NCBI GenBank assembly: GCA_005799495.1
Contig: SYGP01000031.1
Location: 1-64,000 of the forward strand
Length of the DNA: 64,000 nt
Origin: Planctomycetia bacterium
GTDB lineage: Bacteria; Planctomycetota; Phycisphaerae; Phycisphaerales; SM1A02
Reading direction: 5' to 3'
The notes under the pieces were generated by a model. It was given only the letters and a program-made list of their open reading frames with translations, made no database searches and was not told the origin of the DNA. Position numbers and translations under genes: made by a program. This document shows, piece after piece, positions 1-64,000 of the stretch; positions within the stretch are counted from its first letter, which is position 1; the number at the start of each line of letters is the position of its first letter.

Positions 1-874
1 CCTGGTGCTGCCCGCGTTCGGCTTCTTGAACGAGATCGTGCCGGTCTTCAGTCGCAAGGTCGTCTTTGGCTACTCGTTGATGGTCGCAGCAACCGTAGCG
101 ATCGGATTCATTTCGCTGGGAGTCTGGGCGCATCACATGTTCGCGCTCGGGCTCTCACCCGAGCTGAATTCGTTCTTTGCGGCGTCGACATTCCTCATCG
201 CAGTGCCGACGGGGATCAAGATCTTCACCTGGCTGGGAACGATGGTTGGCGGGCGCATCCACTTCGCGACCCCGATGCTGTTTGCCACGGGGTTCCTCGC
301 CATGTTCACTTTTGGCGGACTCACGGGAGTCATGCTCGCCGTGGTGCCATTCGATTGGCAACTGTCCGACAGTTACTTCGTGGTGGCCCATTTCCACTAT
401 GTGCTCTTCGGCGGAACGGTGTTCGGCATCTTCGGCGCGATCTTCTATTGGTTCCCAAAGGCGACGGGACGGATGCTGAGCGAGCGGCTGGGACACTGGT
501 TCTTCTGGGTCCTGTTCCTCGGTTTCAACCTGACATTCCTGCCGATGCATGTGTCTGGCATTCTCGGCATGCCGCGCCGCATCTACACCTTCCAGCCTGA
601 TCGTGGGCTCGACCTGTGGAACCTGCTCTCGTCTGCGGGGGTGGTGCTGCAGGCCGCCGCGATTGCGTTGTTCCTCTGGAATGTCGTGCACTCGTTGCTG
701 CGCGGAAAGCCGGCGGGAAACAATCCTTGGAATGCGTGGACGCTGGAGTGGGCAACGAGCAGTCCGCCTCCCGACTGGAACTTTGACCGGATTCCGACGG
801 TCGGGTCGGCGCGCCCACTGTGGGATGTTGCCAACCCGCAGGACCCAGACCCATCGCCGGAGGCGCGAGGATGA
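1..874 (+). CDS. ctaD: Cytochrome c oxidase subunit I, 5'-truncated by the window edge
   Basis: C-terminal part of the haem-copper oxidase catalytic subunit, which reduces O2 to water in the cytoplasmic membrane and pumps protons. Reading is open from base 2. The visible 290 residues hold the CuB histidine pair (WAHHMF, about residues 41-46), the TGIKIFTW segment of the K-channel helix, and the haem-binding VAHFHYV motif (H129 and H131), followed by several hydrophobic helices and a polar C-terminal tail. The stop overlaps the start of the subunit III gene as ATGA. Subunit II is presumably upstream, outside the window. The type (A-family, caa3-like) is inferred from the motifs and neighbours. 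Confidence 0.96.
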   Translation, partial: LVLPAFGFLNEIVPVFSRKVVFGYSLMVAATVAIGFISLGVWAHHMFALGLSPELNSFFAASTFLIAVPTGIKIFTWLGTMVGGRIHFATPMLFATGFLAMFTFGGLTGVMLAVVPFDWQLSDSYFVVAHFHYVLFGGTVFGIFGAIFYWFPKATGRMLSERLGHWFFWVLFLGFNLTFLPMHVSGILGMPRRIYTFQPDRGLDLWNLLSSAGVVLQAAAIALFLWNVVHSLLRGKPAGNNPWNAWTLEWATSSPPPDWNFDRIPTVGSARPLWDVANPQDPDPSPEARG

Positions 875-1470
875 CGCGCATCGCCGTGCCGTTGCCGCCG
901 CTGCCGCATGTGTGGCGCCCCGACCGTGCGAAGGTCGGGATCATCTGCCTCATCCTGGTGGAGAGTTGCATCTTCCTGACCTTTGTCGTCGCGTACCTCT
1001 TCTTCATCGGCAAGAGTGCGAACGGTCCGCAGCCCCGGGAGGTGCTCGACCTCGCACCCGTCATCGTCAACTCCGTGGCGCTGCTGTCGAGCTCATGGAC
1101 CGTGGTGATCGCCGTGCGTGCACTGGAGCGTGGGAGAACGGGCTCCTTCCTCGGATGGCTGCTCTGCACCGTGCTGCTCGGCGGATTCTTCGTCGCGGGA
1201 ACTGCACGCGAATGGAGCGCGCTGATGTCGGAAGACCGCCTGTTCCTCTCGACCAATCTTTTCGGGACTTCCTTTTATTCGCTGGTCGGACTGCACTTGC
1301 TGCATGTTGTCGTCGGGCTGCTGATGCTGTCGGGCGTGTTCCTGCTTGGCATCACCGGTCGCGTTCGGCCCACCCATGCGCATGCGGTGGACATGGTGAG
1401 TTGGTACTGGCATTTCGTGGACGCCGTGTGGATCGTCGTCTTCGTGACCGTGTATGTGATTGGACGCTGA
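871..1470 (+). CDS. ctaE: Cytochrome c oxidase subunit III
   Basis: 199-residue membrane protein, a structural subunit of the haem-copper oxidase. It is almost entirely transmembrane (about five helices) and has the family's late helices with GTSFYSLVGLHLLHVVVG and WYWHFVDAVWIVVF, the latter a hallmark of subunit III. An upstream in-frame ATG at 820 would lie inside ctaD; the ATG at 871 overlaps the ctaD stop as ATGA and gives a normal N-terminus, so it is preferred. Length is typical of the short five-helix bacterial form. Confidence 0.95.
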   Translation: MTRIAVPLPPLPHVWRPDRAKVGIICLILVESCIFLTFVVAYLFFIGKSANGPQPREVLDLAPVIVNSVALLSSSWTVVIAVRALERGRTGSFLGWLLCTVLLGGFFVAGTAREWSALMSEDRLFLSTNLFGTSFYSLVGLHLLHVVVGLLMLSGVFLLGITGRVRPTHAHAVDMVSWYWHFVDAVWIVVFVTVYVIGR

Positions 1471-1478
1471 GACACACC

Positions 1479-2321
1479 ATGGCAGAACACCCTTCCAAGT
1501 TCACGGCGAGTGCATTCAATCCGCAGGATGCGGACGAAGTGCCGTATGGGAGGGCGATCCCAGAGCCCACGTCGGGTCCGATGGTCACGGCGGCGGGGGT
1601 GACGCTGGTTGCCGCTGCGCTCGTGACGAACTTCTGGGTGCTGGTGTGTGGCGTCGTCATTCTGGTGGTTGGGCTCGTGGTGTGGTTTCGAAACGTGTTC
1701 CCGCAGGAGCGACTGGAGGCGATTCCCGCTCGCGCGTTGACCGCTGCGGAGGCGGACTTCCGTGTTCCCGTGCGCGAAGTGCGGGAGCGCCCCGCCTACC
1801 CAGCGGAAGTGCACGCGATGAGTGCTGGGATCGTGGGAGGACTGCTCGGCGGCGTTGCGATGGCGTTCGTGGCATGTGCATGGGGAGTGGTGACGCAGGG
1901 CAGCGTGTGGATGCCCATCAATCTGCTCGTCGGGGTGCTGATTCCCGGTGTGGAGGGAAGCGATGTCGAAACACTGCGGGCGTTCCACGCAGGCTGGTTC
2001 GCGGTTGCGATTGGTATCCATGTGCTGCTCTCGATCGCGGTGGGCGCGCTCTATTCGACGGCGCTTCCGATTGCGGCAAACCGTCCGCTGCTGGCAGGTG
2101 CCGTCGTGATTCCGATCATCATGAGCGGTGTGGTGTGGGCGACCATCGCCACGGTGAACCCGACGCTTCAGGAGTACATCTCGTGGCCTTGGTTCATCGC
2201 CAGCCAGGTGGCGTTCGGAGTCGTGTGTGGCGGATGGACGAGCACGCGCGCGCGTGTGCCCGCCATGCGTGGGAGATCGTTGGCGCAGCGACTCGGCATT
2301 GAACGCGGGGGTGAAGCATGA
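1479..2321 (+). CDS. Oxidase-cluster membrane protein, subunit IV-like N-terminus
   Basis: 280 residues. After a polar N-terminus two adjacent hydrophobic helices (about residues 30-70) end in VVWFRNVFPQER, resembling the small subunit IV of planctomycete cytochrome oxidases. A long C-terminal half adds about five further helices of unknown function. The gene lies 8 bases after subunit III and overlaps the next gene (ATGA at 2318), so it is almost certainly part of the oxidase operon. The subunit IV assignment covers only the N-terminal helices; the rest is unassigned. Alternative: an oxidase assembly or quinol-interaction membrane protein. Confidence 0.7.
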   Translation: MAEHPSKFTASAFNPQDADEVPYGRAIPEPTSGPMVTAAGVTLVAAALVTNFWVLVCGVVILVVGLVVWFRNVFPQERLEAIPARALTAAEADFRVPVREVRERPAYPAEVHAMSAGIVGGLLGGVAMAFVACAWGVVTQGSVWMPINLLVGVLIPGVEGSDVETLRAFHAGWFAVAIGIHVLLSIAVGALYSTALPIAANRPLLAGAVVIPIIMSGVVWATIATVNPTLQEYISWPWFIASQVAFGVVCGGWTSTRARVPAMRGRSLAQRLGIERGGEA

Positions 2322-3016
2322 ACGCGCTCCGTCTCCTGCGCGCGGCAAGCCTGCCATCTCTCTGTGGCGCGCTCCTGAGTAGTGCGGGCGCATGCGACCG
2401 ATTGCCTGGACGACCTGAGAGCGCACAAGTCGCGCAGGAGGGTTCGCCCGAGTGGACGGCACATGTATTCAATACGAGTTGCCGCGGCTGTCACGCACAA
2501 GGATCGGAGGGCGCTGCGGTTCCGCTGATGGACAACGCCTACTGGCGCGCTGCCACGGATGAGCAGGTCACGCAAGCGGTGCTTCATGGTCAGGGCGTGC
2601 TCATGCCGGCCTTCGGTCCAACGGTGGGAGGTCCGTTCACCCCGTCGCAGGCGAGCGCGCTCACGCGTGGCATGCGAGCGTTGTGGGGTGGCGGTGCCGT
2701 GCGTTCGCCCGAGATGTCCGGGACGGTCGTGGCGGGCAACGCAACGAACGGAAAGGCCATCTTCGATGTGGCGTGTGCGGCGTGTCACGGAGCGAATGGA
2801 TCATCGGGCAGTGTGACGGATCCGATGTACTTGCGGCTGGTGTCCGATCAGGGACTGTGGACTGCGGTGGTCGCCGGACGAAGGGCGCTCGGCAGTCCAG
2901 CGTGGAACGAGCCGATGCCGGGTCGTCCGAACGGACTGACCACGACGGAAGTTGCCGATGTCGTTGCCTATCTTTCCTCGGAGCGGCCACGCAGCATGTC
3001 GGAGATGCAACCATGA
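2318..3016 (+). CDS. Dihaem c-type cytochrome, probable lipoprotein
   Basis: 232-residue exported electron carrier. The N-terminal signal ends in SAGAC (Cys26), an acceptable lipobox, suggesting membrane anchoring. Two covalent haem sites are visible: CRGCH (55-59) and CAACH (about 152-156), each followed by a Met-containing segment (MPAFGP; MPGRPNG) that may supply the axial ligand. Position between oxidase and Rieske genes suggests it shuttles electrons between the bc-type complex and the oxidase. Overlaps both neighbours by 4 bases. Confidence 0.9.
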   Translation: MNALRLLRAASLPSLCGALLSSAGACDRLPGRPESAQVAQEGSPEWTAHVFNTSCRGCHAQGSEGAAVPLMDNAYWRAATDEQVTQAVLHGQGVLMPAFGPTVGGPFTPSQASALTRGMRALWGGGAVRSPEMSGTVVAGNATNGKAIFDVACAACHGANGSSGSVTDPMYLRLVSDQGLWTAVVAGRRALGSPAWNEPMPGRPNGLTTTEVADVVAYLSSERPRSMSEMQP

Positions 3017-3597
3017 GCGACAGTCGTCCGCACGCACCTGGCGAACCACCCTCACACAGTGGCGCTTCGAAGCCTTGTGTCAACTGTGGATGCGCAGACA
3101 AGAGAGGCAGTCGCGACGCCCGGCGCGGGTTCATGTTCCGCTTCGGTGCAGCGTTGCTTGGGGTCGGTGGAGCGATCGCCGCGGTGCCGATCCTTGGAAC
3201 GCTCCTGGCTCCTGCGCGGCGACAGGCAAGCGCGTGGGTGTCGCTTGGAAGTGCGGAGGCGTTTCCGCCCGGGCAGACACGCTTTGCGACTTTCCTCAAT
3301 CCGATCCGGCAGCCCACGGATGGTGATGCGGCGAAGACCGCGTGCTGGGTTCGCTGCATCAGCCCAGGGAAGTACCAGGTCTTCGCGGTGAACTGTGCGC
3401 ATCTCGGTTGTCCCGTCCGCTGGTTTGCGCAGTCGCGGCTCTTCATGTGTCCGTGCCATGGCGGCGCGTACTACGAGGATGGTTCGCGCGCCGCCGGACC
3501 GCCGCCGCGCGGGCTGTTCGAGTATCCGTGGAAGATCGATGGAGGCAATCTGCTGATCGAGGCGGGACATCTGCCTGGACTGGAGCAGTCCACATGA
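3013..3597 (+). CDS. Rieske iron-sulfur protein of a bc-type complex
   Basis: 194 residues. The [2Fe-2S] site is intact: CAHLGC and CPCHGG with the usual spacing, followed by the Gly-Pro-Pro-rich loop. An N-terminal RRGFMF followed by a hydrophobic stretch resembles a twin-arginine export signal that remains as a membrane anchor. Before it sits an unusual cysteine cluster, CVNCGC, within the first 30 residues, which would stay on the cytoplasmic side. It is followed directly by cytochrome b, so it is the Rieske subunit of the quinol:cytochrome c reductase. Start chosen by the ATGA overlap with the preceding gene. Confidence 0.93.
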   Translation: MSDSRPHAPGEPPSHSGASKPCVNCGCADKRGSRDARRGFMFRFGAALLGVGGAIAAVPILGTLLAPARRQASAWVSLGSAEAFPPGQTRFATFLNPIRQPTDGDAAKTACWVRCISPGKYQVFAVNCAHLGCPVRWFAQSRLFMCPCHGGAYYEDGSRAAGPPPRGLFEYPWKIDGGNLLIEAGHLPGLEQST

Positions 3598-5105
3598 AAG
3601 CGCCGCGCATGTTCGGCGTGGCGATCGACTGGGTCGAGTCCCGCACCGGTGCCGTGGCGTTCATCGCGCCTCTGCTGACGCATCATGTGCCGCGCAACGC
3701 GAAGTGGTGGTATGTGTTCGGGAGTGCGACACTGATGTTCTTCACGATCCAGATCGTGACTGGTGTCTGCCTCGCAACGCTGTACGCGCCGAGCGCGGCG
3801 GAGGCGTGGGAGAGCCTGCGATACATCGATCAGCAAGTGCCCTTCGGGTGGATGCTGCGTGCGCTGCACGGATGGTCGAGCAACGCCATGGTCGTGATGA
3901 TGGCGATTCACATGCTGCAGGTGTTCCTGCATGCGTCCTACAAGTTCCCGCGCGAACTGAACTGGGTGACAGGCGTCTTCCTGTTGTTCACCGTGCTCGC
4001 GCTCGCATTCACCGGGCAGGTGATGCGCTGGGATCAGGACGCCTATTGGGGGCTCGGCATCGGCGCGTCGATCGCCGATCGCGTTCCATTGATCGGCAAT
4101 CAGGTGCGCGGCCTGCTGCTCGGTGGCCCGATCATCGGCGGTGAAACGCTTAGCCGATTCTTTGCGCTGCATGTGTTTGTGCTGCCCGGGGCCGCGATCG
4201 GTCTGGTGGGGCTGCACCTTGCGCTCATCATGAAGAACGGCATCAGCGAAATGCCGAAGCCGGGCGCAACGGTGGAGCCCGCAACCTACCGAGCGGAGTA
4301 CGAACAGCGGATGGAGAAGGATGGCGTTCCCTTCTATCCCGACGCTGCGCAGCGAGACATGGTCTTCTGCGGCGCATGCTTGGTGCTGCTGGTGGTGCTT
4401 GCCGCGGTGTACGGACCCTTTGGTCCCGGCGGGCAACCTGATCCGACGCTGATCGATACGAACCCGCGACCCGACTATCCGTTCCTGTGGATCTTTGGTG
4501 CGGTCAGCCTGCTTCCGCCGGCATCGGAAACCGCCGTGATGCTGGTGGCGCCGCTCGTGGGTGTGCTCGTGCTGGTTGCCGTGCCGTTCCTTGCCAACGC
4601 GGGAGAGCGCGCACCGAGCCGACGCCCTGGCATGGTGTTGGTCGCCGCGCTCGCCGTGATGGCCGTCGCGGCGCTCACCTGGGAGGGCAAGACGAGTCCC
4701 TGGTCGCCTGTGATGGACGGCTGGTCTGCGCTGCCCACGCCAAGCCACTTCCTCACGGGGCGAACGCCGCTGGAAGTGCAGGGGGCAAATGTCTTCCAGT
4801 TTGCGCAGTGCCGCAACTGCCATTCGCTGAATGGGCTCGGTGGCGAGCGTGGACCCGCTCTCGACGCGATTGCCACGCGGATGACGGCCGACCAGTTGAT
4901 GCGGCAGATTCAGCAGGGAGACGGGAACATGCCGGCGTTCGGGCGCAATCTCGATAGCGCACAGATGACCGCGCTCGTGTCGTTCCTGACCACCCTGCGT
5001 CCCGAGTTCGAAGCGCCCGCCGTGATTCCGGGCGCGCAGTTGCCGCTTCCCGTGCGGCAGATGCCGGGCGAGGTTGCAACGCCCGTGGCGGCTGGAACCC
5101 AGTGA
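3594..5105 (+). CDS. Cytochrome b with C-terminal cytochrome c domain
   Basis: 503 residues. The first ~230 residues match the cytochrome b/b6 core, with haem-ligand histidines in LHGWSSN, AIHMLQVFLH and LHVFVLPGAAIGLVGLHLA, and quinol-site features around GQVMRWDQDAYWG. A second hydrophobic part corresponds to the subunit IV region. After the last helix a soluble domain carries one CRNCH haem site and a GNMPAFG methionine segment, so the haem c1-like function is fused to cytochrome b. This is a single-polypeptide b/c subunit of a quinol oxidising complex feeding the neighbouring oxidase. Confidence 0.92.
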   Translation: MKAPRMFGVAIDWVESRTGAVAFIAPLLTHHVPRNAKWWYVFGSATLMFFTIQIVTGVCLATLYAPSAAEAWESLRYIDQQVPFGWMLRALHGWSSNAMVVMMAIHMLQVFLHASYKFPRELNWVTGVFLLFTVLALAFTGQVMRWDQDAYWGLGIGASIADRVPLIGNQVRGLLLGGPIIGGETLSRFFALHVFVLPGAAIGLVGLHLALIMKNGISEMPKPGATVEPATYRAEYEQRMEKDGVPFYPDAAQRDMVFCGACLVLLVVLAAVYGPFGPGGQPDPTLIDTNPRPDYPFLWIFGAVSLLPPASETAVMLVAPLVGVLVLVAVPFLANAGERAPSRRPGMVLVAALAVMAVAALTWEGKTSPWSPVMDGWSALPTPSHFLTGRTPLEVQGANVFQFAQCRNCHSLNGLGGERGPALDAIATRMTADQLMRQIQQGDGNMPAFGRNLDSAQMTALVSFLTTLRPEFEAPAVIPGAQLPLPVRQMPGEVATPVAAGTQ

Positions 5106-7372
5106 ACGCACTCGCTGGCGCCGCGCGCTGGAATGTCGATCCGTGGTTGCTGCTGCCGCTTGGTGCGGTGGTCCTTGCGTATGCGCGCGGCCTGCGTGGC
5201 TTGGTCGGTCGCCGAGGCTTCCCCATCTGGCGTCCCTGGTGCTTCTCAGCGGGCATGTGCGTCCTGCTCGCAGCCCTTGTCTCGCCGATCGATTTCCTCG
5301 GTCATCTCCTGCTGTCGTTCCACATGCTGCAGCACTGGCTGCTGATGATGGTCGCCGTTCCCCTCTTGCTGCTCGGATCCGCCGGGATGGTTGTTCTGCG
5401 CGGGCTGCCGAGCCGCGTTCGGCGCGGCGCACTCGGCCCGTTCCTCGCCAGTGCCGCGTGTCGCAGCGCGCTGCGGACGCTCGTTCATCCGATCACGGGT
5501 TGGACTGCGCTGCTGATCGTCACCGTGGCATGGCACGTGCCCGCGCTCTACCAGGCTGCGCTGGAGCAGGACTGGATACACAAGGTTGAACACGCGTCGT
5601 TCATCGTGGGCGCCGTGTTGTTCTGGTATCCGATTGTTGCGCCGTGGCCATCGCGGCGTGTGTGGCCGAGCGCGGCGTTCATTGCGTATGTGTTGGCAGC
5701 CGACCTCCAGAACACGGTGTTTGCATCGATCCTGACTTTCTCGGATCGGGTGCTGTATCCCGTGTACGAACCGACTGCAACAGCCCTCGGTTGGTCTGCG
5801 TTGCGCGATCAGCAACTCGCGGGTGCCATCATGTGGACTGGAACGCAACTCATCATGTTGCCCGTCGCGGTGCTGTTCGTGCGGCGCGCGCTGCTCGGCG
5901 ACGCGAGGGAAGCTCCGGCTTCGCATCGGCGCCCACCCGTTCGAAGCCAGCCGTTCGATCTGCTGCGGATGCCGTTCATCGGTGCCGTCCTGCGCAGTCG
6001 CCGCGCGCGCGGCACGCTGCGTTGGGCGGCCCTCGTGAGTGCGGTGGCGGTGATGGTGGACGGGTGGCTTGGCCCTCAGGACGCGCCATCCAATCTGGCG
6101 GGAACGATCCCCTGGACGCACTGGCGCGGGATCGCCGTGCTTGCGCTGCTCGTGTGCGGCAATGTGCTGTGCATGACATGCCCTCTCGTGGCTGCGCGCA
6201 ATCTCCTGCGCCGCGTGTGGACGCCGCGCCTGCGTTGGCCGCGCGCGCTTGGCGGCAAGTGGGTGGCGGCCGGGCTGGTGGTGGTGTGGCTCGTGGTGTA
6301 CGAGGCGTTCGATCTGTGGGCAACGCCCGCGGGAACAGCGTGGGTGCTGCTGGGATTCTTCGTCGCGGCGCTGGTGGTGGATGGGCTCTTCAAGGGTGCT
6401 GCGTTCTGCAAGTCCGTCTGTCCGATTGGGCAGTTCCAAATGGTGCAGTCGACGCTCTCGCCGCTGGGCGTTTCCGTCCGCGATGAGAATGTCTGCCAAA
6501 GCTGCGAGACGCAAGAGTGCATTCGTGGTGCGCAACCACGCGGTGGACTGATCCCGCTTCGCGTGGCGGTGCGTGGATGCGAACTGGAATTGTTCCAACC
6601 TGCCAAGCGCGGCAATATCGACTGCACGTTCTGTCTCGACTGCGCCGATGCGTGCCCGCACGGCAATGTGGCGTTGCAACCGATTCGCGTCCGCGATTCG
6701 CTGGCGTCGCCCGTGTGGGGCTCGTCGATTGGACGCATCGATGGGCGAATCGACCTGGCCCTGCTGATGCTGGTGCTTGTCTTTGGCGCGTTCACCAATG
6801 CGGCAGCCATGACGGGTCCATGGCTCGATCTGGCGGACTCCCTGTCTGCGCGGTGGAACATGACATCGCCCACGCTGGTGGAGGGAGCGTTGGCGTTGAC
6901 GGGCGTGTGCGTCCTTCCACTCTTCGCTGCGCTGATCGCTGCTGCCGCGAGCGCACGCCTCGGCGGCGGTGGATGGCTCGGCAACTTCAACCTCGGCGCG
7001 CATGCACTCGTCCCCATTGGCGCGATGATGTGGCTTGTGCACTGGACCTTTCATCTCGCGACGAGCAGTCAGACGGCGATTCCAGCAGCGCAGCGCGCGA
7101 TGCTTGATCTGGGCATCGACTGGTTCGGTCAGCCGCAGTGGGCGCAGTCGTGTTGCGTTCCCACGCCGACATGGCTGCTGCCGATCGAGCTGCTGCTGCT
7201 GCAGGGCGGGCTGCTCTGCAGCGGTTGGATCGCCTGGCGTCAGCGCGTGGAGCGAAGCGAACGCCGTCCCATCCGCGCGAGTCTGCCCTGGTGGCTTCTG
7301 GCCATCGGCTTGTGGGCATGGGGAACATGGATCGTGATGCAGCCCATGCAGATGCGGGGGACTGCCCTGTGA
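5102..7372 (+). CDS. CtaG-type oxidase assembly protein fused to a membrane polyferredoxin
   Basis: 756 residues, GTG start overlapping the cytochrome b stop (GTGA). Residues ~1-275 are the caa3-type CtaG family: seven or so helices with LSFHMLQHWLLMMVAVPLLL, WHVPALYQAAL and the D-x-Q-N-x-x-F segment (LAADLQNTVFASIL), a family linked to copper delivery to oxidase. Residues ~300-756 are a polyferredoxin of the NapH/CcoG style: membrane helices, CMTCP, CKSVCP, CQSCETQEC and CTFCLDCADACP, sufficient for two [4Fe-4S] clusters, then more helices. No frameshift or internal start is evident, so it appears to be one polypeptide combining metal insertion and electron transfer for oxidase maturation (inference). 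Confidence 0.85.
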   Translation: MNALAGAARWNVDPWLLLPLGAVVLAYARGLRGLVGRRGFPIWRPWCFSAGMCVLLAALVSPIDFLGHLLLSFHMLQHWLLMMVAVPLLLLGSAGMVVLRGLPSRVRRGALGPFLASAACRSALRTLVHPITGWTALLIVTVAWHVPALYQAALEQDWIHKVEHASFIVGAVLFWYPIVAPWPSRRVWPSAAFIAYVLAADLQNTVFASILTFSDRVLYPVYEPTATALGWSALRDQQLAGAIMWTGTQLIMLPVAVLFVRRALLGDAREAPASHRRPPVRSQPFDLLRMPFIGAVLRSRRARGTLRWAALVSAVAVMVDGWLGPQDAPSNLAGTIPWTHWRGIAVLALLVCGNVLCMTCPLVAARNLLRRVWTPRLRWPRALGGKWVAAGLVVVWLVVYEAFDLWATPAGTAWVLLGFFVAALVVDGLFKGAAFCKSVCPIGQFQMVQSTLSPLGVSVRDENVCQSCETQECIRGAQPRGGLIPLRVAVRGCELELFQPAKRGNIDCTFCLDCADACPHGNVALQPIRVRDSLASPVWGSSIGRIDGRIDLALLMLVLVFGAFTNAAAMTGPWLDLADSLSARWNMTSPTLVEGALALTGVCVLPLFAALIAAAASARLGGGGWLGNFNLGAHALVPIGAMMWLVHWTFHLATSSQTAIPAAQRAMLDLGIDWFGQPQWAQSCCVPTPTWLLPIELLLLQGGLLCSGWIAWRQRVERSERRPIRASLPWWLLAIGLWAWGTWIVMQPMQMRGTAL

Positions 7373-7872
7373 TTCTGCTGCGCCGAGTCCTGCTGATGTG
7401 CGCGTGCGCGTCGTTGCCGTCTGGCCTGGTGTGTGCCGATGGTGGTGCCATCCTGGACCGCGGCGAGTGGGCTGGAGGCCGCTTCGTCCTGTGGGTGAAT
7501 CCTGCACCGCCCACCGTGGGGCCCACGGAGTGGACGCTGTTGCATGCGGTGGACCCTGCCGCGATGCCGCAGCGCATGGTCCTTCGCCTGGACGGCGCTG
7601 GCGGCGCTTGGCAGGAGGAAGTCTTCGTGCCGATGGATGCAGGCAGTGCGATGCACACCTGCATCACCTCGCTGCCCTTTGCCGGCGAGTGGAGGGTCAC
7701 GCTTCGGCGCGAGGGTCCTGGATGGCAGCCGCACACGGTCGTACTTCTGGTGCAGCCTGCGCAGGCGCCGTGGCATGCGGCACTGCCTTGGATGCTGCTG
7801 TGGATTCCCGCTGGGATTCTTCTGGTCCTGCGGGAGTCGCTCGCGATCCGGCAGCGCCGTGCGCGTCGCTGA
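7369..7872 (+). CDS. FixH/YtkA-like exported membrane protein of the oxidase cluster
   Basis: 167 residues from a GTG overlapping the previous stop. An N-terminal signal (hydrophobic run ending near LVCADGG) precedes a ~110-residue beta-rich domain with the pattern seen in FixH/YtkA proteins (GEWRVTLRREG near the end). A C-terminal helix (about 133-153) and Arg-rich tail anchor it. Such proteins accompany polyferredoxin and copper-handling genes in oxidase assembly clusters, matching the fused gene just upstream. Sequence support is modest; context carries much of the call. Confidence 0.6.
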   Translation: MILLRRVLLMCACASLPSGLVCADGGAILDRGEWAGGRFVLWVNPAPPTVGPTEWTLLHAVDPAAMPQRMVLRLDGAGGAWQEEVFVPMDAGSAMHTCITSLPFAGEWRVTLRREGPGWQPHTVVLLVQPAQAPWHAALPWMLLWIPAGILLVLRESLAIRQRRARR

Positions 7873-7888
7873 CCGTTATCCTCGCTGC

Positions 7889-9022
7889 ATGGGTCTTTCG
7901 GAAGCCGTTCCGCAGCGGAAGCCACCGAGCACACACGACGCCGCCGATGATCTGCGCCGACTGTTGTCCCTCGATGACATGGAGTCGGTTGCACGCACGC
8001 GACTGAGCGAGATGGCGCATGCCTACTTCGTGGGCGGAGCCGGTGACGAAAGAACGCTTGGGCAGAACAGGAGTGCGTGGGCGGAGATCGACATCTGGCA
8101 TCGTGTGCTCGTGGATGTGTCGAAGCGTTCGACCGCTTGCACGCTCTTCGGTCGTCCAAGCAGCATGCCGATCCTGGCTGCGCCGACCGCGCTGCACAAG
8201 CTCGCGCACATCGAAGGAGAATGTGCCACGGCTCGCGGGTGTGAAGCCGCAGGCGTTCCCATGGTGATCAGTTCCCTTGCGTCAACCGCGATCGAGGAGA
8301 TTGCCGCGGCAGCGCGGTGCCCGCTGCTGATGCAGGTGTATCTCGGGCAGGATCGTGCGCTCGGACGCGATCTGATCGCGCGAGCCGAAGCGGCGGGGTT
8401 TGTCGGTCTGCAGCTCACGGTGGATACGCCCGTCTGGGGTCTTCGTCACCGAGAGATCACGAGTGGATTCCACATTCCTGCAGGCATGGATGTCGTCAAT
8501 CTGCGCGGGCAGGATGGGGGGAAGTCCGCGCAGGGCGTTGGCATCGCACAGGTGCTTGGCTGGACGATCTCGCCGTCGGTGACATGGAAGGACCTGGAAT
8601 GGGCGTGCGGACTGACGAAGTTGCCCGTCTATGCGAAGGGCATCTGCCGCGCCGATGACGCGCGACGGGCGGTCGATGCTGGCGCGCGCGGCATCGTCGT
8701 CAGCAATCATGGTGGGCGGCAACTCGATGGCACACCTGCAACGGTGCGTGCGCTGCCCGGTGTGGTCCGTGCGGTGGACGGCCGTGTTCCAGTGCTCGTG
8801 GATGGGGGCATCCGGCGCGGAGTCGATGTGCTGCGCGCGATCGCGATCGGTGCAACGGCTGTGCAGGTAGGCCGACCTGTGCTGTGGGGGCTCGCGTGCG
8901 GCGGTTCTGCTGGCGTGGCGAGGTGCTTCGAGATTCTGCGCGAAGAACTCGACCGCGCGATGGCGCTCGCTGGTTGCGCCGATGTGGCAAGCATCCAAGC
9001 CGATCTGCTGCAGCAAGGCTGA
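7889..9022 (+). CDS. FMN-dependent alpha-hydroxyacid oxidase/dehydrogenase
   Basis: 377 residues, full length for the LldD/glycolate oxidase/hydroxymandelate oxidase family, which oxidises (S)-2-hydroxyacids to 2-oxoacids with FMN. Visible are the family's catalytic segment SNHGGRQLDG (active-site His, substrate Arg), the strand YAKGICRADDA with the FMN-contacting Lys, VDGGIRRGVDVLRA, and the phosphate-binding GRPVLWGLA near the end. Substrate cannot be fixed from sequence; lactate, glycolate or a larger hydroxyacid are all possible. No Shine-Dalgarno is seen, but TATCCT lies exactly six bases before the ATG (7877-7882), as in other likely leaderless genes here. Confidence 0.9.
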   Translation: MGLSEAVPQRKPPSTHDAADDLRRLLSLDDMESVARTRLSEMAHAYFVGGAGDERTLGQNRSAWAEIDIWHRVLVDVSKRSTACTLFGRPSSMPILAAPTALHKLAHIEGECATARGCEAAGVPMVISSLASTAIEEIAAAARCPLLMQVYLGQDRALGRDLIARAEAAGFVGLQLTVDTPVWGLRHREITSGFHIPAGMDVVNLRGQDGGKSAQGVGIAQVLGWTISPSVTWKDLEWACGLTKLPVYAKGICRADDARRAVDAGARGIVVSNHGGRQLDGTPATVRALPGVVRAVDGRVPVLVDGGIRRGVDVLRAIAIGATAVQVGRPVLWGLACGGSAGVARCFEILREELDRAMALAGCADVASIQADLLQQG

Positions 9023-9080
9023 AGAACGCGGCGGCATGGGTGGACTCGGTGGGGCAGTGGGGTCGCCCGTTGGCCTTGGC

Positions 9081-9108
9081 TTGACCAATCCGTCCCCGCC
9101 GATACCCT
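9081..9108 (+). promoter_or_regulatory. Probable promoter of imuA-imuB-dnaE2
   Basis: TTGACC (9081-9086), 16-base spacer, TACCCT (9103-9108), giving a leader of about 20 bases before the imuA ATG at 9135. Damage-inducible control would be expected for this cassette, but no LexA site known to me is recognisable. Confidence 0.5.
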
Positions 9109-9134
9109 AACAAGTACCGAACACGTGGACCCGT

Positions 9135-9965
9135 ATGGCTGGAATCCCCGACGAGATTCGTCAGCGCGCTGCACTCCTGGTGCGGTCGCCATCGGTCTTG
9201 CTTCGTTCCCCGAACCGCTCTGCCGCAGGCGCATCGCAGGACCTGTCGGCGAGCGGCGCGCACACGGACATGCCCACCGAACTCGGCGTGGTGCATGAGT
9301 GGATGTGGCGCGAAACGACGCGACATGCCGCATGGACAGTGCCGCATGGTGCGATGATCGCGCTCTGCTGGCGCATGATCGATTCGGTGCAGGATGGTCA
9401 TGTGGCGTGGATCGGGCGTCAGGCGTGGCCCATTCCGCGTGCGTGCATTCGCCACGATGGATCGCGCCTGTTGCTCGAGCGTTCCCTCTTCATCGATCCA
9501 AGCGCGTCGCGTTCCAAGGATGAACACATCTGGGCAGTCCAGCAGTCGCTCGCATGCGACGGCATCTGTGCGGTGGTATTCGATGCGAGTGGGTGTTCGA
9601 TGGTCGCCAGTCGTCGGCTGCAGTTGGCCGCTGCGCGCGGGGATGGTCGACCTGCCGTCCTTGCCCTCGCTGTGCGCCCATGGCATGAGCGCCACACGCC
9701 AAGCGCAGCGGCGACACGCTGGGCCGTTGCACCTTCGCCGCCGCCGCAGGTTGCAGGCGCGGTGGGCGCCAGCGAACTCGCCATCGATGCCGGTGAACGC
9801 GCCGAAGTCCCGGCGTGGACCGTGGAACTGCTGCGCGCGCGCGGGTCGCTGGCGCATGCGGTTGGACAGTGCGTGTATCGGATCGAAGCAACATGGTCCT
9901 GGAGTGGCGCAACGCCGCGTGCCGACGCGTCGGATTCGAACTTCGATCCGGAGCGGCGACGATGA
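9135..9965 (+). CDS. imuA: ImuA-type mutasome protein
   Basis: 276 residues. A RecA/SulA-like ImuA protein: HEWMWRETTRHAAWTVPHGAMIA resembles the N-terminal region of ImuA homologues, and the middle (HIWAVQQSLACDGICAVVFDASG, then SRRLQLAAARG) matches the conserved 'L...L.....AVV.D......A.RRLQLAA..G' block of the family. It lacks a usable Walker A. It overlaps imuB (ATGA) and is followed by dnaE2, the standard cassette for damage-induced mutagenic translesion synthesis, where ImuA is an accessory factor. Identity rests on the block plus context. Confidence 0.82.
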   Translation: MAGIPDEIRQRAALLVRSPSVLLRSPNRSAAGASQDLSASGAHTDMPTELGVVHEWMWRETTRHAAWTVPHGAMIALCWRMIDSVQDGHVAWIGRQAWPIPRACIRHDGSRLLLERSLFIDPSASRSKDEHIWAVQQSLACDGICAVVFDASGCSMVASRRLQLAAARGDGRPAVLALAVRPWHERHTPSAAATRWAVAPSPPPQVAGAVGASELAIDAGERAEVPAWTVELLRARGSLAHAVGQCVYRIEATWSWSGATPRADASDSNFDPERRR

Positions 9966-11464
9966 TCGCTTCAGACACGATGCAGCCGCTGCGGCGACGC
10001 ATGTTGGCAGTGGCGTTTCCGCGCTGGTCGGCGGAATGTGCTCGGCGCAGCGCGCGCCGACAAGGTGTCGCCATCGGCAGCGAGACCGCGGTTCTGGTGA
10101 TCACGGAGTCGCAGGGTGCGCGCATCGTGCACGACTGCTGCAGGTGTGCGGCAGCGATCGGCGTGCTCCGCGGCATGTCCCTTGTGCAGGCACGCGCCAT
10201 CTGCAGCGGTGCGCGCGTGGAATTGCCGCATGTGCCTGAGCGTGACGCATCGATGCTCCGTGCGTGTGCAGTCTGGTGTCAGTGCTTCTCGCCCATCACG
10301 CTGATCGAGCCGAGCGCCGGGATGCCCGTGGTGCTGATCGACATCACGGGCTGTGAACGGATTCATCCATCCGAGCCCGCACTCGAACGGCACATACGCC
10401 ATGCGTTGCATGCTCGAGGATTCACTGCACGGACAGCGTGTGCGACGACTGCTGCCGCAGCGGTTGCGCTCGCCACGACACGCCGAACACCACATGCAGT
10501 GCGGACGCTTGAGGCATGTCCTGTGCGCTCGCTGCGGCTCGAACGCACGGTCATTGCGCGGATGCATGAAGTCAACATCCGTCAGGTGGGCGATCTGCTG
10601 CGCTGCACACGCGCGAGTCTCGCTTCGCGCTTCGGAACACACACGCTGCTGCGGCTCGATCAGGCATTCGGGCGTGCCGAACAGCACATGGAGCCGATTC
10701 GTCCGCGTCCGCTCCCTGCCGCAGGGCGGAGCTTCGATGGTCCGGTTGCTGCACTCGATGTGCTGCAGATCACCATGCAGGAACTCCTCGACGCAGTGTG
10801 CGTTCAACTGCATGCGCTCGACCGCGGTGCTCGGGAGATCGAACTCGCGGCCGACTGTGCCGATGCGCCGCGCTGGACACGGCGTCTTGTGTTCGGCGCA
10901 CCGAGCACGAACGCGCGGCACATGGCGGGCATGCTCGCGCCATCGCTCGAGGGTATGAAGGCAGGGCTTGGCGTCGAGCGAATGCGGATCGTCGTCGTTC
11001 GTATGGGACGCATGATGCGGCAGGCGGCGATCGGCGAATGGATCGACACGCTGTGTGCGCGCCTCGGCCGTGATGCCGTCCTGCGCTGCGGGCTTGTGGA
11101 GGACCATCGTCCGCGGCGCGCCGCGCGCTGGATTCCTGTCCTTCGCCATGGCTTCGATCGCCGCGTCACGGCGCAGGCGCTGCGTGCGCGTGTTGTGCAG
11201 GCGTGGCGACCATCGATGCTGCTGCCGCACGCCGAAGCAGCAACGGTGGTGGTGGGCACCGGTGGTTCGATTCACTGGCGCGGTGACTGTTGTGCGGTGC
11301 GTTCCTGGCATGGTCCAGAACGCATCGCGCCACCGTGGGCCACAACCGTTGCACTGGCCCCCGATGAAGGCGGCGACTTCTGGCGTGCGCAGTGCAACGA
11401 TGGACGCTGGCTCTGGCTGCGCAGGACATGCGATGGCTGGAGCGTGCTGGGCCTGTGGAGCTGA
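9962..11464 (+). CDS. imuB: ImuB, Y-family polymerase-like mutasome adaptor
   Basis: 500 residues. Y-family (DinB-like) fold without catalytic competence: the N-terminal strand reads LAVAFPRWSAE, lacking the usual D-x-D metal ligands, and the S-x-D-E motif is replaced by EPSAG ahead of VLIDITGCERI. The helix-hairpin region (VNIRQVGDLLRCTRASLASRFG) and little-finger-like part follow, plus a C-terminal extension. In the family ImuB links ImuA and DnaE2 to the sliding clamp. Start selected because ATG at 9962 overlaps the imuA stop. Confidence 0.9.
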   Translation: MIASDTMQPLRRRMLAVAFPRWSAECARRSARRQGVAIGSETAVLVITESQGARIVHDCCRCAAAIGVLRGMSLVQARAICSGARVELPHVPERDASMLRACAVWCQCFSPITLIEPSAGMPVVLIDITGCERIHPSEPALERHIRHALHARGFTARTACATTAAAAVALATTRRTPHAVRTLEACPVRSLRLERTVIARMHEVNIRQVGDLLRCTRASLASRFGTHTLLRLDQAFGRAEQHMEPIRPRPLPAAGRSFDGPVAALDVLQITMQELLDAVCVQLHALDRGAREIELAADCADAPRWTRRLVFGAPSTNARHMAGMLAPSLEGMKAGLGVERMRIVVVRMGRMMRQAAIGEWIDTLCARLGRDAVLRCGLVEDHRPRRAARWIPVLRHGFDRRVTAQALRARVVQAWRPSMLLPHAEAATVVVGTGGSIHWRGDCCAVRSWHGPERIAPPWATTVALAPDEGGDFWRAQCNDGRWLWLRRTCDGWSVLGLWS

Positions 11465-11468
11465 ATAC

Positions 11469-14400
11469 ATGTCGCGGACACATGCCGAGCTCGATGTCAT
11501 GAGCAACTTCTCCTTCCTCGAAGGAGCCAGTCACCCAGAGGAATTGGTCGGCTGCGCTGCCGAACTGGGCTACGAGGCAATCGCGATTGCCGATCGCTGC
11601 ACACTCGCGGGCGCGGTGCGTGCACATGTGGCTGCGCGTGCGCGCGGCATCGGACTCTGCATCGGTGCGCGTCTCGATCTGTGGACAGGTGCGCCGCCCG
11701 CCCATCGCTGCGAAGGTCGCGCCGCCGAGACGCACACGATCGAGATCGCCGCATTCGCCACGGACCGTTCGTCCTACGCCGGACTCTGCCGTGCCATCAC
11801 GGCAGGGCGGCGGCATGAGCGTGATGATGCCGATGGCGTCAGCAGTCGCACGGACTGGCACCTGTCACTCCACACATTTCTCGAGCATGCCGCAGGACTG
11901 GAACTGCTCATCCTCCCGCCGCGCGATCTGACGCTGCTGTCACAGTCCACGCTCGAGACGGTGCGCGGGATCGCGTCCCGTGCGCAGGGTCGTGTCTCGC
12001 TGGCTGTCGTGCGTGCTGGCGAAGCGGAGGAGCACACTCGACTTCGCATGTGCATGTCCCTGGCGCAGGCATGCGGCATTCCCGCTGCGGCAACCCAGGG
12101 TGTGCGTTTCCATGTGCCGCAGCGTCGCCCGCTCCATGAGGTGCTGACCGCCATCCGCCTCGGGACGACCGTCGCGGCGGTTGGACTCGAGTCGCTGCCG
12201 AATGCGGAACGGCACCTGCGTTCACCCGCAGTTCTCCATGAACGCTGGCGCGACATGCCCCGCGCGCTCGAACATGCACGGAACATCGCCGAACGCTGCC
12301 GCGGATTCAGCCTCGCCGAACTCCGATATGCCTATCCGCGCGAGTGCAGCGGTGGGGAACCGTCGTCGGTTCGTCTGCGACGGCTGGCGGAGCAGGGGGC
12401 CCGCACGCGTTACCCGGAGGGAGTTCCCGCCGAAGTGAATGCGCAGCTGCTGCGCGAGCTCGAGCTGATCGACGAACTGCAGTATGCCCCGTACTTCCTC
12501 ACCGTGCATGACATCGTGCAGGATGCTCGGCAACGCGGCATCCTCTGCCAGGGACGCGGCGCTGCGGCAAACAGCGTCGTCTGCTACTGCCTCGGCGTGA
12601 CGGCGGTCGATCCTGCGCGCATTCGCATGTTGTTCGAGCGGTTCATCAGCCGTGAGCGGCGCGAACCACCAGACATCGACATCGACTTCGAGCACGAACG
12701 GCGCGAGGAGGTGATCCAAGGAATCTATGCGCGGTATGGCAGGGATCGTGCCGCACTGTGCGCAGCGGTGGTCTGCTATCGCCGTCGGCTTGCGCTGCGT
12801 GAGACAGCCAAGGCACTTGGGTTCTCGCAGGATGCCATTTCGCGGCTGTGCAGCGGTCTCTCGCACCGCAGTGACGACGCGGATGTCCGTGCCATCGGCT
12901 TTGATCCGCGGGCACCATCGATGCGGCTCCTGCTGCGATTGAGCGCGGAGCTTGAAGGGTTTCCGAGGCATCTGATGCAGCACCCGGGCGGATTCGTGAT
13001 CACGGATGATCTCCTGTGCGAGTCGGTACCGATCCGCAACGCATCGATGGATGCGCGTTCGATGATCGAGTGGGATAAGGATGACATCGATGCGCTCGGC
13101 ATGATGAAAGTGGATGTACTCGGATTGGGGATGCTCACCTGCATTCGGAAGGCGCTCGCGCTGGTGGGGCGTCCGGTTCACGGGGCATCCGGCAGCGCCA
13201 CCGTTCGCGAACTGGCGCTGCATGAGATTCCACCCGACGACCCACCCACCCATGACATGCTGTGCAGTGCGGACACGGTCGGCGTCTTTCAGGTGGAAAG
13301 CCGTGCACAGATGGCGATGCTGCCGCGGCTTCGGCCGCGCACCTACTACGACCTTGTCATCGAAATCGCACTCGTTCGACCCGGTCCGATCCAAGGCGAC
13401 ATGGTGCATCCGTACTTGCGCCGCCGCGCGGGCATCGAGCAGGTGGACTACCCCAATGATGCGGTCCGCAGGATCTTGGAACGCACGCTGGGTGTTCCGC
13501 TCTTCCAGGAACAGGCGATGGCACTCGCGATCGTCGCCGCGGGGTTCACGCCAGGGGAGGCTGATGAGTTGCGGCGTTCCATTGCCGCATGGAAGCGCAG
13601 CGGTCCGCTGCTCGAGCACTTCCGCCAACGGCTCGAAGGCGGCATGCTGGCACGCGGCTACTCGCGCACCTTTGCGGCACAGGTCTTCACCCAGATTCAG
13701 GGCTTCGCAGGCTATGGATTCCCGGAAAGCCATTCCGCAAGCTTTGCACACCTGGTCTATGCGTCTGCGTGGCTGCGGCGTCATCACATCGCTGCGTTCA
13801 CGGCAGCGCTTCTGAACAGTCAGCCGATGGGTTTCTATGGACCCGCACAAATCGTGCAAGATGCGCGGCGGCACGGCGTCGAAGTACGCCCCATCGACAT
13901 TCTGGCAAGCGAGTGGGATTGCACGCTCGAAGGTGGTGTGATGCGTTCGACGGTCGGACTGCCTTCACGGTCGTGGGGCGTCGGTGGACCAGCGTTGCGA
14001 CTCGGGCTTCGCATGGTTCGTGGACTGTCAGCGCCGGATGCACAGGCGATCATCGCCGCGCGCAGGGATCCAGCTGCCCGCACGAGCGTCGAGGCGCTTC
14101 AGCGGGCGAGCGGCGTTCCAGCGCAAGCGCTTCACCTGCTCGCGCGCGCGGATGCACTGCAAAGCATGGGTCTCCCGCGACAGGCTGCACTCTGGCAGGT
14201 GCAGGAACTCGGGCGCATGCCACCTTCGCTGTTCAGTCTTGCTGCGCTCGATGCGCCGCGGATCCGGACCGATTCGCAACGCTGCGAAGCGGATATGCAT
14301 TCGGCAGGCGAACTGTTCGCGGATCCACCCCGCGATGAGCTGCCTGCCTTCACGCCAGCAGCAGAGGTTGCCGCCGACTACAGGCAGAGCGGCTTGTCGC

Positions 14401-14750
14401 TGAAGTCGCATCCACTGGCGTTCATTCGCTCTGCACTCGAGCGGCACGGCGTGACTCCCTGCGGAGCAGTGCTCGAAAGCAGTGTGCTCGCCGATGGAAC
14501 TCGCATGGTTGTGGCGGGACTTGTCACCATGCGGCAGCGCCCATCCACCGCAAAGGGGATCGTGTTCCTCACGCTCGAAGACGAGAGTGGATCCGTGAAT
14601 GTGATCGTGCGTCCAACGGTTTGGGAACGCCACCGTGTGGTCGGCCGCATGGCGCACGCGCTTGTCGTGCATGGCGTACTGCAGCGCCGTGGCGAGGTCG
14701 TTCACATCATCGCGTCGGAACTGCAGCCAGCCGCACTTCGCTGGCGGTGA
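11469..14750 (+). CDS. dnaE2: Error-prone DNA polymerase III alpha subunit
   Basis: 1093 residues, the usual size of DnaE2 and shorter than replicative DnaE. The N-terminal PHP region begins AELDVMSNFSFLEGASHPEE, typical of DnaE2. The polymerase palm shows GRGAAANSVVCYCLG and the catalytic aspartates in PDIDIDFEHERR (around residues 402-408); further conserved blocks include FQVESRAQMAMLPRLRP, RPGPIQGDMVHPYLRRR and GYGFPESHSASFA. A C-terminal OB-fold (MVVAGLVTMRQRPSTAKG) precedes the end. It works with imuA and imuB, four bases upstream, in mutagenic lesion bypass. Confidence 0.96.
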   Translation: MSRTHAELDVMSNFSFLEGASHPEELVGCAAELGYEAIAIADRCTLAGAVRAHVAARARGIGLCIGARLDLWTGAPPAHRCEGRAAETHTIEIAAFATDRSSYAGLCRAITAGRRHERDDADGVSSRTDWHLSLHTFLEHAAGLELLILPPRDLTLLSQSTLETVRGIASRAQGRVSLAVVRAGEAEEHTRLRMCMSLAQACGIPAAATQGVRFHVPQRRPLHEVLTAIRLGTTVAAVGLESLPNAERHLRSPAVLHERWRDMPRALEHARNIAERCRGFSLAELRYAYPRECSGGEPSSVRLRRLAEQGARTRYPEGVPAEVNAQLLRELELIDELQYAPYFLTVHDIVQDARQRGILCQGRGAAANSVVCYCLGVTAVDPARIRMLFERFISRERREPPDIDIDFEHERREEVIQGIYARYGRDRAALCAAVVCYRRRLALRETAKALGFSQDAISRLCSGLSHRSDDADVRAIGFDPRAPSMRLLLRLSAELEGFPRHLMQHPGGFVITDDLLCESVPIRNASMDARSMIEWDKDDIDALGMMKVDVLGLGMLTCIRKALALVGRPVHGASGSATVRELALHEIPPDDPPTHDMLCSADTVGVFQVESRAQMAMLPRLRPRTYYDLVIEIALVRPGPIQGDMVHPYLRRRAGIEQVDYPNDAVRRILERTLGVPLFQEQAMALAIVAAGFTPGEADELRRSIAAWKRSGPLLEHFRQRLEGGMLARGYSRTFAAQVFTQIQGFAGYGFPESHSASFAHLVYASAWLRRHHIAAFTAALLNSQPMGFYGPAQIVQDARRHGVEVRPIDILASEWDCTLEGGVMRSTVGLPSRSWGVGGPALRLGLRMVRGLSAPDAQAIIAARRDPAARTSVEALQRASGVPAQALHLLARADALQSMGLPRQAALWQVQELGRMPPSLFSLAALDAPRIRTDSQRCEADMHSAGELFADPPRDELPAFTPAAEVAADYRQSGLSLKSHPLAFIRSALERHGVTPCGAVLESSVLADGTRMVVAGLVTMRQRPSTAKGIVFLTLEDESGSVNVIVRPTVWERHRVVGRMAHALVVHGVLQRRGEVVHIIASELQPAALRWR

Positions 14751-14779
14751 ACGCATCCCCCCCGGTGCATCCACCGATG

Positions 14780-16042
14780 TCAGCGCTGTGGTCGCCCGCG
14801 ATTCTCCACGCGGGTCTGCAGCAGGATGTCGGTCGGTCCTGCGCGGCCGCTCGACACCTGCGTCTTCAGCCTGCAGAGCGCAGCTACCGTCGCCAGATTC
14901 GCAGACCCCAGTGGGGTCGGGCGGAAGATGTTGACTTCGTGCGTGATCGGGATCCACTGCTCCCAGTTCGTCTCGGCACCGAATCCGCCCCATCGCTGCG
15001 CCAAAGGAGCATTGGCGCCGACACCACCGCGTATTCGATCGGGATCAAAAGGAATCCATCCACACTGCGGCAACCAGACTTCGCCCCACACCGTCAGTTC
15101 CTTGTCCGAACTGCTCTGCATCGGTCCATCCGATTCATTCGCGAGACCGATCACGACGCGCGCTGGCAGACCTGCGGAGCGCAGGAGCGAGACACAAATG
15201 CAGGTGAGATCAGCTGCCGTACCCTGCTGCGCGCTCAGTGCAGCGGCAGCGCCACGAATCTCCACACCGCGCGTGAAGACACCCATCGGACTGCCCTGAC
15301 GGGCATTCGGGTTCCTCAGGGACTGACAGCCTGCACGAACACATGCCTTTGCGACGGCAAGCGGCGGGGCGTCGCTTCCGCACGCAGCGTGGACTGCGTC
15401 TCGCAGCGGACCGAGGGATGGATCGTTGGGATCGATCCCGGCGGAATCCCCACGCCAACGCGCCAGTTCATCGGGCCATGAGTTCGGCCAGCCCATGCGC
15501 ATCGCGAGGCTCTCATCGAGCGCAACCGAATAGCACTCGACGGTCCACTCCACTTCGAGCATCACCTGCATGCCCGGATCCGGCCCGTTGGGCAATCCGA
15601 TGGGCGTTCGGTTGACATCGGGAATCGGAACCTCGATCTGCGATTCGCGTCCTGGTCGCTGGAGGATGCTGAGCGGCGTGAGGTCAGGCGCGATCGGCTT
15701 CTGATTGATGCTCATGCGGGCAGAAAAGGAACGCACATCGGCGATCGACCAGGTATCGAGCAGAGTGACTGGAACCAAAAGCGCCTCCGACACATTGGGT
15801 GGGACCACGATCGGCGGGAGGGAAATCGTCAGTTGCACACCCCACAACCGAGAAGTGGTGCGCCGAAGCGGCCCGAGCGGTGGCCGTCCATCGGGCGGCG
15901 ATGCGGGCTCCGTCTGTGCAAGGGGCGATTCGGTGGAATCATCCGCACCGCGCGCAGCGAAGTCACCGGGGAGGCACAGCAGACCAAGCGTCACCCACAG
16001 CGCTCCATGGGTGTTCCATGCGTGTGCCGCTCGCAACATCAT
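14780..16042 (-). CDS. Exported transglutaminase-fold protein, catalytic residues apparently lost
   Basis: 420 residues; the start ATG at 16042 overlaps the mlaE stop (ATGA). An N-terminal hydrophobic signal (about residues 10-25) indicates export. The C-terminal half is a transglutaminase-like core: the LLRSAGLPARVVIGL and GEVWLPQCGWIPFDPDR blocks match strongly. Where active members have Gly-x-Cys the protein reads GTAADLT, and where they have His-Ala-Trp-x-Glu-Val it reads TVWGEV, so nucleophile and histidine seem replaced (by-eye alignment). It may bind rather than cleave or crosslink. Convergent with dnaE2, 29 bases away. Confidence 0.72.
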   Translation of the reverse strand: MMLRAAHAWNTHGALWVTLGLLCLPGDFAARGADDSTESPLAQTEPASPPDGRPPLGPLRRTTSRLWGVQLTISLPPIVVPPNVSEALLVPVTLLDTWSIADVRSFSARMSINQKPIAPDLTPLSILQRPGRESQIEVPIPDVNRTPIGLPNGPDPGMQVMLEVEWTVECYSVALDESLAMRMGWPNSWPDELARWRGDSAGIDPNDPSLGPLRDAVHAACGSDAPPLAVAKACVRAGCQSLRNPNARQGSPMGVFTRGVEIRGAAAALSAQQGTAADLTCICVSLLRSAGLPARVVIGLANESDGPMQSSSDKELTVWGEVWLPQCGWIPFDPDRIRGGVGANAPLAQRWGGFGAETNWEQWIPITHEVNIFRPTPLGSANLATVAALCRLKTQVSSGRAGPTDILLQTRVENRGRPQR

Positions 16043-16881
16043 GAGATGAAGACCGTGCGCGAACCCGTGACGAGCACGTACAGCGTGCTGAAAAACTTGG
16101 CGAGCACGAGATTCATGATGATGATGGCGATGAAGCTTGCCACGAAGCTCGCCGTCGCGGCACGCCCCACGCCTTGCGCCCCTGCAGAGCAAGTGAAGCC
16201 CTTGTAGCAGGAGATGAACCCGATGGCCGCGCCAAAGGCAACTGACTTCAACAAGCCAGAAACAGGATCCCACCACTCCAAGACCTGCGCCGTGAAGAAC
16301 CAGTAGTCCGTGCTTGGAACCCCGTAGACACCCACGGTCACGAACCAAGCGCCCCATGCACCAAGCAAGTCGGAATAGATGGTGAGCAGGGGAGTCATGA
16401 CGATGCACGCAACCACACGAGGCGCAACCAGGATGCGCAGCGGATCCGCATCCATCGCACGCATGGCATCCAACTGCTCGGTCACTGCCATCGTGCCAAG
16501 TTCGGCGGCGAGTGCGCCGCCCACTCGACCAGCCACCATCACCGCTGCGAGAACGGGACCGATCTGTTTGGTGACGGAGATGTTGATCACACTTCCCAGA
16601 CGCGATTCCTGCCCGAGCGCTGCAAACTGCGCGAAGCCTTCGAGTGCGAGAATCATGCCGATGAACGCACCCGTGATCGCAACGACGGGAATGCTGGCAA
16701 CCCCAACCGCGTAGAACTGCGGGCCGAGCAGCGACCATCGCATGCAGCGCGCTGGTGCTGCCAAGAATCGTCCGATGACATCAGCCGCGAACAGGATGAA
16801 ACGACCAAACTCGCTCGTCGATTCGCGGATGAGCCAGCCGAAGCGGGATATCTCCTGCGTCAGGGGATACACTGCATCCAC
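16039..16881 (-). CDS. mlaE: MlaE/YrbE-family ABC transporter permease
   Basis: 280 residues. The permease of MCE/Mla-type lipid ABC transporters, an inner-membrane protein moving phospholipid between membranes. The conserved core is present: ITGAFIGMILALEGFAQFAALG, the VTKQIGPVLAAVMVAGRVGGALAAELGTM block and MRAMDADPLRILVAPRV. No ATPase (MlaF) or MCE-domain gene is adjacent; instead it is coupled to the transglutaminase-fold gene. Start is GTG; a second GTG three codons later is possible. Confidence 0.9.
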   Translation of the reverse strand: MDAVYPLTQEISRFGWLIRESTSEFGRFILFAADVIGRFLAAPARCMRWSLLGPQFYAVGVASIPVVAITGAFIGMILALEGFAQFAALGQESRLGSVINISVTKQIGPVLAAVMVAGRVGGALAAELGTMAVTEQLDAMRAMDADPLRILVAPRVVACIVMTPLLTIYSDLLGAWGAWFVTVGVYGVPSTDYWFFTAQVLEWWDPVSGLLKSVAFGAAIGFISCYKGFTCSAGAQGVGRAATASFVASFIAIIIMNLVLAKFFSTLYVLVTGSRTVFIS

Positions 16882-16929
16882 GCTAGCAGGTTCCGTGCAT
16901 TGGATGCGCAGCCCACAGTCGTTCGACGA

Positions 16930-19197
16930 TCAAGGAGGGCAGGCACCCCATGACGCGAGCAGAATGGTGAGGTCAGATCCACCGACTGAACCGTCGTTGT
17001 TGATGTCTCCGACGCCTGTGTTGCCCCAGTTGGCAAGCATGACCGTCAGGTCTGAAGCATCCACCGATCCGCTCAGGTCAAGATCTCCCGTGCAGGATGA
17101 CTCTTCGCAGTCCTGTCCGTTCGTTCCAGGGGTTTCATTGCCCGCCGCTTGATTGGCCGGAATATCGAAGAGACCGATGTTCCAACATCCCGTGTCTTGG
17201 CAGCGCCAGATGTGCCCGGGACGGAGGGTGCCGTCGGGCCCAATGCGGTTCGTACCGTAGGCGTACTCCGTTCCCTGTGGGGGATTGAGCGGAGAGAGGA
17301 TCAGCGCGATGGTGTCGAGAACTTCGATCCACGGCGTCACATCAAACTGCCCGTCATCGTTCGTGTCGAGATCGCTCGGATTGGTGCCCGTCCACCCACG
17401 CACCAGCATGATCGTGATGTTGTCACTGTTCTCGATCCAATCGTTGTTCACGTTCGCCCCGCCAGTACCTGCGCCATTGCCCACGTCAGGGTTGACACCT
17501 GGGTTCCCGACGAGGAGCGTTCCATCCGCGGGTATCGAGAACCCATCGAGCGCCCGAACGCGCTCCACGACGCCGCTCCCGCCGGTTCCGTCGCCAATGA
17601 TCACGATGGAGAGACCGGTGAGCGCAACGCCTGGAGTGCCCGACAACTCAATGAACTCCAGCGTGTCGGTGCCTGTCATATCGGCACGGATCTCATTCAG
17701 GCGGACGTCGCCCGACTCGCATGAACTGGTCGATGCCGCGCAGGTGATGGCGGCTTGGGCGACGCAGTCTGCATCCCAACCCGTTGTGCAGCAGAGGGGA
17801 TCTACCAAGCACACACCCGTGCAGCAATTGACATCCTCGCAGTATGGATTGGCGTGGGGGACGGTGCACAGCCCAGTTCCAGCTTCACCGCACTCAGGCA
17901 CTGCACCCGCCTTGCAGGATCGGTTTGGCGCACCAGGAGTATCTCCTCCGGCGAGACTGTCGAATGCACCGACCTTCCATTCGCCAGTTGGAACACAGCG
18001 GTAGGCATGCGCCGCGCTGTAGGTTCCCGTGGAAGTGACATCCGCAGGGATGAGATCGGTGGCGTAGCTGCAATCAGTCGCGTAGAAGCCCATGACAACC
18101 ACACTGCATACCACTTCGGTCCACGGTGCGGCATCGATGGTGCAGTCATCATTGGCGTCGAGATCTGTACCCACGGTTCCTGTCCAACCGCGCACGACCA
18201 AGTGTGTGCGGCGGGTGGAGTTGTCCTCAAAGTTCAGTCCGTCTGGTGGCGTAATGAAGTCAGCCTCAACGAATGTGGTGGTCGGTTCAGCAATGAGCAG
18301 ATACCCATCGCTTGGGACCACCGCGCCATCGAGCGGCAAGGCCATCTCGACGAACCCCTTGTAATCCACCGGCAACTTTGCGGTTGCTGCTCGGTCGCCG
18401 AGCACGATGTAGGTCATTCCAGCGAGCGAACTGCCTGGCGTGCCAGTGAATTCGACATACTCGTTGATGTCGGTGCCTGGCAACTTGGTGCGGATCTCAT
18501 TGAACGCAAGCGTCCCGCCTCCACCACCTCCGCCGCCGCAGGTTTGGTTCGCCTCGCCAGCCGTGTCGGCCGGGTCGGTTGGATCACTCACGCCTGCATT
18601 CCATGCGCTGGTGTCGGAGCAACGCCAAATGTGAGCGGGTGAACTGCCGCCGACTGGACCGACCAGAGCTGCGGAGTAGACAAAGTCGCTTGTGGTTCCA
18701 TCCGGAGTTGCCGTGGAGACGAGTGCAACGGAATCAGCCAAGCTCGTCCAAGGCGTCACATCGAGCGTGCCGTTGAAATCCGTGTCCAGAAACTGTCCAT
18801 CCACGCCGGTGAAGCCCGACACGAGCAGGAAGGTCACATTGTCTGGATTCTCCAGGTTGAGGACCGCGACCTGGTCTGGAGTTCCGAATTGATACGTGGA
18901 CTCTGCCACAAAGAAAACGCCAGAGGCTCCGATCGACCCCTGCAATGCCACGACTGCCTCCACGCGGCCGTTCTGTGCAGGGGGTGCGGCAAAGTCGTCG
19001 TCGCCAATGACCACAAGAAAGAGCCCTGCGAGCGATGTGCCCGCTGGCCCACGGAGTTCGACATACTCGCTCAGGTCAAGCCCTGGCTGATCCACACGGA
19101 TTTCGCTGAAGGTGACTTGCGCGAGGGCGTCCGATCCCAGCACGCAGGATGCAGCGACAGAACAAGAGGCGAACATCCGAATCATTCGGGGTGTCAT
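16930..19197 (-). CDS. Secreted protein with three lamin-tail-like repeats and dockerin-like C-terminus
   Basis: 755 residues. The signal peptide ends near SDALAQ. Three long repeats follow, each opening with the same frame: FSEIRVDQPGLDLSEYVEL, FNEIRTKLPGTDINEYVEF and LNEIRADMTGTDTLEFIEL, then S/LAG..(V/I)(I/L)GD, a pattern like lamin-tail domains. Each ends with an AHIWRC/AHAYRC/GHIWRC segment. A Cys-rich linker separates repeats two and three. The C-terminus has two EF-hand-like loops (DLDLSGSVDASDLTVMLANW; DINNDGSVGGSDLTILLASW) of the dockerin type. Probably an extracellular or envelope protein; no enzymatic domain seen. The start was chosen for the signal peptide and an upstream GGAG. 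Confidence 0.78.
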   Translation of the reverse strand: MTPRMIRMFASCSVAASCVLGSDALAQVTFSEIRVDQPGLDLSEYVELRGPAGTSLAGLFLVVIGDDDFAAPPAQNGRVEAVVALQGSIGASGVFFVAESTYQFGTPDQVAVLNLENPDNVTFLLVSGFTGVDGQFLDTDFNGTLDVTPWTSLADSVALVSTATPDGTTSDFVYSAALVGPVGGSSPAHIWRCSDTSAWNAGVSDPTDPADTAGEANQTCGGGGGGGGTLAFNEIRTKLPGTDINEYVEFTGTPGSSLAGMTYIVLGDRAATAKLPVDYKGFVEMALPLDGAVVPSDGYLLIAEPTTTFVEADFITPPDGLNFEDNSTRRTHLVVRGWTGTVGTDLDANDDCTIDAAPWTEVVCSVVVMGFYATDCSYATDLIPADVTSTGTYSAAHAYRCVPTGEWKVGAFDSLAGGDTPGAPNRSCKAGAVPECGEAGTGLCTVPHANPYCEDVNCCTGVCLVDPLCCTTGWDADCVAQAAITCAASTSSCESGDVRLNEIRADMTGTDTLEFIELSGTPGVALTGLSIVIIGDGTGGSGVVERVRALDGFSIPADGTLLVGNPGVNPDVGNGAGTGGANVNNDWIENSDNITIMLVRGWTGTNPSDLDTNDDGQFDVTPWIEVLDTIALILSPLNPPQGTEYAYGTNRIGPDGTLRPGHIWRCQDTGCWNIGLFDIPANQAAGNETPGTNGQDCEESSCTGDLDLSGSVDASDLTVMLANWGNTGVGDINNDGSVGGSDLTILLASWGACPP

Positions 19198-19407
19198 GGG
19201 TGGTCTTTCTCCGAACCGTGAGAGGTAGAGGGGCGAAAACAACAACACAGCCAACGGCATTGTCACCGCCGACTGCCACCCCAATCTAACCCAACAATGG
19301 GGCTCACGCCATTTGGATTTGGCAAATTCAGCCGATGACCCGCTCAGATGAGTCGGGCTTCGGATGCATGCCATCTAAAGGCAATCACCAAAGTAGCCCG
19401 TGCAATC

Positions 19408-20307
19408 TCACTTCGTGGGCTCGTCGTCGACAACCTTCGGCGCAGCCACGGGAACGGATGTTGCAGGTGCGGCAGGCGTTGAATCCACGGCCATGGTTGT
19501 TGGGACGAAGTAGGGCATCAAATACACGTCCACGCGCCTGTTCTGGGCGGCCCCATTTGGTCCGTTCGCCACGATCGGTCGGTACTCACCGTAGCCGGCA
19601 ATGAGGAACCGCGTGGCCGCTACGCCATCTTTGCTGAGCGCATCACGCACGGCGATGGCGCGATGTGCCGAGAGGTGCATGTTGGTTGGGTGCTGCGCTG
19701 CCGACTTTCGGATGGGAACATTGTCGGTGTGACCGACGACCACGACCTCGAACGGAGCCGCCTCGCTTGAGTTGAGAATGGGAGCAAGCGCTTTGAGAGC
19801 AGCAATCGCGCTGGGCTTCAGTCCAATCGACCCGGGGTCGAAAGTGAAGTCCGCAGCAAACCGAATCATGCCACGCCGCTCATCGAACTGCAGGAGATCC
19901 GGATACATCGCGGCCAACGCCAAGAGGGCCTTGTTGAGCTCATCGGGCAGCGGCCCGCCACTCATGTTGCCGACCTTCTTCAGAAGATCCTCGTAATCGG
20001 CAAGCAATTTGTCGACATCCACATTCTGCCCCTTGCGAAGCGCATCGAGCGATGCAAGGTCGCCAGCCGCTTGCGCGAGCTGCGAGCGAAGTCGCGACTC
20101 GTTGGCGCGGCATGTGTCAAGATCGCCCTGCGTGCGAAGCAGCTGCTGCTGCTGCGAGCGGTACGCCAGTTCGAGATCGTTGTACTTGTCCTGCGGCACG
20201 CACGCAGTCAAAGCGCCGAGTGCCACAGCACACGCCACGAGGGGCGCGGAAAGTGCGAACCGTGATGAAGTGCGGGAATGCCGATACGACGCGTCCATTG
20301 CGTTCAT
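19408..20307 (-). CDS. OmpA-family peptidoglycan-binding lipoprotein
   Basis: 299 residues with a GGAGGT site upstream of the ATG. The signal ends in the lipobox LTAC (Cys36). A coiled-coil segment (about 45-90: LELAYRSQQQQLLRTQGDLD and on) leads to a C-terminal OmpA/MotB domain with VVVGHTDNVPIRK, LSAHRAIAVRDAL and GYGEYRPIVANGPNGAAQNR, ending NRRVDVYLMP, which contacts diaminopimelate in the family. It likely tethers the outer membrane to the wall. A Pro/Ala-rich tail follows. Confidence 0.9.
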   Translation of the reverse strand: MNAMDASYRHSRTSSRFALSAPLVACAVALGALTACVPQDKYNDLELAYRSQQQQLLRTQGDLDTCRANESRLRSQLAQAAGDLASLDALRKGQNVDVDKLLADYEDLLKKVGNMSGGPLPDELNKALLALAAMYPDLLQFDERRGMIRFAADFTFDPGSIGLKPSAIAALKALAPILNSSEAAPFEVVVVGHTDNVPIRKSAAQHPTNMHLSAHRAIAVRDALSKDGVAATRFLIAGYGEYRPIVANGPNGAAQNRRVDVYLMPYFVPTTMAVDSTPAAPATSVPVAAPKVVDDEPTK

Positions 20308-20332
20308 GAGAAAGACCTCCGTGTTGGTACGC

Positions 20333-20338
20333 AGTATA
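20333..20338 (-). promoter_or_regulatory. Possible -10 element of the OmpA-family gene
   Basis: TATACT on the minus strand about 26 bases before the start codon. No convincing -35 hexamer at 16-18 bases, so this is tentative. Confidence 0.35.
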
Positions 20339-20422
20339 GACGAATATCGGGCGTCCGTGGCGCTCCGTTGCCCGCGATCGGCATTGTGAACGAAATTTGC
20401 AAGGTTTTCGGCGGAACCCCGA

Positions 20423-20428
20423 TAGAAT
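20423..20428 (+). promoter_or_regulatory. Possible -10 element immediately before the TIGR04138 gene
   Basis: TAGAAT ends five bases before the ATG at 20434 and no Shine-Dalgarno is visible, suggesting a leaderless or nearly leaderless mRNA. The nearest -35-like TTGCAA (20397-20402) is 20 bases away, too far for a standard promoter. Confidence 0.35.
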
Positions 20429-20433
20429 ACGGT

Positions 20434-20874
20434 ATGGCGTCGTCCCCAAGCGTGGAGCCAGATGTGGCGGCAATCAAGGCAGCGGCGGGTCCGTACCCGA
20501 TCGATGCCCTGCGCTTCGTCCAGGCGGGATTTGGCCATGCCTCCAAGTTGGATGCCGAGCAAGTCGGACGCATGGAGGCGGGCTCGCTGCCGGAACTCGA
20601 CCGACCAGAGAGACACATGAGCGGCCAGCACCTGTGCTTCCGACTTGCCGAGTTTGCCATCGAGCAGTACGGCCTGATGGCGCCCTTGGTCTTGCGACGC
20701 TGGAACATTGAGCGGACGGATGACTTCGGACGCATCGTCTATGCGTTGATCGAGCTCGGGTACCTGCGCAAGTCCCCTGAGGACTCGATGGATGACTTCC
20801 GCGGCGTCTATGACTTTTCCGAAGTGTTCGGGGATGATCGCCTTCGGCAGTTTGTCGGTGGGATGACCAACTGA
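20434..20874 (+). CDS. TIGR04138 (Minf_1886) family protein of unknown function
   Basis: 146-residue soluble protein. It matches the small family seen mainly in Planctomycetes and Verrucomicrobia: YPIDALRFVQAGF near the N-terminus, HMSGQHLCFRLAEFAIEQYG in the middle, then the MAPLVLRRWNIERTDDFGRIVY and DSMDDFRGVYDFSEVF blocks. No catalytic motif or membrane segment is visible. Its last base is the first base of the next start codon (TGATG), so it is coupled to the permease gene. Function unknown. Confidence 0.85.
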   Translation: MASSPSVEPDVAAIKAAAGPYPIDALRFVQAGFGHASKLDAEQVGRMEAGSLPELDRPERHMSGQHLCFRLAEFAIEQYGLMAPLVLRRWNIERTDDFGRIVYALIELGYLRKSPEDSMDDFRGVYDFSEVFGDDRLRQFVGGMTN

Positions 20875-22256
20875 TGACGCCATCCGACGGGAGCGATCCG
20901 CGCCCGACATCCGAGCAGCAGGGGCCGACCACAGGCCTGTCGCGCCTGCACATCTGGCAGATCCAGGCTTTTCGTGATGTCCTTGTGATCGCGGTGGTGG
21001 TCGGCGCGGTCTGGGCGGGTTATGCGCTGCGGTTCGTGACAGTGCCACTGCTGTTGGCGTTCTTGCTCGCCTATCTCGTCGAACCTCTCGTGCGTTGGAT
21101 GTGTCGTGCCCTGCGCATGTCTCGAAGCATCGCTGTCACATCACTTCTTGCAGTCTGCGGCATTGCGGTTGTGGCCTCGGTTCTCCTCATCGTGCCAACC
21201 GTCTTCAGGCAGGCGGAGGATGTCGTCAACAAGTTGAAGGGCGGGCAGTTCGACGCGTGGATCGACAAGGCTGAAGCGGTCTTGCCCGCGGAGTACCGCG
21301 CTGAAGTCAGTCGTGTGCGTGCGTGGATTTCACTTGAAAAGGTGCCGTCTCCAAACGCTCCGCAGGCCGAATCCCCAACGCAGTCATCCCAAACGCAGTC
21401 CCCAGGTGAATCTCAAACCAATTCCCAAGCGCGGTCATCGGGCGCCGAGAGTCCAGGCGCTGAGGTGACTTCCGCGCCGCCTCAGACCGTTCCCGTACGT
21501 GTGCCGGTGGAAGCGCCGAATGGAAGTCTCACAGAAACCCTTTCGAAAGCGCTGCTGAGTGAAACCGCCTACAACACGGTCGACAAAGTCGTGGGGCTTT
21601 CCGGCCTTCTGTTTGCGGCCGTGCTCATCCCGTTCTACTTCTGGTTCTTCAGCGTGTCGTTTCCCTCCGCGGTGGAGTTCCTCGGAACGCTGGTGCCCAA
21701 CGCACAGCGTTCCCGCGTCTTTGGGTTGGCATCGGAAATGGACGCGGCGGTGGCGGGCTTCGTTCGCGGTCGAATCCTGATCGCGCTTGGCATGGGCGTC
21801 ATGTTCGCCGTGGGATGGTGGATCATGGGCGTTCCGTACGCGCTCACCTTGGGCATGTTGGCTGGCGTGCTGTCGATCGCGCCCTACCTTGGGATTGTGG
21901 TCCTTGTTCCAGCCATCGGTCTGCTCGCCGCACAGCAACTTCAGATCGCCGATGAATCGCAGCGGTTGGCGTGGTATTGGATTTTCGGTGGTCCGCCGCT
22001 GGTGTTCGTGATCGTGCAGTCGATCGAGGGTTACATCCTCACACCCATTTTTTCTGGGAAGGCCACCAATCTCGGTCCGGTCTCCATCTTTGTCGCCGTA
22101 CTCGCAGGTGCCAGCGTGGCGGGTCTGTACGGCATGTTGCTCGCGATACCGACGGCCGCATGCGCCAAGATCCTCATTCGCGAGACGGTGATGCCGTCGC
22201 TGAGGCGTTGGACGGATGGGAAGTCATCGGACTTCCTGCCGCTCGACCGCGGATGA
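20874..22256 (+). CDS. AI-2E/PerM-family membrane permease
   Basis: 460 residues with about eight helices. The N-terminal helices read YALRFVTVPLLLAFLLAYLV and the C-terminal half carries the family's conserved FAAVLIPFYFWFF, GVLSIAPYLGI and IEGYILTPIFSGKATNLGPV segments (usually P-x-x-x-G). Members transport or sense varied small solutes; substrate unknown. An uncommon feature is a ~45-residue Gln/Ser/Pro-rich insertion (about 160-205) between the first helices and the core, encoded by imperfect short DNA repeats. Coupled to the upstream TIGR04138 gene. Confidence 0.88.
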   Translation: MTPSDGSDPRPTSEQQGPTTGLSRLHIWQIQAFRDVLVIAVVVGAVWAGYALRFVTVPLLLAFLLAYLVEPLVRWMCRALRMSRSIAVTSLLAVCGIAVVASVLLIVPTVFRQAEDVVNKLKGGQFDAWIDKAEAVLPAEYRAEVSRVRAWISLEKVPSPNAPQAESPTQSSQTQSPGESQTNSQARSSGAESPGAEVTSAPPQTVPVRVPVEAPNGSLTETLSKALLSETAYNTVDKVVGLSGLLFAAVLIPFYFWFFSVSFPSAVEFLGTLVPNAQRSRVFGLASEMDAAVAGFVRGRILIALGMGVMFAVGWWIMGVPYALTLGMLAGVLSIAPYLGIVVLVPAIGLLAAQQLQIADESQRLAWYWIFGGPPLVFVIVQSIEGYILTPIFSGKATNLGPVSIFVAVLAGASVAGLYGMLLAIPTAACAKILIRETVMPSLRRWTDGKSSDFLPLDRG

Positions 22257-22311
22257 GTCACCGCTCAGTTTTCACCGATCAGGTCGGACCAGGCAGGTGG
22301 CAATGGCAGCC

Positions 22312-23778
22312 CTATCGCTTGGGGCGTTGCTTGAATCGTGGCTTGGGGGATCCGCCGAGCGCACGCGGCATGCTCCCGCTTGGCATCCCCATGCCGCTCG
22401 CCCCGGCCATTTCGCGCATCGCACCGAGTCGACCAAGCAATCCGCCGCCGCTCATTTGCTTCATGACCTTCTGCATCATCTCAAACTGACGGGTCAGTTT
22501 CGAGACATCTTGCGCTTGGGTGCCACTGCCAGCAGCGATGCGCCGCGCGCGACTGCGGTCGATGGTTCCTGGTTGGGAGCGTTCGGCGCGAGTCATGGAG
22601 AGGATCATTCCCTCCATGCGATTGAACTGTCCTTCGTCGATGTCCACATCCTTCAGCATCGAGCCGACGCCAGGCAGCAGTCCCATGACCTGCTTCAGGG
22701 GCCCCATGCGGCGGATCGATCGCATCATCGAAAGGAAGTCATCCATCGACAACTGTCCCTTCGCCATCTTCTCGGCCGCTGCGGCCGCCTCGCGCTCGTC
22801 GACCTGCTCCTGCGCGCGCTCGACCAGCGCAACGACATCGCCCATGCCGAGGATCCGCCCTGCCATACGCTGCGGATCGAATGTGTCGAGCCCATCCCAG
22901 CGTTCACTGACACCTACAAACTTGATCGGCGCGCCCGTGACGCGACGGACGGTGAGTGCAGCGCCGCCGCGCGTGTCCGAATCGAGCTTCGTCAGGATCA
23001 CGCCATCCACCTGCAACCGTTGATGGAACGCCTTCGCGCTGTTGACTGCATCCTGCCCGGTCATGGCATCCACCACAAGCAGGCGTTCATGCGCTTCCAC
23101 GGCGCGGTCCACCGATTCCAGTTCGCGCATCAGACGATCGTCCACATGCAGACGACCGGCGGTATCGATCAGCACGACATCGAAGCGTTCCCTGCGTCCG
23201 CGCTGCATGGCACGCTGCGCAACGGCCACGGGATTGCCGGGCACCTTGCCCAGTTCATCGCCGCACGCATCGAGTTCGCCGTGAAAGGCGATGCGGGTGC
23301 CGGGTACGGCGGCGGCGGCGCCTTCCACGACGATGCGAAGTTGGTCCACTGCAGCAGGGCGCTGGAGATCGCACGCGGCGACGAGAACGCTGCGCCCTCG
23401 CTTCCCGATCCAGGCGGCAAGTTTCCCGCACGTGGTCGTCTTGCCCGCGCCCTGCAGGCCGCACAGGAGAATCACCGTCGGACCGGGTTCCACGAAGGAG
23501 AGTTCCGCGGCCTTCTCGCCCATGAGCGCCACGAGCCTGCGGTGCACGATGCCGACCATCTGCTCGTCGGGCTTCAAGCTTGAAAGCACCTGAGTGCCGA
23601 GCGCATCCGTCAGGACCTCCCCACAGAAGGCGCGCGCGACATCCTGATGGACATCTGCCTCGAGCAGTGCGGTCTCGACGGACTGCATTGCGTCCCGCAC
23701 ATTGGACTCGGAAATCTTCCCCCGACCCGAGAGTGTCCGAAGTGCGCCCGACAGACGATCCGTCAATGACTCGAACAT
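22312..23778 (-). CDS. ffh: Signal recognition particle protein Ffh
   Basis: 488 residues, full length. SRP GTPase that delivers nascent membrane proteins to the translocon. The NG domain shows G1 GLQGAGKTTTCGKLA, G3 DTAGRLHVD, the TKLDSDTRGG G4 region and the GVSERWDGLDTFDPQR closing segment. The M domain is Met-rich (MMRSIRRMGPLKQVMGLLPG; MGMPSGSM) and retains the ...AGSGTQAQDVSKL RNA-binding loop. Converges with the permease gene across 55 bases; no terminator is obvious there. Confidence 0.98.
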   Translation of the reverse strand: MFESLTDRLSGALRTLSGRGKISESNVRDAMQSVETALLEADVHQDVARAFCGEVLTDALGTQVLSSLKPDEQMVGIVHRRLVALMGEKAAELSFVEPGPTVILLCGLQGAGKTTTCGKLAAWIGKRGRSVLVAACDLQRPAAVDQLRIVVEGAAAAVPGTRIAFHGELDACGDELGKVPGNPVAVAQRAMQRGRRERFDVVLIDTAGRLHVDDRLMRELESVDRAVEAHERLLVVDAMTGQDAVNSAKAFHQRLQVDGVILTKLDSDTRGGAALTVRRVTGAPIKFVGVSERWDGLDTFDPQRMAGRILGMGDVVALVERAQEQVDEREAAAAAEKMAKGQLSMDDFLSMMRSIRRMGPLKQVMGLLPGVGSMLKDVDIDEGQFNRMEGMILSMTRAERSQPGTIDRSRARRIAAGSGTQAQDVSKLTRQFEMMQKVMKQMSGGGLLGRLGAMREMAGASGMGMPSGSMPRALGGSPKPRFKQRPKR

Positions 23779-23790
23779 TGCACAGGAATC

Positions 23791-25566
23791 CTAGCGCGTC
23801 GCGCCCGCGCCTCGCGTGCTCTTCTTGTCTTTCAGCCAGGCGAGCAGCGCGCTCTGCTCCCAAGTGTTCACGCAGGACTGCCGCGTCAAACCGCCGCGGC
23901 GGGCGGTCGCCACGCCATACCGAAGGTTGTCGGCATCCTCCGCGCCATGGATGTCGCAGTCGATGGCCACCAACGCGCCTGCCGCAACCGCCAGCTTGAC
24001 ATGGATGTCCCGCAGATCCAAACGGCTCCAATGGCAGTTCACTTCCAGGGCCGTGCCCGACTCCGCAGCCGCGGCGGTCACTTCATGCATGTCGGGCGCG
24101 AGCCCCTCGCGCCCGAGCAGGATTCGGCCCGTCGGATGACCGATGATGTGAACGAGCGGATGGGCGATCGCACGCAGCAGTCGCTTGGTGGCTGTCGCGG
24201 GCTCCTGCCGAAGTGCGGCATGGGGACTCGCCACCACCACATCGAGGAGTGCCAGCGTGTCATCGTCATAATCCAACCGACCGTCCGCAAGTATGTCCAC
24301 CTCACTGCCTGCCAGGAGGCGTAGCGTGGGAAAGTCAGCCTGTGCGGCGCGGATGGCATCGATGTGTCGGTGCAGTCGCTCGACACTCAGTCCGTTCGCC
24401 TGGGCACTTGCCTTGCTGTGATCGGTGATCGCCAGCGTATGGAATCCGCGCGAGACCGCGAGTGATGCAAGTTCATGGATCGTGAGCGACCCATCACTGG
24501 CTGTCGTGTGTGCATGGAGCTCCGCACGCACATGGGCCGTGTCGACAAGGTCGGGAACTGGATGTTCACAGTCGCCGCCGTGAATCTCTCGAAGTTCAGG
24601 CGGTAACACGTGCAGTCCAAGCGCGGCGTAGATCGACTCCTCCGTGCGCGCGGCGACCAACGCGCCGACCGGTCCGTCCGTCCCCTCGGGTGCCTGGTGC
24701 AGGCCGTACTCGTTCAAGCGCATCTTCGCTGCGATCGCGCGCTCACGAAGAAACACATTGTGATCCTTGCTGCCCGTGAAATAGAGCAGCGCGGCACCAA
24801 AGACCTCATCATCGACGATTCGCAGGTCCACCTGCATACCGCCGACCAACAGTGCGGCGCAGCGCGTATCGCCATGAGCAAGAACGCGGTCGATGAAGGG
24901 CAGCGAGAGGAACGCCTGCCGCACGGCATCGTGATCATCGCAACTGACGAGGAGGTCGAGATCGCCGACCGTCTCGCGTCCTCGGCGGGCACTACCCGCG
25001 AATGCAGCTCGGTGAACGCCTCTCGTGCTTCGAAGCACCGCCAGCATCGACTCTGCAATCGGAACAGCCTGTCCAAGGCGGAATCGTGTGGGCTGCGCTC
25101 CAGCTGCTTCGCGTGCGGCGATTGCCGTGCGCAGATTCTCGACCGTCTTCTCGCCCATGCGATCGATGGAGGCGAGTGCGCCCGAGTCGATGGCGCTCTT
25201 GAGCGACGCAAGGTCGGTGACACCTGCCTTGCTCCAGAACAGGTGAACGGTCTTCGGGCCGACGCCCTGCAGCGTAAGAAGTTCCAGCAAACCAGACGGC
25301 ACCTCGCCTCGGAGCCGCTCGAGTTCTGCGATCCTGTGGGTGGTGACCTGTTCAACGATCTTTGCCGCGATGCTCTCGCCAAAGCCCTCGATCTTCCGAA
25401 GTGCGCTCGGATCGGCTGCCGCAAGGGTGGCCAGATCCTGTGCTTCCGATTCTGCGACGCGCGCAGCTTTCCGATAGGCGTTCACCTTGAAGGAATTGGC
25501 CCCCGTGATGTCCAGCAGATCGGCAATTGCCGTCAGTGAGGCTGCAATCTCTGCATTGGTTGGCAC
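23791..25566 (-). CDS. polX: X-family DNA polymerase with PHP exonuclease domain
   Basis: 591 residues. Bacterial PolX for gap filling in base-excision repair. In order: N-terminal 8-kDa/HhH part (KIEGFGESIAAKIVE; LQGVGPKTVHLFW), nucleotidyltransferase centre GSARRGRETVGDLDLLVS with two catalytic Asp, and third Asp in MQVDLRIVD; then from ~340 a PHP domain with ELHAHTTASDG, ITDHSK and SEVDIL metal-binding motifs. Start is GTG at 25566, preceded at good spacing by GGAGGT; the alternative ATG at 25623 lies inside the tRNA-Arg gene and is rejected. Confidence 0.93.
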   Translation of the reverse strand: MPTNAEIAASLTAIADLLDITGANSFKVNAYRKAARVAESEAQDLATLAAADPSALRKIEGFGESIAAKIVEQVTTHRIAELERLRGEVPSGLLELLTLQGVGPKTVHLFWSKAGVTDLASLKSAIDSGALASIDRMGEKTVENLRTAIAAREAAGAQPTRFRLGQAVPIAESMLAVLRSTRGVHRAAFAGSARRGRETVGDLDLLVSCDDHDAVRQAFLSLPFIDRVLAHGDTRCAALLVGGMQVDLRIVDDEVFGAALLYFTGSKDHNVFLRERAIAAKMRLNEYGLHQAPEGTDGPVGALVAARTEESIYAALGLHVLPPELREIHGGDCEHPVPDLVDTAHVRAELHAHTTASDGSLTIHELASLAVSRGFHTLAITDHSKASAQANGLSVERLHRHIDAIRAAQADFPTLRLLAGSEVDILADGRLDYDDDTLALLDVVVASPHAALRQEPATATKRLLRAIAHPLVHIIGHPTGRILLGREGLAPDMHEVTAAAAESGTALEVNCHWSRLDLRDIHVKLAVAAGALVAIDCDIHGAEDADNLRYGVATARRGGLTRQSCVNTWEQSALLAWLKDKKSTRGAGATR

Positions 25567-25596
25567 CGTGCCACCTCCGATGAGCAAGGGCGAAAA

Positions 25597-25670
25597 CGCG
25601 ACCAGCAGGACTCGAACCTGCAACCCCGAGCTTCGTAGGCTCGTGCTCTATCCAATTGAGCTATGGTCGC
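25597..25670 (-). tRNA. tRNA-Arg (ACG)
   Basis: 74 nt cloverleaf without encoded CCA. Acceptor GCGACCA pairs with TGGTCGC, D stem GCTC/GAGC, anticodon stem CGAGC/GCTCG with loop CTACGAA (anticodon ACG), T arm GCAGG-TTCGAGT-CCTGC, discriminator G. The first 10 bases overlap the 3' end of nuoN, whose TAG stop lies in the acceptor/D junction, and polX starts 31 bases beyond its 3' end. Confidence 0.97.
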
Positions 25671-27283
25671 TCCGAAGCATTCGATGATAGCGGAGCGGGC
25701 GATGGATCGGCGGAAGGAGCAGCGGCCGTGACATCGGCGACTGGTTTCGTCGTCACCTCCGCCGCACGCACGAGCGGATTGAGGAACCCGGGCAGGATGA
25801 CGGTGCCGATGCCACACACCACCGCAGCAATCCACGGCCAGCGGGTCGGAACAAGTTCAACTTCTTCCGATCGCGCGGAGGGGGGGGCCACAAGGGGAAC
25901 GGTCGCAAGCCGCAGGTAGTACAGCGCGCTCACCGCACTGTTGAGTACCGCGATCACCACGAGCGCGAACTGGTCCGCCTCAAAGGCTGCAACGAAGAGA
26001 TACACCTTGCCGAAGAAGCCGAGGAAGGGGGGCAGTCCCACGAGCGATGCTCCGGAGATCGCCAACATCCATGCCATCACCGGCTGCTTCTGCCGCAGCC
26101 CCGCGAGGTCGTTGATCTCATTGATCTCCTCGCCGCGGCGCTCGAGCGCGACAAGGGCGGCGAAGGCGGCCGTCGTCATGATGCCGTAGGCAAGCAGATA
26201 AAAGCAGATTGCCTCAATGCCTGCGGCGCCACCCGAGAGGAGTCCGATCACGAGATATCCCGAGTGAGCGATCGAGCTGTACGCGAGCATGCGCTTCACC
26301 GAACTCTGAAGCAGGGCACCGACATTCCCAAGGGTCATGGTGAGCACGGCAACCATCCACAGCACTGCAGTCAACGGCGTCGGCAACCCTGCGTAAGGCA
26401 CCCGTACGCCATCGCCGTCCACGAGCGAATGCCCCGTCCATCCGACGCACGCGAGCAGGACGACGAGCACTACGAATCCGGCGACCTTGGGGACGAACGC
26501 AAGGAATGCAGTGACATGCGTCGGCGCGCCCTCGTACACATCCGGCGCATAGAAGTGCATCGGTACGGCGGTGATCTTGAAGCAGAATCCCAGCACTGCA
26601 AGGATCAATCCTGCGAGTGCCACCCCGTCGATGCCGCTTCCCGCCGCCTGCGCAGCGAGGGCCGTTCGAATGTTGTCCAGTTCCAGTGACCCCGTCGATC
26701 CATAGATCATGGCAAAGCCATAGAGGAACACGGCGGTGCTGAGCGCTCCAAGGAAGAAGTACTTGATGGCTGCTTCGCCGCTGCGCCGCGATGCGCCGCC
26801 CACGGCGACCATGATGTAGGTGGGCAACGAAACAAGTTCCACCGCGAGGAAGATCCAGATGAGATCCGTCGCGCTGCAGAGCAGCATTGCACCGATCACA
26901 CTGAAGAGGAAGAACGCGTGGAACTCGCCCGCCACCACGCGCTGCGGATCGAAGGTCGTTCGGCCGCGTGCAACTGCCGCCTCGAAGCCGCGGTCCACCG
27001 ATCCGGCCGAAACCAGCACCAACAGGATGCCGACTCCCGCAAGGAGCGGCTTGATGAACGCGCCCAGCATCGGCAGCACCAGCTGCGCTTCGTTGGCACG
27101 TGCTTCCGTCCAAGTGATGGGCATCAGCGCGAGCGATGCGATGAGCGCGAGACAGGTGAAGATCGGGAGGAATGCCCGCACGGCATGGCGCCGTGACAAG
27201 CCGAGCACTGCAGCAACAACGGCAGCGCCGAACAGCAGGATCTCGGGAGCAAGCAGCATCAACCTCGGTCCGATGGCGTCCAT
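25661..27283 (-). CDS. nuoN: NADH-quinone oxidoreductase subunit N
   Basis: 540 residues, antiporter-like membrane subunit of respiratory complex I. About 14 helices; conserved motifs include SLPTYIMVAVGG, KYFFLGALSTAVFLYGFAMI, the Lys-bearing helices around FCFKITAVPMHFYAPDVYEG, and KRMLAYSSIAHSGYL. The start ATG overlaps the nuoM stop by one base (TGATG). The C-terminal tail is long and low-complexity, and the stop codon falls within the tRNA-Arg gene. Confidence 0.96.
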   Translation of the reverse strand: MDAIGPRLMLLAPEILLFGAAVVAAVLGLSRRHAVRAFLPIFTCLALIASLALMPITWTEARANEAQLVLPMLGAFIKPLLAGVGILLVLVSAGSVDRGFEAAVARGRTTFDPQRVVAGEFHAFFLFSVIGAMLLCSATDLIWIFLAVELVSLPTYIMVAVGGASRRSGEAAIKYFFLGALSTAVFLYGFAMIYGSTGSLELDNIRTALAAQAAGSGIDGVALAGLILAVLGFCFKITAVPMHFYAPDVYEGAPTHVTAFLAFVPKVAGFVVLVVLLACVGWTGHSLVDGDGVRVPYAGLPTPLTAVLWMVAVLTMTLGNVGALLQSSVKRMLAYSSIAHSGYLVIGLLSGGAAGIEAICFYLLAYGIMTTAAFAALVALERRGEEINEINDLAGLRQKQPVMAWMLAISGASLVGLPPFLGFFGKVYLFVAAFEADQFALVVIAVLNSAVSALYYLRLATVPLVAPPSARSEEVELVPTRWPWIAAVVCGIGTVILPGFLNPLVRAAEVTTKPVADVTAAAPSADPSPAPLSSNASERP

Positions 27284-28914
27284 CAGCGTGCTCCTCCCTG
27301 CTGCGGCACCTGTGCCAGGTTGGTTGCATCCAGCGCCTCGGATGCCATCTGCGCTTCGCGTTCCTTCAGCCGCTGAACTTCGTCTGGGTACTGCGCGAGC
27401 ATCCGCGTCGCGCAGGGCTCGATCGCTTTCAACATGGGCTGTGGCTGCACGCCCAACCAAATGCACGCCACCGCCAGCGGCGTGAGCACCAGAATCTCAC
27501 GCGCGTTCAAGTCGGTGGGCAAGCATGCGTGCGCATGCCCCGCATCGTGATGAGGCTCCCGCAGCGGTCCCCACACGATCTTGCCAAGGAGGATCAGCAG
27601 GTACATCGCCGCGAAGATCAGACCGAGCCCCGCAACAACGGCAAAGCGCGGTCCGAGTACGCCCGGATATCCGCTTTGCCCGTCGTGCTCGGCGATGAAG
27701 GTGCCGCCCAGGCAGAGGAACTCGCCGATGAAACCATTGAGGCCAGGCAACCCGATGCTCGCAAAGGTGAAAAGCACCATGAAACTGGCCCAGACGGGCA
27801 TCTTCTTCGCCAGACCGCCCAGCACATCGGTGTCCTTCGTGTGGTACCGCTCGTAGAACATCCCGATGCAGAGGAACAGCGCGCCCGTCGACAGTCCATG
27901 GTTCACCATGTAGAAGACTGCGCCCTCGGCGCCAACGGGATTGAGCGCGAACAACCCGAGCATGCACAGACCCAGATGCGCGACGGAGGAGTACGCGATC
28001 AACTTCTTGGCGTCCGTTTGCACCCAGCAGATGAGCGACGCATAGATGATGGCAATGATCGAGAGCACCGCGACCACCACCATCAGCTCGGTGCCTCCCG
28101 CAGGAGCCATGGGCAACGCAAAGCGATAGTTGCCGTATGTCCCGAGCTTCAGCATCGCCGACGCGAGAATGACGGAGCCGGCGGTGGGGGCCTGATCATG
28201 CGCAAGCGGCAGCCAGGTGTGCAGCGGGAAGAGCGGCACCTTCACGGCGAAGCCGACCATCAGCGAAGCAAAGAGCCAGTACTGGGCGCTCGCGGGGAGG
28301 CGTATCGCAGTTGCCGTCAGCGTGTCGATGTCAAAGGTCCATGCGCCGGTCGAGACGCGGTTTTCCCATGCGACATAGATGATCGCCGCGAGCATGAACA
28401 TCGAACCGAGGAATGTGTAGAGGAACATCTTGATGGATGCGACACGCCGCTCCGTGCCGCCGTAGACCGCGATCAAGATGGTCATGGGAACAAGCGTGAA
28501 CTCGTACCCCACGTAGAACAGGATTGCATCACGCGCCGCAAACGCAAGAAGGATGGAAGCGCCCAGCAAGAGGAACCAGCCGTAGTACTCCTTCACGCGC
28601 TCGGTGACAGCGGTGTAGGAACCGAGGATGCACAGCGGCATGAGAAACGCCGTCAGCAAGGCGAGCAACAACGAAACGGTGTCGAAGCCAACCGACAGAC
28701 GGATGCCAGCTGCATCGAGCCACGCAGGCCCCGCTTCGAGCGGGTGGTACTGACCGTTGTTCCATGCGGGGAACTCGAACGCAAACAGCGTGAGTGCCGC
28801 GAGCGAGCCAAGCGTGGCCAGCAGTGCGATCGACCTCGAAAGTTTCGACGAAGAAACCGCCACGAGGGCTGCACCGATGATCGGCATGAGGATGCTTGTC
28901 CAGATCAACGACAT
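27283..28914 (-). CDS. nuoM: NADH-quinone oxidoreductase subunit M
   Basis: 543 residues, antiporter-like proton-channel subunit of complex I. Conserved EFTLVPM (the Glu of the family), KVPLFPLHTWLPLAHDQAPT, LKLGTYGNYRF, KKLIAYSSVAHLGLCMLG and GLPGLNGFIGEF are all visible. ATG at 28914 starts one base after the nuoL stop; an upstream TTG at 28923 would overlap nuoL by 8 bases and is less likely. A charged C-terminal tail extends beyond the last helix. Confidence 0.96.
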   Translation of the reverse strand: MSLIWTSILMPIIGAALVAVSSSKLSRSIALLATLGSLAALTLFAFEFPAWNNGQYHPLEAGPAWLDAAGIRLSVGFDTVSLLLALLTAFLMPLCILGSYTAVTERVKEYYGWFLLLGASILLAFAARDAILFYVGYEFTLVPMTILIAVYGGTERRVASIKMFLYTFLGSMFMLAAIIYVAWENRVSTGAWTFDIDTLTATAIRLPASAQYWLFASLMVGFAVKVPLFPLHTWLPLAHDQAPTAGSVILASAMLKLGTYGNYRFALPMAPAGGTELMVVVAVLSIIAIIYASLICWVQTDAKKLIAYSSVAHLGLCMLGLFALNPVGAEGAVFYMVNHGLSTGALFLCIGMFYERYHTKDTDVLGGLAKKMPVWASFMVLFTFASIGLPGLNGFIGEFLCLGGTFIAEHDGQSGYPGVLGPRFAVVAGLGLIFAAMYLLILLGKIVWGPLREPHHDAGHAHACLPTDLNAREILVLTPLAVACIWLGVQPQPMLKAIEPCATRMLAQYPDEVQRLKEREAQMASEALDATNLAQVPQQGGAR

Positions 28915-28915
28915 G

Positions 28916-31096
28916 TCACTCAAACCCCCGCAGCCAGACCCATGTCATCCATGCGAGCACCAACGCAACGCCGGCCACCATCGACACGGCGTATCCCTGC
29001 AGCGCCCCTCCGTAGAGCGGACGGAACAATTTTCCAGCCGCGATCGGAATGCGGGCGATGCCGTCGACGAGTACTCCATCGAGAAAGTGCTTGTCACCAA
29101 AGTGCAGCACTTGCGATCCGATCCAGAGCGGCAGTCGGAACAGTCCGTGGTAGATCTCGTCGACAAACCACTTGCGTTCCATGCAGATGGGAAGCCAGCG
29201 GGTGAACCAGTTGCCCATCAGTACGCGCCGCAGGGCATCGGCGGAGGCGCGTGAGAACAGGTGCAGATAGGCGGCGATCAGAATGCCGCCGAGGGAGGCC
29301 GTCGCGCCCACCACCAGCAATCCCGTGTGAGCTTCCATGCCAAGCACCGTGGCATGCGCAGCATGGATGTCGGCCGTTTCTGCGGCATGCGAAGCATGCT
29401 CGACGATTTGCGCACCGGCCGCAGCACTCGAACCCGCGATCATCTTCTGCGCCCAGTTTGTTCCATGCGCAAAGGCTTCGTTGTAGGCGGGGAAGCCCGC
29501 TGCCACAGTGCCGATGGCAAGCACCGCGAGCACAGTCGAAATGGCCCACTTGGGCGCATGCGGATGGAAAGCATGCTCCGCTGCGTGCCCCGCCTTCGAA
29601 GCGTGGGCGTTCTCATGACCATGCGGACCATGCGCATCGTGTGCACCATGCGGTGCATCTCCGTGATGGGCATCCGCAGCCGGCTCGAAATGCACGGGCC
29701 CACAGCACACACGGAACCACACTCGGAATGTGTAGTACGCAGTCAGCGCCGCAGTGAACAGGCCGAGCCACCCGAGGAACACGAAGTCCCAGCGCGCACT
29801 CGTGAGCGCCTGGAGAAGAATCGCATCCTTCGAGAAGAACGCCGCCGTGTAGGGGAACGCGGCGAGCCACAGGCAACCGATGAACATCGTCCAAGAGACG
29901 AGTCGCCAACCAGGGATGTGTCGCAATCCACTGAGCTTTCGCAGGTCCAGTTGCCCGGCGAAACCATGCATGATGGCACCTGCGGTGAGGAAGAGCAGTG
30001 CCTTGAAGAACGCGTGGGTCAGCGTGTGGTAGCAGGCGCCGTACGTTGTTCCCACTCCAAGCCCGAGGAACATGTAACCCAGCTGCGAGATGGTCGAGTA
30101 GGCAAAGACGCGTTTGATGTCGTACTGCGCCATGCCGATGGTCGCGGCGAGCAGCGCCGTTCCACCGCCGATCCATGCCACCGTTGCGAGCGCGTCCGGG
30201 TGCAGCGCAAAGAAGGGATACAAGCGGGCGATGAGGTACACGCCAGCGGTAACCATGGTGGCAGCATGAATGAGCGCCGAGACGGGGGTCGGTCCCTCCA
30301 TCGCATCGGGCAGCCATGTGAAAAGCGGAAACTGCGCACTCTTGCCGAACGCGCCGAGCATCAGCAGGAACGGAATCAGCGAGACATCCCAGTCCACGGC
30401 CGTCTGCCCGCCGGCGTTCATCGCCTGGAAGAGCTGGGAATACTGAAGCGTGCCGTAGTTCGCCCACAGCATGAAGATCCCGAGCGCGAGCCCCAGATCA
30501 CCGATGCGGTTCATGATGAACGCCTTCTTCGCTGCCGCGACGGCGGAAGGGCGCTGGTAATCGAAGCCAATCAACAGGTAGCTCGCAAGCCCGACACCCT
30601 CCCATCCGAGGTAGAGCATGACGAGGTTGTCGCCCATCACGAGTGAACTCATCGCGAAGAGGAAGATGCTGATGCCGAAGAAGAAGCGGGCGTACCCTGC
30701 ACCCTTCTCCGTCTCCATGTACTCGCTGGCATAGAGCGCGATCAGCGTGCCCAACCCCGTCACGAACAGCATCCAGAAGAGCGTGAGCGAATCGATGTAG
30801 AGCGCGCAGGGCGCCGTGAACTGTTGGAACCGTCCATCGCCCCATGCGAACGACATCCACTCAAAGATCGGCACCTGCACGGGACCGCTGTACGCGTTGT
30901 AGGCGCGCAGCACGACCACGAACGACGCGGCGAGTGCAAGGACGGTGAATACAGCGGGCCACTTTCCTCGCAGACGCGCGGCGGCGCAGATCGTGCACAG
31001 GACCGCCGAAACGAGCGGCAGGAGCAGTGCCAAGCCGACCCATGCCATTTCGGGTGCAACGACGGCCTGAGGGATGGGGAAGTTTGCGCTGCTCAT
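28916..31096 (-). CDS. nuoL: NADH-quinone oxidoreductase subunit L
   Basis: 726 residues, the largest antiporter-like subunit of complex I with the long lateral helix. Conserved: YLGWEGVGLASYLLIGF, KAFIMNRIGDLGLALG, FPLFTWLPDAMEGPTPVSAL, HAATMVTAGVYL, KRVFAYSTISQLGYM. Longer than common (about 610-660) partly because of a His/Ala-rich loop around residues 470-515 (rich in HGxH repeats), a candidate metal-binding or flexible segment. Overlaps nuoK by ATGA. Confidence 0.97.
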   Translation of the reverse strand: MSSANFPIPQAVVAPEMAWVGLALLLPLVSAVLCTICAAARLRGKWPAVFTVLALAASFVVVLRAYNAYSGPVQVPIFEWMSFAWGDGRFQQFTAPCALYIDSLTLFWMLFVTGLGTLIALYASEYMETEKGAGYARFFFGISIFLFAMSSLVMGDNLVMLYLGWEGVGLASYLLIGFDYQRPSAVAAAKKAFIMNRIGDLGLALGIFMLWANYGTLQYSQLFQAMNAGGQTAVDWDVSLIPFLLMLGAFGKSAQFPLFTWLPDAMEGPTPVSALIHAATMVTAGVYLIARLYPFFALHPDALATVAWIGGGTALLAATIGMAQYDIKRVFAYSTISQLGYMFLGLGVGTTYGACYHTLTHAFFKALLFLTAGAIMHGFAGQLDLRKLSGLRHIPGWRLVSWTMFIGCLWLAAFPYTAAFFSKDAILLQALTSARWDFVFLGWLGLFTAALTAYYTFRVWFRVCCGPVHFEPAADAHHGDAPHGAHDAHGPHGHENAHASKAGHAAEHAFHPHAPKWAISTVLAVLAIGTVAAGFPAYNEAFAHGTNWAQKMIAGSSAAAGAQIVEHASHAAETADIHAAHATVLGMEAHTGLLVVGATASLGGILIAAYLHLFSRASADALRRVLMGNWFTRWLPICMERKWFVDEIYHGLFRLPLWIGSQVLHFGDKHFLDGVLVDGIARIPIAAGKLFRPLYGGALQGYAVSMVAGVALVLAWMTWVWLRGFE

Positions 31097-31488
31097 GCTT
31101 CTCCCAAGTCAGACCACACCTCAGCGCTCAGCGTTTCGCGGCGCCGGTGCAGCAGGACAACCAAGCCGAGCGCAAGCGCCGCCTCGGCGGCGGCAACGGT
31201 CAAGATGAAGATCACGAAGACCTGTCCCGACACATCCATGTGCATGCGGGCAACGGTGATCATGGCGAGAGCGGCCCCTTGAAACATCAGTTCCGTGCAG
31301 AGGAACATGATGATCATGTTGCGGCGCACCATGAAGCCGACGAGCCCGATGACGAACAGCAGTGCGCTGATCGCCAAGGAGAGCGCAATCTGCGCTTCGG
31401 ACGCGGCTGAGAATGCCTGCCCCATTCCCTCGAGCGCCGTCGACACCGACGCAATCGCGGACGAGACAGGAGCAAGGAAGGCGTTCAT
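31093..31488 (-). CDS. nuoK: NADH-quinone oxidoreductase subunit K
   Basis: 131 residues, three-helix subunit of complex I. Core features: LFVIGLVGFMVRRNMIIMFLCTELMFQGA with the conserved Glu of helix 2, and the second Glu in LTVAAAEAALALGLVV. About 30 residues longer at the N-terminus than typical NuoK (~100 aa). Overlaps nuoJ and nuoL by 4 bases each. Confidence 0.95.
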   Translation of the reverse strand: MNAFLAPVSSAIASVSTALEGMGQAFSAASEAQIALSLAISALLFVIGLVGFMVRRNMIIMFLCTELMFQGAALAMITVARMHMDVSGQVFVIFILTVAAAEAALALGLVVLLHRRRETLSAEVWSDLGEA

Positions 31489-32468
31489 CCGCGACTCCTT
31501 GCCGGCGACGCCTCACTGCCGGCGAGTCGATCGAGGCCAGCAAGTGCACGACGCTCGTCGTCCGCCAACTCCGATTGTCTGCGCGCCAGGACCACTGCTC
31601 CGAGCATCGCCATGAGCAGGATCACACCAGCCAGTTCCAGGCTGACGGGAAAGCGCGTGACCAGCGCCATGCCCACCCGCGCCGTGTTCTCGGGGAGCAT
31701 CGCGGGCGAAAGGACAAGATCGCTTGCGATGTCGGAATCCACGCGCTGAACGGACACCACCGCCGTGAAGTCTCGCTGCGTCTCGATCCACGCTCCGTTC
31801 GATCGCGGCACGACCATGCGAACCTGCGGGTCCGTCCGACGCGCGCGTTCGAGCAGGGCGTCCGGCATCCGACCGAGGTCTGCCCAGGCGCGTTCCACGG
31901 CAGCGACTTGATCTGCCGAAGCATCCGCAGCGCTTCGAGGTGATGCGAAAATGACGGATCCCAGCACGGCAAGCAGCACGAATCCGCAGGTCACCGCGGC
32001 GGCAGGCTCCCGCGCCACACGGTCATACTCCACGGCATCGGCCCCGCCCGTCTCGGAGGGCGATTGCTGCGCCAGCATGAGCACAAACAGATAGGTGATC
32101 AGGATCGCGCCTGCGTACACGATCACCAGTGAAAACGCCACGAATTCGGCGCTGAGCAGCACAAAGAGGGCAGCGCCGCTGATCACCACGAGGACAAAGT
32201 AGAGCGCGCTGTACACCGGGCGGTGATGCGTGATGACGCGCACGGCCGCAGCGACGGAGATGAACGCACACAGGACGGTCATCCCCACATTTCCGAGCGC
32301 ACTATCGGTCACGGGGATCGCACGAACGATGGTCACGAGAATCCACGCAAGCGATGCAAGCCCGAGGACCGTCCCAGCGGTACGAACCTTCCTCGCCGCA
32401 GGCAGCAAGAGCATGAGGAGCGCAGCCGCGGCAGCAGCAGATGCGGCATAGAAGATCGTCGGAACCAT
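31485..32468 (-). CDS. nuoJ: NADH-quinone oxidoreductase subunit J, extended
   Basis: 327 residues, versus about 165-220 in common NuoJ. The conserved core is residues ~75-135: HRPVYSALYFVLVVISGAAL then LLSAEFVAFSLVIVYAGAILITYLFVLML. It has two additional N-terminal helices (residues ~1-65) and a ~100-residue soluble insertion (about 180-280) before the final helix. First gene of nuoJKLMN; a good promoter lies about 70 bases upstream. Confidence 0.92.
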   Translation of the reverse strand: MVPTIFYAASAAAAAALLMLLLPAARKVRTAGTVLGLASLAWILVTIVRAIPVTDSALGNVGMTVLCAFISVAAAVRVITHHRPVYSALYFVLVVISGAALFVLLSAEFVAFSLVIVYAGAILITYLFVLMLAQQSPSETGGADAVEYDRVAREPAAAVTCGFVLLAVLGSVIFASPRSAADASADQVAAVERAWADLGRMPDALLERARRTDPQVRMVVPRSNGAWIETQRDFTAVVSVQRVDSDIASDLVLSPAMLPENTARVGMALVTRFPVSLELAGVILLMAMLGAVVLARRQSELADDERRALAGLDRLAGSEASPARSRG

Positions 32469-32507
32469 GGGACTGGGAACTGCTCGCTCGAATGACTGCG
32501 GTGCGGT

Positions 32508-32527
32508 CACGCACATCCATGTGCGTG
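32508..32527. repeat. Perfect 9-bp inverted repeat between nuoJ and pgsA
   Basis: CACGCACAT-CC-ATGTGCGTG, arms 32508-32516 and 32519-32527. It sits immediately downstream of the predicted nuoJ transcription start and upstream of pgsA, so it could be an operator for either gene or form a hairpin at the 5' end of the nuo mRNA. Confidence 0.6.
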
Positions 32528-32534
32528 GCGCGGA

Positions 32535-32563
32535 AAGATAGAGGCGATCGGCGGAACCTGCAA
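32535..32563 (-). promoter_or_regulatory. Promoter of nuoJKLMN
   Basis: Minus strand TTGCAG (32563-32558), 17-base spacer, TATCTT (32540-32535). Predicted start near 32528 leaves a leader of about 60 bases containing the inverted repeat. Confidence 0.6.
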
Positions 32564-32580
32564 CGAACCTGAGGGCTACC

Positions 32581-33210
32581 ATGCGTCGCGACATGTCCCC
32601 ATTGCGCCGCACCCTGCCCAATGCCATCACCTTGGCACGGCTTGCGCTGGCGGTCGCGTTCTTTGCCGTGGCGGGGAGCCTGGATACGAGTGAGTCAGCG
32701 GATGCATCCCGCGCATGGACCGCGGTTTGGATCTTCGTCGTCGCCGCCGTCAGCGACATTCTCGACGGCTATCTCGCGCGGCGTTGGCAGGTGGTCACAT
32801 CGTTCGGGCGGATCCTCGATCCCGTGGTCGACAAGGTGCTCGTGATCGGCGGTCTGGTGCTGCTCTGCTCTGCTCCGCTTGCCCCTGCGAGCCGCATCGT
32901 TCCTTGGGTGGTGATCGTGGTTGTCACGCGTGAACTGCTCGTCACCAGCGTGCGAGCAGTCCTCGAAGGGCAGGGGATCGCATTCGCAGCGGACCGATCT
33001 GGCAAGTTCAAGATGTTCGTGCAGTGCGTCACGGTGCCGTTCTGCCTTGGCGCGGCATCGATTGCACACCTTCGACAGAGCGCCAGCTTCGTGCAGTGGA
33101 CCGATGCCCTTGTCTGGCTGATGGTCATCGTGACCTCCGCGAGCGCGCTTCCCGCTCTCTCTCGCGCATGGGTCGCGCTGCGGCTGCAAGGCTCGAGGCA
33201 AGCGGCATGA
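32581..33210 (+). CDS. pgsA: CDP-diacylglycerol-glycerol-3-phosphate 3-phosphatidyltransferase
   Basis: 209 residues. Integral membrane enzyme that makes phosphatidylglycerol phosphate. The CDP-alcohol phosphotransferase signature D-x2-D-G-x2-A-R-x8-G-x3-D-x3-D is complete: it starts at DILDGYLARR and closes with GRILDPVVDK. About four to five helices follow. GAGG lies upstream of the ATG. The stop overlaps pgpA (ATGA), placing the two consecutive steps of phosphatidylglycerol synthesis in one unit. The exact CDP-alcohol substrate is supported mostly by this pairing. Confidence 0.93.
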   Translation: MRRDMSPLRRTLPNAITLARLALAVAFFAVAGSLDTSESADASRAWTAVWIFVVAAVSDILDGYLARRWQVVTSFGRILDPVVDKVLVIGGLVLLCSAPLAPASRIVPWVVIVVVTRELLVTSVRAVLEGQGIAFAADRSGKFKMFVQCVTVPFCLGAASIAHLRQSASFVQWTDALVWLMVIVTSASALPALSRAWVALRLQGSRQAA

Positions 33211-33767
33211 CCAGCGGCTCACGCATGCCATCGGCAGACCTTGGTCTCTGGCGCACACTCGTGGTGACATCATGCGGACTTGGTCTTCTGCGCCCTGCAT
33301 CGGGGTCGTGGGGATCCCTGCCGCCGCCCTTGCTCGTGCTGGCGTTTGCCTGGATGGGGTTTTCTTGGTGGAGCGTCATACTCCTGCTTGCTGGGCTTGC
33401 TGTGATGTCCACCGTGGGATCCATTGTGTATGGCGACGCGGCCGAAAAGTCATTCGGCGAAAAGGATCCATCATCGGTCGTGCTCGATGAGACGGCTGGC
33501 TGCGCCGTCACCCTGTTGGCGGTTCCCTGGTGGCTGGTGCTGACCCCTGACGGTGGTGCACTGTCACGCGCTGCACTGATCGTGGCGGTTGGGTTCTTTT
33601 TCTTCCGACTCTTCGATGTCTGGAAACCCGGTTTCGTACGCGACTTGCAGCGACAGCGCGGGGGCTGGGGAATCGTGCTCGACGATCTCGCGGCGGGTGC
33701 GTGGGCGTGGCCGCCCACGATCATCTCCTGCGCCGTTGCCCTTCGGCTCTTCCCCTCGGCCGCCTAA
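33207..33767 (+). CDS. pgpA: Phosphatidylglycerophosphatase A
   Basis: 186 residues, membrane phosphatase producing phosphatidylglycerol. Family signatures: GLLRPASGSWGSLPP near the N-terminus, KDPSSVVLDETAG with the metal-binding D-E, and FFRLFDVWKPGFVRDLQRQRGGWGIVLDDLAAG. Coupled to pgsA by a 4-base overlap. Its TAA stop also overlaps the stop of the convergent SRPBCC gene. Confidence 0.95.
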   Translation: MTSGSRMPSADLGLWRTLVVTSCGLGLLRPASGSWGSLPPPLLVLAFAWMGFSWWSVILLLAGLAVMSTVGSIVYGDAAEKSFGEKDPSSVVLDETAGCAVTLLAVPWWLVLTPDGGALSRAALIVAVGFFFFRLFDVWKPGFVRDLQRQRGGWGIVLDDLAAGAWAWPPTIISCAVALRLFPSAA

Positions 33768-34225
33768 AGCGGACGAACCGTTCGCATGTCGTTGCGCGAC
33801 TCGAGCACGGTGCGGAGATTGCACAGATACCAGCGCCAACTCTCACCATCCTCCGCCATGGAGATCAGGGACTCGGCTTCAGGCGCAACGGGTCCCATGC
33901 GCAAGATGACCTCCGCGCCCTCTTCCACAGATGGCTTCACGGTCCACTCAATCGGGATGGTCTGATCGCCGCTTCGCGCCGGCCACGCCCACGCAACGGC
34001 GCCACCTGGATCGAATGCGGTGATTCCGATCGTGAGCGTTCGGCGGAACTTCCGGTCCCAGCCGAGAACGATGGAACCACCCGCGCGAAGATCCACGCGT
34101 GCTGCAACGGGGAACCAGCGAGTCAGTCCCGCCTCCGTTGTCAGCGCAGCGAACGCTTCCTCGGGGTGCACGGCGATGGTCTCGCGCAGCACTGTCCACA
34201 CACCATGTTCGTCCTGTACGACCAT
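33764..34225 (-). CDS. SRPBCC/AHSA1-like domain protein
   Basis: 153 residues. A START/AHSA1-like fold: the N-terminus VLRETIAVHPEEAFAALTTEAGLTRWF matches the typical 'i..p.e.vf.alt....l..W(f/w)' pattern, followed by strands with GGSIVLGW and a C-terminal helix (WRWYLCNLRTVLES). Members bind hydrophobic ligands or act as Hsp90 co-chaperone-like proteins; ligand unknown. GGAGGAG precedes the ATG. Shares four bases with the pgpA stop region. Confidence 0.78.
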   Translation of the reverse strand: MVVQDEHGVWTVLRETIAVHPEEAFAALTTEAGLTRWFPVAARVDLRAGGSIVLGWDRKFRRTLTIGITAFDPGGAVAWAWPARSGDQTIPIEWTVKPSVEEGAEVILRMGPVAPEAESLISMAEDGESWRWYLCNLRTVLESRNDMRTVRPL

Positions 34226-34251
34226 AGCAGTCTCCTCCGTCTCAACACCGT

Positions 34252-35541
34252 CTACGCCGTCTCATGCCGAACCAGGTCTTCATACGACTCCCGCGCCCGG
34301 ATCGTTCGGTGTGACGAGCCATTCACCAGCACCTCTGCTGGAAGCGGGTGGCTGTTGTAGCGACTCGCCATTGCCATGCCGTAGGCACCCGCCGTGAATA
34401 CTGCGAGAAGGTCGCCGCGCTGCACGGGTGGCAAGAGCCGATCTTCTGCGATGAAATCGCCCGTTTCGCACAACGGACCCACCACTTCGGTGCGGACAAG
34501 CCCCGGCAGAACCAGTTCCCGAGCGCGGCGCGGCGGCACCATTCCCGCAGCGGGTTGGATGGGCCAGACGAAGTGAAACGCACCGTAGTGGGATGGGCGA
34601 AGCAGCGCGTTCATGCCCGCATCGCAAATGGCGAAGCGGCGATCCCCCGAGTGCTTCACATATTCCACCCGCGTCAGCAGAATGCCAGCATTCGCAGCGA
34701 TCGTGCGCCCAGGCTCGAGCACGATGCGAAGCCCCGCGCGAACGCGGTCTCGCAGCAATGGCACGATCGCGGATGCATAGTCCGCGGCGAGCGGCGACTG
34801 ATCGCTCTCGTAATCGGCACCAAACCCGCCGCCGAGATCGAGCGTGCCGATTCGGAAGCCGCGCTGCGCAAGGTCATCGATCAAGGCGAGCGCCTTGCGA
34901 ACGCTCTCGAGGTACGGGTCCGTGGAGTACACGGGCGAACCGATGTGCAGGTGGATGCCCGAGAGCGCGATGTGTGGATCCGCTCCGTACGCTCCGAAGA
35001 ACGCGACTGCTCGCTCGAGATCGACGCCAAACTTGCTCTCTCGCTTTCCAGTGGTGGTGTACCGATGCGTTTGGGGATCGACATCGGGATTGACACGGAG
35101 CGCCGCAGACGAACGAACGCCGAGGGTCCGCGCGATCCGCGCGAGATTCTCGAACTCCATTTCGCTTTCCACATTGAACATCCCAATGTTCGCGCGCAGC
35201 GCACTTTCGATCTCGCGGTCGCTCTTGCCGACACCTGCATACACGATCCGCTCGGGCGGCACGCCAGCTTTCGTGGCGCGGAAGAGCTCGCCGCCGGAAA
35301 CAACATCCATGCCAGCCCCATGCGATGCAAGCAGCGAAAGCACCGCAACATTCGAGCAGCACTTCACCGAGTAGCAGATCAGGGGATCGAGTACGCAAAA
35401 CGCTTCCTGCAGTCTCGTGTAGTGCTCGCTCAGCGTTTGGGCCGAATAGATGTAGCAGGGTGTGCCGACGGCTTCCGCGATCGTGTGCACGGCAACACTC
35501 TCACAGTGTAGCGATTGGTTCTTGTAGTGAAAATGATCCAT
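34252..35541 (-). CDS. lysA: Diaminopimelate decarboxylase
   Basis: 429 residues. PLP enzyme converting meso-diaminopimelate to lysine. Motifs: CYSVKCCSN with the Schiff-base Lys, GMDVVSGGEL, IHLHIGSPV, LDLGGGFG, EPGRTIAANAG, CETGDFIAEDR (catalytic Cys and substrate contacts) and the C-terminal GAYGMAMASRYN tyrosine segment. All argue for DapDC rather than ornithine or arginine decarboxylase. ATG at 35541 is preferred; a GTG three codons upstream is also possible. Confidence 0.95.
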   Translation of the reverse strand: MDHFHYKNQSLHCESVAVHTIAEAVGTPCYIYSAQTLSEHYTRLQEAFCVLDPLICYSVKCCSNVAVLSLLASHGAGMDVVSGGELFRATKAGVPPERIVYAGVGKSDREIESALRANIGMFNVESEMEFENLARIARTLGVRSSAALRVNPDVDPQTHRYTTTGKRESKFGVDLERAVAFFGAYGADPHIALSGIHLHIGSPVYSTDPYLESVRKALALIDDLAQRGFRIGTLDLGGGFGADYESDQSPLAADYASAIVPLLRDRVRAGLRIVLEPGRTIAANAGILLTRVEYVKHSGDRRFAICDAGMNALLRPSHYGAFHFVWPIQPAAGMVPPRRARELVLPGLVRTEVVGPLCETGDFIAEDRLLPPVQRGDLLAVFTAGAYGMAMASRYNSHPLPAEVLVNGSSHRTIRARESYEDLVRHETA

Positions 35542-35577
35542 GCGGCGCACGAAAGCATAGGGGCGCGGCTGCAGCAG

Positions 35578-36453
35578 TCAGGTCGTGGCGTGTGGATCCT
35601 GTCCCTGCACCTTGGGCAGGGTGGAGGGGCGCATCTGAAACGCCCAGCCCGCCACGGCAAGCGCGGCACCAAGGAAGATCCATCCAAGCGGGTGTGCCGG
35701 AGCACGCAGAGCTGGCAACCAACCCTCCAAGAGCGGCATCCCGCAGCCGAGCAACAGCATCGCTCCAACGATTGCAGCCGCCGCGGCATTCGCAGCACGC
35801 GCGAAAAGGAGACCGATCCCAAATCCGATGGCAGCTCCCGCTGAAGTCGCTGCAATCAGAAAGGTTCGTGTTGGCGCAGGAACGCCTTCGAGACGCTCGT
35901 GAACGAGGAGGCCCAAACGACTTCCCGCACCGGCGAGGGCCGGCATCGCCCCCTCGGCACGCGACTGTCCTCGCGCATCGCCCACGATCTCCCAGACTGC
36001 GCCGCTCAAACCGCGGCGTGCGGCTCGAATCGACTGCGGTGCGTCTGTTGGCAATCCCGCTGCGACGACGGAATCGGCCTGCATCGGCAACTGGGTCGGC
36101 GCGATGCCGCGCTCCACGAGAAGTCCTGCCAGCAATGTGAAGAGCACCGCACCCGCGGCGGCGAATCCGAGTGCTACCGCCATGCGCACAAAAAGCGCGC
36201 CGAGGGCAGCCCCGGCAAGCGCGCTCAGGCCTGCGCCCACGAGGGGAGGCCAGTCTGGCAGGACCGCCGCCTGCACGACACCACCAAGCATCCAGCCCAA
36301 CAGTGCACCGGTCAGTGCCGCAACAAGCGGAAGCAGTCTGCCTCCGCACAGGATCAGCACGCAGCCGATGACGGCAAGGACCAAGAGAACGAGCGACGCC
36401 ACGACTACAGTATCGGTCCACTGCAGTGCTTCACTTTGCCATTGGTTCCCCAA
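35578..36453 (-). CDS. Multi-helix membrane protein of unknown function
   Basis: 291 residues with about eight hydrophobic segments rich in Gly and Ala (for example [20 protein letters not shown] and [20 protein letters not shown]) separated by one soluble loop (about 125-185). I recognise no family. The only plausible start is a TTG at 36453, 16 bases from the divergent GTG of the DUF255 gene; a later in-frame GTG is possible. Confidence 0.65.
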
Positions 36454-36469
36454 CCCTGCCCGAAAACCC

Positions 36470-38671
36470 GTGACGGCATCCGCAGATCGAAGTTCGTCGA
36501 GATTGGCCTCGAGCCATAGCCCCTACCTGCTGCAGCATGCGGCCAACCCTGTCGAGTGGTGGCCGTGGGGCGCCGATGCATTCGAAGAGGCAAGGCGGCG
36601 CGATGTCCCGATCCTGCTGTCCATCGGCTACGCCACGTGCCATTGGTGTCATGTCATGGCGCGCGAGAGCTTCGAGTCCCACGAAACGGCGCAGCAGATG
36701 AACGCTGACTTCGTGTGCATCAAGGTGGACCGCGAGCAGCACCCGGCTGTCGATGACCTGACGATGCAGGCGTGTCAGCTGTTCACGGAAGCCACCGAGG
36801 GTCGCGCGAGCGGAGGCTGGCCGCTCACGGCGTTCCTCGAGCCGCGAGCGGGACATCCGTTTTTCGTCGGCACATACTTTCCGCCGCAGCCGGCATTCGG
36901 TCGCGCAAGCTTCACGCAGGTGCTCACTGCCATCTCACAGGCATGGCGGACGCGCCGCGCAGACTTGCTCGAGCAAGCGCGCCGACTCTCCGTCGCAGTT
37001 GCCGATGCGATGGCGCCAACTGATCCCGCTGCGGCAGTTTCTGCCAACGCTCTCGCGCGCGCTCGGCACGCACTCCTGCAGTCTTTCGACGCGGAGGAGG
37101 GGGGCTTTGGAGGTGCTCCGAAGTTCCCACAGCCCTCGTTGATTCGGCTGCTCGCGGGCGATCCCAGTCCATCCGCGCAGAACGCGGTCCGGCACACGCT
37201 CACGCGCATGGCGCTTGGGGGCATCCATGATCATGTGGCGGGGGGCTTTCACCGATACGCCGTCGATGAGTCGTGGACGGTGCCACACTTCGAAAAGATG
37301 CTGTACGACCAAGCCCAACTCGCGCCGCTCTATGCCCGGTACGGCGGGCGGGGTGGCGATGTCTGGCTTGGGGAAGTCTGTGAACGACTCCTCGCCTTCG
37401 TGGACCGCGAACTTTCGCTGCCTCGCGGAGGATTTTTCTGCGCGCTCGACGCAGATGTCGATCACCGGGAGGGGGCAGGGCATGTGTGGCGTCCGCCGGC
37501 AGCGCGCGAGTCCCTCCGAGCACACGGCTTGGACGATTCGGACTGCGCGTTCGTGCTGAATGCGCTTGGATTGGAGGGCGCTGCAAACTTCCGCGATCCA
37601 CACCACCCCGAAGATCCGCCCGCATGGGTGATCCGCTGCTCCGATGTGGCAGCGGCAGCGGACGAGCGTCTTCGCCGTGGTTTGGCTGCGCTTCACCACA
37701 CCAGGCAAGGTTGGGCACAACCGATCCGTGACGACAAGGTGATTCTGTGCTGGAACGCCTGGATGATCAGCGCATTCGCCAAGTGTGCCGTCTTGCTGCA
37801 GCGACCCGAACACGGAGAGCGCGCCAGATCTGCGCTGGAATGGACATTCCAACACCTGCGTCCGCATGGAGAATGGCTGCGTTGCTGGCGTCAGGGACAT
37901 GCGTCCACCGAAGTGGCGCTGGAGGATCTTGCCGCCCTGATGCAGGCATGCATCGATACAAGCGAGGCAACGACGGATGTGTCTTGGTTGACTCGCGCAT
38001 CGGAAATGTACGCCGATGCACGCCGCCTCTTTTTCACGGAAGACACCGCTCGCTGGAGCGATGCGCAGGCAGGCGATGCCCTCCTTCATGTGCGACCATC
38101 CTCGCGGCAGGATGGCGCAGTGGCTTCGGGGACAAGCACCATGCTGCATGCAATGACCGAACTTCTCGGTCGATGTGGCTGTGCGGACCTTCGGAGTGAT
38201 CTGCTGCGCAGTGCACGCGCTGTCGCGTCCACCATGAACCGCACGCCGCTTGCGCTGGCGTTCTCGCTGCCGTTGACGGAGCAGTGGGGCACGCTGATCC
38301 CAGAGGTGTTTGCCGAATCCACCCGAACGCCCCAGCCACCACTCGGCCGCGTTCGATCGCGCCTTGGGATTGAAGCCTGGCGAAGTGCCGATTCCCTGTG
38401 GCTCGAGATTCCGATCGGACTGGAAGTGCGATCCACCGATCAGCGAGTCGGGGGAGTTCGCCTCGTGGGTTCCGACGGTGCAGAAATGCAGGTGCTCCCC
38501 GCCGTGATCGCTCGCCGCGACCAGGATGGCGGATGGCTGCGTGGAACGGTCGAACTGCACTGCACTGATCTTGCGAGACATGCTCGTGTATCCCTCTCGC
38601 TCTGCGCATGCGGCCATGGCATGTGCCACCCCGAAGAAACCATGGACCTTGCCCGCAGCAGGGACCACTGA
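36470..38671 (+). CDS. DUF255/YyaL-type thioredoxin-domain protein
   Basis: 733 residues. N-terminal thioredoxin-like domain with the family opening [20 protein letters not shown] and the redox-type motif [18 protein letters not shown] and [11 protein letters not shown] follow. The C-terminal two thirds are an (alpha/alpha)6-barrel-like region ([50 protein letters not shown]). The molecular function of this widespread family (human SPATA20, B. subtilis YyaL) is not settled. GTG at 36470 gives the expected N-terminus 13 residues before the conserved block; upstream in-frame sequence is unlike the family. Confidence 0.9.
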
Positions 38672-38713
38672 CGCCATTGCTCGCGATTCACTTCACCCCG
38701 AGACACCCCTTCC

Positions 38714-39250
38714 ATGTTCCGACTCCTCATCATCTCGACAGGCGGCACGATCGAAAAGACATACTGCGAACTTGCAGGAACGATGGGAAACCATGTCAGC
38801 GTGCTCGATGTCATGCTGGCGTCCCTCCAACTGCCGCGCGTTCATGTGGCGCGGCTTGCGTTGATGAACAAGGACAGCCTGGACATGACAGTGGACGACC
38901 ATCAGCGGATCGTGTCTGCCGCGGCGGAATCTGCGGCGCATCATGACGGCATTCTGATTGTGCATGGCACGGATCGACTCGCGGTGACGGGCGAAGCGCT
39001 CCATGCGCGCTGGTCAGGGCCATCGGCGCCGCAGATACCCGTCGTGCTGACAGGCGCGATGCGCCCCTACGAACTCCGTACCACGGATGCCCTGCAGAAC
39101 CTCACGGAGGCCATCCTGGCGACACAGCTCCTTCCCGCTGGCGTCTATGCCGTCCTGCACGGGCAGGCCCTGCGCTTCCCGGGGGTCCGCAAGGACAGCA
39201 CCCGTGGAACTTTTGTCGCATCGGAAACCGCGAGCGGTTGCCCTTCCTAG
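38714..39250 (+). CDS. Half-size asparaginase-like protein (N-terminal domain only)
   Basis: 178 residues. Matches only the N-terminal domain of L-asparaginase [13 protein letters not shown] (first catalytic Thr) and [13 protein letters not shown] (the second motif, usually HGTDTMEETA), with [21 protein letters not shown]. The small C-terminal domain, which helps build the dimer active site, is missing; the gene ends cleanly in TAG, so this looks like a natural short form. Activity is uncertain. Its stop overlaps that of smc (convergent). Confidence 0.8.
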
Positions 39251-42200
39251 TTCTGCGCCGCAGTCCGCGCGAGGCGCTCCGCCACTGCGTTGGAAGCGTC
39301 AGCCGAATCGCCGTCGTCCACCAATGCAGAGTCTGCGATCCGCCCACCCACACCGACCTGCTCGAAGCGGACGGTGACTCGTTTGGACACGCCACGCTGC
39401 GGCATCGTGACGCCATGCAGGCGATGGCATGCCTGCATCGTCCGCTTGTGATGCGTAATGACGATGAAGTGGCTCTGATCGAGGAATCCGTTGAGCGCGT
39501 GGCAGAAGCGTTCCACATTCGCCTCGTCGAGCGCGGCATCGACTTCGTCGAGGATGCAGAAGGGGGCTGGCTTGCTCTTGAAAATCGCCAGCAGCAGCGC
39601 AACGGTCGTCATCGACTTCTCACCGCCTGAAAGTTGCGTGATGACCCGCGGCTCCTTGCCGGGCGGCTTGGCACGGATCTCGATGCCGGACTGCAGCCAG
39701 TCGACCTGCCCATCCTCGCCGGGAAGGAGATACATGTCGGCACTCCCGCCGCCAAAGAGTCGGCGGAACATGCCGTTGGTTCCACCGAAGTTCTCGCGCA
39801 CCGTGTTGAAGGTCTCCTCGAAGCGCACTCGGCTCGTCGCATCGAGCTCGGTCACGAGGCGCTCGAGATGCCCCTTCGCCGCGTCAATGTCGACCAGTTG
39901 ATTCGCCATGTCCGCGGTGCGGGTCTCCAAGTCCTGGAGTTCCGCCATCGCATCCAGGTTCACATTTCCAAGCGTGCGAATCTCCTCGCGCAGTTGCTCT
40001 GCCTCCTGCAGCGCGATGGAACGGTCGGTCAGGACAAAGGCTCCCGATTCGCGCTCGGCAACATGCGAATCCCACAGCGTCTCCAGTTCCACGCCCAGTT
40101 CATCGCGAGCCTGACCCAGCAGGGTGTCGAGCCGCATGGCACACTCTCGGCGCGCAAGTTCCGCTTCACTCCACGCGCGCTCACGGTCGGCAGCCTGCTC
40201 GCGTATCGCCCGCAAGGACTCGCCGGCCTGATCGTTCGACAGCACCGCCTGTGCAAGCTGTTGCGCGAGGTCGGCCAGCTGCACCGCGACCGCATCGTGC
40301 CGCTGTTGCGACACGGCAACCTGCGATCGAGTCTCGGTGATCGACTCCTCGAGTGTCTCGATGTGTGCCTCGCGGCGACGCAGTTGATCTTCAGCGGTGA
40401 CTCGCTGGCGCTGCGTCTCGGTGAGTGCGGTCTCCGTCAGGGACCACTCGCTGCGCGCAACATGGAGCGCGCTCGTTGCCGTACCGAGATCCAGCTTGGC
40501 TGCACCGAGCGCTTCCTGCGCGGAATCGAGCCGCGCCTGGGCCTTCGATGCATCCGCGCGTGCCTTCGATGCGTTGCCATCGGCGGCGGCGAGTTCGGCC
40601 GCAGCGGCTTCGATGCGCGCGGTGATCTGATTCCACTCCTCCTGCGCCGACGCCAGACGCCGCGCGGCATCCGACTCGCTGAACCGCAGCGCCGCACGCT
40701 CGCGCTCGACGCGCGTCATCAGTTGCTCCGCTCGGTCCGCTTGGAACTCCGCCTCGATGGCAGCACGCCGCGCCAATTGCAGATCGCGGTCCAACCCATC
40801 CGATCGCACCTGCGCAGCACTGCCGAGCTCTGCGACGCGGTTCGCCTCTGCTTGGACTTCCGCCATGCGCAAGGCAAGTGCGCGCGTGGACTCGGAAAGC
40901 TCGCTGAGCTCCGCACGCCGAATGACCGAGCCGCCGCCACCGCCTCTCAACTTGCCGACCGTGACCGCTCCGAGCCAGTCCACGACATCGCCCGCGATGG
41001 TCACGCAGCGCGTGCCACTGCCGCCCAGTGCGCACACCCTTTGCGCTTCGACGACATCGGGCACAAGCCACACGCCGTGCAGCAGCGAATCGACCAGTCC
41101 TTGCACACCGCCCGAGACTCGAATGACGGACGAAAGTGCATGAGCACCCGCGATGGTTTCCTTCGGTGCAGGATGATGCGCGTGCGTAGCGGCGGGGGCA
41201 AATGTCACGCGCCCATCGAGTTCGCGGGCGTGGGCAAGCAGGGGAGTACCGCTGAGGGAGGATCCATCGCCGCCATCCACCGACGCCAAGGCGCCCCCAT
41301 CCACGACCAGACACTCCAGCCATCCGCCGAGGACTGCCTCGACCGCCACCGCATGAATGCGATCGGTGGACAGGAGGTCGCCGAGTGCACCACGCACCCC
41401 CGGGAAACGCTCGGAGTCCGCAAGAACGGAACGCGTGGCGCCACCGAGACCCTCGCGCGATGCTTCCATCTCCTCGAGCAGCGCCCGCCGACTCTCCATT
41501 CGCGTTCGTTCCTCACGAACGGCGGTCAGGCGTTCGGCAATCTCCACACCCTCCTCGCCGTAACTCTCCACGGAATGCAACTCCGCAGAGACCTGTGCTT
41601 GCAGCTGATCGGCGCGAGCCTGCGCCTCTGCCTGTCTTGTGCGCGCCGCATCACGCGCTTGCACCTGCACTCCTGACTCGCGCTCCAGCTCGCTGCCTCG
41701 TGATTGCAGCCGCTGCGTTTCTGCGGCGACACCTTCCATCCGCTCCTTCGCAGCATGACGCCGCGCCTCCAATCGCGCGCTCTCCCGCTCAAGCGCAAGA
41801 TGCTGTTCACGCCACTGAAGATCCGCACTCCGGGCAGAAGCCGCCTCCGCAGCGCAGGTGGCGCGCGCCTCCTCCAGCGCACCCATCCGCTCTTCGCACA
41901 GACGAACCTGCTCGCTCGCGCGGGCGACGCCTTCCTTCAGCTGGTCGAGTGCAAGCGCATGCTGGGCGACGCGCGCATCGAGTGCGCCCATGGCTGCAGC
42001 ATCCTGTTGCAGCGATGCCCGCGTATCGCGAATGGCCGTCTCCGTGAACTCGATCCGTTGCTGCGATTGCTTGACTGCCGCAGCCGCTTCGAGGCGATCT
42101 CGCTCGAGACGCTGCTGCTGCTGCATCACGGCATCGCGCGCACTTTCCCGCTCACGTTTCTCGTGCTCTGCCTGCTCGATCGCAACCGTGAGCCCATCGC

Positions 42201-43077
42201 GTGCAGCCGCCGCAGCATCCACCGCGACACCGCACTCTGCCAACCGCGTGCGCTGCTCGTGATACTGATCCAAGATGACGGCGTGCCGAAGCGCCTTGCG
42301 CCGCCCATCCAGTTCCACGAAGCGCTTGGCCTTCTCCGCCTGACCTCGCACAATCCGCAGCCGCCTTTCCGCACCGGACAACTGCTCGCGAATCACCACC
42401 AGGTTCCGCTCGGCAGCTTCCAACTTGCGTGCCGCTTCTTCCTTGCGCGCTCGAAACTTGGCCACTCCCGCCGCCTCTTCGAGAATCGCACGTCGCTCCG
42501 CAGGATTGGCTTCGAGCAGAGCCGCAACCTTCCCCTGCTCGATGATGGAATAGGCATCCGTGCCGATGCCCGTGTCCATGAAAAGCTCCTTGATGTCGCG
42601 CAGCCTCACCTTGCGCCCGTTGATCAAGTACTCCGACCGTCCATCGCTGTCGAGGCGGCGCGTCACCGCCACTTCGTCTGCATCGACTGGCAACGCACGA
42701 TTCGAAACCTCATGGCGCCGGACGAGCGATGCTCCCGTCTCTCCCGTCTGCAAATCGCCATCGTCGAAACCGCCCTCCGCATCCGCCTCGCTCCGCTGGA
42801 CAGGCGTCGCAAGCACGGGATTCTCGAACACCAGCGATACCGTTGCCGAACCCATCGGCTTGCGCACGGCGCTTCCAGCGAAGATCACATCGATCATCGC
42901 ACCGCCGCGCAGGCTCTTGGCGCTGCGTTCTCCGAGCACCCACTTGATGGCGTCCACGACATTGCTCTTGCCGCAGCCATTGGGGCCCACGACCCCGATG
43001 ATCGGTTCATCGAACCGAAACTCGGTGTGATCGGCAAAGCTCTTGAAACCGCTGAGAACGAGTTTGGATAGTCTCAC
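39247..43077 (-). CDS. smc: Chromosome segregation protein SMC
   Basis: 1276 residues. Condensin ATPase organising the chromosome. N-terminal head: [15 protein letters not shown], Walker [10 protein letters not shown], then long coiled coil, hinge around residues ~515-660 ([26 protein letters not shown]), second coiled coil, and C-terminal head with the ABC signature QLSGGEKSM and Walker [20 protein letters not shown]. The GTG at 43077 follows AGGAGGT at good spacing and gives the normal SMC N-terminus. Slightly longer than average; scpA/scpB are not adjacent. Confidence 0.97.
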
Positions 43078-43150
43078 TCCGACCTCCTGTCGCAACGCTG
43101 GTGGCTCATCGTCCGTGAAGAGCCGCCCCGACACGGGGCTTCAGCACTAC

Positions 43151-45016
43151 TCACCTCGGCACGGTACCCGATTTTGGATCACTCTTGGCGGGTTTTCCAC
43201 CACCAGTTGGAACGCCCTGAGTCGGAGTCAGTCCAGGAACCATCGCAGCGGCCGATGCGGGCTGGTCGGAGGTGACATCCTCGTCTTCGATGAACTCGGG
43301 TCGATCGGTCCGTTCCGCCTCTTGTCCAGCCTTCGCAATCGCCGCGATGATTCGGTCCTGTTCCACCTTGAAAGACGCAGGAATCGCCCCTTCGGAGGAG
43401 AGCGCGTAGATCGCACCGATGGTCTGGCTGTAGGTCATCCCGGCTCCCGGAGCGGGCCGGTCCGTCGTCTTGGTGTGCCCGAGGAAACGGATCAGCTCAT
43501 GCAGTTTCAGCGAGCACTTGTCCACGCGTGCTTCCATGCCGGACGCGGGGCGGAAGAAAATCGTTGCGAAATCCTCTCCCTCGTCCACCTTGATCAGCAA
43601 GTTGCCATCCCATGTTCGCAGGCTCATCGGAGCCTTCAGCGTCTGATCACTGCCAAACACCGTGATCGACGGCTTCCCCGACTGAGACACGTACACCATC
43701 GGATGCTGACTCGGCACCACATCCAGTCGGAACTTCTCATCCACCATGCTGCTCGTCACGATCGGATCGCCGCGCTTTCGCAGAGCCTCATAGGCAGCCA
43801 GTCGAATGTCAATGTCGCTGTCTTCCAGCAGCGGACGCAGCCCCAGGTCGATGGCAGGATTGATGCTCATCCGCTCCAGCAGTCGAATGGCTGGGACGCG
43901 CAGTTCGGCGCTTCCCGACTTTGCCATGTCGAGCAGTGGGGGCACCACCAGCGGATCATCCAGGCGCGCGCCTGCCTGCAATGCAGCGAATCGCGGTTGC
44001 TCTTCTGGGTAGTCGTACAGAGGGCGAATCGAGGTGAGACTCTTCGGTCCGAGCGCCTGCCAACGCATGCTTGCTGCCTGCGCTCCGCCGGGGTTGTTCA
44101 CGACCGCACGCGCAATCTCCGATGCGGTCGCATCGATCGGCCCTACGTTGATGGAGGTATGCCGAAGCATCTCGACAAACTCATCGCTGCGCGCATGCCA
44201 CGAGGGCGGTACATCCACCGTAATCAGTTCGCCCGTTCTGCCCTGAGCCGTATCGCCGCGCTGCCGAGGCTCGCGCGGGAAGTTCGAATTGATGGCGCTC
44301 GCGATCAGCCGTGCACGCGAGTGGCTCGGCGTGGCCATCACCAACTTCACTGGCAGTGACTTCAGCGTCTTGCCGCCGTTGAGCACCCGTCCGCTCAACT
44401 GATTGACGAGCGACTGGGCGCGGTCGGAATCATCCGCAAAGGGATTGACGATGATCGGTCCCTTCGCCTCCGCGACCGAGCGCACTTCACGGCTGCCAAC
44501 GAGCAGCACACCTGGTCGAAGCCCGGTGGTCCACAGGGTGCCACCCTCGAGGCTCGTGGTGCTCGTTCCGGGCGAGGCGTACACCCGCACATCAAAGGCC
44601 GTTCCCTTCGGTGCGCCCGCGGGAACAACTCCCTCCACGATCACGATCGCAGTGTCCTCCGAGTTCAGGAGTTGTTCAGGCTGCACGCCCCCAAGTCCCT
44701 CGCTTTGATCGCCCACACCGTACCGGAGCATTTCCCGAAGGATGTATTGCCGTACCTCAGCAGGGGCCGTGCGACTGCCCGTTCCCTTCAGCCCCACCAC
44801 GAAGCCGTAGCCGCGGACAACCACCGGCTGATAGCCGACAACCACCGTTTCACTCGCCACCGTTCCGCGCATGATCGGATCGACATCGAGTGGAATGGGT
44901 GGTCGTTCCGCGCGTGTCGGCGCAACGGTCGGATCAGCCCGTTCGATGTTGGAACACGCGCCCGCCGTAAAGGCAAGCAGGGTGGCAACGCAGCGCAGGA
45001 GTGGCAACTTGCTCAT
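43151..45016 (-). CDS. FlgI (P-ring)-like lipoprotein with HEAT-type repeats
   Basis: 621 residues. The signal ends at AGAC (Cys21), a probable lipoprotein site. Residues ~60-330 resemble the flagellar P-ring protein FlgI: VRGYGFVVGLKGTGSR, a LLNSEDTAIVIVEGVVPAGA segment, FDVRVYASPGTSTTSLEGGTL and LWTTGL parallel its conserved blocks. From ~370 two or three HEAT-like helix pairs follow (PLLDMAKSGSAELRVPAIRL; LLEDSDIDIRLAAYEAL), then a beta-rich C-terminal domain. No other flagellar gene is nearby, so this is probably an envelope protein using the P-ring fold, not a ring component. Confidence 0.75.
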   Translation of the reverse strand: MSKLPLLRCVATLLAFTAGACSNIERADPTVAPTRAERPPIPLDVDPIMRGTVASETVVVGYQPVVVRGYGFVVGLKGTGSRTAPAEVRQYILREMLRYGVGDQSEGLGGVQPEQLLNSEDTAIVIVEGVVPAGAPKGTAFDVRVYASPGTSTTSLEGGTLWTTGLRPGVLLVGSREVRSVAEAKGPIIVNPFADDSDRAQSLVNQLSGRVLNGGKTLKSLPVKLVMATPSHSRARLIASAINSNFPREPRQRGDTAQGRTGELITVDVPPSWHARSDEFVEMLRHTSINVGPIDATASEIARAVVNNPGGAQAASMRWQALGPKSLTSIRPLYDYPEEQPRFAALQAGARLDDPLVVPPLLDMAKSGSAELRVPAIRLLERMSINPAIDLGLRPLLEDSDIDIRLAAYEALRKRGDPIVTSSMVDEKFRLDVVPSQHPMVYVSQSGKPSITVFGSDQTLKAPMSLRTWDGNLLIKVDEGEDFATIFFRPASGMEARVDKCSLKLHELIRFLGHTKTTDRPAPGAGMTYSQTIGAIYALSSEGAIPASFKVEQDRIIAAIAKAGQEAERTDRPEFIEDEDVTSDQPASAAAMVPGLTPTQGVPTGGGKPAKSDPKSGTVPR

Positions 45017-45129
45017 GGCGGCCTTTGGTGCTCGTGCAGGACCGCCTCGGACGATACCTCAGGGAGCCGCCTCGCTGCTGCGTCCGTGTCATGATCATCC
45101 AGAAAGACCGAGGAATTGAACCGCGCCTC

Positions 45130-45157
45130 TTGCAACGTGCGCCACTGCGATTACCGT
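45130..45157 (+). promoter_or_regulatory. Promoter, leaderless geometry, of first SUMF1-domain gene
   Basis: TTGCAA (45130-45135), 16-base spacer, TACCGT (45152-45157), then exactly six bases to the ATG at 45164, so transcription should begin at the start codon. No Shine-Dalgarno is present. The same layout precedes the paralogue at 46281. Confidence 0.55.
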
Positions 45158-45163
45158 TTCGCC

Positions 45164-46198
45164 ATGGGACGGACGATGACACCTTGCACTTGCGTTGTCG
45201 GCGCAGCGATGGCTGTTGCGACCGTTTCCCTTGCCATCGCGGGCTCGGCGTGCCGCAGCGATCTCGTTGTGGACGGTGCGACAAATGGACTCGACCTGAC
45301 GGCTCTGCTTGGTGCATGGGGCACCGATGGCGGCTTGAGCGGCTGCGACATCGACGGCGACGGTGTCGTGGGCGGTTCAGACCTCACGATCCTCCTCGGT
45401 GCTTGGGGAGACTGTCCCACGAGTCCACTGCCATGGGCTGAAATCCTGCAGTGGAATCCGCCAGCATCCATCGTCACGGATCCTGCCATCCAAAGTGCGG
45501 TGCGCTCGCTTGACCTTCCATGGTTGGTGCGCGACTGGTGGGCCCAGATTGAACTCGTGCTCGTGCCGCCCGGGTCGTTCCTGATGGGGCGCAGCATCGG
45601 TGACCAGGAGGGCTACTCGTCTGAACTGCCGCGGCACTGGGTGACACTGACCACTCCGTTCTACATGGGGCGCACGGAGGTGACTCAGGAGCAATGGTCG
45701 CGGGTCATGCCATTCAACCCGAGTCAGTCGGCAAGCGATCCCGACGCCGCAACTCGCCCGGTCGAGAACCTCTCCTGGAATCTTGCGCAGCAGTTCTGCA
45801 TGGCAACAGGCATGCGGTTTCCAACCGAAGCAGAGTGGGAATACTCGTGTCGAGCTGGAACAACGGGTTCTCGCTATGGACCCCTCCTCGACATTGCGTG
45901 GTACTTCGACAATGCGTGGCAGGCCACCCGACCGGTCGGACTCCAGGCCCCGAACGCCCTTGGACTTCATGACTCCATCGGCAATGTGTATGAGTGGGTG
46001 CAGGACTGGTACACGCCCTTCACATCGGATTCGGTGATCGATCCCACGGGAGCCGCGGACGGATTCGACAAAGTGATCCGCGGCGGGAACCACGGGTCGG
46101 GGTCCAACATGTGCCGCTCGTCTCGGCGTGGGACCAATTCCCCCGCGGGCGCGAGTCCTGGGCTTGGGTTCCGCGTGGCCCGAAACGCGTTGAAGTAG
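45164..46198 (+). CDS. Secreted SUMF1/FGE-domain protein with N-terminal dockerin-like repeats
   Basis: 344 residues. The signal peptide (ending near AIAGSA) is followed by two EF-hand-like loops (about 40-85; second is CDIDGDGVVGGSDLTILLGA). The remainder is a formylglycine-generating-enzyme-type domain: LVPPGSFLMGRS, FYMGRTEVTQEQW, RFPTEAEWEYSCRAGT, LGLHDSIGNVYEWVQDWY and a final GLGFRVAR. The cysteine pair of catalytic FGE is not conserved (NMCRSSRR region has one Cys), so a binding role is more likely. An upstream TTG (45116) would lie within the promoter and is rejected. Confidence 0.85.
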   Translation: MGRTMTPCTCVVGAAMAVATVSLAIAGSACRSDLVVDGATNGLDLTALLGAWGTDGGLSGCDIDGDGVVGGSDLTILLGAWGDCPTSPLPWAEILQWNPPASIVTDPAIQSAVRSLDLPWLVRDWWAQIELVLVPPGSFLMGRSIGDQEGYSSELPRHWVTLTTPFYMGRTEVTQEQWSRVMPFNPSQSASDPDAATRPVENLSWNLAQQFCMATGMRFPTEAEWEYSCRAGTTGSRYGPLLDIAWYFDNAWQATRPVGLQAPNALGLHDSIGNVYEWVQDWYTPFTSDSVIDPTGAADGFDKVIRGGNHGSGSNMCRSSRRGTNSPAGASPGLGFRVARNALK

Positions 46199-46246
46199 CT
46201 CGGGAGCGGGCTCAAGTGAGAGTTCCGTCAATGTTGCACCCCGAAC

Positions 46247-46274
46247 TTGATCCCTGCGATGGTGGCTTTATTCT
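46247..46274 (+). promoter_or_regulatory. Promoter, leaderless geometry, of second SUMF1-domain gene
   Basis: TTGATC (46247-46252), 16-base spacer, TATTCT (46269-46274), six bases, ATG at 46281. No Shine-Dalgarno. Same geometry as at 45130. Confidence 0.6.
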
Positions 46275-46280
46275 TTCGAA

Positions 46281-47357
46281 ATGCCCCCAAGAATCTTCAA
46301 CATCGTTGCGCTCACCGCGACCGTGACATGTGGCGGCGTGCCCGCCCTCGCTGACTGCCCTGGCGATGTCAATGGAGACAACTCCGTGACCGGAAGCGAT
46401 CTTGGCATCATGCTGTCGGCGTGGGGCAGCAATGGGCAAGGTCAGTACATCACCGATCTCAACAACGATGGGAGCGTCAACGGCTCCGACCTGACGCTTC
46501 TGCTTGGCAGTTGGGGAACCTGCGTCATCGTTCCCGATTGGGCAACTGTGATCGAAGCTGTACCAGACCCAGCCGTCATCTACGACCGAGCGATCCGACT
46601 CGCAATCGAACAGAGCGGTTTCGCGTGGCGCGTGCGAGACAATCTCACACAGATGGAAATGCTGCTCGTCCCTGGCGGCAGTTTCATGATGGGATGTCCG
46701 ACTCCCAGTGGGTGTTACGAGGACGAGTACCCACTCCACCCAGTCACCATCAGCAGCAGCTTTTACATGGGCCGGTTCGAGGTCACTCAAGCGCAGTGGA
46801 TCGCGCAGATGAACTACAACCCGAGCTACTTTCAGGCACCGCAGTTTCCAGGCTCGATGGATCGCCCAGTCGACTGGGTTTCTTGGAACAACATCCAGGG
46901 GTTCATGAACGCCACGGGAATGATGTTGCCCACGGAGGCTCAGTGGGAGTATGCAGCGCGCGCAGGAACTTCGACCACCTACCACGGCACTGCAGCCCAG
47001 CCCGAGGGTTCGGATGATCCGGCGATCTTGCCGAGCACTGCTTGGTACAACACGGTTCCCGGTGATCCGCTCTATGGAACGCAAGTGGGCGGCGGCAAGT
47101 TGTCCAACGGCTTTGGGCTCCACGACATGACTGGGAATGTTTGGGAGTGGACGCGAGATCGCTACGCGGCCGATTACTACTCGTACAGTCCAGTCGTTGA
47201 TCCGACCGGCCCCATCACTGGCGGGTACCGACCCATCCGTGGCGGCGGCTGCGGCTATGACGCCGATTCTTGCCGAATCTCTGCGCGCGGCGAAGGTCCG
47301 ACCTCGTTCGCCCACGGCATGATCGGCTTTCGCGTGATTCGACCAAACGACAGCTGA
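46281..47357 (+). CDS. Secreted SUMF1/FGE-domain protein with N-terminal dockerin-like repeats, paralogue
   Basis: 358 residues, tandem paralogue of the preceding gene with the same architecture: signal peptide (cleavage near PALA-DC), two calcium-loop repeats (DVNGDNSVTGSDLGIMLSAW; DLNNDGSVNGSDLTLLLGSW), then the SUMF1 domain with LVPGGSFMMGC, FYMGRFEVTQAQW, LPTEAQWEYAARAGTSTTY, HDMTGNVWEWTRDRY and IGFRVIRP. Two cysteines near the end (GGGCGYDADSCR) are seven apart, not five as in catalytic FGE, so enzymatic activity is doubtful. Own promoter suggests independent expression. Confidence 0.86.
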   Translation: MPPRIFNIVALTATVTCGGVPALADCPGDVNGDNSVTGSDLGIMLSAWGSNGQGQYITDLNNDGSVNGSDLTLLLGSWGTCVIVPDWATVIEAVPDPAVIYDRAIRLAIEQSGFAWRVRDNLTQMEMLLVPGGSFMMGCPTPSGCYEDEYPLHPVTISSSFYMGRFEVTQAQWIAQMNYNPSYFQAPQFPGSMDRPVDWVSWNNIQGFMNATGMMLPTEAQWEYAARAGTSTTYHGTAAQPEGSDDPAILPSTAWYNTVPGDPLYGTQVGGGKLSNGFGLHDMTGNVWEWTRDRYAADYYSYSPVVDPTGPITGGYRPIRGGGCGYDADSCRISARGEGPTSFAHGMIGFRVIRPNDS

Positions 47358-47443
47358 TGCTCAGGCGGCTTCTGCCGCCGCACCCGCGGGGCCCCGTTGT
47401 CGTGAACGGCTGAGTCCTCCCACCTCAGTGTTCCATCATTCAG

Positions 47444-47517
47444 TGGGCGCTACAGGATTCGAACCTGTGACCCCTGCCATGTAAGGGCAGTGCTCTAGCC
47501 AGCTGAGCTAAGCGCCC
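47444..47517 (-). tRNA. tRNA-Val (TAC)
   Basis: 74 nt cloverleaf, no encoded CCA. Acceptor GGGCGCT/AGCGCCC, D stem GCTC/GAGC, anticodon stem CTGCC/GGCAG with loop CTTACAT (anticodon TAC), T arm ACAGG-TTCGAAT-CCTGT, discriminator A. Confidence 0.97.
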
Positions 47518-47818
47518 GATGCAGGCGAAAGGGTAACCGCCAAAGCAACCGCCGGGGAAAACACTGCCATCCGCGTGCGGGTAGCTCCTCGCGTATCACC
47601 TGCTCGACGACTTCCTTGCTTGCGAGACCCGCCTGTGAACGGGCACCGACCGGTGATCCATGTGTCGAGGACCGCACCGAGCCCAAAGATCGTGACTGCA
47701 TCGCGCAGCGGCAGTCGCGCTGTCTTCGTCAGTGTCTCGAGATCAGATCCACTGATGAACGTGCTGACGACGAAACAGCGGTTTTCAGCCGATGAGCACC
47801 CGCCCGCGGAGGAGCCGC
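47518..47818. other. Non-coding stretch between tRNA-Val and the FtsK/EccC-like gene
   Basis: About 300 bases without an intact gene. The only recognisable content is a possible kinase-like remnant on the minus strand (47649-47789). No terminator hairpin with a T-run was found. Confidence 0.5.
47649..47789 (-). pseudogene. Possible remnant of a serine/threonine protein kinase domain
   Basis: A 47-codon stretch reads CFVVSTFISGSDLETLTKTA followed by RLPLRDAVTIFG, closely following the pattern of subdomain V-VIa of planctomycete Hanks-type kinases ('f.vse.i.G.dL..l.....l....av.i...'). Reading frame continues briefly but no HRD, DFG or start is present, so at most it is a fragment. Chance similarity cannot be excluded. 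Confidence 0.3.
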
Positions 47819-50800
47819 CTATGGAGTGGAGGGGGTCACTGCGATCCGCGCAATCCACGATCCCGTGGGGAATGCATAGGGGCGGAACTTCTCCTGCGTG
47901 CCGGCATCCTCCTGATGCAGGAGCGCCCGCTGGGGCCCCAGCTTGCTCGCAGCGGGGGAGTCGATGAGCGTGCTGGAATCTGTCGCGCTCACTTGGAAAA
48001 GCACCCGCCATGAAAACTCGCGAAGTGAGTTCCGGTCGATGGAACGCGCCAGATTCGTCGCAGTGTCCACCGTCACAAGCACATGAACGCCAACGGTCGG
48101 TCCATCGCGAAGGATCTCCGACAGCACCTTGTCGGTGCTGAGCGCCGCGGACCCACCAGAGCCGAATCCATAGTCATCCTCGTTGCGGCGAAGGGATCGG
48201 AATCGGTGCAGATTGTGGATGATGAGCAGGATGGGTTCGAGCCTTGACTCGCCCGTTGCCGTGCGACGACGCATCTCCTCCGCCACCTGGCCGACGAGCG
48301 CATCCGCCTCGCGAAACCCACCGCTGTCGCCACGCACACCGAGATCACGGCGCAGTCCCGCGAGTTTCTCGAACGCTGCATCGTCGACTGGCGTTCCATC
48401 GAGCAATACCACGCGCGCATCCGATCCGCACTGCGCAGCCATGGCAACCAGCGCTGCCGCAGCGACACCCGCGGACGCATCTTCCCGTTGCCCAACCACC
48501 ATCAGGTTGCTGCCAGACTGACGCCGCAGCGGAACACAGGTCGGCTCCTGCAGCGCAACGGCATCCCCGAGCCACAACTTCGGTGCAAGCACCATCTCGC
48601 GCCCACGCCGCGCGGCTGCTTCCTGCAGCAACGCATTGGCTTCGAGCAGCGCGGGCGCACTTCCTTCGAACACGATCATCGCAGGTCGGGGCGCACACGG
48701 ATGCGTTTGCTGCAGCGCACGCACCTCATCGAGCAGGCGATCTCGATCCGCATCCGCAAGCCACACGATCTGGAATGGATTGTTTCCCTCCACCAGCCCG
48801 CCTGCATCGTTGTAGATCGCCTCTCCAGGCCGCGACAGCAATCGTGCAGCGACATTGTCATCGGCAAGGATCAGCTGCGAATCCGCCTCGTTGCACTGAA
48901 GCGCGATGCGAACGCCCATCTGCCCCATGGTTGCCCGCGCGATCGAGTAAGCACCGCCCAGCGTCTGTGACCCGAGAACCACATGGATACCGAACGCGCG
49001 ACCCTGTCGGACAAGTCGGTCGAGCAGGAGCCCCGACTCCTCGGAGACCTTGTCATCTTCCGTGAACAGTTCCTGGAACTCATCGACGATCAACAGGGCC
49101 CGCGGCATTCGCTCTGCCGGCCGTGCTCGACGGAACCCTGCAAGATCCTGGACGCCGACTCCTCGGAACAGGTCTCCGCGCCGGCGCAGTTCGACATCCA
49201 AGCCGCGCAGGACCGACAGTCCGAACTCTCGGTCGCTTTCGACGGCGACGACACGCGCGTGCGGCAGGCCGTGCGCCGCATAGGTGCGGAACTCCACACC
49301 CTTCTTGAAGTCGATCAGCCACACCTCCGCCTGATCCGGAGAGAATCGCAGCGCGAGGTTCGTGATCAACGCATGCAACAGCGTTGACTTGCCCGAGCCT
49401 GTCTTTCCCGCGATGAGCGCATGCTGGCTCGTGCCGAATCCGAGCGCGAGCGACTGCAAGCGAGTGGCACCAGAACGACCGAGCGGAACGGTGATCGACT
49501 CATCGGTGGTCTCGCACCACCGCCGCGCGGCGTGTGGGGCAATCACGGAGAAGGGGACCTCGACCCGTTTGGCGCGCTTCGCCGAGGCAGCGATGCGCTT
49601 CAGCAGTCCAGTCGCTCGATCATTGGCCGGCGGCGTTCTCGCCGTGAAGGGGAAAGGCTCGAGTGGCGTGCCGGCCACGACAAACCGTTCTGACTGCCAC
49701 ATCAGGTTCAGGGCACGTGATCGAAGGTCCCGCAGATCCAGCTCGCTTGAAACGGGCTGCCGCGAGTCGTGCAGCAGAAGCGTGAAGACGCCGCACCGAG
49801 CCCCACTCGTGATGATGCTGTGGAGTCGCCGAAGCGCACTCTCGTTGAGACCGACGGGGAAGTCGGCCATGACGAGAAAGCGATAGGGTTCGGCAATCTC
49901 TCCCGCCTGGAGGTTGTACGCGGCGAGATCGGCGTACTCATTCCGCAGGAACTTCTGGATGACCGTCTCCATGTGCTCACAGAGATCGGCCAGCCGTTGC
50001 TCCATTTGCCGCTGATCGGTCCAGATGCGTTCGCCGACCAAGTGCTCCGCGTCGTCACTGAGATGCATGAATGCAGCAAAGCTCTCGCCGAGTCCGACTG
50101 GATCGAAGATCGTGAATCGGGCCTTGCCGGGCGGCAGCATCGTCAACAGCCGAAGCATCGACTCCTGGAGCAGGGCAATGCCTGCTTCGCGCCCCTCCAT
50201 CCCAGCCTCAATCAGCAGCGATGCCTGCGTCGGAATCGACAGCGTCACCGGCACGTGAACGATGCGTGGCGTGCCGGCGGGCCACGCCAACTCCGACGCC
50301 ACCGGCAACGCCCCCTTGATCGAGTGGAGCGGGATCGTGATGTGTCCAAGGCTGATGGCATTCTGCGGCTCGGTGCAGCCATCAAAGCGCTCCCACATGG
50401 GATCGTTCCATGGAAGGAACTGCCGATGCTCTCGATCGCCGAGCCACCGGAGGTCTCGAACCACCTGCCCCTGTGCCGTCTGCCATGCGGCGCAGAACTC
50501 GGAACGACGCGCTTCGACAACGGCTGCGATTTCTCGGGTTCGGGCGGCATGGCGATCCATCTCACTCTGCAGCGCACTCGCATGCCGAGCGTCGATCTGG
50601 TTCATCAAGCTTTGCACCGAGGCGGCTGAACTTGCTTGGATCTGCCGCAGTTGTCCATCGTTCTTCGCGCGAAGTTCAGCGGCGGCCGCCTTCACACGCT
50701 CGAGTCGCTGCGGCAACTGCGACTGCAACGCATGCCGCCGTTCAGCAAGGCTCGAGCGCACGCTTCCCACCTCCTTCTCATGTCGCTCCTTTGCCGCTTC

Positions 50801-51745
50801 CGACAATCGCGACCGCGTGGCATCGCTCCACGCCAGCATTGCCTTGAGCAGTTGGGTGAGCTGCGCTTGCTGCTTGGAAACCTCGTGCGCAGTGGAACGC
50901 AAGGCGCGACCCGCCGAGAGAAAGATGGAGACCTGCAACAGCGCGCCGAGCGCAAGAGCAGTTGCCAGGATGATCGGTCCCGTCCAATCCAGCCAACCCA
51001 CCGTGAATGTCACCACCCCAGCCGCCAGCAGCAGCAGGAGCAACAGCCCAGCCGCATGCGCAATCTTGTTCCGCAGAATGAGCGCCAGTGACTTGCGGCG
51101 GACGCGGCCCAACAGTTCATTCGCGGCGGATGCAGCGGCCGTGAACTCCGCCAGAGGTTCGGCTCCAAGACTCGGCGCTTGGGGAGTCGCGTCCACCGTG
51201 GGCACCACGAGCGCCCGACCGAGGAGATCGCGAGCTCGGGTGAGGCTGGCATGCGCTTCGTCCGAGGTCGCTTGAAGTTGTTTGGTCCGCTCCTCGTGTT
51301 CCTTCTCGAAGGAGGGCTGCTGCTCTTCGTAGATCGAATCCGCCGTCCAGATCTTCTCCTCCATGTGGCGCTGCAACTTGTCGATCTCGGACTCGAGCTG
51401 ATCCTCCGCGCGTGCCAGCGTGCGCCGTTCTTCCTCGTCGATCTTGGCTGCATTGGCCGCATGCCGAGCGGTGGCCTGCTGCCATGCCGCTGCAGCCTTG
51501 CCATCCACTTCTGCGCGAAGTTTTTCCCGCGCTGCCTCCAACCGTTTCAGCTCCGAGCCATGCCGCGACAGCTCGGGTGGCTCGACGGACTGCACGAACG
51601 CGGCAAGCGACGCCTCTGCCTCGAGGCGGGCTGCGGGGGATGACACGATGAGCGAAACCACCTCATGTGCCACTTCCGACAGAGGTCGCTGTTCGATGTC
51701 GGCCGAAGGAGATCGACCATGTGTCGCGGCAGCCTGCTCAGTCAC
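47819..51745 (-). CDS. FtsK/EccC-like membrane ATPase of a type VII-like locus
   Basis: 1308 residues. Order: N-terminal coiled coil (~55-200), two membrane helices (~232-250 and 255-276), second coiled coil (~280-430), then three FtsK/SpoIIIE-type modules. Module 1 (~465-670) lacks a P-loop (IEAGMEGREAG). Module 2 (~750-1000) is intact: Walker A GKTGSGKS (780-787), Walker B LLIVDEF (884-890), and VVLGSQTLGG. Module 3 (~1055-1300) is degenerate (GQREDASAG; LLIIHNLH). Two helices plus serial ATPase modules is the EccC/EssC plan. GTG start overlaps the 75-residue gene (GTGA) and follows GGAGG. With the WXG100 gene upstream, it is probably the export motor. Confidence 0.85.
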   Translation of the reverse strand: MTEQAAATHGRSPSADIEQRPLSEVAHEVVSLIVSSPAARLEAEASLAAFVQSVEPPELSRHGSELKRLEAAREKLRAEVDGKAAAAWQQATARHAANAAKIDEEERRTLARAEDQLESEIDKLQRHMEEKIWTADSIYEEQQPSFEKEHEERTKQLQATSDEAHASLTRARDLLGRALVVPTVDATPQAPSLGAEPLAEFTAAASAANELLGRVRRKSLALILRNKIAHAAGLLLLLLLAAGVVTFTVGWLDWTGPIILATALALGALLQVSIFLSAGRALRSTAHEVSKQQAQLTQLLKAMLAWSDATRSRLSEAAKERHEKEVGSVRSSLAERRHALQSQLPQRLERVKAAAAELRAKNDGQLRQIQASSAASVQSLMNQIDARHASALQSEMDRHAARTREIAAVVEARRSEFCAAWQTAQGQVVRDLRWLGDREHRQFLPWNDPMWERFDGCTEPQNAISLGHITIPLHSIKGALPVASELAWPAGTPRIVHVPVTLSIPTQASLLIEAGMEGREAGIALLQESMLRLLTMLPPGKARFTIFDPVGLGESFAAFMHLSDDAEHLVGERIWTDQRQMEQRLADLCEHMETVIQKFLRNEYADLAAYNLQAGEIAEPYRFLVMADFPVGLNESALRRLHSIITSGARCGVFTLLLHDSRQPVSSELDLRDLRSRALNLMWQSERFVVAGTPLEPFPFTARTPPANDRATGLLKRIAASAKRAKRVEVPFSVIAPHAARRWCETTDESITVPLGRSGATRLQSLALGFGTSQHALIAGKTGSGKSTLLHALITNLALRFSPDQAEVWLIDFKKGVEFRTYAAHGLPHARVVAVESDREFGLSVLRGLDVELRRRGDLFRGVGVQDLAGFRRARPAERMPRALLIVDEFQELFTEDDKVSEESGLLLDRLVRQGRAFGIHVVLGSQTLGGAYSIARATMGQMGVRIALQCNEADSQLILADDNVAARLLSRPGEAIYNDAGGLVEGNNPFQIVWLADADRDRLLDEVRALQQTHPCAPRPAMIVFEGSAPALLEANALLQEAAARRGREMVLAPKLWLGDAVALQEPTCVPLRRQSGSNLMVVGQREDASAGVAAAALVAMAAQCGSDARVVLLDGTPVDDAAFEKLAGLRRDLGVRGDSGGFREADALVGQVAEEMRRRTATGESRLEPILLIIHNLHRFRSLRRNEDDYGFGSGGSAALSTDKVLSEILRDGPTVGVHVLVTVDTATNLARSIDRNSLREFSWRVLFQVSATDSSTLIDSPAASKLGPQRALLHQEDAGTQEKFRPYAFPTGSWIARIAVTPSTP

Positions 51746-51969
51746 AGGCCACCTCCTTCGCTGCACTCGCTGCGGGCGCGGGCGATCGACTCTCCAAGCT
51801 GGTCCAGCGCAAGAATCGCCAAGCGTACGGATTCCTCCGCGCACTCCACGACCTCATGCTGCACACGGTCGCTCTGGGCATCATTCCACTGGGTTCGAAT
51901 CACGCTCCACTGAGCCTGGAGGGTACGAACGGCATCCTTGAGTTTGGCTTTGTGGGAAGAGTCGCTCAT
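51742..51969 (-). CDS. Small helical protein of the WXG100/FtsK locus
   Basis: 75 residues, predicted mostly helical. LKDAVRTLQAQWSVIRTQWN is followed after a short turn by a second amphipathic helix with regular Leu/Val spacing, giving a helix-turn-helix hairpin like a short WXG100-fold protein, although no W-x-G turn is obvious. Overlaps both neighbours by 4 bases, so it is translated with the ATPase. Could be a second secreted partner or a chaperone; function unknown. Confidence 0.7.
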   Translation of the reverse strand: MSDSSHKAKLKDAVRTLQAQWSVIRTQWNDAQSDRVQHEVVECAEESVRLAILALDQLGESIARARSECSEGGGL

Positions 51970-52568
51970 GAAGATGCTCCATCCGCATCCGTGAGGTCAC
52001 TCCCGGATCGGCGCATCGATGCCTTGGACTCCACGACAGCCGAATCCGTGGTGGGTGCGTCGACGATGGGAGAGCTCTGCGCCGCAAGGTATGCGTCGAC
52101 CGACTCCGCCATCCTGTTCAGAGCGGACACCGCAGCAGGTGCAACCTGATCCACGAATGTCCCGAGAGAACCCATGCCGGCACGGAAGTTCGCCAGGACC
52201 CGTGGATACTCCATCACCCAGTACCGAGTCCGCCGCAAACGATCCTCCGCAGAGGCAAGTGCCGCCTCGGCGCGCGAGACGGCCTTTCGCTCATCAACCG
52301 TTGAGGGCGGTCGACCATCCGCCGTCGGCTGCATCTGCTTTCGCATCAGTTCGGAGCGCGCCTCATTCAGTCGTGTCGTGCGAAGACGCACCTGGCGTTC
52401 CCAACCCGATTGCGCCTCACCCGCCAACCACATCGCAAATCGTTCCGAATCCGCCTGCGACTCCTCGATGACCGATGCGATGCTGCGCGCAGCCTTCACG
52501 ATGACTGCCTTCGCATCCAAGATCGCCTTCGTATCACGGATGTTGGCGCCGGAATCCACGGGGCACAT
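51966..52568 (-). CDS. Coiled-coil protein of the WXG100/FtsK locus
   Basis: 200 residues, helical throughout: long charged heptad-like stretches (about 15-75 and 88-125), then a hydrophobic Gly-containing segment (FRAGMGSLGTFVDQVAPAAV) and a polar, Ser/Asp-rich tail. No signal peptide. The length, helical N-terminus and location suggest a substrate or adaptor of the putative export system. It does not match a family I know. Start overlaps the WXG100 stop by one base. Confidence 0.7.
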   Translation of the reverse strand: MCPVDSGANIRDTKAILDAKAVIVKAARSIASVIEESQADSERFAMWLAGEAQSGWERQVRLRTTRLNEARSELMRKQMQPTADGRPPSTVDERKAVSRAEAALASAEDRLRRTRYWVMEYPRVLANFRAGMGSLGTFVDQVAPAAVSALNRMAESVDAYLAAQSSPIVDAPTTDSAVVESKASMRRSGSDLTDADGASS

Positions 52569-52840
52569 CAGCGCTGCTGCAAATACTCATCGATGCGGTC
52601 CGCCTTGCGAAGGAGGAATGGAATGTGCTCTTCGCTCGCTTTCAGCAAGCGCTGGAGAACCTTGATCGTCTGCTCAAACTCCTCCGCGAACTTCTGCTGC
52701 TCCTGATCGCGCCATGTCTGCTGCAGCGTGTTGAGGCGCGCATGCACCGTGGCGATGCCGCCCTGCATGTCCAGATTGAACTTGCGCAGTTCCGCAGCAA
52801 AGCGCCGAAGTTCCATTGGATCGACGACCGCTCGCGCCAT
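52568..52840 (-). CDS. WXG100-family protein (type VII-like substrate)
   Basis: 90 residues, size and pattern of the WXG100 superfamily: helix one (LRRFAAELRKFNLDMQGGI), turn with Trp in QTWRDQEQQKF (W-x-D in place of W-x-G), helix two (FAEEFEQTIKVLQRLLKASE), and a C-terminal RKADRIDEYLQQR resembling the Y-x-x-x-D/E-type tail region. These hairpins are exported as dimers by FtsK/EccC ATPases. First gene of a four-gene unit. TAGACT lies six bases before the ATG (52847-52852), a possible leaderless arrangement; no clear -35. Confidence 0.82.
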   Translation of the reverse strand: MARAVVDPMELRRFAAELRKFNLDMQGGIATVHARLNTLQQTWRDQEQQKFAEEFEQTIKVLQRLLKASEEHIPFLLRKADRIDEYLQQR

Positions 52841-52872
52841 GGGGAAAGTCTACCGCTGCTACCTTGCGAGCC

Positions 52873-54327
52873 GTGCGCTGCTCAAACCTCATTGGTGGGC
52901 GTTGGATGGAGCCGTGTGGCGGCGCTTCGCTGCCCGTGCGTGATGCCGCCACCGGCGAGGTGATCGCACATGTCCCAGCGGCAACAGCCGATCAAGCCAG
53001 GGCTGCGGTCGATGCCGCGTCGGCTGCACTCCCGAAGTGGGCAGGCACCCCCGTGGCGGTCCGGGCTGACCTCCTGCGCCGCTGTGCGAGCCGGAGTCGT
53101 GCTCAGCGGGAAAGACTCGCCGACATCATCACCGCTGAGGTCGGGAAACCCCTCGCCGAGTCGCTCGCCGAAGTCGACTACAGCGCCGACTACTTCGACT
53201 CGGCTGCCGACGAGTGCGGTCGACTGCACACGGAAGTGCTCCCGCCGCGCCGGTCCGGTCGAGTGCAGTCTGCAGAACCGCAGCCGATCGGCGTCGTCGC
53301 GGCGGTGACGCCTTGGAACTTCCCGCTGGCCATGCTTGCGCGCAAGACGGCGCCCGCACTCGCCGCAGGCTGTACGCAGGTCGCAAAGCCAGCCGAAGAA
53401 ACGCCACTCAGTGCGTTGGCGCTGGCGGAGATTCTCGTGGTGGAGGGACTTCCAGATGGTGCCCTCAATGTGATCACGGGTGCACCCGAGCCCATTGTCC
53501 ATGCCTGGCTGGCCGATGGTCGGGTTCGGAAGGTCTCCTTCACGGGTTCGACGGAAGTGGGGCGGCTGCTGATGCGCGGAGCGGCAACGCAGCTCGTGCG
53601 GCTGTCGCTCGAACTCGGCGGGCACGCGCCGTTCCTCGTCTTTGCCGATGCGGACATCTCGGGGGCGGTCGATGCGGCGATCCTCGGCAAGTTCCGCGTG
53701 GCTGGGCAGACCTGCATCTGCCCCAACAGATTCATCGTTCATGCATCCGTTGTCCAGGACTTCGGCGAGCGCTTGGCCACGGCTGCGGCAGCGCTGCCCA
53801 TCGGCTTGGGCAGAACGCCAGGCGTCCGTGTGGGACCGCTCATCAGCGATGAGGCCGTTGCACGCGTCTCTGCGCATGTCAAGGATGCAGTCGATCGCGG
53901 CGGCCGTGTGCTGACGGGCGGCGCCACTGTCCGCGTTCCTCACTGCGTGGATCGGTTCTTCGCACCGACGGTCATCGCGGGCGCAACGCCGTCCATGCGC
54001 TGCTTCAACGAGGAGACATTTGGACCGCTTGCACCCATCGCATCGGTGGAGAGTGACGATGCGATGATCCGCATGGCGAACGCCACACCGTACGGACTGG
54101 CGGGGTATGCGTTTTCCTCAGACCCAGATCGCGTGGCGTGGGCGGCGAAGCACTTGCAGTGCGGGATCGTCGGATGCAATACGACGGCGGTCAGCGATGC
54201 CTACGCGCCCTTTGGCGGTCGCGGTTGGTCGGGATTCGGTCGTGAGGGCGGTCGGTGGGGGGTCGACGAGTACCTCGCCTGGAAGTACGTCTGCGAAGCC
54301 CGCAGCGAACCGCTCACATCACGCTGA
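52873..54327 (+). CDS. NAD(P)-dependent aldehyde dehydrogenase, succinate-semialdehyde type
   Basis: 484 residues from GTG at 52873. The aldehyde dehydrogenase core is intact: VTPWNFPLAM, KPAEETPLSALALAE, FTGSTEVGRLL, LELGGHAPFLVF (general base Glu) and AGQTCICPNRF (catalytic Cys), ending FGREGG and EYLAWKYVC, which is the pattern of GabD-type succinate-semialdehyde dehydrogenases. The exact substrate is not fixed. Starts 32 bases from the divergent WXG100 gene; TTG codons farther upstream would overlap that gene. Confidence 0.92.
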   Translation: MRCSNLIGGRWMEPCGGASLPVRDAATGEVIAHVPAATADQARAAVDAASAALPKWAGTPVAVRADLLRRCASRSRAQRERLADIITAEVGKPLAESLAEVDYSADYFDSAADECGRLHTEVLPPRRSGRVQSAEPQPIGVVAAVTPWNFPLAMLARKTAPALAAGCTQVAKPAEETPLSALALAEILVVEGLPDGALNVITGAPEPIVHAWLADGRVRKVSFTGSTEVGRLLMRGAATQLVRLSLELGGHAPFLVFADADISGAVDAAILGKFRVAGQTCICPNRFIVHASVVQDFGERLATAAAALPIGLGRTPGVRVGPLISDEAVARVSAHVKDAVDRGGRVLTGGATVRVPHCVDRFFAPTVIAGATPSMRCFNEETFGPLAPIASVESDDAMIRMANATPYGLAGYAFSSDPDRVAWAAKHLQCGIVGCNTTAVSDAYAPFGGRGWSGFGREGGRWGVDEYLAWKYVCEARSEPLTSR

Positions 54328-54353
54328 ATGTTCCAACGCAGCCTCGCGACCGT

Positions 54354-56264
54354 TCAGTCGGTCGCAGGTGGCAGTTCGATGGTGCCTTCCGTCTCGCCTT
54401 CACCTTCCATGAAACTGGTGAGACGCTGGCGGCGAACGGGATGCTGCAACTTGCGGAGTGCCTTGCTCTCGACTTGGCGAACGCGCTCGCGCGTCACCTT
54501 GAAGATGCGTCCGACCTCCTCCAATGTGTATGTGTGACCATCGCCGATCCCGTACCGCAGCTTGAGAATCTCACGCTCCCGGTAGGTCAGCGTCTTCAGC
54601 ACATCGTTGATGCGCCCACGCAGCATCTCGCTTGCGGCAGAAATGCTCGGCGCTTCCTGCCGCTCGTCTTCGATGAAATCACCGAAGTGCGAATCCTCAC
54701 TCTCGCCCACCGGGCGATCGAGGGAGATCGGATGCCGCGAAATCTTCAGCACACGCTTGACCTCATCGACAGGCATCTTGGCGCGCGCAGCGATCTCGTC
54801 ATGGTTGGGCTCATGTCCGAGCTCCTGAAGCAGGTGCTTTTGAATGTTCCGCAGCTTCGACATCGTCTCGATCATGTGCACGGGCACTCGAATCGTGCGT
54901 GCATGATCCGCGATGGCGCGAGTGATCGCCTGACGGATCCACCCCGTCGCGTAGGTGGAGAACGTGGAGCCACGCTTGTACTCGTACTTGTCGACCGCAC
55001 GCATGAGTCCCGTGTTGCCTTCCTGGATGATGTCGAGGAAGGGGAGACCACGATTGCGGTACTTCTTCGCGATGGACACCACCAAACGCAGATTGCCGCC
55101 TGAGAGCGCGCGCTTGGCCAGTTCATGCTCGACGAAAATGCGCTGAATCGCCTTCACGCGCTTCGCAAGATCTTGCGGCGTTTCGAGCACCAGTCCCTGC
55201 AGACCGAGCAACTCGTCGCGGCGCACCTGCACATCGTCCGCATCATGGTTCGCAGGATCCGAATCGGCCTGGGCAATCTGGCGAGCCAGTTCGTCGCACT
55301 TGCGGTTCACGGAATTGAGCTTGCGCATGAGAGGCTGGATGCGCCCAGTCCGCAGGCAGCACTCCTCGATCAGCGTCGCCACGCGCCGACGATTCGCCCA
55401 GAGACGCTGTGTCACCACCTCCGCGCGTTCGGGAGGGAGATCACCCTCTTCGAGCTGCGCCCAGAGTCCCGTGTTCTGCTCGAGCTTCAGGCGAATGGTG
55501 CTCAGGTTGTACGGAATCCGTGCAGCGATGCGATCCTTGGCATTCGACTCGGCAGTCGAAATGCGCATGGTGCGGTCGAACGGCAGCGAACCATCATGCA
55601 CCTGCTGCAGAATGTCGACCGCCTGCCGTGCGCAGTAGTCGCTCTCGAGCACCATCCGGCGGAAGATGTAACGACTCATCTCGATCTTCTTCGCCAGACG
55701 AATCTCCTCCTCGCGCGTGAGCAAGGGAATCGAACCCATCTGCGTCAGGTACATGCGGATCGGATCGTCAATGCGAACGGGCATGGCCTCTTGCACGAAG
55801 TCCAGCGATCCTTGCAGATCGTCGTCGAGCCCATCGTCTTCCGACGCGAACGCATCAGGACCGCCGGGTTGCAAGGAGTCTTGCTGACGCAGCTTGGCTC
55901 GAGCCGCGGCGACCGCAGTCGCAGCAGCACCCACGAGCGGGCGCGGAGCACTCGGCACCGCGGGAACAGCTGCGGCGTGCTCGGGGGCCTTTCGCACCTT
56001 CTTGTCGGTGTCTCGGAGGAACCGAAGGTCTGTCTGCAGATCAGCAGGGAATGCCTTGCGCGATTCGCGGCGCATTTCGATCTCGTCAATCAGCGCAACG
56101 CCGTTCTGGGCAATCAGCACCAGCAACTCATCGAGCTGGTACGGATCGACGAAGTCGTCGGGCAGGCAGGTGTTGAGCTCCTCGTAGCTGATCCAACCAC
56201 GCTTGCGGCCGGCATGAAGGAGCGAACGGAGGACTGGATGCAGTTCCTGAAGCACGAGGCTCAT
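54354..56264 (-). CDS. rpoD: Primary RNA polymerase sigma factor (sigma-70)
   Basis: 636 residues. Region 1.2 ([22 protein letters not shown], ~166-187), a non-conserved segment, region 2 ([39 protein letters not shown]), region 3, and region 4 with [20 protein letters not shown]. All mark it as the group 1 factor, and it is coupled to dnaG (ATGA) as in the classical dnaG-rpoD operon. Unusual: region 2.3 reads [16 protein letters not shown], with Ser433 and Gly441 where most primary sigmas have aromatic residues (E. coli Tyr425 and Trp433). AGGAGA precedes the ATG. Confidence 0.96.
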
Positions 56265-58165
56265 GAATCGATTCTCCTGGCTAGAGCACTGGGTCTTGGC
56301 CCCGCCGCTCGGATCAGCGCGATCCGCTCGGCAAGAGCCTCTGGGGTTGAAACGAATGCAGGTTCCGACAAGGCATGCCTGCGACGGGTCCATTCCAGGG
56401 CCCGCGCAGCGGCAACCAACCCCTCGCGAGCCTTCGGCTCGTCGGGGTGACGCTCCTGCGCGGTCCGGAAGAGGGTGGTCACGAATGCCTTGCCAATGTC
56501 GTCGTCGAACTCGGCAAGGACATCCTGCACATTGAACGCAGATGCAGCTTCCATGCGCTCGAACACTGGTCTGTAGACGCGTGCGGCAGGGGCATCGGTG
56601 AATGATGCGGGGATCATGAACTCACTGATCGGCAGCGAATCGCCATCGACCGTGTCGATGCGGGACGCGGCGAGCACGGGCCACGCCAAGAGCAGTCCGA
56701 CAAACTCGCGCTCCGCCCGCGCCAATGCGGTCGTCGCTTCTGCAATCGGAGCATCGGAGACCGCGTCCGCAACTGCGGTTCCGTCGGTGCGAACCCGAAC
56801 GGTCGATCGTGCAAGTTCAGCCTCAATCTCACTCGTGGGAACGCCAGCGGCAGACGCAATGGAATCGATCACCATGCGGCGGCGGAGTCCATCGAGTCCC
56901 GCGAGCCCGAGGGACGCAAGCTTCGACACCATCGCTTGAATCGTCCGCTGACGCGCAGACATGCCGGAACGTTCCGTCAGTTCGCCGCGGAAACGCCCGA
57001 CCAGATGCACGAGCGCGTCCTGCGACGCGGCGATCGCTGCATCGAAACGCGCACGACCACCTGGTTGGCGAAGCAGTTCATCCGGATCGAGTTGATCAGG
57101 CAGTGTGCAGATGCGCACATCGATGGGAGCCGCAAAGAACACCTCGAGGGCACGGTCGGCCGCGCGTTGACCAGCCGCATCGCCATCGAACAGCAGCACG
57201 ACGGAGTCGCACAACCGCTGCAGAATCCGCGCGTGATCCCGCGTGAGCGCCGTACCGAGCGTCGCGACGGCGTTCTCGATGCCCGCTCGGTGACAGGCGA
57301 TGACGTCGGTGTACCCCTCCGTGATGATGGCGGTGCGCGAATCGATGATGGCGCGCTTGGCCAGATGAATGCCGTACAGCGATCGCGACTTGTGGAAGAT
57401 GGGCGACTCTGGACTGTTGAGGTACTTCGGCTGATCTTCGGGATCGATTGCACGCGCGCCGAATGCCACACAGCGACCGATCTCATCGTGAATGGGGAAC
57501 ATCACGCGGTTTCGGAAGCCATCGACGAGGCGTCCACCGCGAGAACGCAGGAGACCAGCCGACTCGAATGCTGCGCGGATCGCATCGGGTTCGAGCCCGT
57601 CGTCGCCGCCCGCACGCTGGTTTGCTGCAAGGCGTTCCACATGAGCCACCAGCGCATCACCTGCGGCGGGCGCAGCACCGAGCCCGAAACGCTCGATCAT
57701 GGCAGGCTCCATGCCACGCGCCGCAAGTGCGTTCGCCGATGCACCTCCGAGCGACGGATCCGCAAGGCACCGCACGAAGAACCGAAGCGCAGCTTCGTTG
57801 GCGCGCCGCAGGGCGGACACTGCCTGACCGTTGCCAGAATGGCCGTGATCTCCCTGTCGCGGACGAAGCTCAATCCCAGCTCGCTGCGCGAGGAATCGCA
57901 GCGCCTCGATGAACTCCATCTTGTGGTACTTCACCATGAAGTCGATGGCGTTCCCGCTCGCCTGACAGGAGAAGCAGTGATAGAACGCATGTCCCTTGTG
58001 CGTGATGACGGAGAAGGACGGGCGGTGATCCTCGTGGAAAGGACAGAGCCCAACATGCTCGCGGCCCTTCTGCCGCAGTGCCACCGATTCGCCGACGAGC
58101 GACACCAAATCGGTCGCGTCGAGGACGCGGTCGCGGTCTGTGGTGTCGTGGCGGGGGGATGGCAT
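56261..58165 (-). CDS. dnaG: DNA primase
   Basis: 634 residues. Makes RNA primers for replication. The N-terminal zinc finger is intact ([13 protein letters not shown] then [18 protein letters not shown]), followed by the RNA polymerase basic motif around [16 protein letters not shown], the TOPRIM core [15 protein letters not shown] and [17 protein letters not shown], and the C-terminal helicase-binding part. Its stop overlaps the rpoD start. A long upstream region (58166-58631) contains a candidate non-coding RNA or an unusually long leader. Confidence 0.97.
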
Positions 58166-58394
58166 GACGAAAATCCTGGGCGGGCTCTTGGGAATCAACT
58201 CAGACAAGTCACAACGGGAAAGGCAGAATCGGGGCTGAACTACCGACCATTTCGGTTGTTCATAAACCTTTGCTTCACAAACTGATACGAGAAAGAGGGT
58301 AGCCCTGTTCTGTTGCTCCGACCGAGTTTGCGATCTCGTGGGCACCTTGCCCACAAGCATGCAGCAACACAGTCAGAAGCCGTTGCGTGCCATC
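58166..58394. other. Region upstream of dnaG
   Basis: About 230 bases without a gene, less GC-rich than its surroundings. A hairpin GTGGGC-ACCTT-GCCCAC lies at 58338-58354. No convincing promoter for dnaG alone was found here, so dnaG may depend on transcription from 58638-58666 reading through, or on a non-standard promoter. Confidence 0.4.
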
Positions 58395-58422
58395 AAAAAA
58401 ATGGCGACACATCGATGTGGCC
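58395..58422 (-). terminator. Candidate rho-independent terminator
   Basis: On the minus strand GGCCACATCGATGTGTCGCC can fold into a 7-bp stem (GGCCACA/TGTG..GCC, 2-base bulge, TCGA loop) followed by ATTTTTTT. It would end a transcript from the 58638-58666 promoter after about 237 bases. The stem is modest. Confidence 0.4.
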
Positions 58423-58631
58423 TGCGAGACCACAAACCCTCACGGAAAGGCTCTCTTTCTTCAACAAAGCGTTGGTTCAAGACTGAAGCGTCACCGAAGC
58501 GACGGACCATCTCAACCTATGTCACCGGAAAACCGGCATCGACGAGAGTTCGCGCCCAAACCAGAGTCAGCCAGCCTTGGCAAGTCCCTCGAAATGGAGG
58601 GCAGTGGCAGAGGACCGAAGTCATTGTCGAA
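58395..58631 (-). ncRNA. Candidate non-coding RNA of about 237 nt
   Basis: Bounded by a consensus-like promoter and a hairpin plus T-run, lying between rpmB and dnaG. The only open frame inside is a 35-codon one (58624 to 58517) unlike any protein I know. CGACA near the 5' end can pair with TGTCG near the 3' end. It shows no SRP RNA, tmRNA or RNase P core motifs; a 6S-like or regulatory RNA is possible. It could equally be an attenuated dnaG-rpoD leader. Confidence 0.35.
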
Positions 58632-58637
58632 CGCAGC

Positions 58638-58666
58638 ACTGTAGCCCCGAAAGAAATGATTGTCAA
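58638..58666 (-). promoter_or_regulatory. Strong sigma-70-type promoter toward dnaG
   Basis: Minus strand TTGACA (58666-58661), 17-base spacer, TACAGT (58643-58638); the -35 is a perfect consensus. Predicted start near 58631. Confidence 0.65.
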
Positions 58667-58775
58667 GCCACAAACGCGCGTTTTATGCCAACAGTCGCCA
58701 GTGCACCCCCAATGTGGCAGTGCCGGGACGCGGAGATACGGCGCGGCGATTCGCAGCGAGCGACCGAAACCGATC

Positions 58776-59048
58776 TCAGGCCTTGGCGGCGAGCTTACGC
58801 GTGTAGACAAACTTCCGTCGGAGCGGCTTGACAACCAAACCCGAGCGAATCGCTCGAGTACTGGCAAGAATGCGGGCTGGACGTCCATCCACGACCGCCT
58901 TCACGCGCTGCAGATTCGGCTTGAACGTGCGCTTGGTCACACTGGTCGTCTTGATGCCGACTCCCCCGAGGTACTTCGCCTTACCGCGGCGAGTCATTCG
59001 GTTTCCGGTCGTGGTTCGAGCACCAGTAAAGTGGCAGCGTCGTGGCAT
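58776..59048 (-). CDS. rpmB: 50S ribosomal protein L28
   Basis: 90 residues, basic. Starts MPRRCHFTGARTTTGNRMT, matching the bL28 opening, with the middle FKPNLQRVKAVVDGRPARIL and a basic C-terminus. Binds 23S rRNA near the E site. ATG at 59048 has GGAG upstream; the in-frame start farther upstream lacks support. Has its own promoter and short leader. Confidence 0.93.
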   Translation of the reverse strand: MPRRCHFTGARTTTGNRMTRRGKAKYLGGVGIKTTSVTKRTFKPNLQRVKAVVDGRPARILASTRAIRSGLVVKPLRRKFVYTRKLAAKA

Positions 59049-59074
59049 AGGTGAATCTCCAAGGGGAGCCACAC

Positions 59075-59103
59075 AGGGTAGTCGCCCCCGACGATCCGCG
59101 CAA
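59075..59103 (-). promoter_or_regulatory. Promoter of rpmB
   Basis: Minus strand TTGCGC (59103-59098), 17-base spacer, TACCCT (59080-59075), start near 59068, leader about 20 bases containing GGAG before the ATG. Confidence 0.5.
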
Positions 59104-59165
59104 GCGCATTTGTCGGCAGAGGGGTGCCATGCACATCGGTCGGGGAGGTCCGAACGCCTCGTCCA

Positions 59166-59675
59166 TCAGTCGGAAGAAGGAGAGTGCCTCGGAAACGAGA
59201 GGCCCGACGCCTCCAGAACCCGCTGCAGCCCAACCGCATCCGCGTCCGAAAAAGCACCAAGAAGGTGACTATCGGCATCCAGAACGCCCCACGCAGTTCC
59301 ATCTCGGTTCAGGCAGGGAACCACCAGCTCGCTCCGATCGAGCGGATCGCACGCGATGTATCCCTCTCCAAGTTCACGGACATCACGCACCACGAGCGCC
59401 CTGCGCCCGAGCAAGCATTGACCGCATGCGCCATGGAGGCCGATCGGACTGCACGCGGGCGTGTCGCGGCGGGCACGGAGAATCATCTGCGGTTCGCCCG
59501 AGGAATCTGCCTCATAGAAACCGATCCACGACACGCCGCGTGGATGGAGAGCGTTCCACAGGAGGTCGACGAGCGATTGCATGGTGCCTTCACGCGACGC
59601 TGCTGCCGCCGAAGAAGTCGCGGCGATGCGCGAGGCGGCACGCGCCATCTCATCCCACGGTGCGTCTGTCATCAT
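59166..59675 (-). CDS. msrC: Free methionine-(R)-sulfoxide reductase (GAF-domain fRMsr)
   Basis: 169 residues. GAF-fold enzyme that reduces free methionine-R-sulfoxide. Diagnostic blocks: VSWIGFYEA, ACSPIGLHGACGQCLLGRR with the resolving cysteines, and YIACDPLDRSELVVP carrying the catalytic Cys, then GVLDADSHLLGAFSDAD. All three expected cysteines are present. The first ATG at 59675 was chosen; a TTG two codons upstream and another ATG one codon downstream are possible. Confidence 0.88.
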   Translation of the reverse strand: MMTDAPWDEMARAASRIAATSSAAAASREGTMQSLVDLLWNALHPRGVSWIGFYEADSSGEPQMILRARRDTPACSPIGLHGACGQCLLGRRALVVRDVRELGEGYIACDPLDRSELVVPCLNRDGTAWGVLDADSHLLGAFSDADAVGLQRVLEASGLSFPRHSPSSD

Positions 59676-59708
59676 GCGCAACTCTCGCGCCGCATCGCGT
59701 GCGTCCGA

Positions 59709-61154
59709 TCACGCACTCTCGCGAACGCGCTGCCGAATCGTTTCGGGTGTCAGTCGCCCGGATCGCACGGCAGCTTCATCCACGCGATACGACACATTCG
59801 AGTTGTCGAGGTCGGGCAACTGATACATGAGGTCCGTCATCAACTCGTCCATGACTGAACGCAACCCTCGTGCACCCGTCTCGCGCGCAAGCGCCTTGTC
59901 CGCGATCGCTTCGAGCGCGCCCTGCGTGAACTCGAGCGAAGTTCCCTCGAGTCCAAAGAGATGCTGGTACTGCTTGGCGAGCGCGTTGCGGGGCTCAGTC
60001 AAGATCTGGATCATCGCCGCACGGCTGAGCGGCATCAGCGCACAGGTGACTGGCAGGCGCCCGATCAGCTCCGGAATGAGCCCAAAGTCAAGCAGGTCTT
60101 CAGGCTGAATCTGGGCGAGCATGTCACTGTCGTCTTCGGACTTCGTGCGCTCGACCTGCGCCTCGACGGCAAAGCCGATGCGCTTCCGTCCGATGCGCTT
60201 GCGAACGATGTCTTCGATGCCCACGAACGAACCACCGCAGATGAAGAGAATGTGCTGCGTGTTCAGTTGGATGTACTGCTGCTCGGGATGCTTGCGCCCA
60301 CCTTGCGGGGGAACATTTGCCACCGTTCCCTCGAGCATCTTCAGCAGCGACTGTTGAACGCCTTCGCCGGAAACATCCCGCGTGATGGAAACATTGCCGT
60401 TGGTCTTGCCGATCTTGTCGATCTCATCGATGTAGATGATGCCGCGCTGAGCCGACTCGACATCGAAGTCGGCAGCCTGCAGCAGCTTGAGGAGGAGGTT
60501 CTCGACATCCTCTCCCACAGCGCCGGCTTCGGTGAGGGTCGTGGCATCTCCGATCGCAAAAGGCACATTCAGGATTCGCGCGAGCGTGCGAGCCAAGAGC
60601 GTCTTGCCCGTTCCTGTCGGACCGACAAGCAACACATTGCTCTTGTCAAGCTCCACGGGCGCTTCAGCATTGTCTGCCTGCGAGAGGCGCTTGTAATGGT
60701 TGTGCACCGCAACGGCGAGCGACTTCTTGGCGCGGTCCTGATCGATCACGTACTGATCGAGGTACTCCTTGATCTGCCGCGGAGATGGGATCTGCGTGAT
60801 CGGCGGCGCGCCGCCAGACACTCTGCGCTTCTCTTGCTTGAAGATGTTCTGGCAGAGATCCGTGCAGTTGGCGCAAATGAACACATCATTCGGTCCTTCG
60901 ACCATCGGACCAACTTCGCGGCTGGTCTTGCCGCAGAAGCTGCATGTCGTGACCTTCCGCCCGCGAAAACCACCATCGCCGCCACCCGAACCACCACCCG
61001 AACCACCACTCGGTGGGCCGCCCCCCGACGATCCGCCTCCGCCACGACCGGCGGAATCGTCACGCAGCGGGGGACGCTTGCCGGGGCCAGAAGGAGTGGA
61101 GTTCATTGGGGGCGATTCAGCAGGGAGAGCCGGGGCGAACTTCATCGAGGTCAC
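59709..61154 (-). CDS. clpX: ATP-dependent Clp protease ATP-binding subunit ClpX
   Basis: 481 residues. AAA+ unfoldase. A Gly/Ser/Pro-rich N-terminus precedes the zinc-binding domain ([12 protein letters not shown] and [10 protein letters not shown]). ATPase: Walker [16 protein letters not shown], Walker [12 protein letters not shown], sensor and GAR loops, and KRIGF, the IGF loop that docks ClpP. The GTG at 61154 overlaps the upstream stop as GTGA; ATGs at 61145 and 61106 are alternatives. ClpP is not adjacent. Confidence 0.96.
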
Positions 61155-61462
61155 CGAGGCGGGCGACTTCCGCGCAGGCTACCGCCGTCTTCTGTCGGCG
61201 AACCTTGCCTCCGTACTTGTGAAATCATCGCGTTTCTCGCCGCCTTGAACTCCTGTTCCGTGATGTCGCCGCTCTCTCGGAGTTCCCGCAAATCGCCCAG
61301 GGTGAAGCCGGGCATCGAATCATCCGAACGGCGAGCCCAATTCCGCACGAAGTAGATGATGATGCCGCCGAGAATGACTGCGGCGAGGAGGGACAGCAGA
61401 ATCGGAAAGACATCTTCAGGAACGGCCCGCGGAGCAGTCTCCTGAAGCAACGACGCGACCAT
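61151..61462 (-). CDS. SHOCT-domain membrane protein
   Basis: 103 residues: one N-terminal helix ([20 protein letters not shown], ~18-37) and a C-terminal SHOCT motif ([20 protein letters not shown]), a short module often found at protein ends and of unclear, possibly oligomerising, function. It occupies the slot between tig and clpX where clpP is commonly found. Start ATG at 61462 lies two bases after the tig stop. Confidence 0.82.
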
Positions 61463-61464
61463 GG

Positions 61465-62898
61465 TCAGGCCTTCTTGGCCTTGGTGCGTGGCGAAGCAGC
61501 CGTGGCGGGAATGCCGGGAGTACCACTCTTCGCCGCATGTTCCTTGTTCCACTCTTCGGCGGGAACATCCGTGATCGTTGCCTTGGCAATCACGCGGTCC
61601 GCCGCCTTGTGTTCGCGGATCTGCAGCGCGATCTCGCCGATGCGTCCACTCTTCTCGAGCTCGGCGCGCATCGCATCCGGACGCACACCCCGACCACGGG
61701 CAATCGCTGCAATGCGACCGTTCACTTCACCGTCGGTCGCCTCGACACCGAGCGTTTCCGCGAGGCGCGCAAGCAGGAAGAACAACTTCAGTCGCCGCCG
61801 CGTGTCGTCTGCCGTTGCACTACGAATCTCGGCGAGGCGCGCTTCCACGCGCTCGTTGTCGACGCCGCGGTAGAGCATCTCCAGTCGCTGCCGTTCCAGT
61901 TCGCGCGCTGCCTGCGCAGCGGACAGCCGCTGCGGGAGTTCGAACTCCACCTTGGCTGCGAGCTGCTCAAAGACTTGATCGCGAAGCGCACTGCGCTGCT
62001 CATCGTCGCGGCGTCGTTCGAGCACGCCGCGCAGATTCTCCGCGAGCAGCTCCTGGGTTTCGACGCCGATGCGAGCGGCGATGTCCTCGCGACTCGCAGG
62101 CGCGATGCGTTCAGCGCCCGTAATCGTGTACTGGACCACCAGCGGCTTGCCACGAATCTCCGTGATTTCATGCTGCTGCGGACCCTCCATCTCCAGGGTC
62201 ACAGAGTCACCAACCTTGCGTCCACCGAGGGTCTTGTCGAGCCCATCGACGAGCAGTCCGAGGAACGGCCCCTTGCCTTCATCCTCCTTGGCAGGCACCA
62301 CGGCGAGCGCATTTTCCGTCTCGAAGAAGATCTTCTCGTCGCCTTGGATGCGAACGACGGCCTTGCCGACCATTCGATCGAGCGGCTCGAACGGCCCCTC
62401 CACGGGAGCGGGCACCCCGAGACGATAGGAGAGGCGTTCCACTTCCTCGTCCACATGCTTGGGGAGGATCTCGAGCACGGGTCGACGCAGCGGCATGCCC
62501 TCCCAAGCGGGAAGCTCGAACTCGGGCATCACTTCCACTTCGACCGCGATGGTGAAGTCACGACCGCGTTCAAGCGATGGCTCGGACGCGCCCTCGGGGA
62601 GTTCGGGGTTGCTGATCGGTCGGATCTTCTCATCCTGCAGCGCCTGCTGGTACGCCGAGGACATCAGTTGCTGCTTCGCCTCCTGCAGGACCGCATCTCC
62701 AAAGCGCTTCTCCAGCAGTCCACGAGGCACATGACCTTTGCGGAAACCCGGTACCACGGCTTGCTCTGCAAGTCCCGAGAACGCCTGCTCGATCTGCTGA
62801 TCGACCCGCGTCTTTGGCACGGTGATTTCGATGCGCTTGAGGGCGGGGCCTGCGGCGGAGACTTTGACGGTGTTCGGGACTTCGGTAGCGGCGGTCAT
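61465..62898 (-). CDS. tig: Trigger factor
   Basis: 477 residues. Ribosome-associated chaperone and peptidyl-prolyl isomerase. N-terminal domain includes VPGFRKGHVPRGLLEKRFG, the ribosome-docking G-F-R-K-x-x-x-P signature. The central FKBP-like part (~160-260) carries a larger insertion than E. coli, and the C-terminal arms are helical. A Lys/Ala-rich tail ends the protein. ATG at 62898 gives the expected N-terminus VKVSAAGPALKRIEITVP. Confidence 0.93.
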   Translation of the reverse strand: MTAATEVPNTVKVSAAGPALKRIEITVPKTRVDQQIEQAFSGLAEQAVVPGFRKGHVPRGLLEKRFGDAVLQEAKQQLMSSAYQQALQDEKIRPISNPELPEGASEPSLERGRDFTIAVEVEVMPEFELPAWEGMPLRRPVLEILPKHVDEEVERLSYRLGVPAPVEGPFEPLDRMVGKAVVRIQGDEKIFFETENALAVVPAKEDEGKGPFLGLLVDGLDKTLGGRKVGDSVTLEMEGPQQHEITEIRGKPLVVQYTITGAERIAPASREDIAARIGVETQELLAENLRGVLERRRDDEQRSALRDQVFEQLAAKVEFELPQRLSAAQAARELERQRLEMLYRGVDNERVEARLAEIRSATADDTRRRLKLFFLLARLAETLGVEATDGEVNGRIAAIARGRGVRPDAMRAELEKSGRIGEIALQIREHKAADRVIAKATITDVPAEEWNKEHAAKSGTPGIPATAASPRTKAKKA

Positions 62899-62931
62899 GG
62901 AGTTCTCGAAGGAGAAAGACGATGGACACAT

Positions 62932-62953
62932 CCCATCCGCACATGCGGATGGG
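62932..62953. repeat. Perfect 10-bp inverted repeat upstream of tig
   Basis: CCCATCCGCA-CA-TGCGGATGGG, arms 62932-62941 and 62944-62953. It lies between glnN and tig; no T-run follows on either strand, so an operator or leader hairpin is as likely as a terminator. Confidence 0.5.
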
Positions 62954-62984
62954 GGGGACGAAACAGACACAAGATCGTACCGCG

Positions 62985-64000
62985 TCAGGATGCGAACAAC
63001 AGTTCCGCGTAGCAGGGAATCGGCCAAAGGTCCGCCGACACGACGCGTTCAAGCGCATCGCATGCTTTTCGGACCTCTCCCATGGCGGGGATGACCTCGC
63101 TGCGGAAATGCTTCACCCGCTTCTCGATCGCAGTCTCGTCCCGAAGCAGCGCGGTTCCGAGCACCTCGGTCGCCTTGCGCAGCGTGCTCACAAGACGCAC
63201 GAAATCGCCAAGCGATGCCTCCGTGTCGGGGCAGTTCACACCTGCGTGCTGCGTGGCAGCGACAACATCCGCCAGTTCCCCTTGCGCGCGCAGCACGGCC
63301 GGCATGATCTGCGTGTGCACCATCTGCGCCAATGTGCGCGCTTCGATCTGGACCAGCTTGCAGTACTGCTCCATCTGGATCTCGGCGCGGGCGTGCAGTT
63401 CGCGAGAAGAGAGAACGCCGTAGGTCGAGAACAGCTTCTGCGCCTTCTTGGTCAACAGTGCCGGAAGCGCTTCCGCCGTCGATGGGAAGTTGGGTAGTCC
63501 GCGCTTGGCCGCCTCGGCGTGCCACTCTGCGCTGTAGCCGTTGCCATCGAAGCACACGCGTCGATGCTCCTTCACGAGTTCCTTCAGCATCGCGCGCACG
63601 GCGGCTTCGAGCTTGCCGGGCGGCGGGTTCTTCCCCACCTTCTTTTCGAGTGACGTGGCGATGAAGTCGAGACTCTCCGCAACCATCGTGTTGAGAACGG
63701 TGTTCGGCCAGGCCACGGACTGCGATGAGCCCACCGCGCGAAACTCGAACTTGTTCCCCGTGAACGCGAATGGACTGGTGCGGTTGCGGTCGCTCGAGTG
63801 ACGCGGGATCTGCGGCAGCGTCCGAGCGCCGAGGTCGAGCTCCCCGCCCTGATTGGATCGTTTCGCCTCGCCGCGCTCAAGCTGGTCCAGAATGTCCGTC
63901 AGCATCTCCCCGAGGTAGATCGACATGATCGCCGGCGGCGCCTCGTTGGCACCAAGTCGGTGATCGTTGTGCGCAGACGCGATCGATGCCCGAAGGATGT
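62985..64000 (-). CDS. glnN: Type III glutamine synthetase, truncated by window edge
   Basis: C-terminal ~338 residues; the 5' part is outside. GS type III (GlnN) condenses glutamate and ammonia with ATP. Reading through the edge gives RASIASAHNDHRLGANEAPP, a signature of the GSIII active site, followed by DRNRTSPFAFTGNKFEFRAVG, the conserved R-T-S-P-F-x-F-x-G-N-K-F-E-F-R motif, and HRRVCFDGNGYSAEWHAEAA. Ends with the family's long helical C-terminal domain. Confidence 0.95.
   Translation of the reverse strand, partial: ILRASIASAHNDHRLGANEAPPAIMSIYLGEMLTDILDQLERGEAKRSNQGGELDLGARTLPQIPRHSSDRNRTSPFAFTGNKFEFRAVGSSQSVAWPNTVLNTMVAESLDFIATSLEKKVGKNPPPGKLEAAVRAMLKELVKEHRRVCFDGNGYSAEWHAEAAKRGLPNFPSTAEALPALLTKKAQKLFSTYGVLSSRELHARAEIQMEQYCKLVQIEARTLAQMVHTQIMPAVLRAQGELADVVAATQHAGVNCPDTEASLGDFVRLVSTLRKATEVLGTALLRDETAIEKRVKHFRSEVIPAMGEVRKACDALERVVSADLWPIPCYAELLFAS

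What the first reader, a model, noticed from the sequence alone, without database searches (positions are those of the whole stretch)
47819..52840. Minimal type VII-like secretion island: WXG100, coiled-coil, small helical protein and a three-module FtsK/EccC ATPase
Four genes are coupled by 1- or 4-base overlaps (52568, 51966-51969, 51742-51745). The first is a WXG100-like hairpin with W-x-D; the last is a two-helix, three-module FtsK-type ATPase. EccB, EccD, EccE, mycosin, EsaA/EssA/EssB and YukD genes are all absent nearby. If real, it is a stripped-down system in a diderm planctomycete, with two uncharacterised partner proteins.
Basis: partly seen in the sequence, partly recalled or inferred. 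Interest (0 to 1): 0.8.

Follow-up and report, generated by a model that had tools for sequence, protein, structure and literature searches.

The report
Four-gene WXG–FtsK secretion-like unit
A planctomycete carries a compact four-gene unit that looks like the bare core of a type VII protein-secretion machine; a 2012 survey mentioned this kind of system in a footnote, and the two partner proteins worked out here make it testable.

Summary
The four genes are real, overlap as described, and form a conserved unit. The 90-residue protein is a true WXG100 hairpin with a W-x-D bend. [quoted passage not shown] The gene order held in all 33 loci examined closely. Across 61 related genomes, WXG and ATPase co-occur except in three incomplete ones. 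The 75-residue protein is a second, shortened WXG-type hairpin. The 200-residue protein is a long helical hairpin whose family extends to longer proteins on Rhodococcus and Caballeronia plasmids; a Helicobacter plasmid has a nuclease in that slot. This suggests a trafficked substrate. The kind is not new: Zhang et al. [quoted passage not shown] pylori HP0062 is the closest solved relative of the WXG protein. New here are the partner anatomy and a strongly conserved form without recognised toxin. Secretion itself is inferred.

The parts
52568..52840 (-). WXG100-type hairpin protein, 90 aa, W43-R-D45 bend, conserved C-terminus (K79, A80, Y86, L87 invariant)
   Evidence: Pfam PF06013 35 bits over cut-off 27.3; 25 of 25 aligned relatives match at E<=0.001; best solved relative HP0062, E 2.6e-11 with the family profile; mean column identity 76%; only WXG100 match in the genome at E<=0.01
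51966..52568 (-). CC: 200-aa long antiparallel alpha-hairpin (helices 14-79 and 91-165) with a low-confidence tail; proposed trafficked substrate or adaptor
   Evidence: AlphaFold2 mean pLDDT 88.0; family profile also matches Rhodococcus (E 6e-8), Deinococcus (E 3.6e-4) and Caballeronia (E 2.7e-3) proteins above shuffled and reversed controls
51742..51969 (-). SM: 75-aa short helical hairpin with W28-N-D30 at the bend and a Cys near the C-terminus (invariant in the 28 sequences, not in all 48); second WXG-type protein
   Evidence: AlphaFold2 mean pLDDT 90.8, helices 3-27 and 31-72; top VIA-align rows are HP0062 (Z 8.6, 8.1) and EsxB (Z 8.0); 14 of 48 relatives match PF06013 at E<=0.05; SM profile matches the window's own WXG protein at 2.9e-4
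47819..51745 (-). Membrane FtsK/SpoIIIE ATPase, 1308 aa: charged N-terminal coil, two hydrophobic segments (about 220-282), second coil, three RecA-like modules; ATP site only in module 2 (GKTGSGKS at 780, DEFQE)
   Evidence: Pfam FtsK_SpoIIIE 2.4e-27; one P-loop motif in each of 26 relatives; D3-D2 and D1-D3 profile matches at 95.3 and 94.2% probability; hydropathy; best solved match 4nh0, E 1.5e-36, then EccC5
52906..58360 (.). Neighbouring genes (aldehyde dehydrogenase, rpoD, dnaG); context only, not part of the unit
   Evidence: Pfam; matched beside the unit in 8 to 10 of the 20 other regions compared, against up to 20 for the four genes of the unit

Best explanation
The unit is a minimal type VII-like export system of the 'solo WXG + three-module ATPase' kind. 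The ATPase sits in the inner membrane by two helices, with its N-terminal coil and its three modules in the cytoplasm (the same topology as EccC/EssC; inferred). Module 2 hydrolyses ATP; modules 1 and 3 are degenerate and probably serve as docking or regulatory modules (inferred). The two small hairpins, WXG and SM, are Esx-like adaptors. They dock on the ATPase and hold the long CC hairpin, which is the trafficked substrate or the carrier domain of a substrate (inferred). In plasmid-borne relatives the CC slot holds longer proteins, in one case a nuclease with a gene annotated as an immunity-type protein (SMI1/KNR4) beside it, so there the machine probably moves antibacterial toxins. In Phycisphaerales the CC protein has no recognised toxin domain and the unit is nearly fixed in one family and strongly conserved, so it probably moves a housekeeping cargo across the inner membrane. 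How cargo would cross the outer membrane is unknown. Shown: the gene unit, its conservation and co-inheritance, the hairpin folds (as predictions), and the single P-loop. Inferred: membrane topology, complex formation, transport, and cargo.
For: WXG100 membership and nearest solved relatives HP0062 and EsxB. ATPase nearest to EccC-type chains among solved structures (4nh0, listed as 'Cell division FtsK/SpoIIIE' and T. curvata EccC by recall, then EccC5 and YukB) and among curated families (below their cut-offs). Three modules with one P-loop. Two hydrophobic segments in 23 of 26, one in 3. Gene order held in 33 of 33 close loci, counting the WXG of G032, and in 69 of 69 loci in which all three small genes were found. 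Co-occurrence in 61 genomes: ATPase in 40, WXG in 37, WXG without ATPase in 0; the three with ATPase but no WXG are 70, 74 and 82% complete. Of nine genomes whose ATPase locus lacks the small genes, eight have the WXG elsewhere. Helicobacter plasmid slot: WXG, WHH/HNH nuclease, gene annotated SMI1/KNR4, small gene, FtsK. CC-family similarity in Rhodococcus, Deinococcus and Caballeronia proteins.
Against: No secretion data exist. Of the plasmid or phage relatives' ATPases, Caballeronia, Deinococcus and the phage contig show no hydrophobic segment and Helicobacter and the two Rhodococcus rows only one weak window each, which weakens the analogy to a membrane export motor. No outer-membrane or channel partner is co-conserved beside the unit. 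WXG and CC are under strong purifying selection and no toxin domain was found in the 14 CC proteins scanned, so the antagonism suggested by relatives cannot simply be transferred. The Helicobacter nuclease shows no match to the CC profile, so that link is positional only, and its neighbour's SMI1/KNR4 label is the depositor's and got no NCBIfam match. Nine of 75 loci with enough upstream sequence have the ATPase without the small genes beside it, and one of those nine genomes has no WXG found at all.
Confidence: 0.6

Rival explanations
1. Not secretion: the unit is a membrane-anchored ATPase, gated by small WXG-type adaptors, that works inside the cell (for example on DNA, the division site or membrane stress), with the helical CC protein as a structural partner.
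For: Nearly fixed in one family and strongly constrained; no channel or outer-membrane genes co-conserved beside it; conserved context beside dnaG and rpoD in the genus and some neighbouring genera; plasmid relatives without clear membrane segments; CC resembles many unrelated coiled coils, including Vipp1/PspA and Smc arms (not discriminating).
Against: WXG100 proteins with EccC-type ATPases are, by established knowledge, export systems; a nuclease gene occupies the CC slot in a Helicobacter plasmid; the genome has a separate 886-aa FtsK.
Confidence: 0.25
2. A toxin-delivery (polymorphic toxin) system also in these planctomycetes, with CC itself the effector or with effectors encoded elsewhere in the genome.
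For: Nuclease cargo in a plasmid relative and longer CC-family proteins in others; Imm33-like domains fused to some CC proteins.
Against: Only one CC-family match and one WXG100 match in the window's genome; no toxin domain in the 14 CC proteins scanned; purifying rather than diversifying selection on CC.
Confidence: 0.12
3. A phosphorothioate-type defence motor (SspH-like) or ordinary FtsK paralogue that merely lies beside small helical genes.
For: PADLOC SspH profile matches the ATPase at 5.9e-28.
Against: In the ATP-site module tree the family groups with plasmid and phage ATPases (15 rows, 96/98 support), apart from the SspH-like and FtsK rows, though long branches make this tree rough; close co-inheritance with the WXG gene.
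Confidence: 0.03

Closest known systems
[quoted passage not shown] 2012, PMC3482391, table footnote; passages seen)
   Same: Phylum named (planctomycetes), solo WXG, three-module ATPase with only the middle module active.
   Different: The passages I saw do not describe the CC and SM partner genes. In Phycisphaerales the unit is nearly fixed in one family rather than evidently mobile, and has no recognised toxin cargo.
H. pylori HP0062 and the gene cluster around it (PMC3397514, passages seen)
   Same: HP0062 is the best solved match to the WXG protein (E 2.6e-11); the paper says it has a WRD bend and that its gene clusters with an FtsK/SpoIIIE-domain protein.
   Different: Function unknown in that 2012 review; the neighbouring H. 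pylori genes were not available to read here.
T7SSa/T7SSb and T7SSc-j (Garrett et al. 2024, PMC11217815; abstract, Results parts 1-2 of 3 and found passages seen)
   Same: WXG100 plus FtsK-type membrane ATPase is the shared core; T7SSg is also small, with two WXG100 proteins.
   Different: The described subtypes lie in Bacillota and Actinomycetota. Most have a YukD-like protein, and many have kinase, phosphatase, FHA or other membrane parts. YukD and EssB/YukC were not found in this genome, and the ATPase has one P-loop.
Caballeronia pSBC2-5 locus (L158)
   Same: A WXG100 protein, then a CC-family protein (E 2.7e-3), then a small protein, then FtsK.
   Different: Has an extra 113-aa gene and vWA, PP2C phosphatase, Ser/Thr kinase, CARF and AAA genes; the CC-family protein is 436 aa; the 76-aa gene is not matched by the SM profile; the ATPase shows no hydrophobic segment.

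Membership tests
Type VII secretion system (canonical) | WXG100/Esx protein | tested here: met
   PF06013 35 bits over 27.3; 25 of 25 relatives
Type VII secretion system (canonical) | Membrane FtsK/SpoIIIE ATPase of EccC/EssC type | tested here: inconclusive
   Closest among solved chains and NCBIfam, hydrophobic segments, but under the NCBIfam cut-offs (110.9 against 346.55 bits for EccCb) and in a tree clade apart from the EccC and Enterococcus rows (long branches)
Type VII secretion system (canonical) | More than one ATP-binding module in the ATPase (recalled as typical of EccC) | tested here: not met
   One P-loop motif in each of 26; the Streptomyces EccC row shows three P-loop-like motifs
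Type VII secretion system (canonical) | YukD/EsaB ubiquitin-like protein (most subtypes; absent in T7SSd) | tested here: not met
   None in the genome at E<=0.1, B. subtilis control positive
T7SSb | EssB/YukC | tested here: not met
   None in the genome at E<=0.1; four control genomes rang, B. subtilis among them, one over the cut-off
T7SSa | EccB | tested here: inconclusive
   None found, but no control genome rang
T7SSa | EccD, EccE, mycosin | not tested
   No call made
Type VII secretion system (canonical) | ATPase-dependent export of the WXG protein | not testable with these tools
   Needs an experiment
Solo-WXG 'mobile T7SS' of Zhang et al. 2012 | Solo WXG protein, not fused to a toxin | tested here: met
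   90 aa; single WXG100 match in the genome
Solo-WXG 'mobile T7SS' of Zhang et al. 2012 | Three FtsK/HerA modules, only the middle one active | tested here: met
   (activity judged by motifs only)
Solo-WXG 'mobile T7SS' of Zhang et al. 2012 | Mobility | tested here: inconclusive
   35 of 37 genomes of the family but patchy outside: 5 of 24 sampled in the rest of the order, 61 of 392 drawn from the phylum, which include some of the same genomes
SspH defence motor | ATPase groups with SspH | tested here: not met
   Separate clade in the module tree (one SspH-like row, long branches)

The most novel reading that the evidence does not exclude
In Phycisphaerales the unit is a domesticated, toxin-free secretion engine made of one ATPase, two Esx-like hairpins and one long-hairpin cargo, able to export without any other dedicated channel part. 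It would be the smallest known type VII-like machine, built on the same core as a system that includes H. pylori HP0062.
Probability: 0.3. Interest if true: 0.8.

Novelty: new variant of a known kind. Interest (0 to 1): 0.55.

Why it matters
If it exports proteins, it defines the minimum core of type VII secretion and extends it to diderm bacteria. The four-part set (WXG, long hairpin, short WXG-type hairpin, ATPase) gives concrete pairs to test, and could help to explain HP0062, whose structure was published in 2009 and whose function was unknown in the 2012 review seen here.

Tried and rejected
Island or recent insertion: not supported in the genus, where flanking genes are conserved too. 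SspH-like or housekeeping FtsK: disfavoured. CC fold comparison: Foldseek gave no match at E<=0.001, and VIA-align Z values up to 10.5 spread over many unrelated coiled coils, so no fold relative is claimed. Profile-profile comparison of SM with WXG gave only 22.8% probability and of CC with WXG 8.1%; the SM claim rests. Foldseek alone for SM gave no match at E<=0.001, though its first three rows are Esx proteins. CC family in the Helicobacter nuclease, the Rhodococcus R79 203-aa protein and the phage 349-aa protein: not supported (the phage protein E 3.4). SM family: Caballeronia 76-aa and Deinococcus 94-aa not supported; Helicobacter 77-aa E 5.9 and Rhodococcus 73-aa E 0.44, both above 200 of 200 shuffles but not significant; Deinococcus 144-aa supported, E 4.3e-6 (all). 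Pfam and NCBIfam found no domain in the Caballeronia 436-aa or Rhodococcus 314-aa proteins; a PD-(D/E)xK-like stretch in the former is my reading by eye. Module 1 against module 2 directly failed (0.9%); module 1 is linked through module 3. Phages: no record covers 80% of the ATPase; best hit L163, unannotated. PHROGs and PADLOC gave nothing beyond weak or FtsK-type matches.

Literature: searches are. In their listings and in the passages I opened I saw no paper that describes CC and SM as partners; most listed papers were not opened, among them the two that mention HP0063-HP0066. Reports that I recall on WXG100 outside Gram-positives (Sutcliffe 2011; Iyer 2004 on FtsK-HerA) were not seen.
Full report
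What is there. Four minus-strand genes overlap by 1, 4 and 4 bases: WXG (90 aa), CC (200 aa), SM (75 aa) and a 1308-aa ATPase. Purifying selection is strong in six pairs of close relatives, strongest on WXG, with dN/dS 0.014-0.040 (many dS values are near or above 1). The WXG protein passes the Pfam WXG100 cut-off (35 against 27.3 bits); all 25 aligned relatives match at E<=0.001. Its W-x-D bend is invariant, and it is the only WXG100 match in the window's genome. The closest solved chain is H. pylori HP0062 (E 2.6e-11), then EsxB.

The ATPase. Pfam FtsK_SpoIIIE matches at 2.4e-27. NCBIfam's best matches are EccCb, EccCa and EssC, all far below their cut-offs. The best solved match is 4nh0 (listed as 'Cell division FtsK/SpoIIIE'; T. 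curvata EccC by recall), followed by EccC5 and YukB. Profile comparison links module 3 to module 2 (95.3%) and module 1 to module 3 (94.2%), while module 1 against module 2 directly fails (0.9%). Each of 26 relatives has exactly one P-loop motif, in module 2. By hydropathy, 23 of 26 show two segments before the modules and three show only one at the threshold. In a 21-row tree of the ATP-site module, ten planctomycete rows and five plasmid or phage rows form a clade (96/98) apart from EccC, an Enterococcus row, FtsK and an SspH-like row; the tool warned that long branches meet.

Conservation of the unit. In 33 loci from 33 genomes (the window's own included), CC-SM-ATPase stand in that order in all, and WXG precedes them in 32. 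In the 33rd (G032) the held stretch began too late; WXG lies just upstream. Three loci have extra DNA inside: L039 1349 bases between CC and SM, L047 844 between SM and ATPase, L048 353 between WXG and CC. These 33 are part of the 40 ATPase-bearing genomes among the 61 relatives. Seven were not examined (G007, G010, G022, G028, G029, G034, G036), and in at least one of them, G034, the WXG gene is on another contig than the ATPase. In 21 compared regions each gene of the unit has matches in up to all 20 others, while other neighbours have matches in at most 10. Of 105 further loci (L052-L156), 75 had at least 1300 bases upstream of the ATPase. Of these, 63 have all three small genes, three have CC and SM but no WXG found (in two the stretch begins at CC), and nine have none. 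Some of these loci come from genomes already counted (for example G053). In eight of the nine genomes the WXG gene lies elsewhere, in the ninth none was found; CC and SM lie beside the WXG in four of the eight. In all 69 loci in which the three small genes were found at E<=1e-8, order and strand agree.

Co-inheritance. Of 61 genomes, 40 have a family ATPase (35 of 37 in the same family, 5 of 24 in the rest of the order) and 37 have the WXG gene. None has WXG without ATPase. The three with ATPase only are G010, G028 and G029, at 70, 74 and 82% completeness. G003 shows only a 28-residue ATPase piece at a contig edge and was counted as absent. In a draw of 392 phylum genomes, 61 have the ATPase at E<=1e-30. 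A capped scan of named genomes (335 relatives, best 80 kept) gave loci whose record titles are mostly planctomycete; two are titled Verrucomicrobia, one Alphaproteobacteria and three just 'bacterium' (titles of metagenome bins, not verified).

The partners. SM is predicted as a short hairpin with W28-N29-D30 at the bend (mean pLDDT 90.8). The first three VIA-align rows are HP0062 twice and EsxB (Z 8.6, 8.1, 8.0), although Z near 8 is weak for helical bundles. Fourteen of 48 relatives match WXG100 at E<=0.05, best 2.5e-4, and no other family is matched by more than one member. The SM profile matches six WXG proteins at 1e-5 to 6e-4, the window's own among them, and others more weakly. CC is predicted as one long hairpin with a low-confidence tail (mean pLDDT 88.0). 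Some CC proteins have an Imm33-like domain at the C-terminus: of 13 long ones scanned (3, 10), eight are above the Pfam cut-off (L028, L043, L044, L066, L076, L127, L136, L140), two match below it (L094, L106) and three do not match (L091, L105, L118). The window's CC has none.

Relatives elsewhere. On a Caballeronia plasmid the order is WXG, 436-aa, 113-aa, 76-aa, FtsK. On a Helicobacter plasmid it is WXG (24.0 bits, under the Pfam cut-off), WHH/HNH nuclease, a gene annotated SMI1/KNR4, 77-aa, FtsK. On a Rhodococcus plasmid it is FtsK, 314-aa, 73-aa, WXG. The CC profile matches the Rhodococcus (6e-8), Deinococcus (3.6e-4) and Caballeronia (2.7e-3) proteins above 200 of 200 shuffles each, and not the Helicobacter nuclease; ten coils cut from the ATPases as controls scored no better than E 12. 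So the CC slot tends to hold a hairpin protein with variable C-terminal parts, as expected of a trafficked substrate; this step is inference.

What is known. Zhang et al. [quoted passage not shown] passages seen). [quoted passage not shown] The unit here meets the footnote's features except demonstrated mobility. A 2012 review notes HP0062's WRD bend and its clustering with an FtsK/SpoIIIE-domain protein (passages seen). Garrett et al. 2024 describe T7SSc-j in Gram-positives.

Verdict. The reading as a minimal T7SS-like unit is plausible but secretion is unproven, and a non-secretory role remains open. The kind was already noticed; the partner anatomy, the co-inheritance and the conserved form without recognised toxin are the additions.

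Noticed in passing
45116-46198 and 46281-47357 (+): Two tandem FGE-sulfatase (formylglycine-generating enzyme type) proteins, the second with a Dockerin_1 match, beside the unit.
   Followed up: partly
47443-47517 (-): tRNA-Val just downstream of the ATPase gene; no sign that it serves as an insertion site was looked for.
   Followed up: no
43151-45016 (-): 621-aa protein with a partial FlgI (flagellar P-ring) match, with matches in 9 of the 20 other regions compared.
   Followed up: no
L161 6425-9217: Rhodococcus R79 plasmid: a related FtsK-type ATPase in a run with Hsp70, TPR and GrpE genes and a small gene; its 203-aa neighbour is not matched by the CC profile.
   Followed up: no
L158 10223-17377: Caballeronia plasmid: the WXG-FtsK unit continues into CARF, vWA, PP2C, Ser/Thr kinase and AAA genes, reminiscent of the kinase/phosphatase/vWA parts of T7SSc.
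   Followed up: no
L163 1-7647: Unannotated faecal phage contig with an E1/ThiF-like protein (by eye), an FtsK-like ATPase and a 349-aa protein with a W-N-D stretch and an HELGH motif.
   Followed up: partly
L139 (G300): Solo ATPase copy with two in-frame TGA, possibly decayed or an assembly error; the WXG gene lies about 182 kb away on the same contig, with CC and SM beside it.
   Followed up: partly
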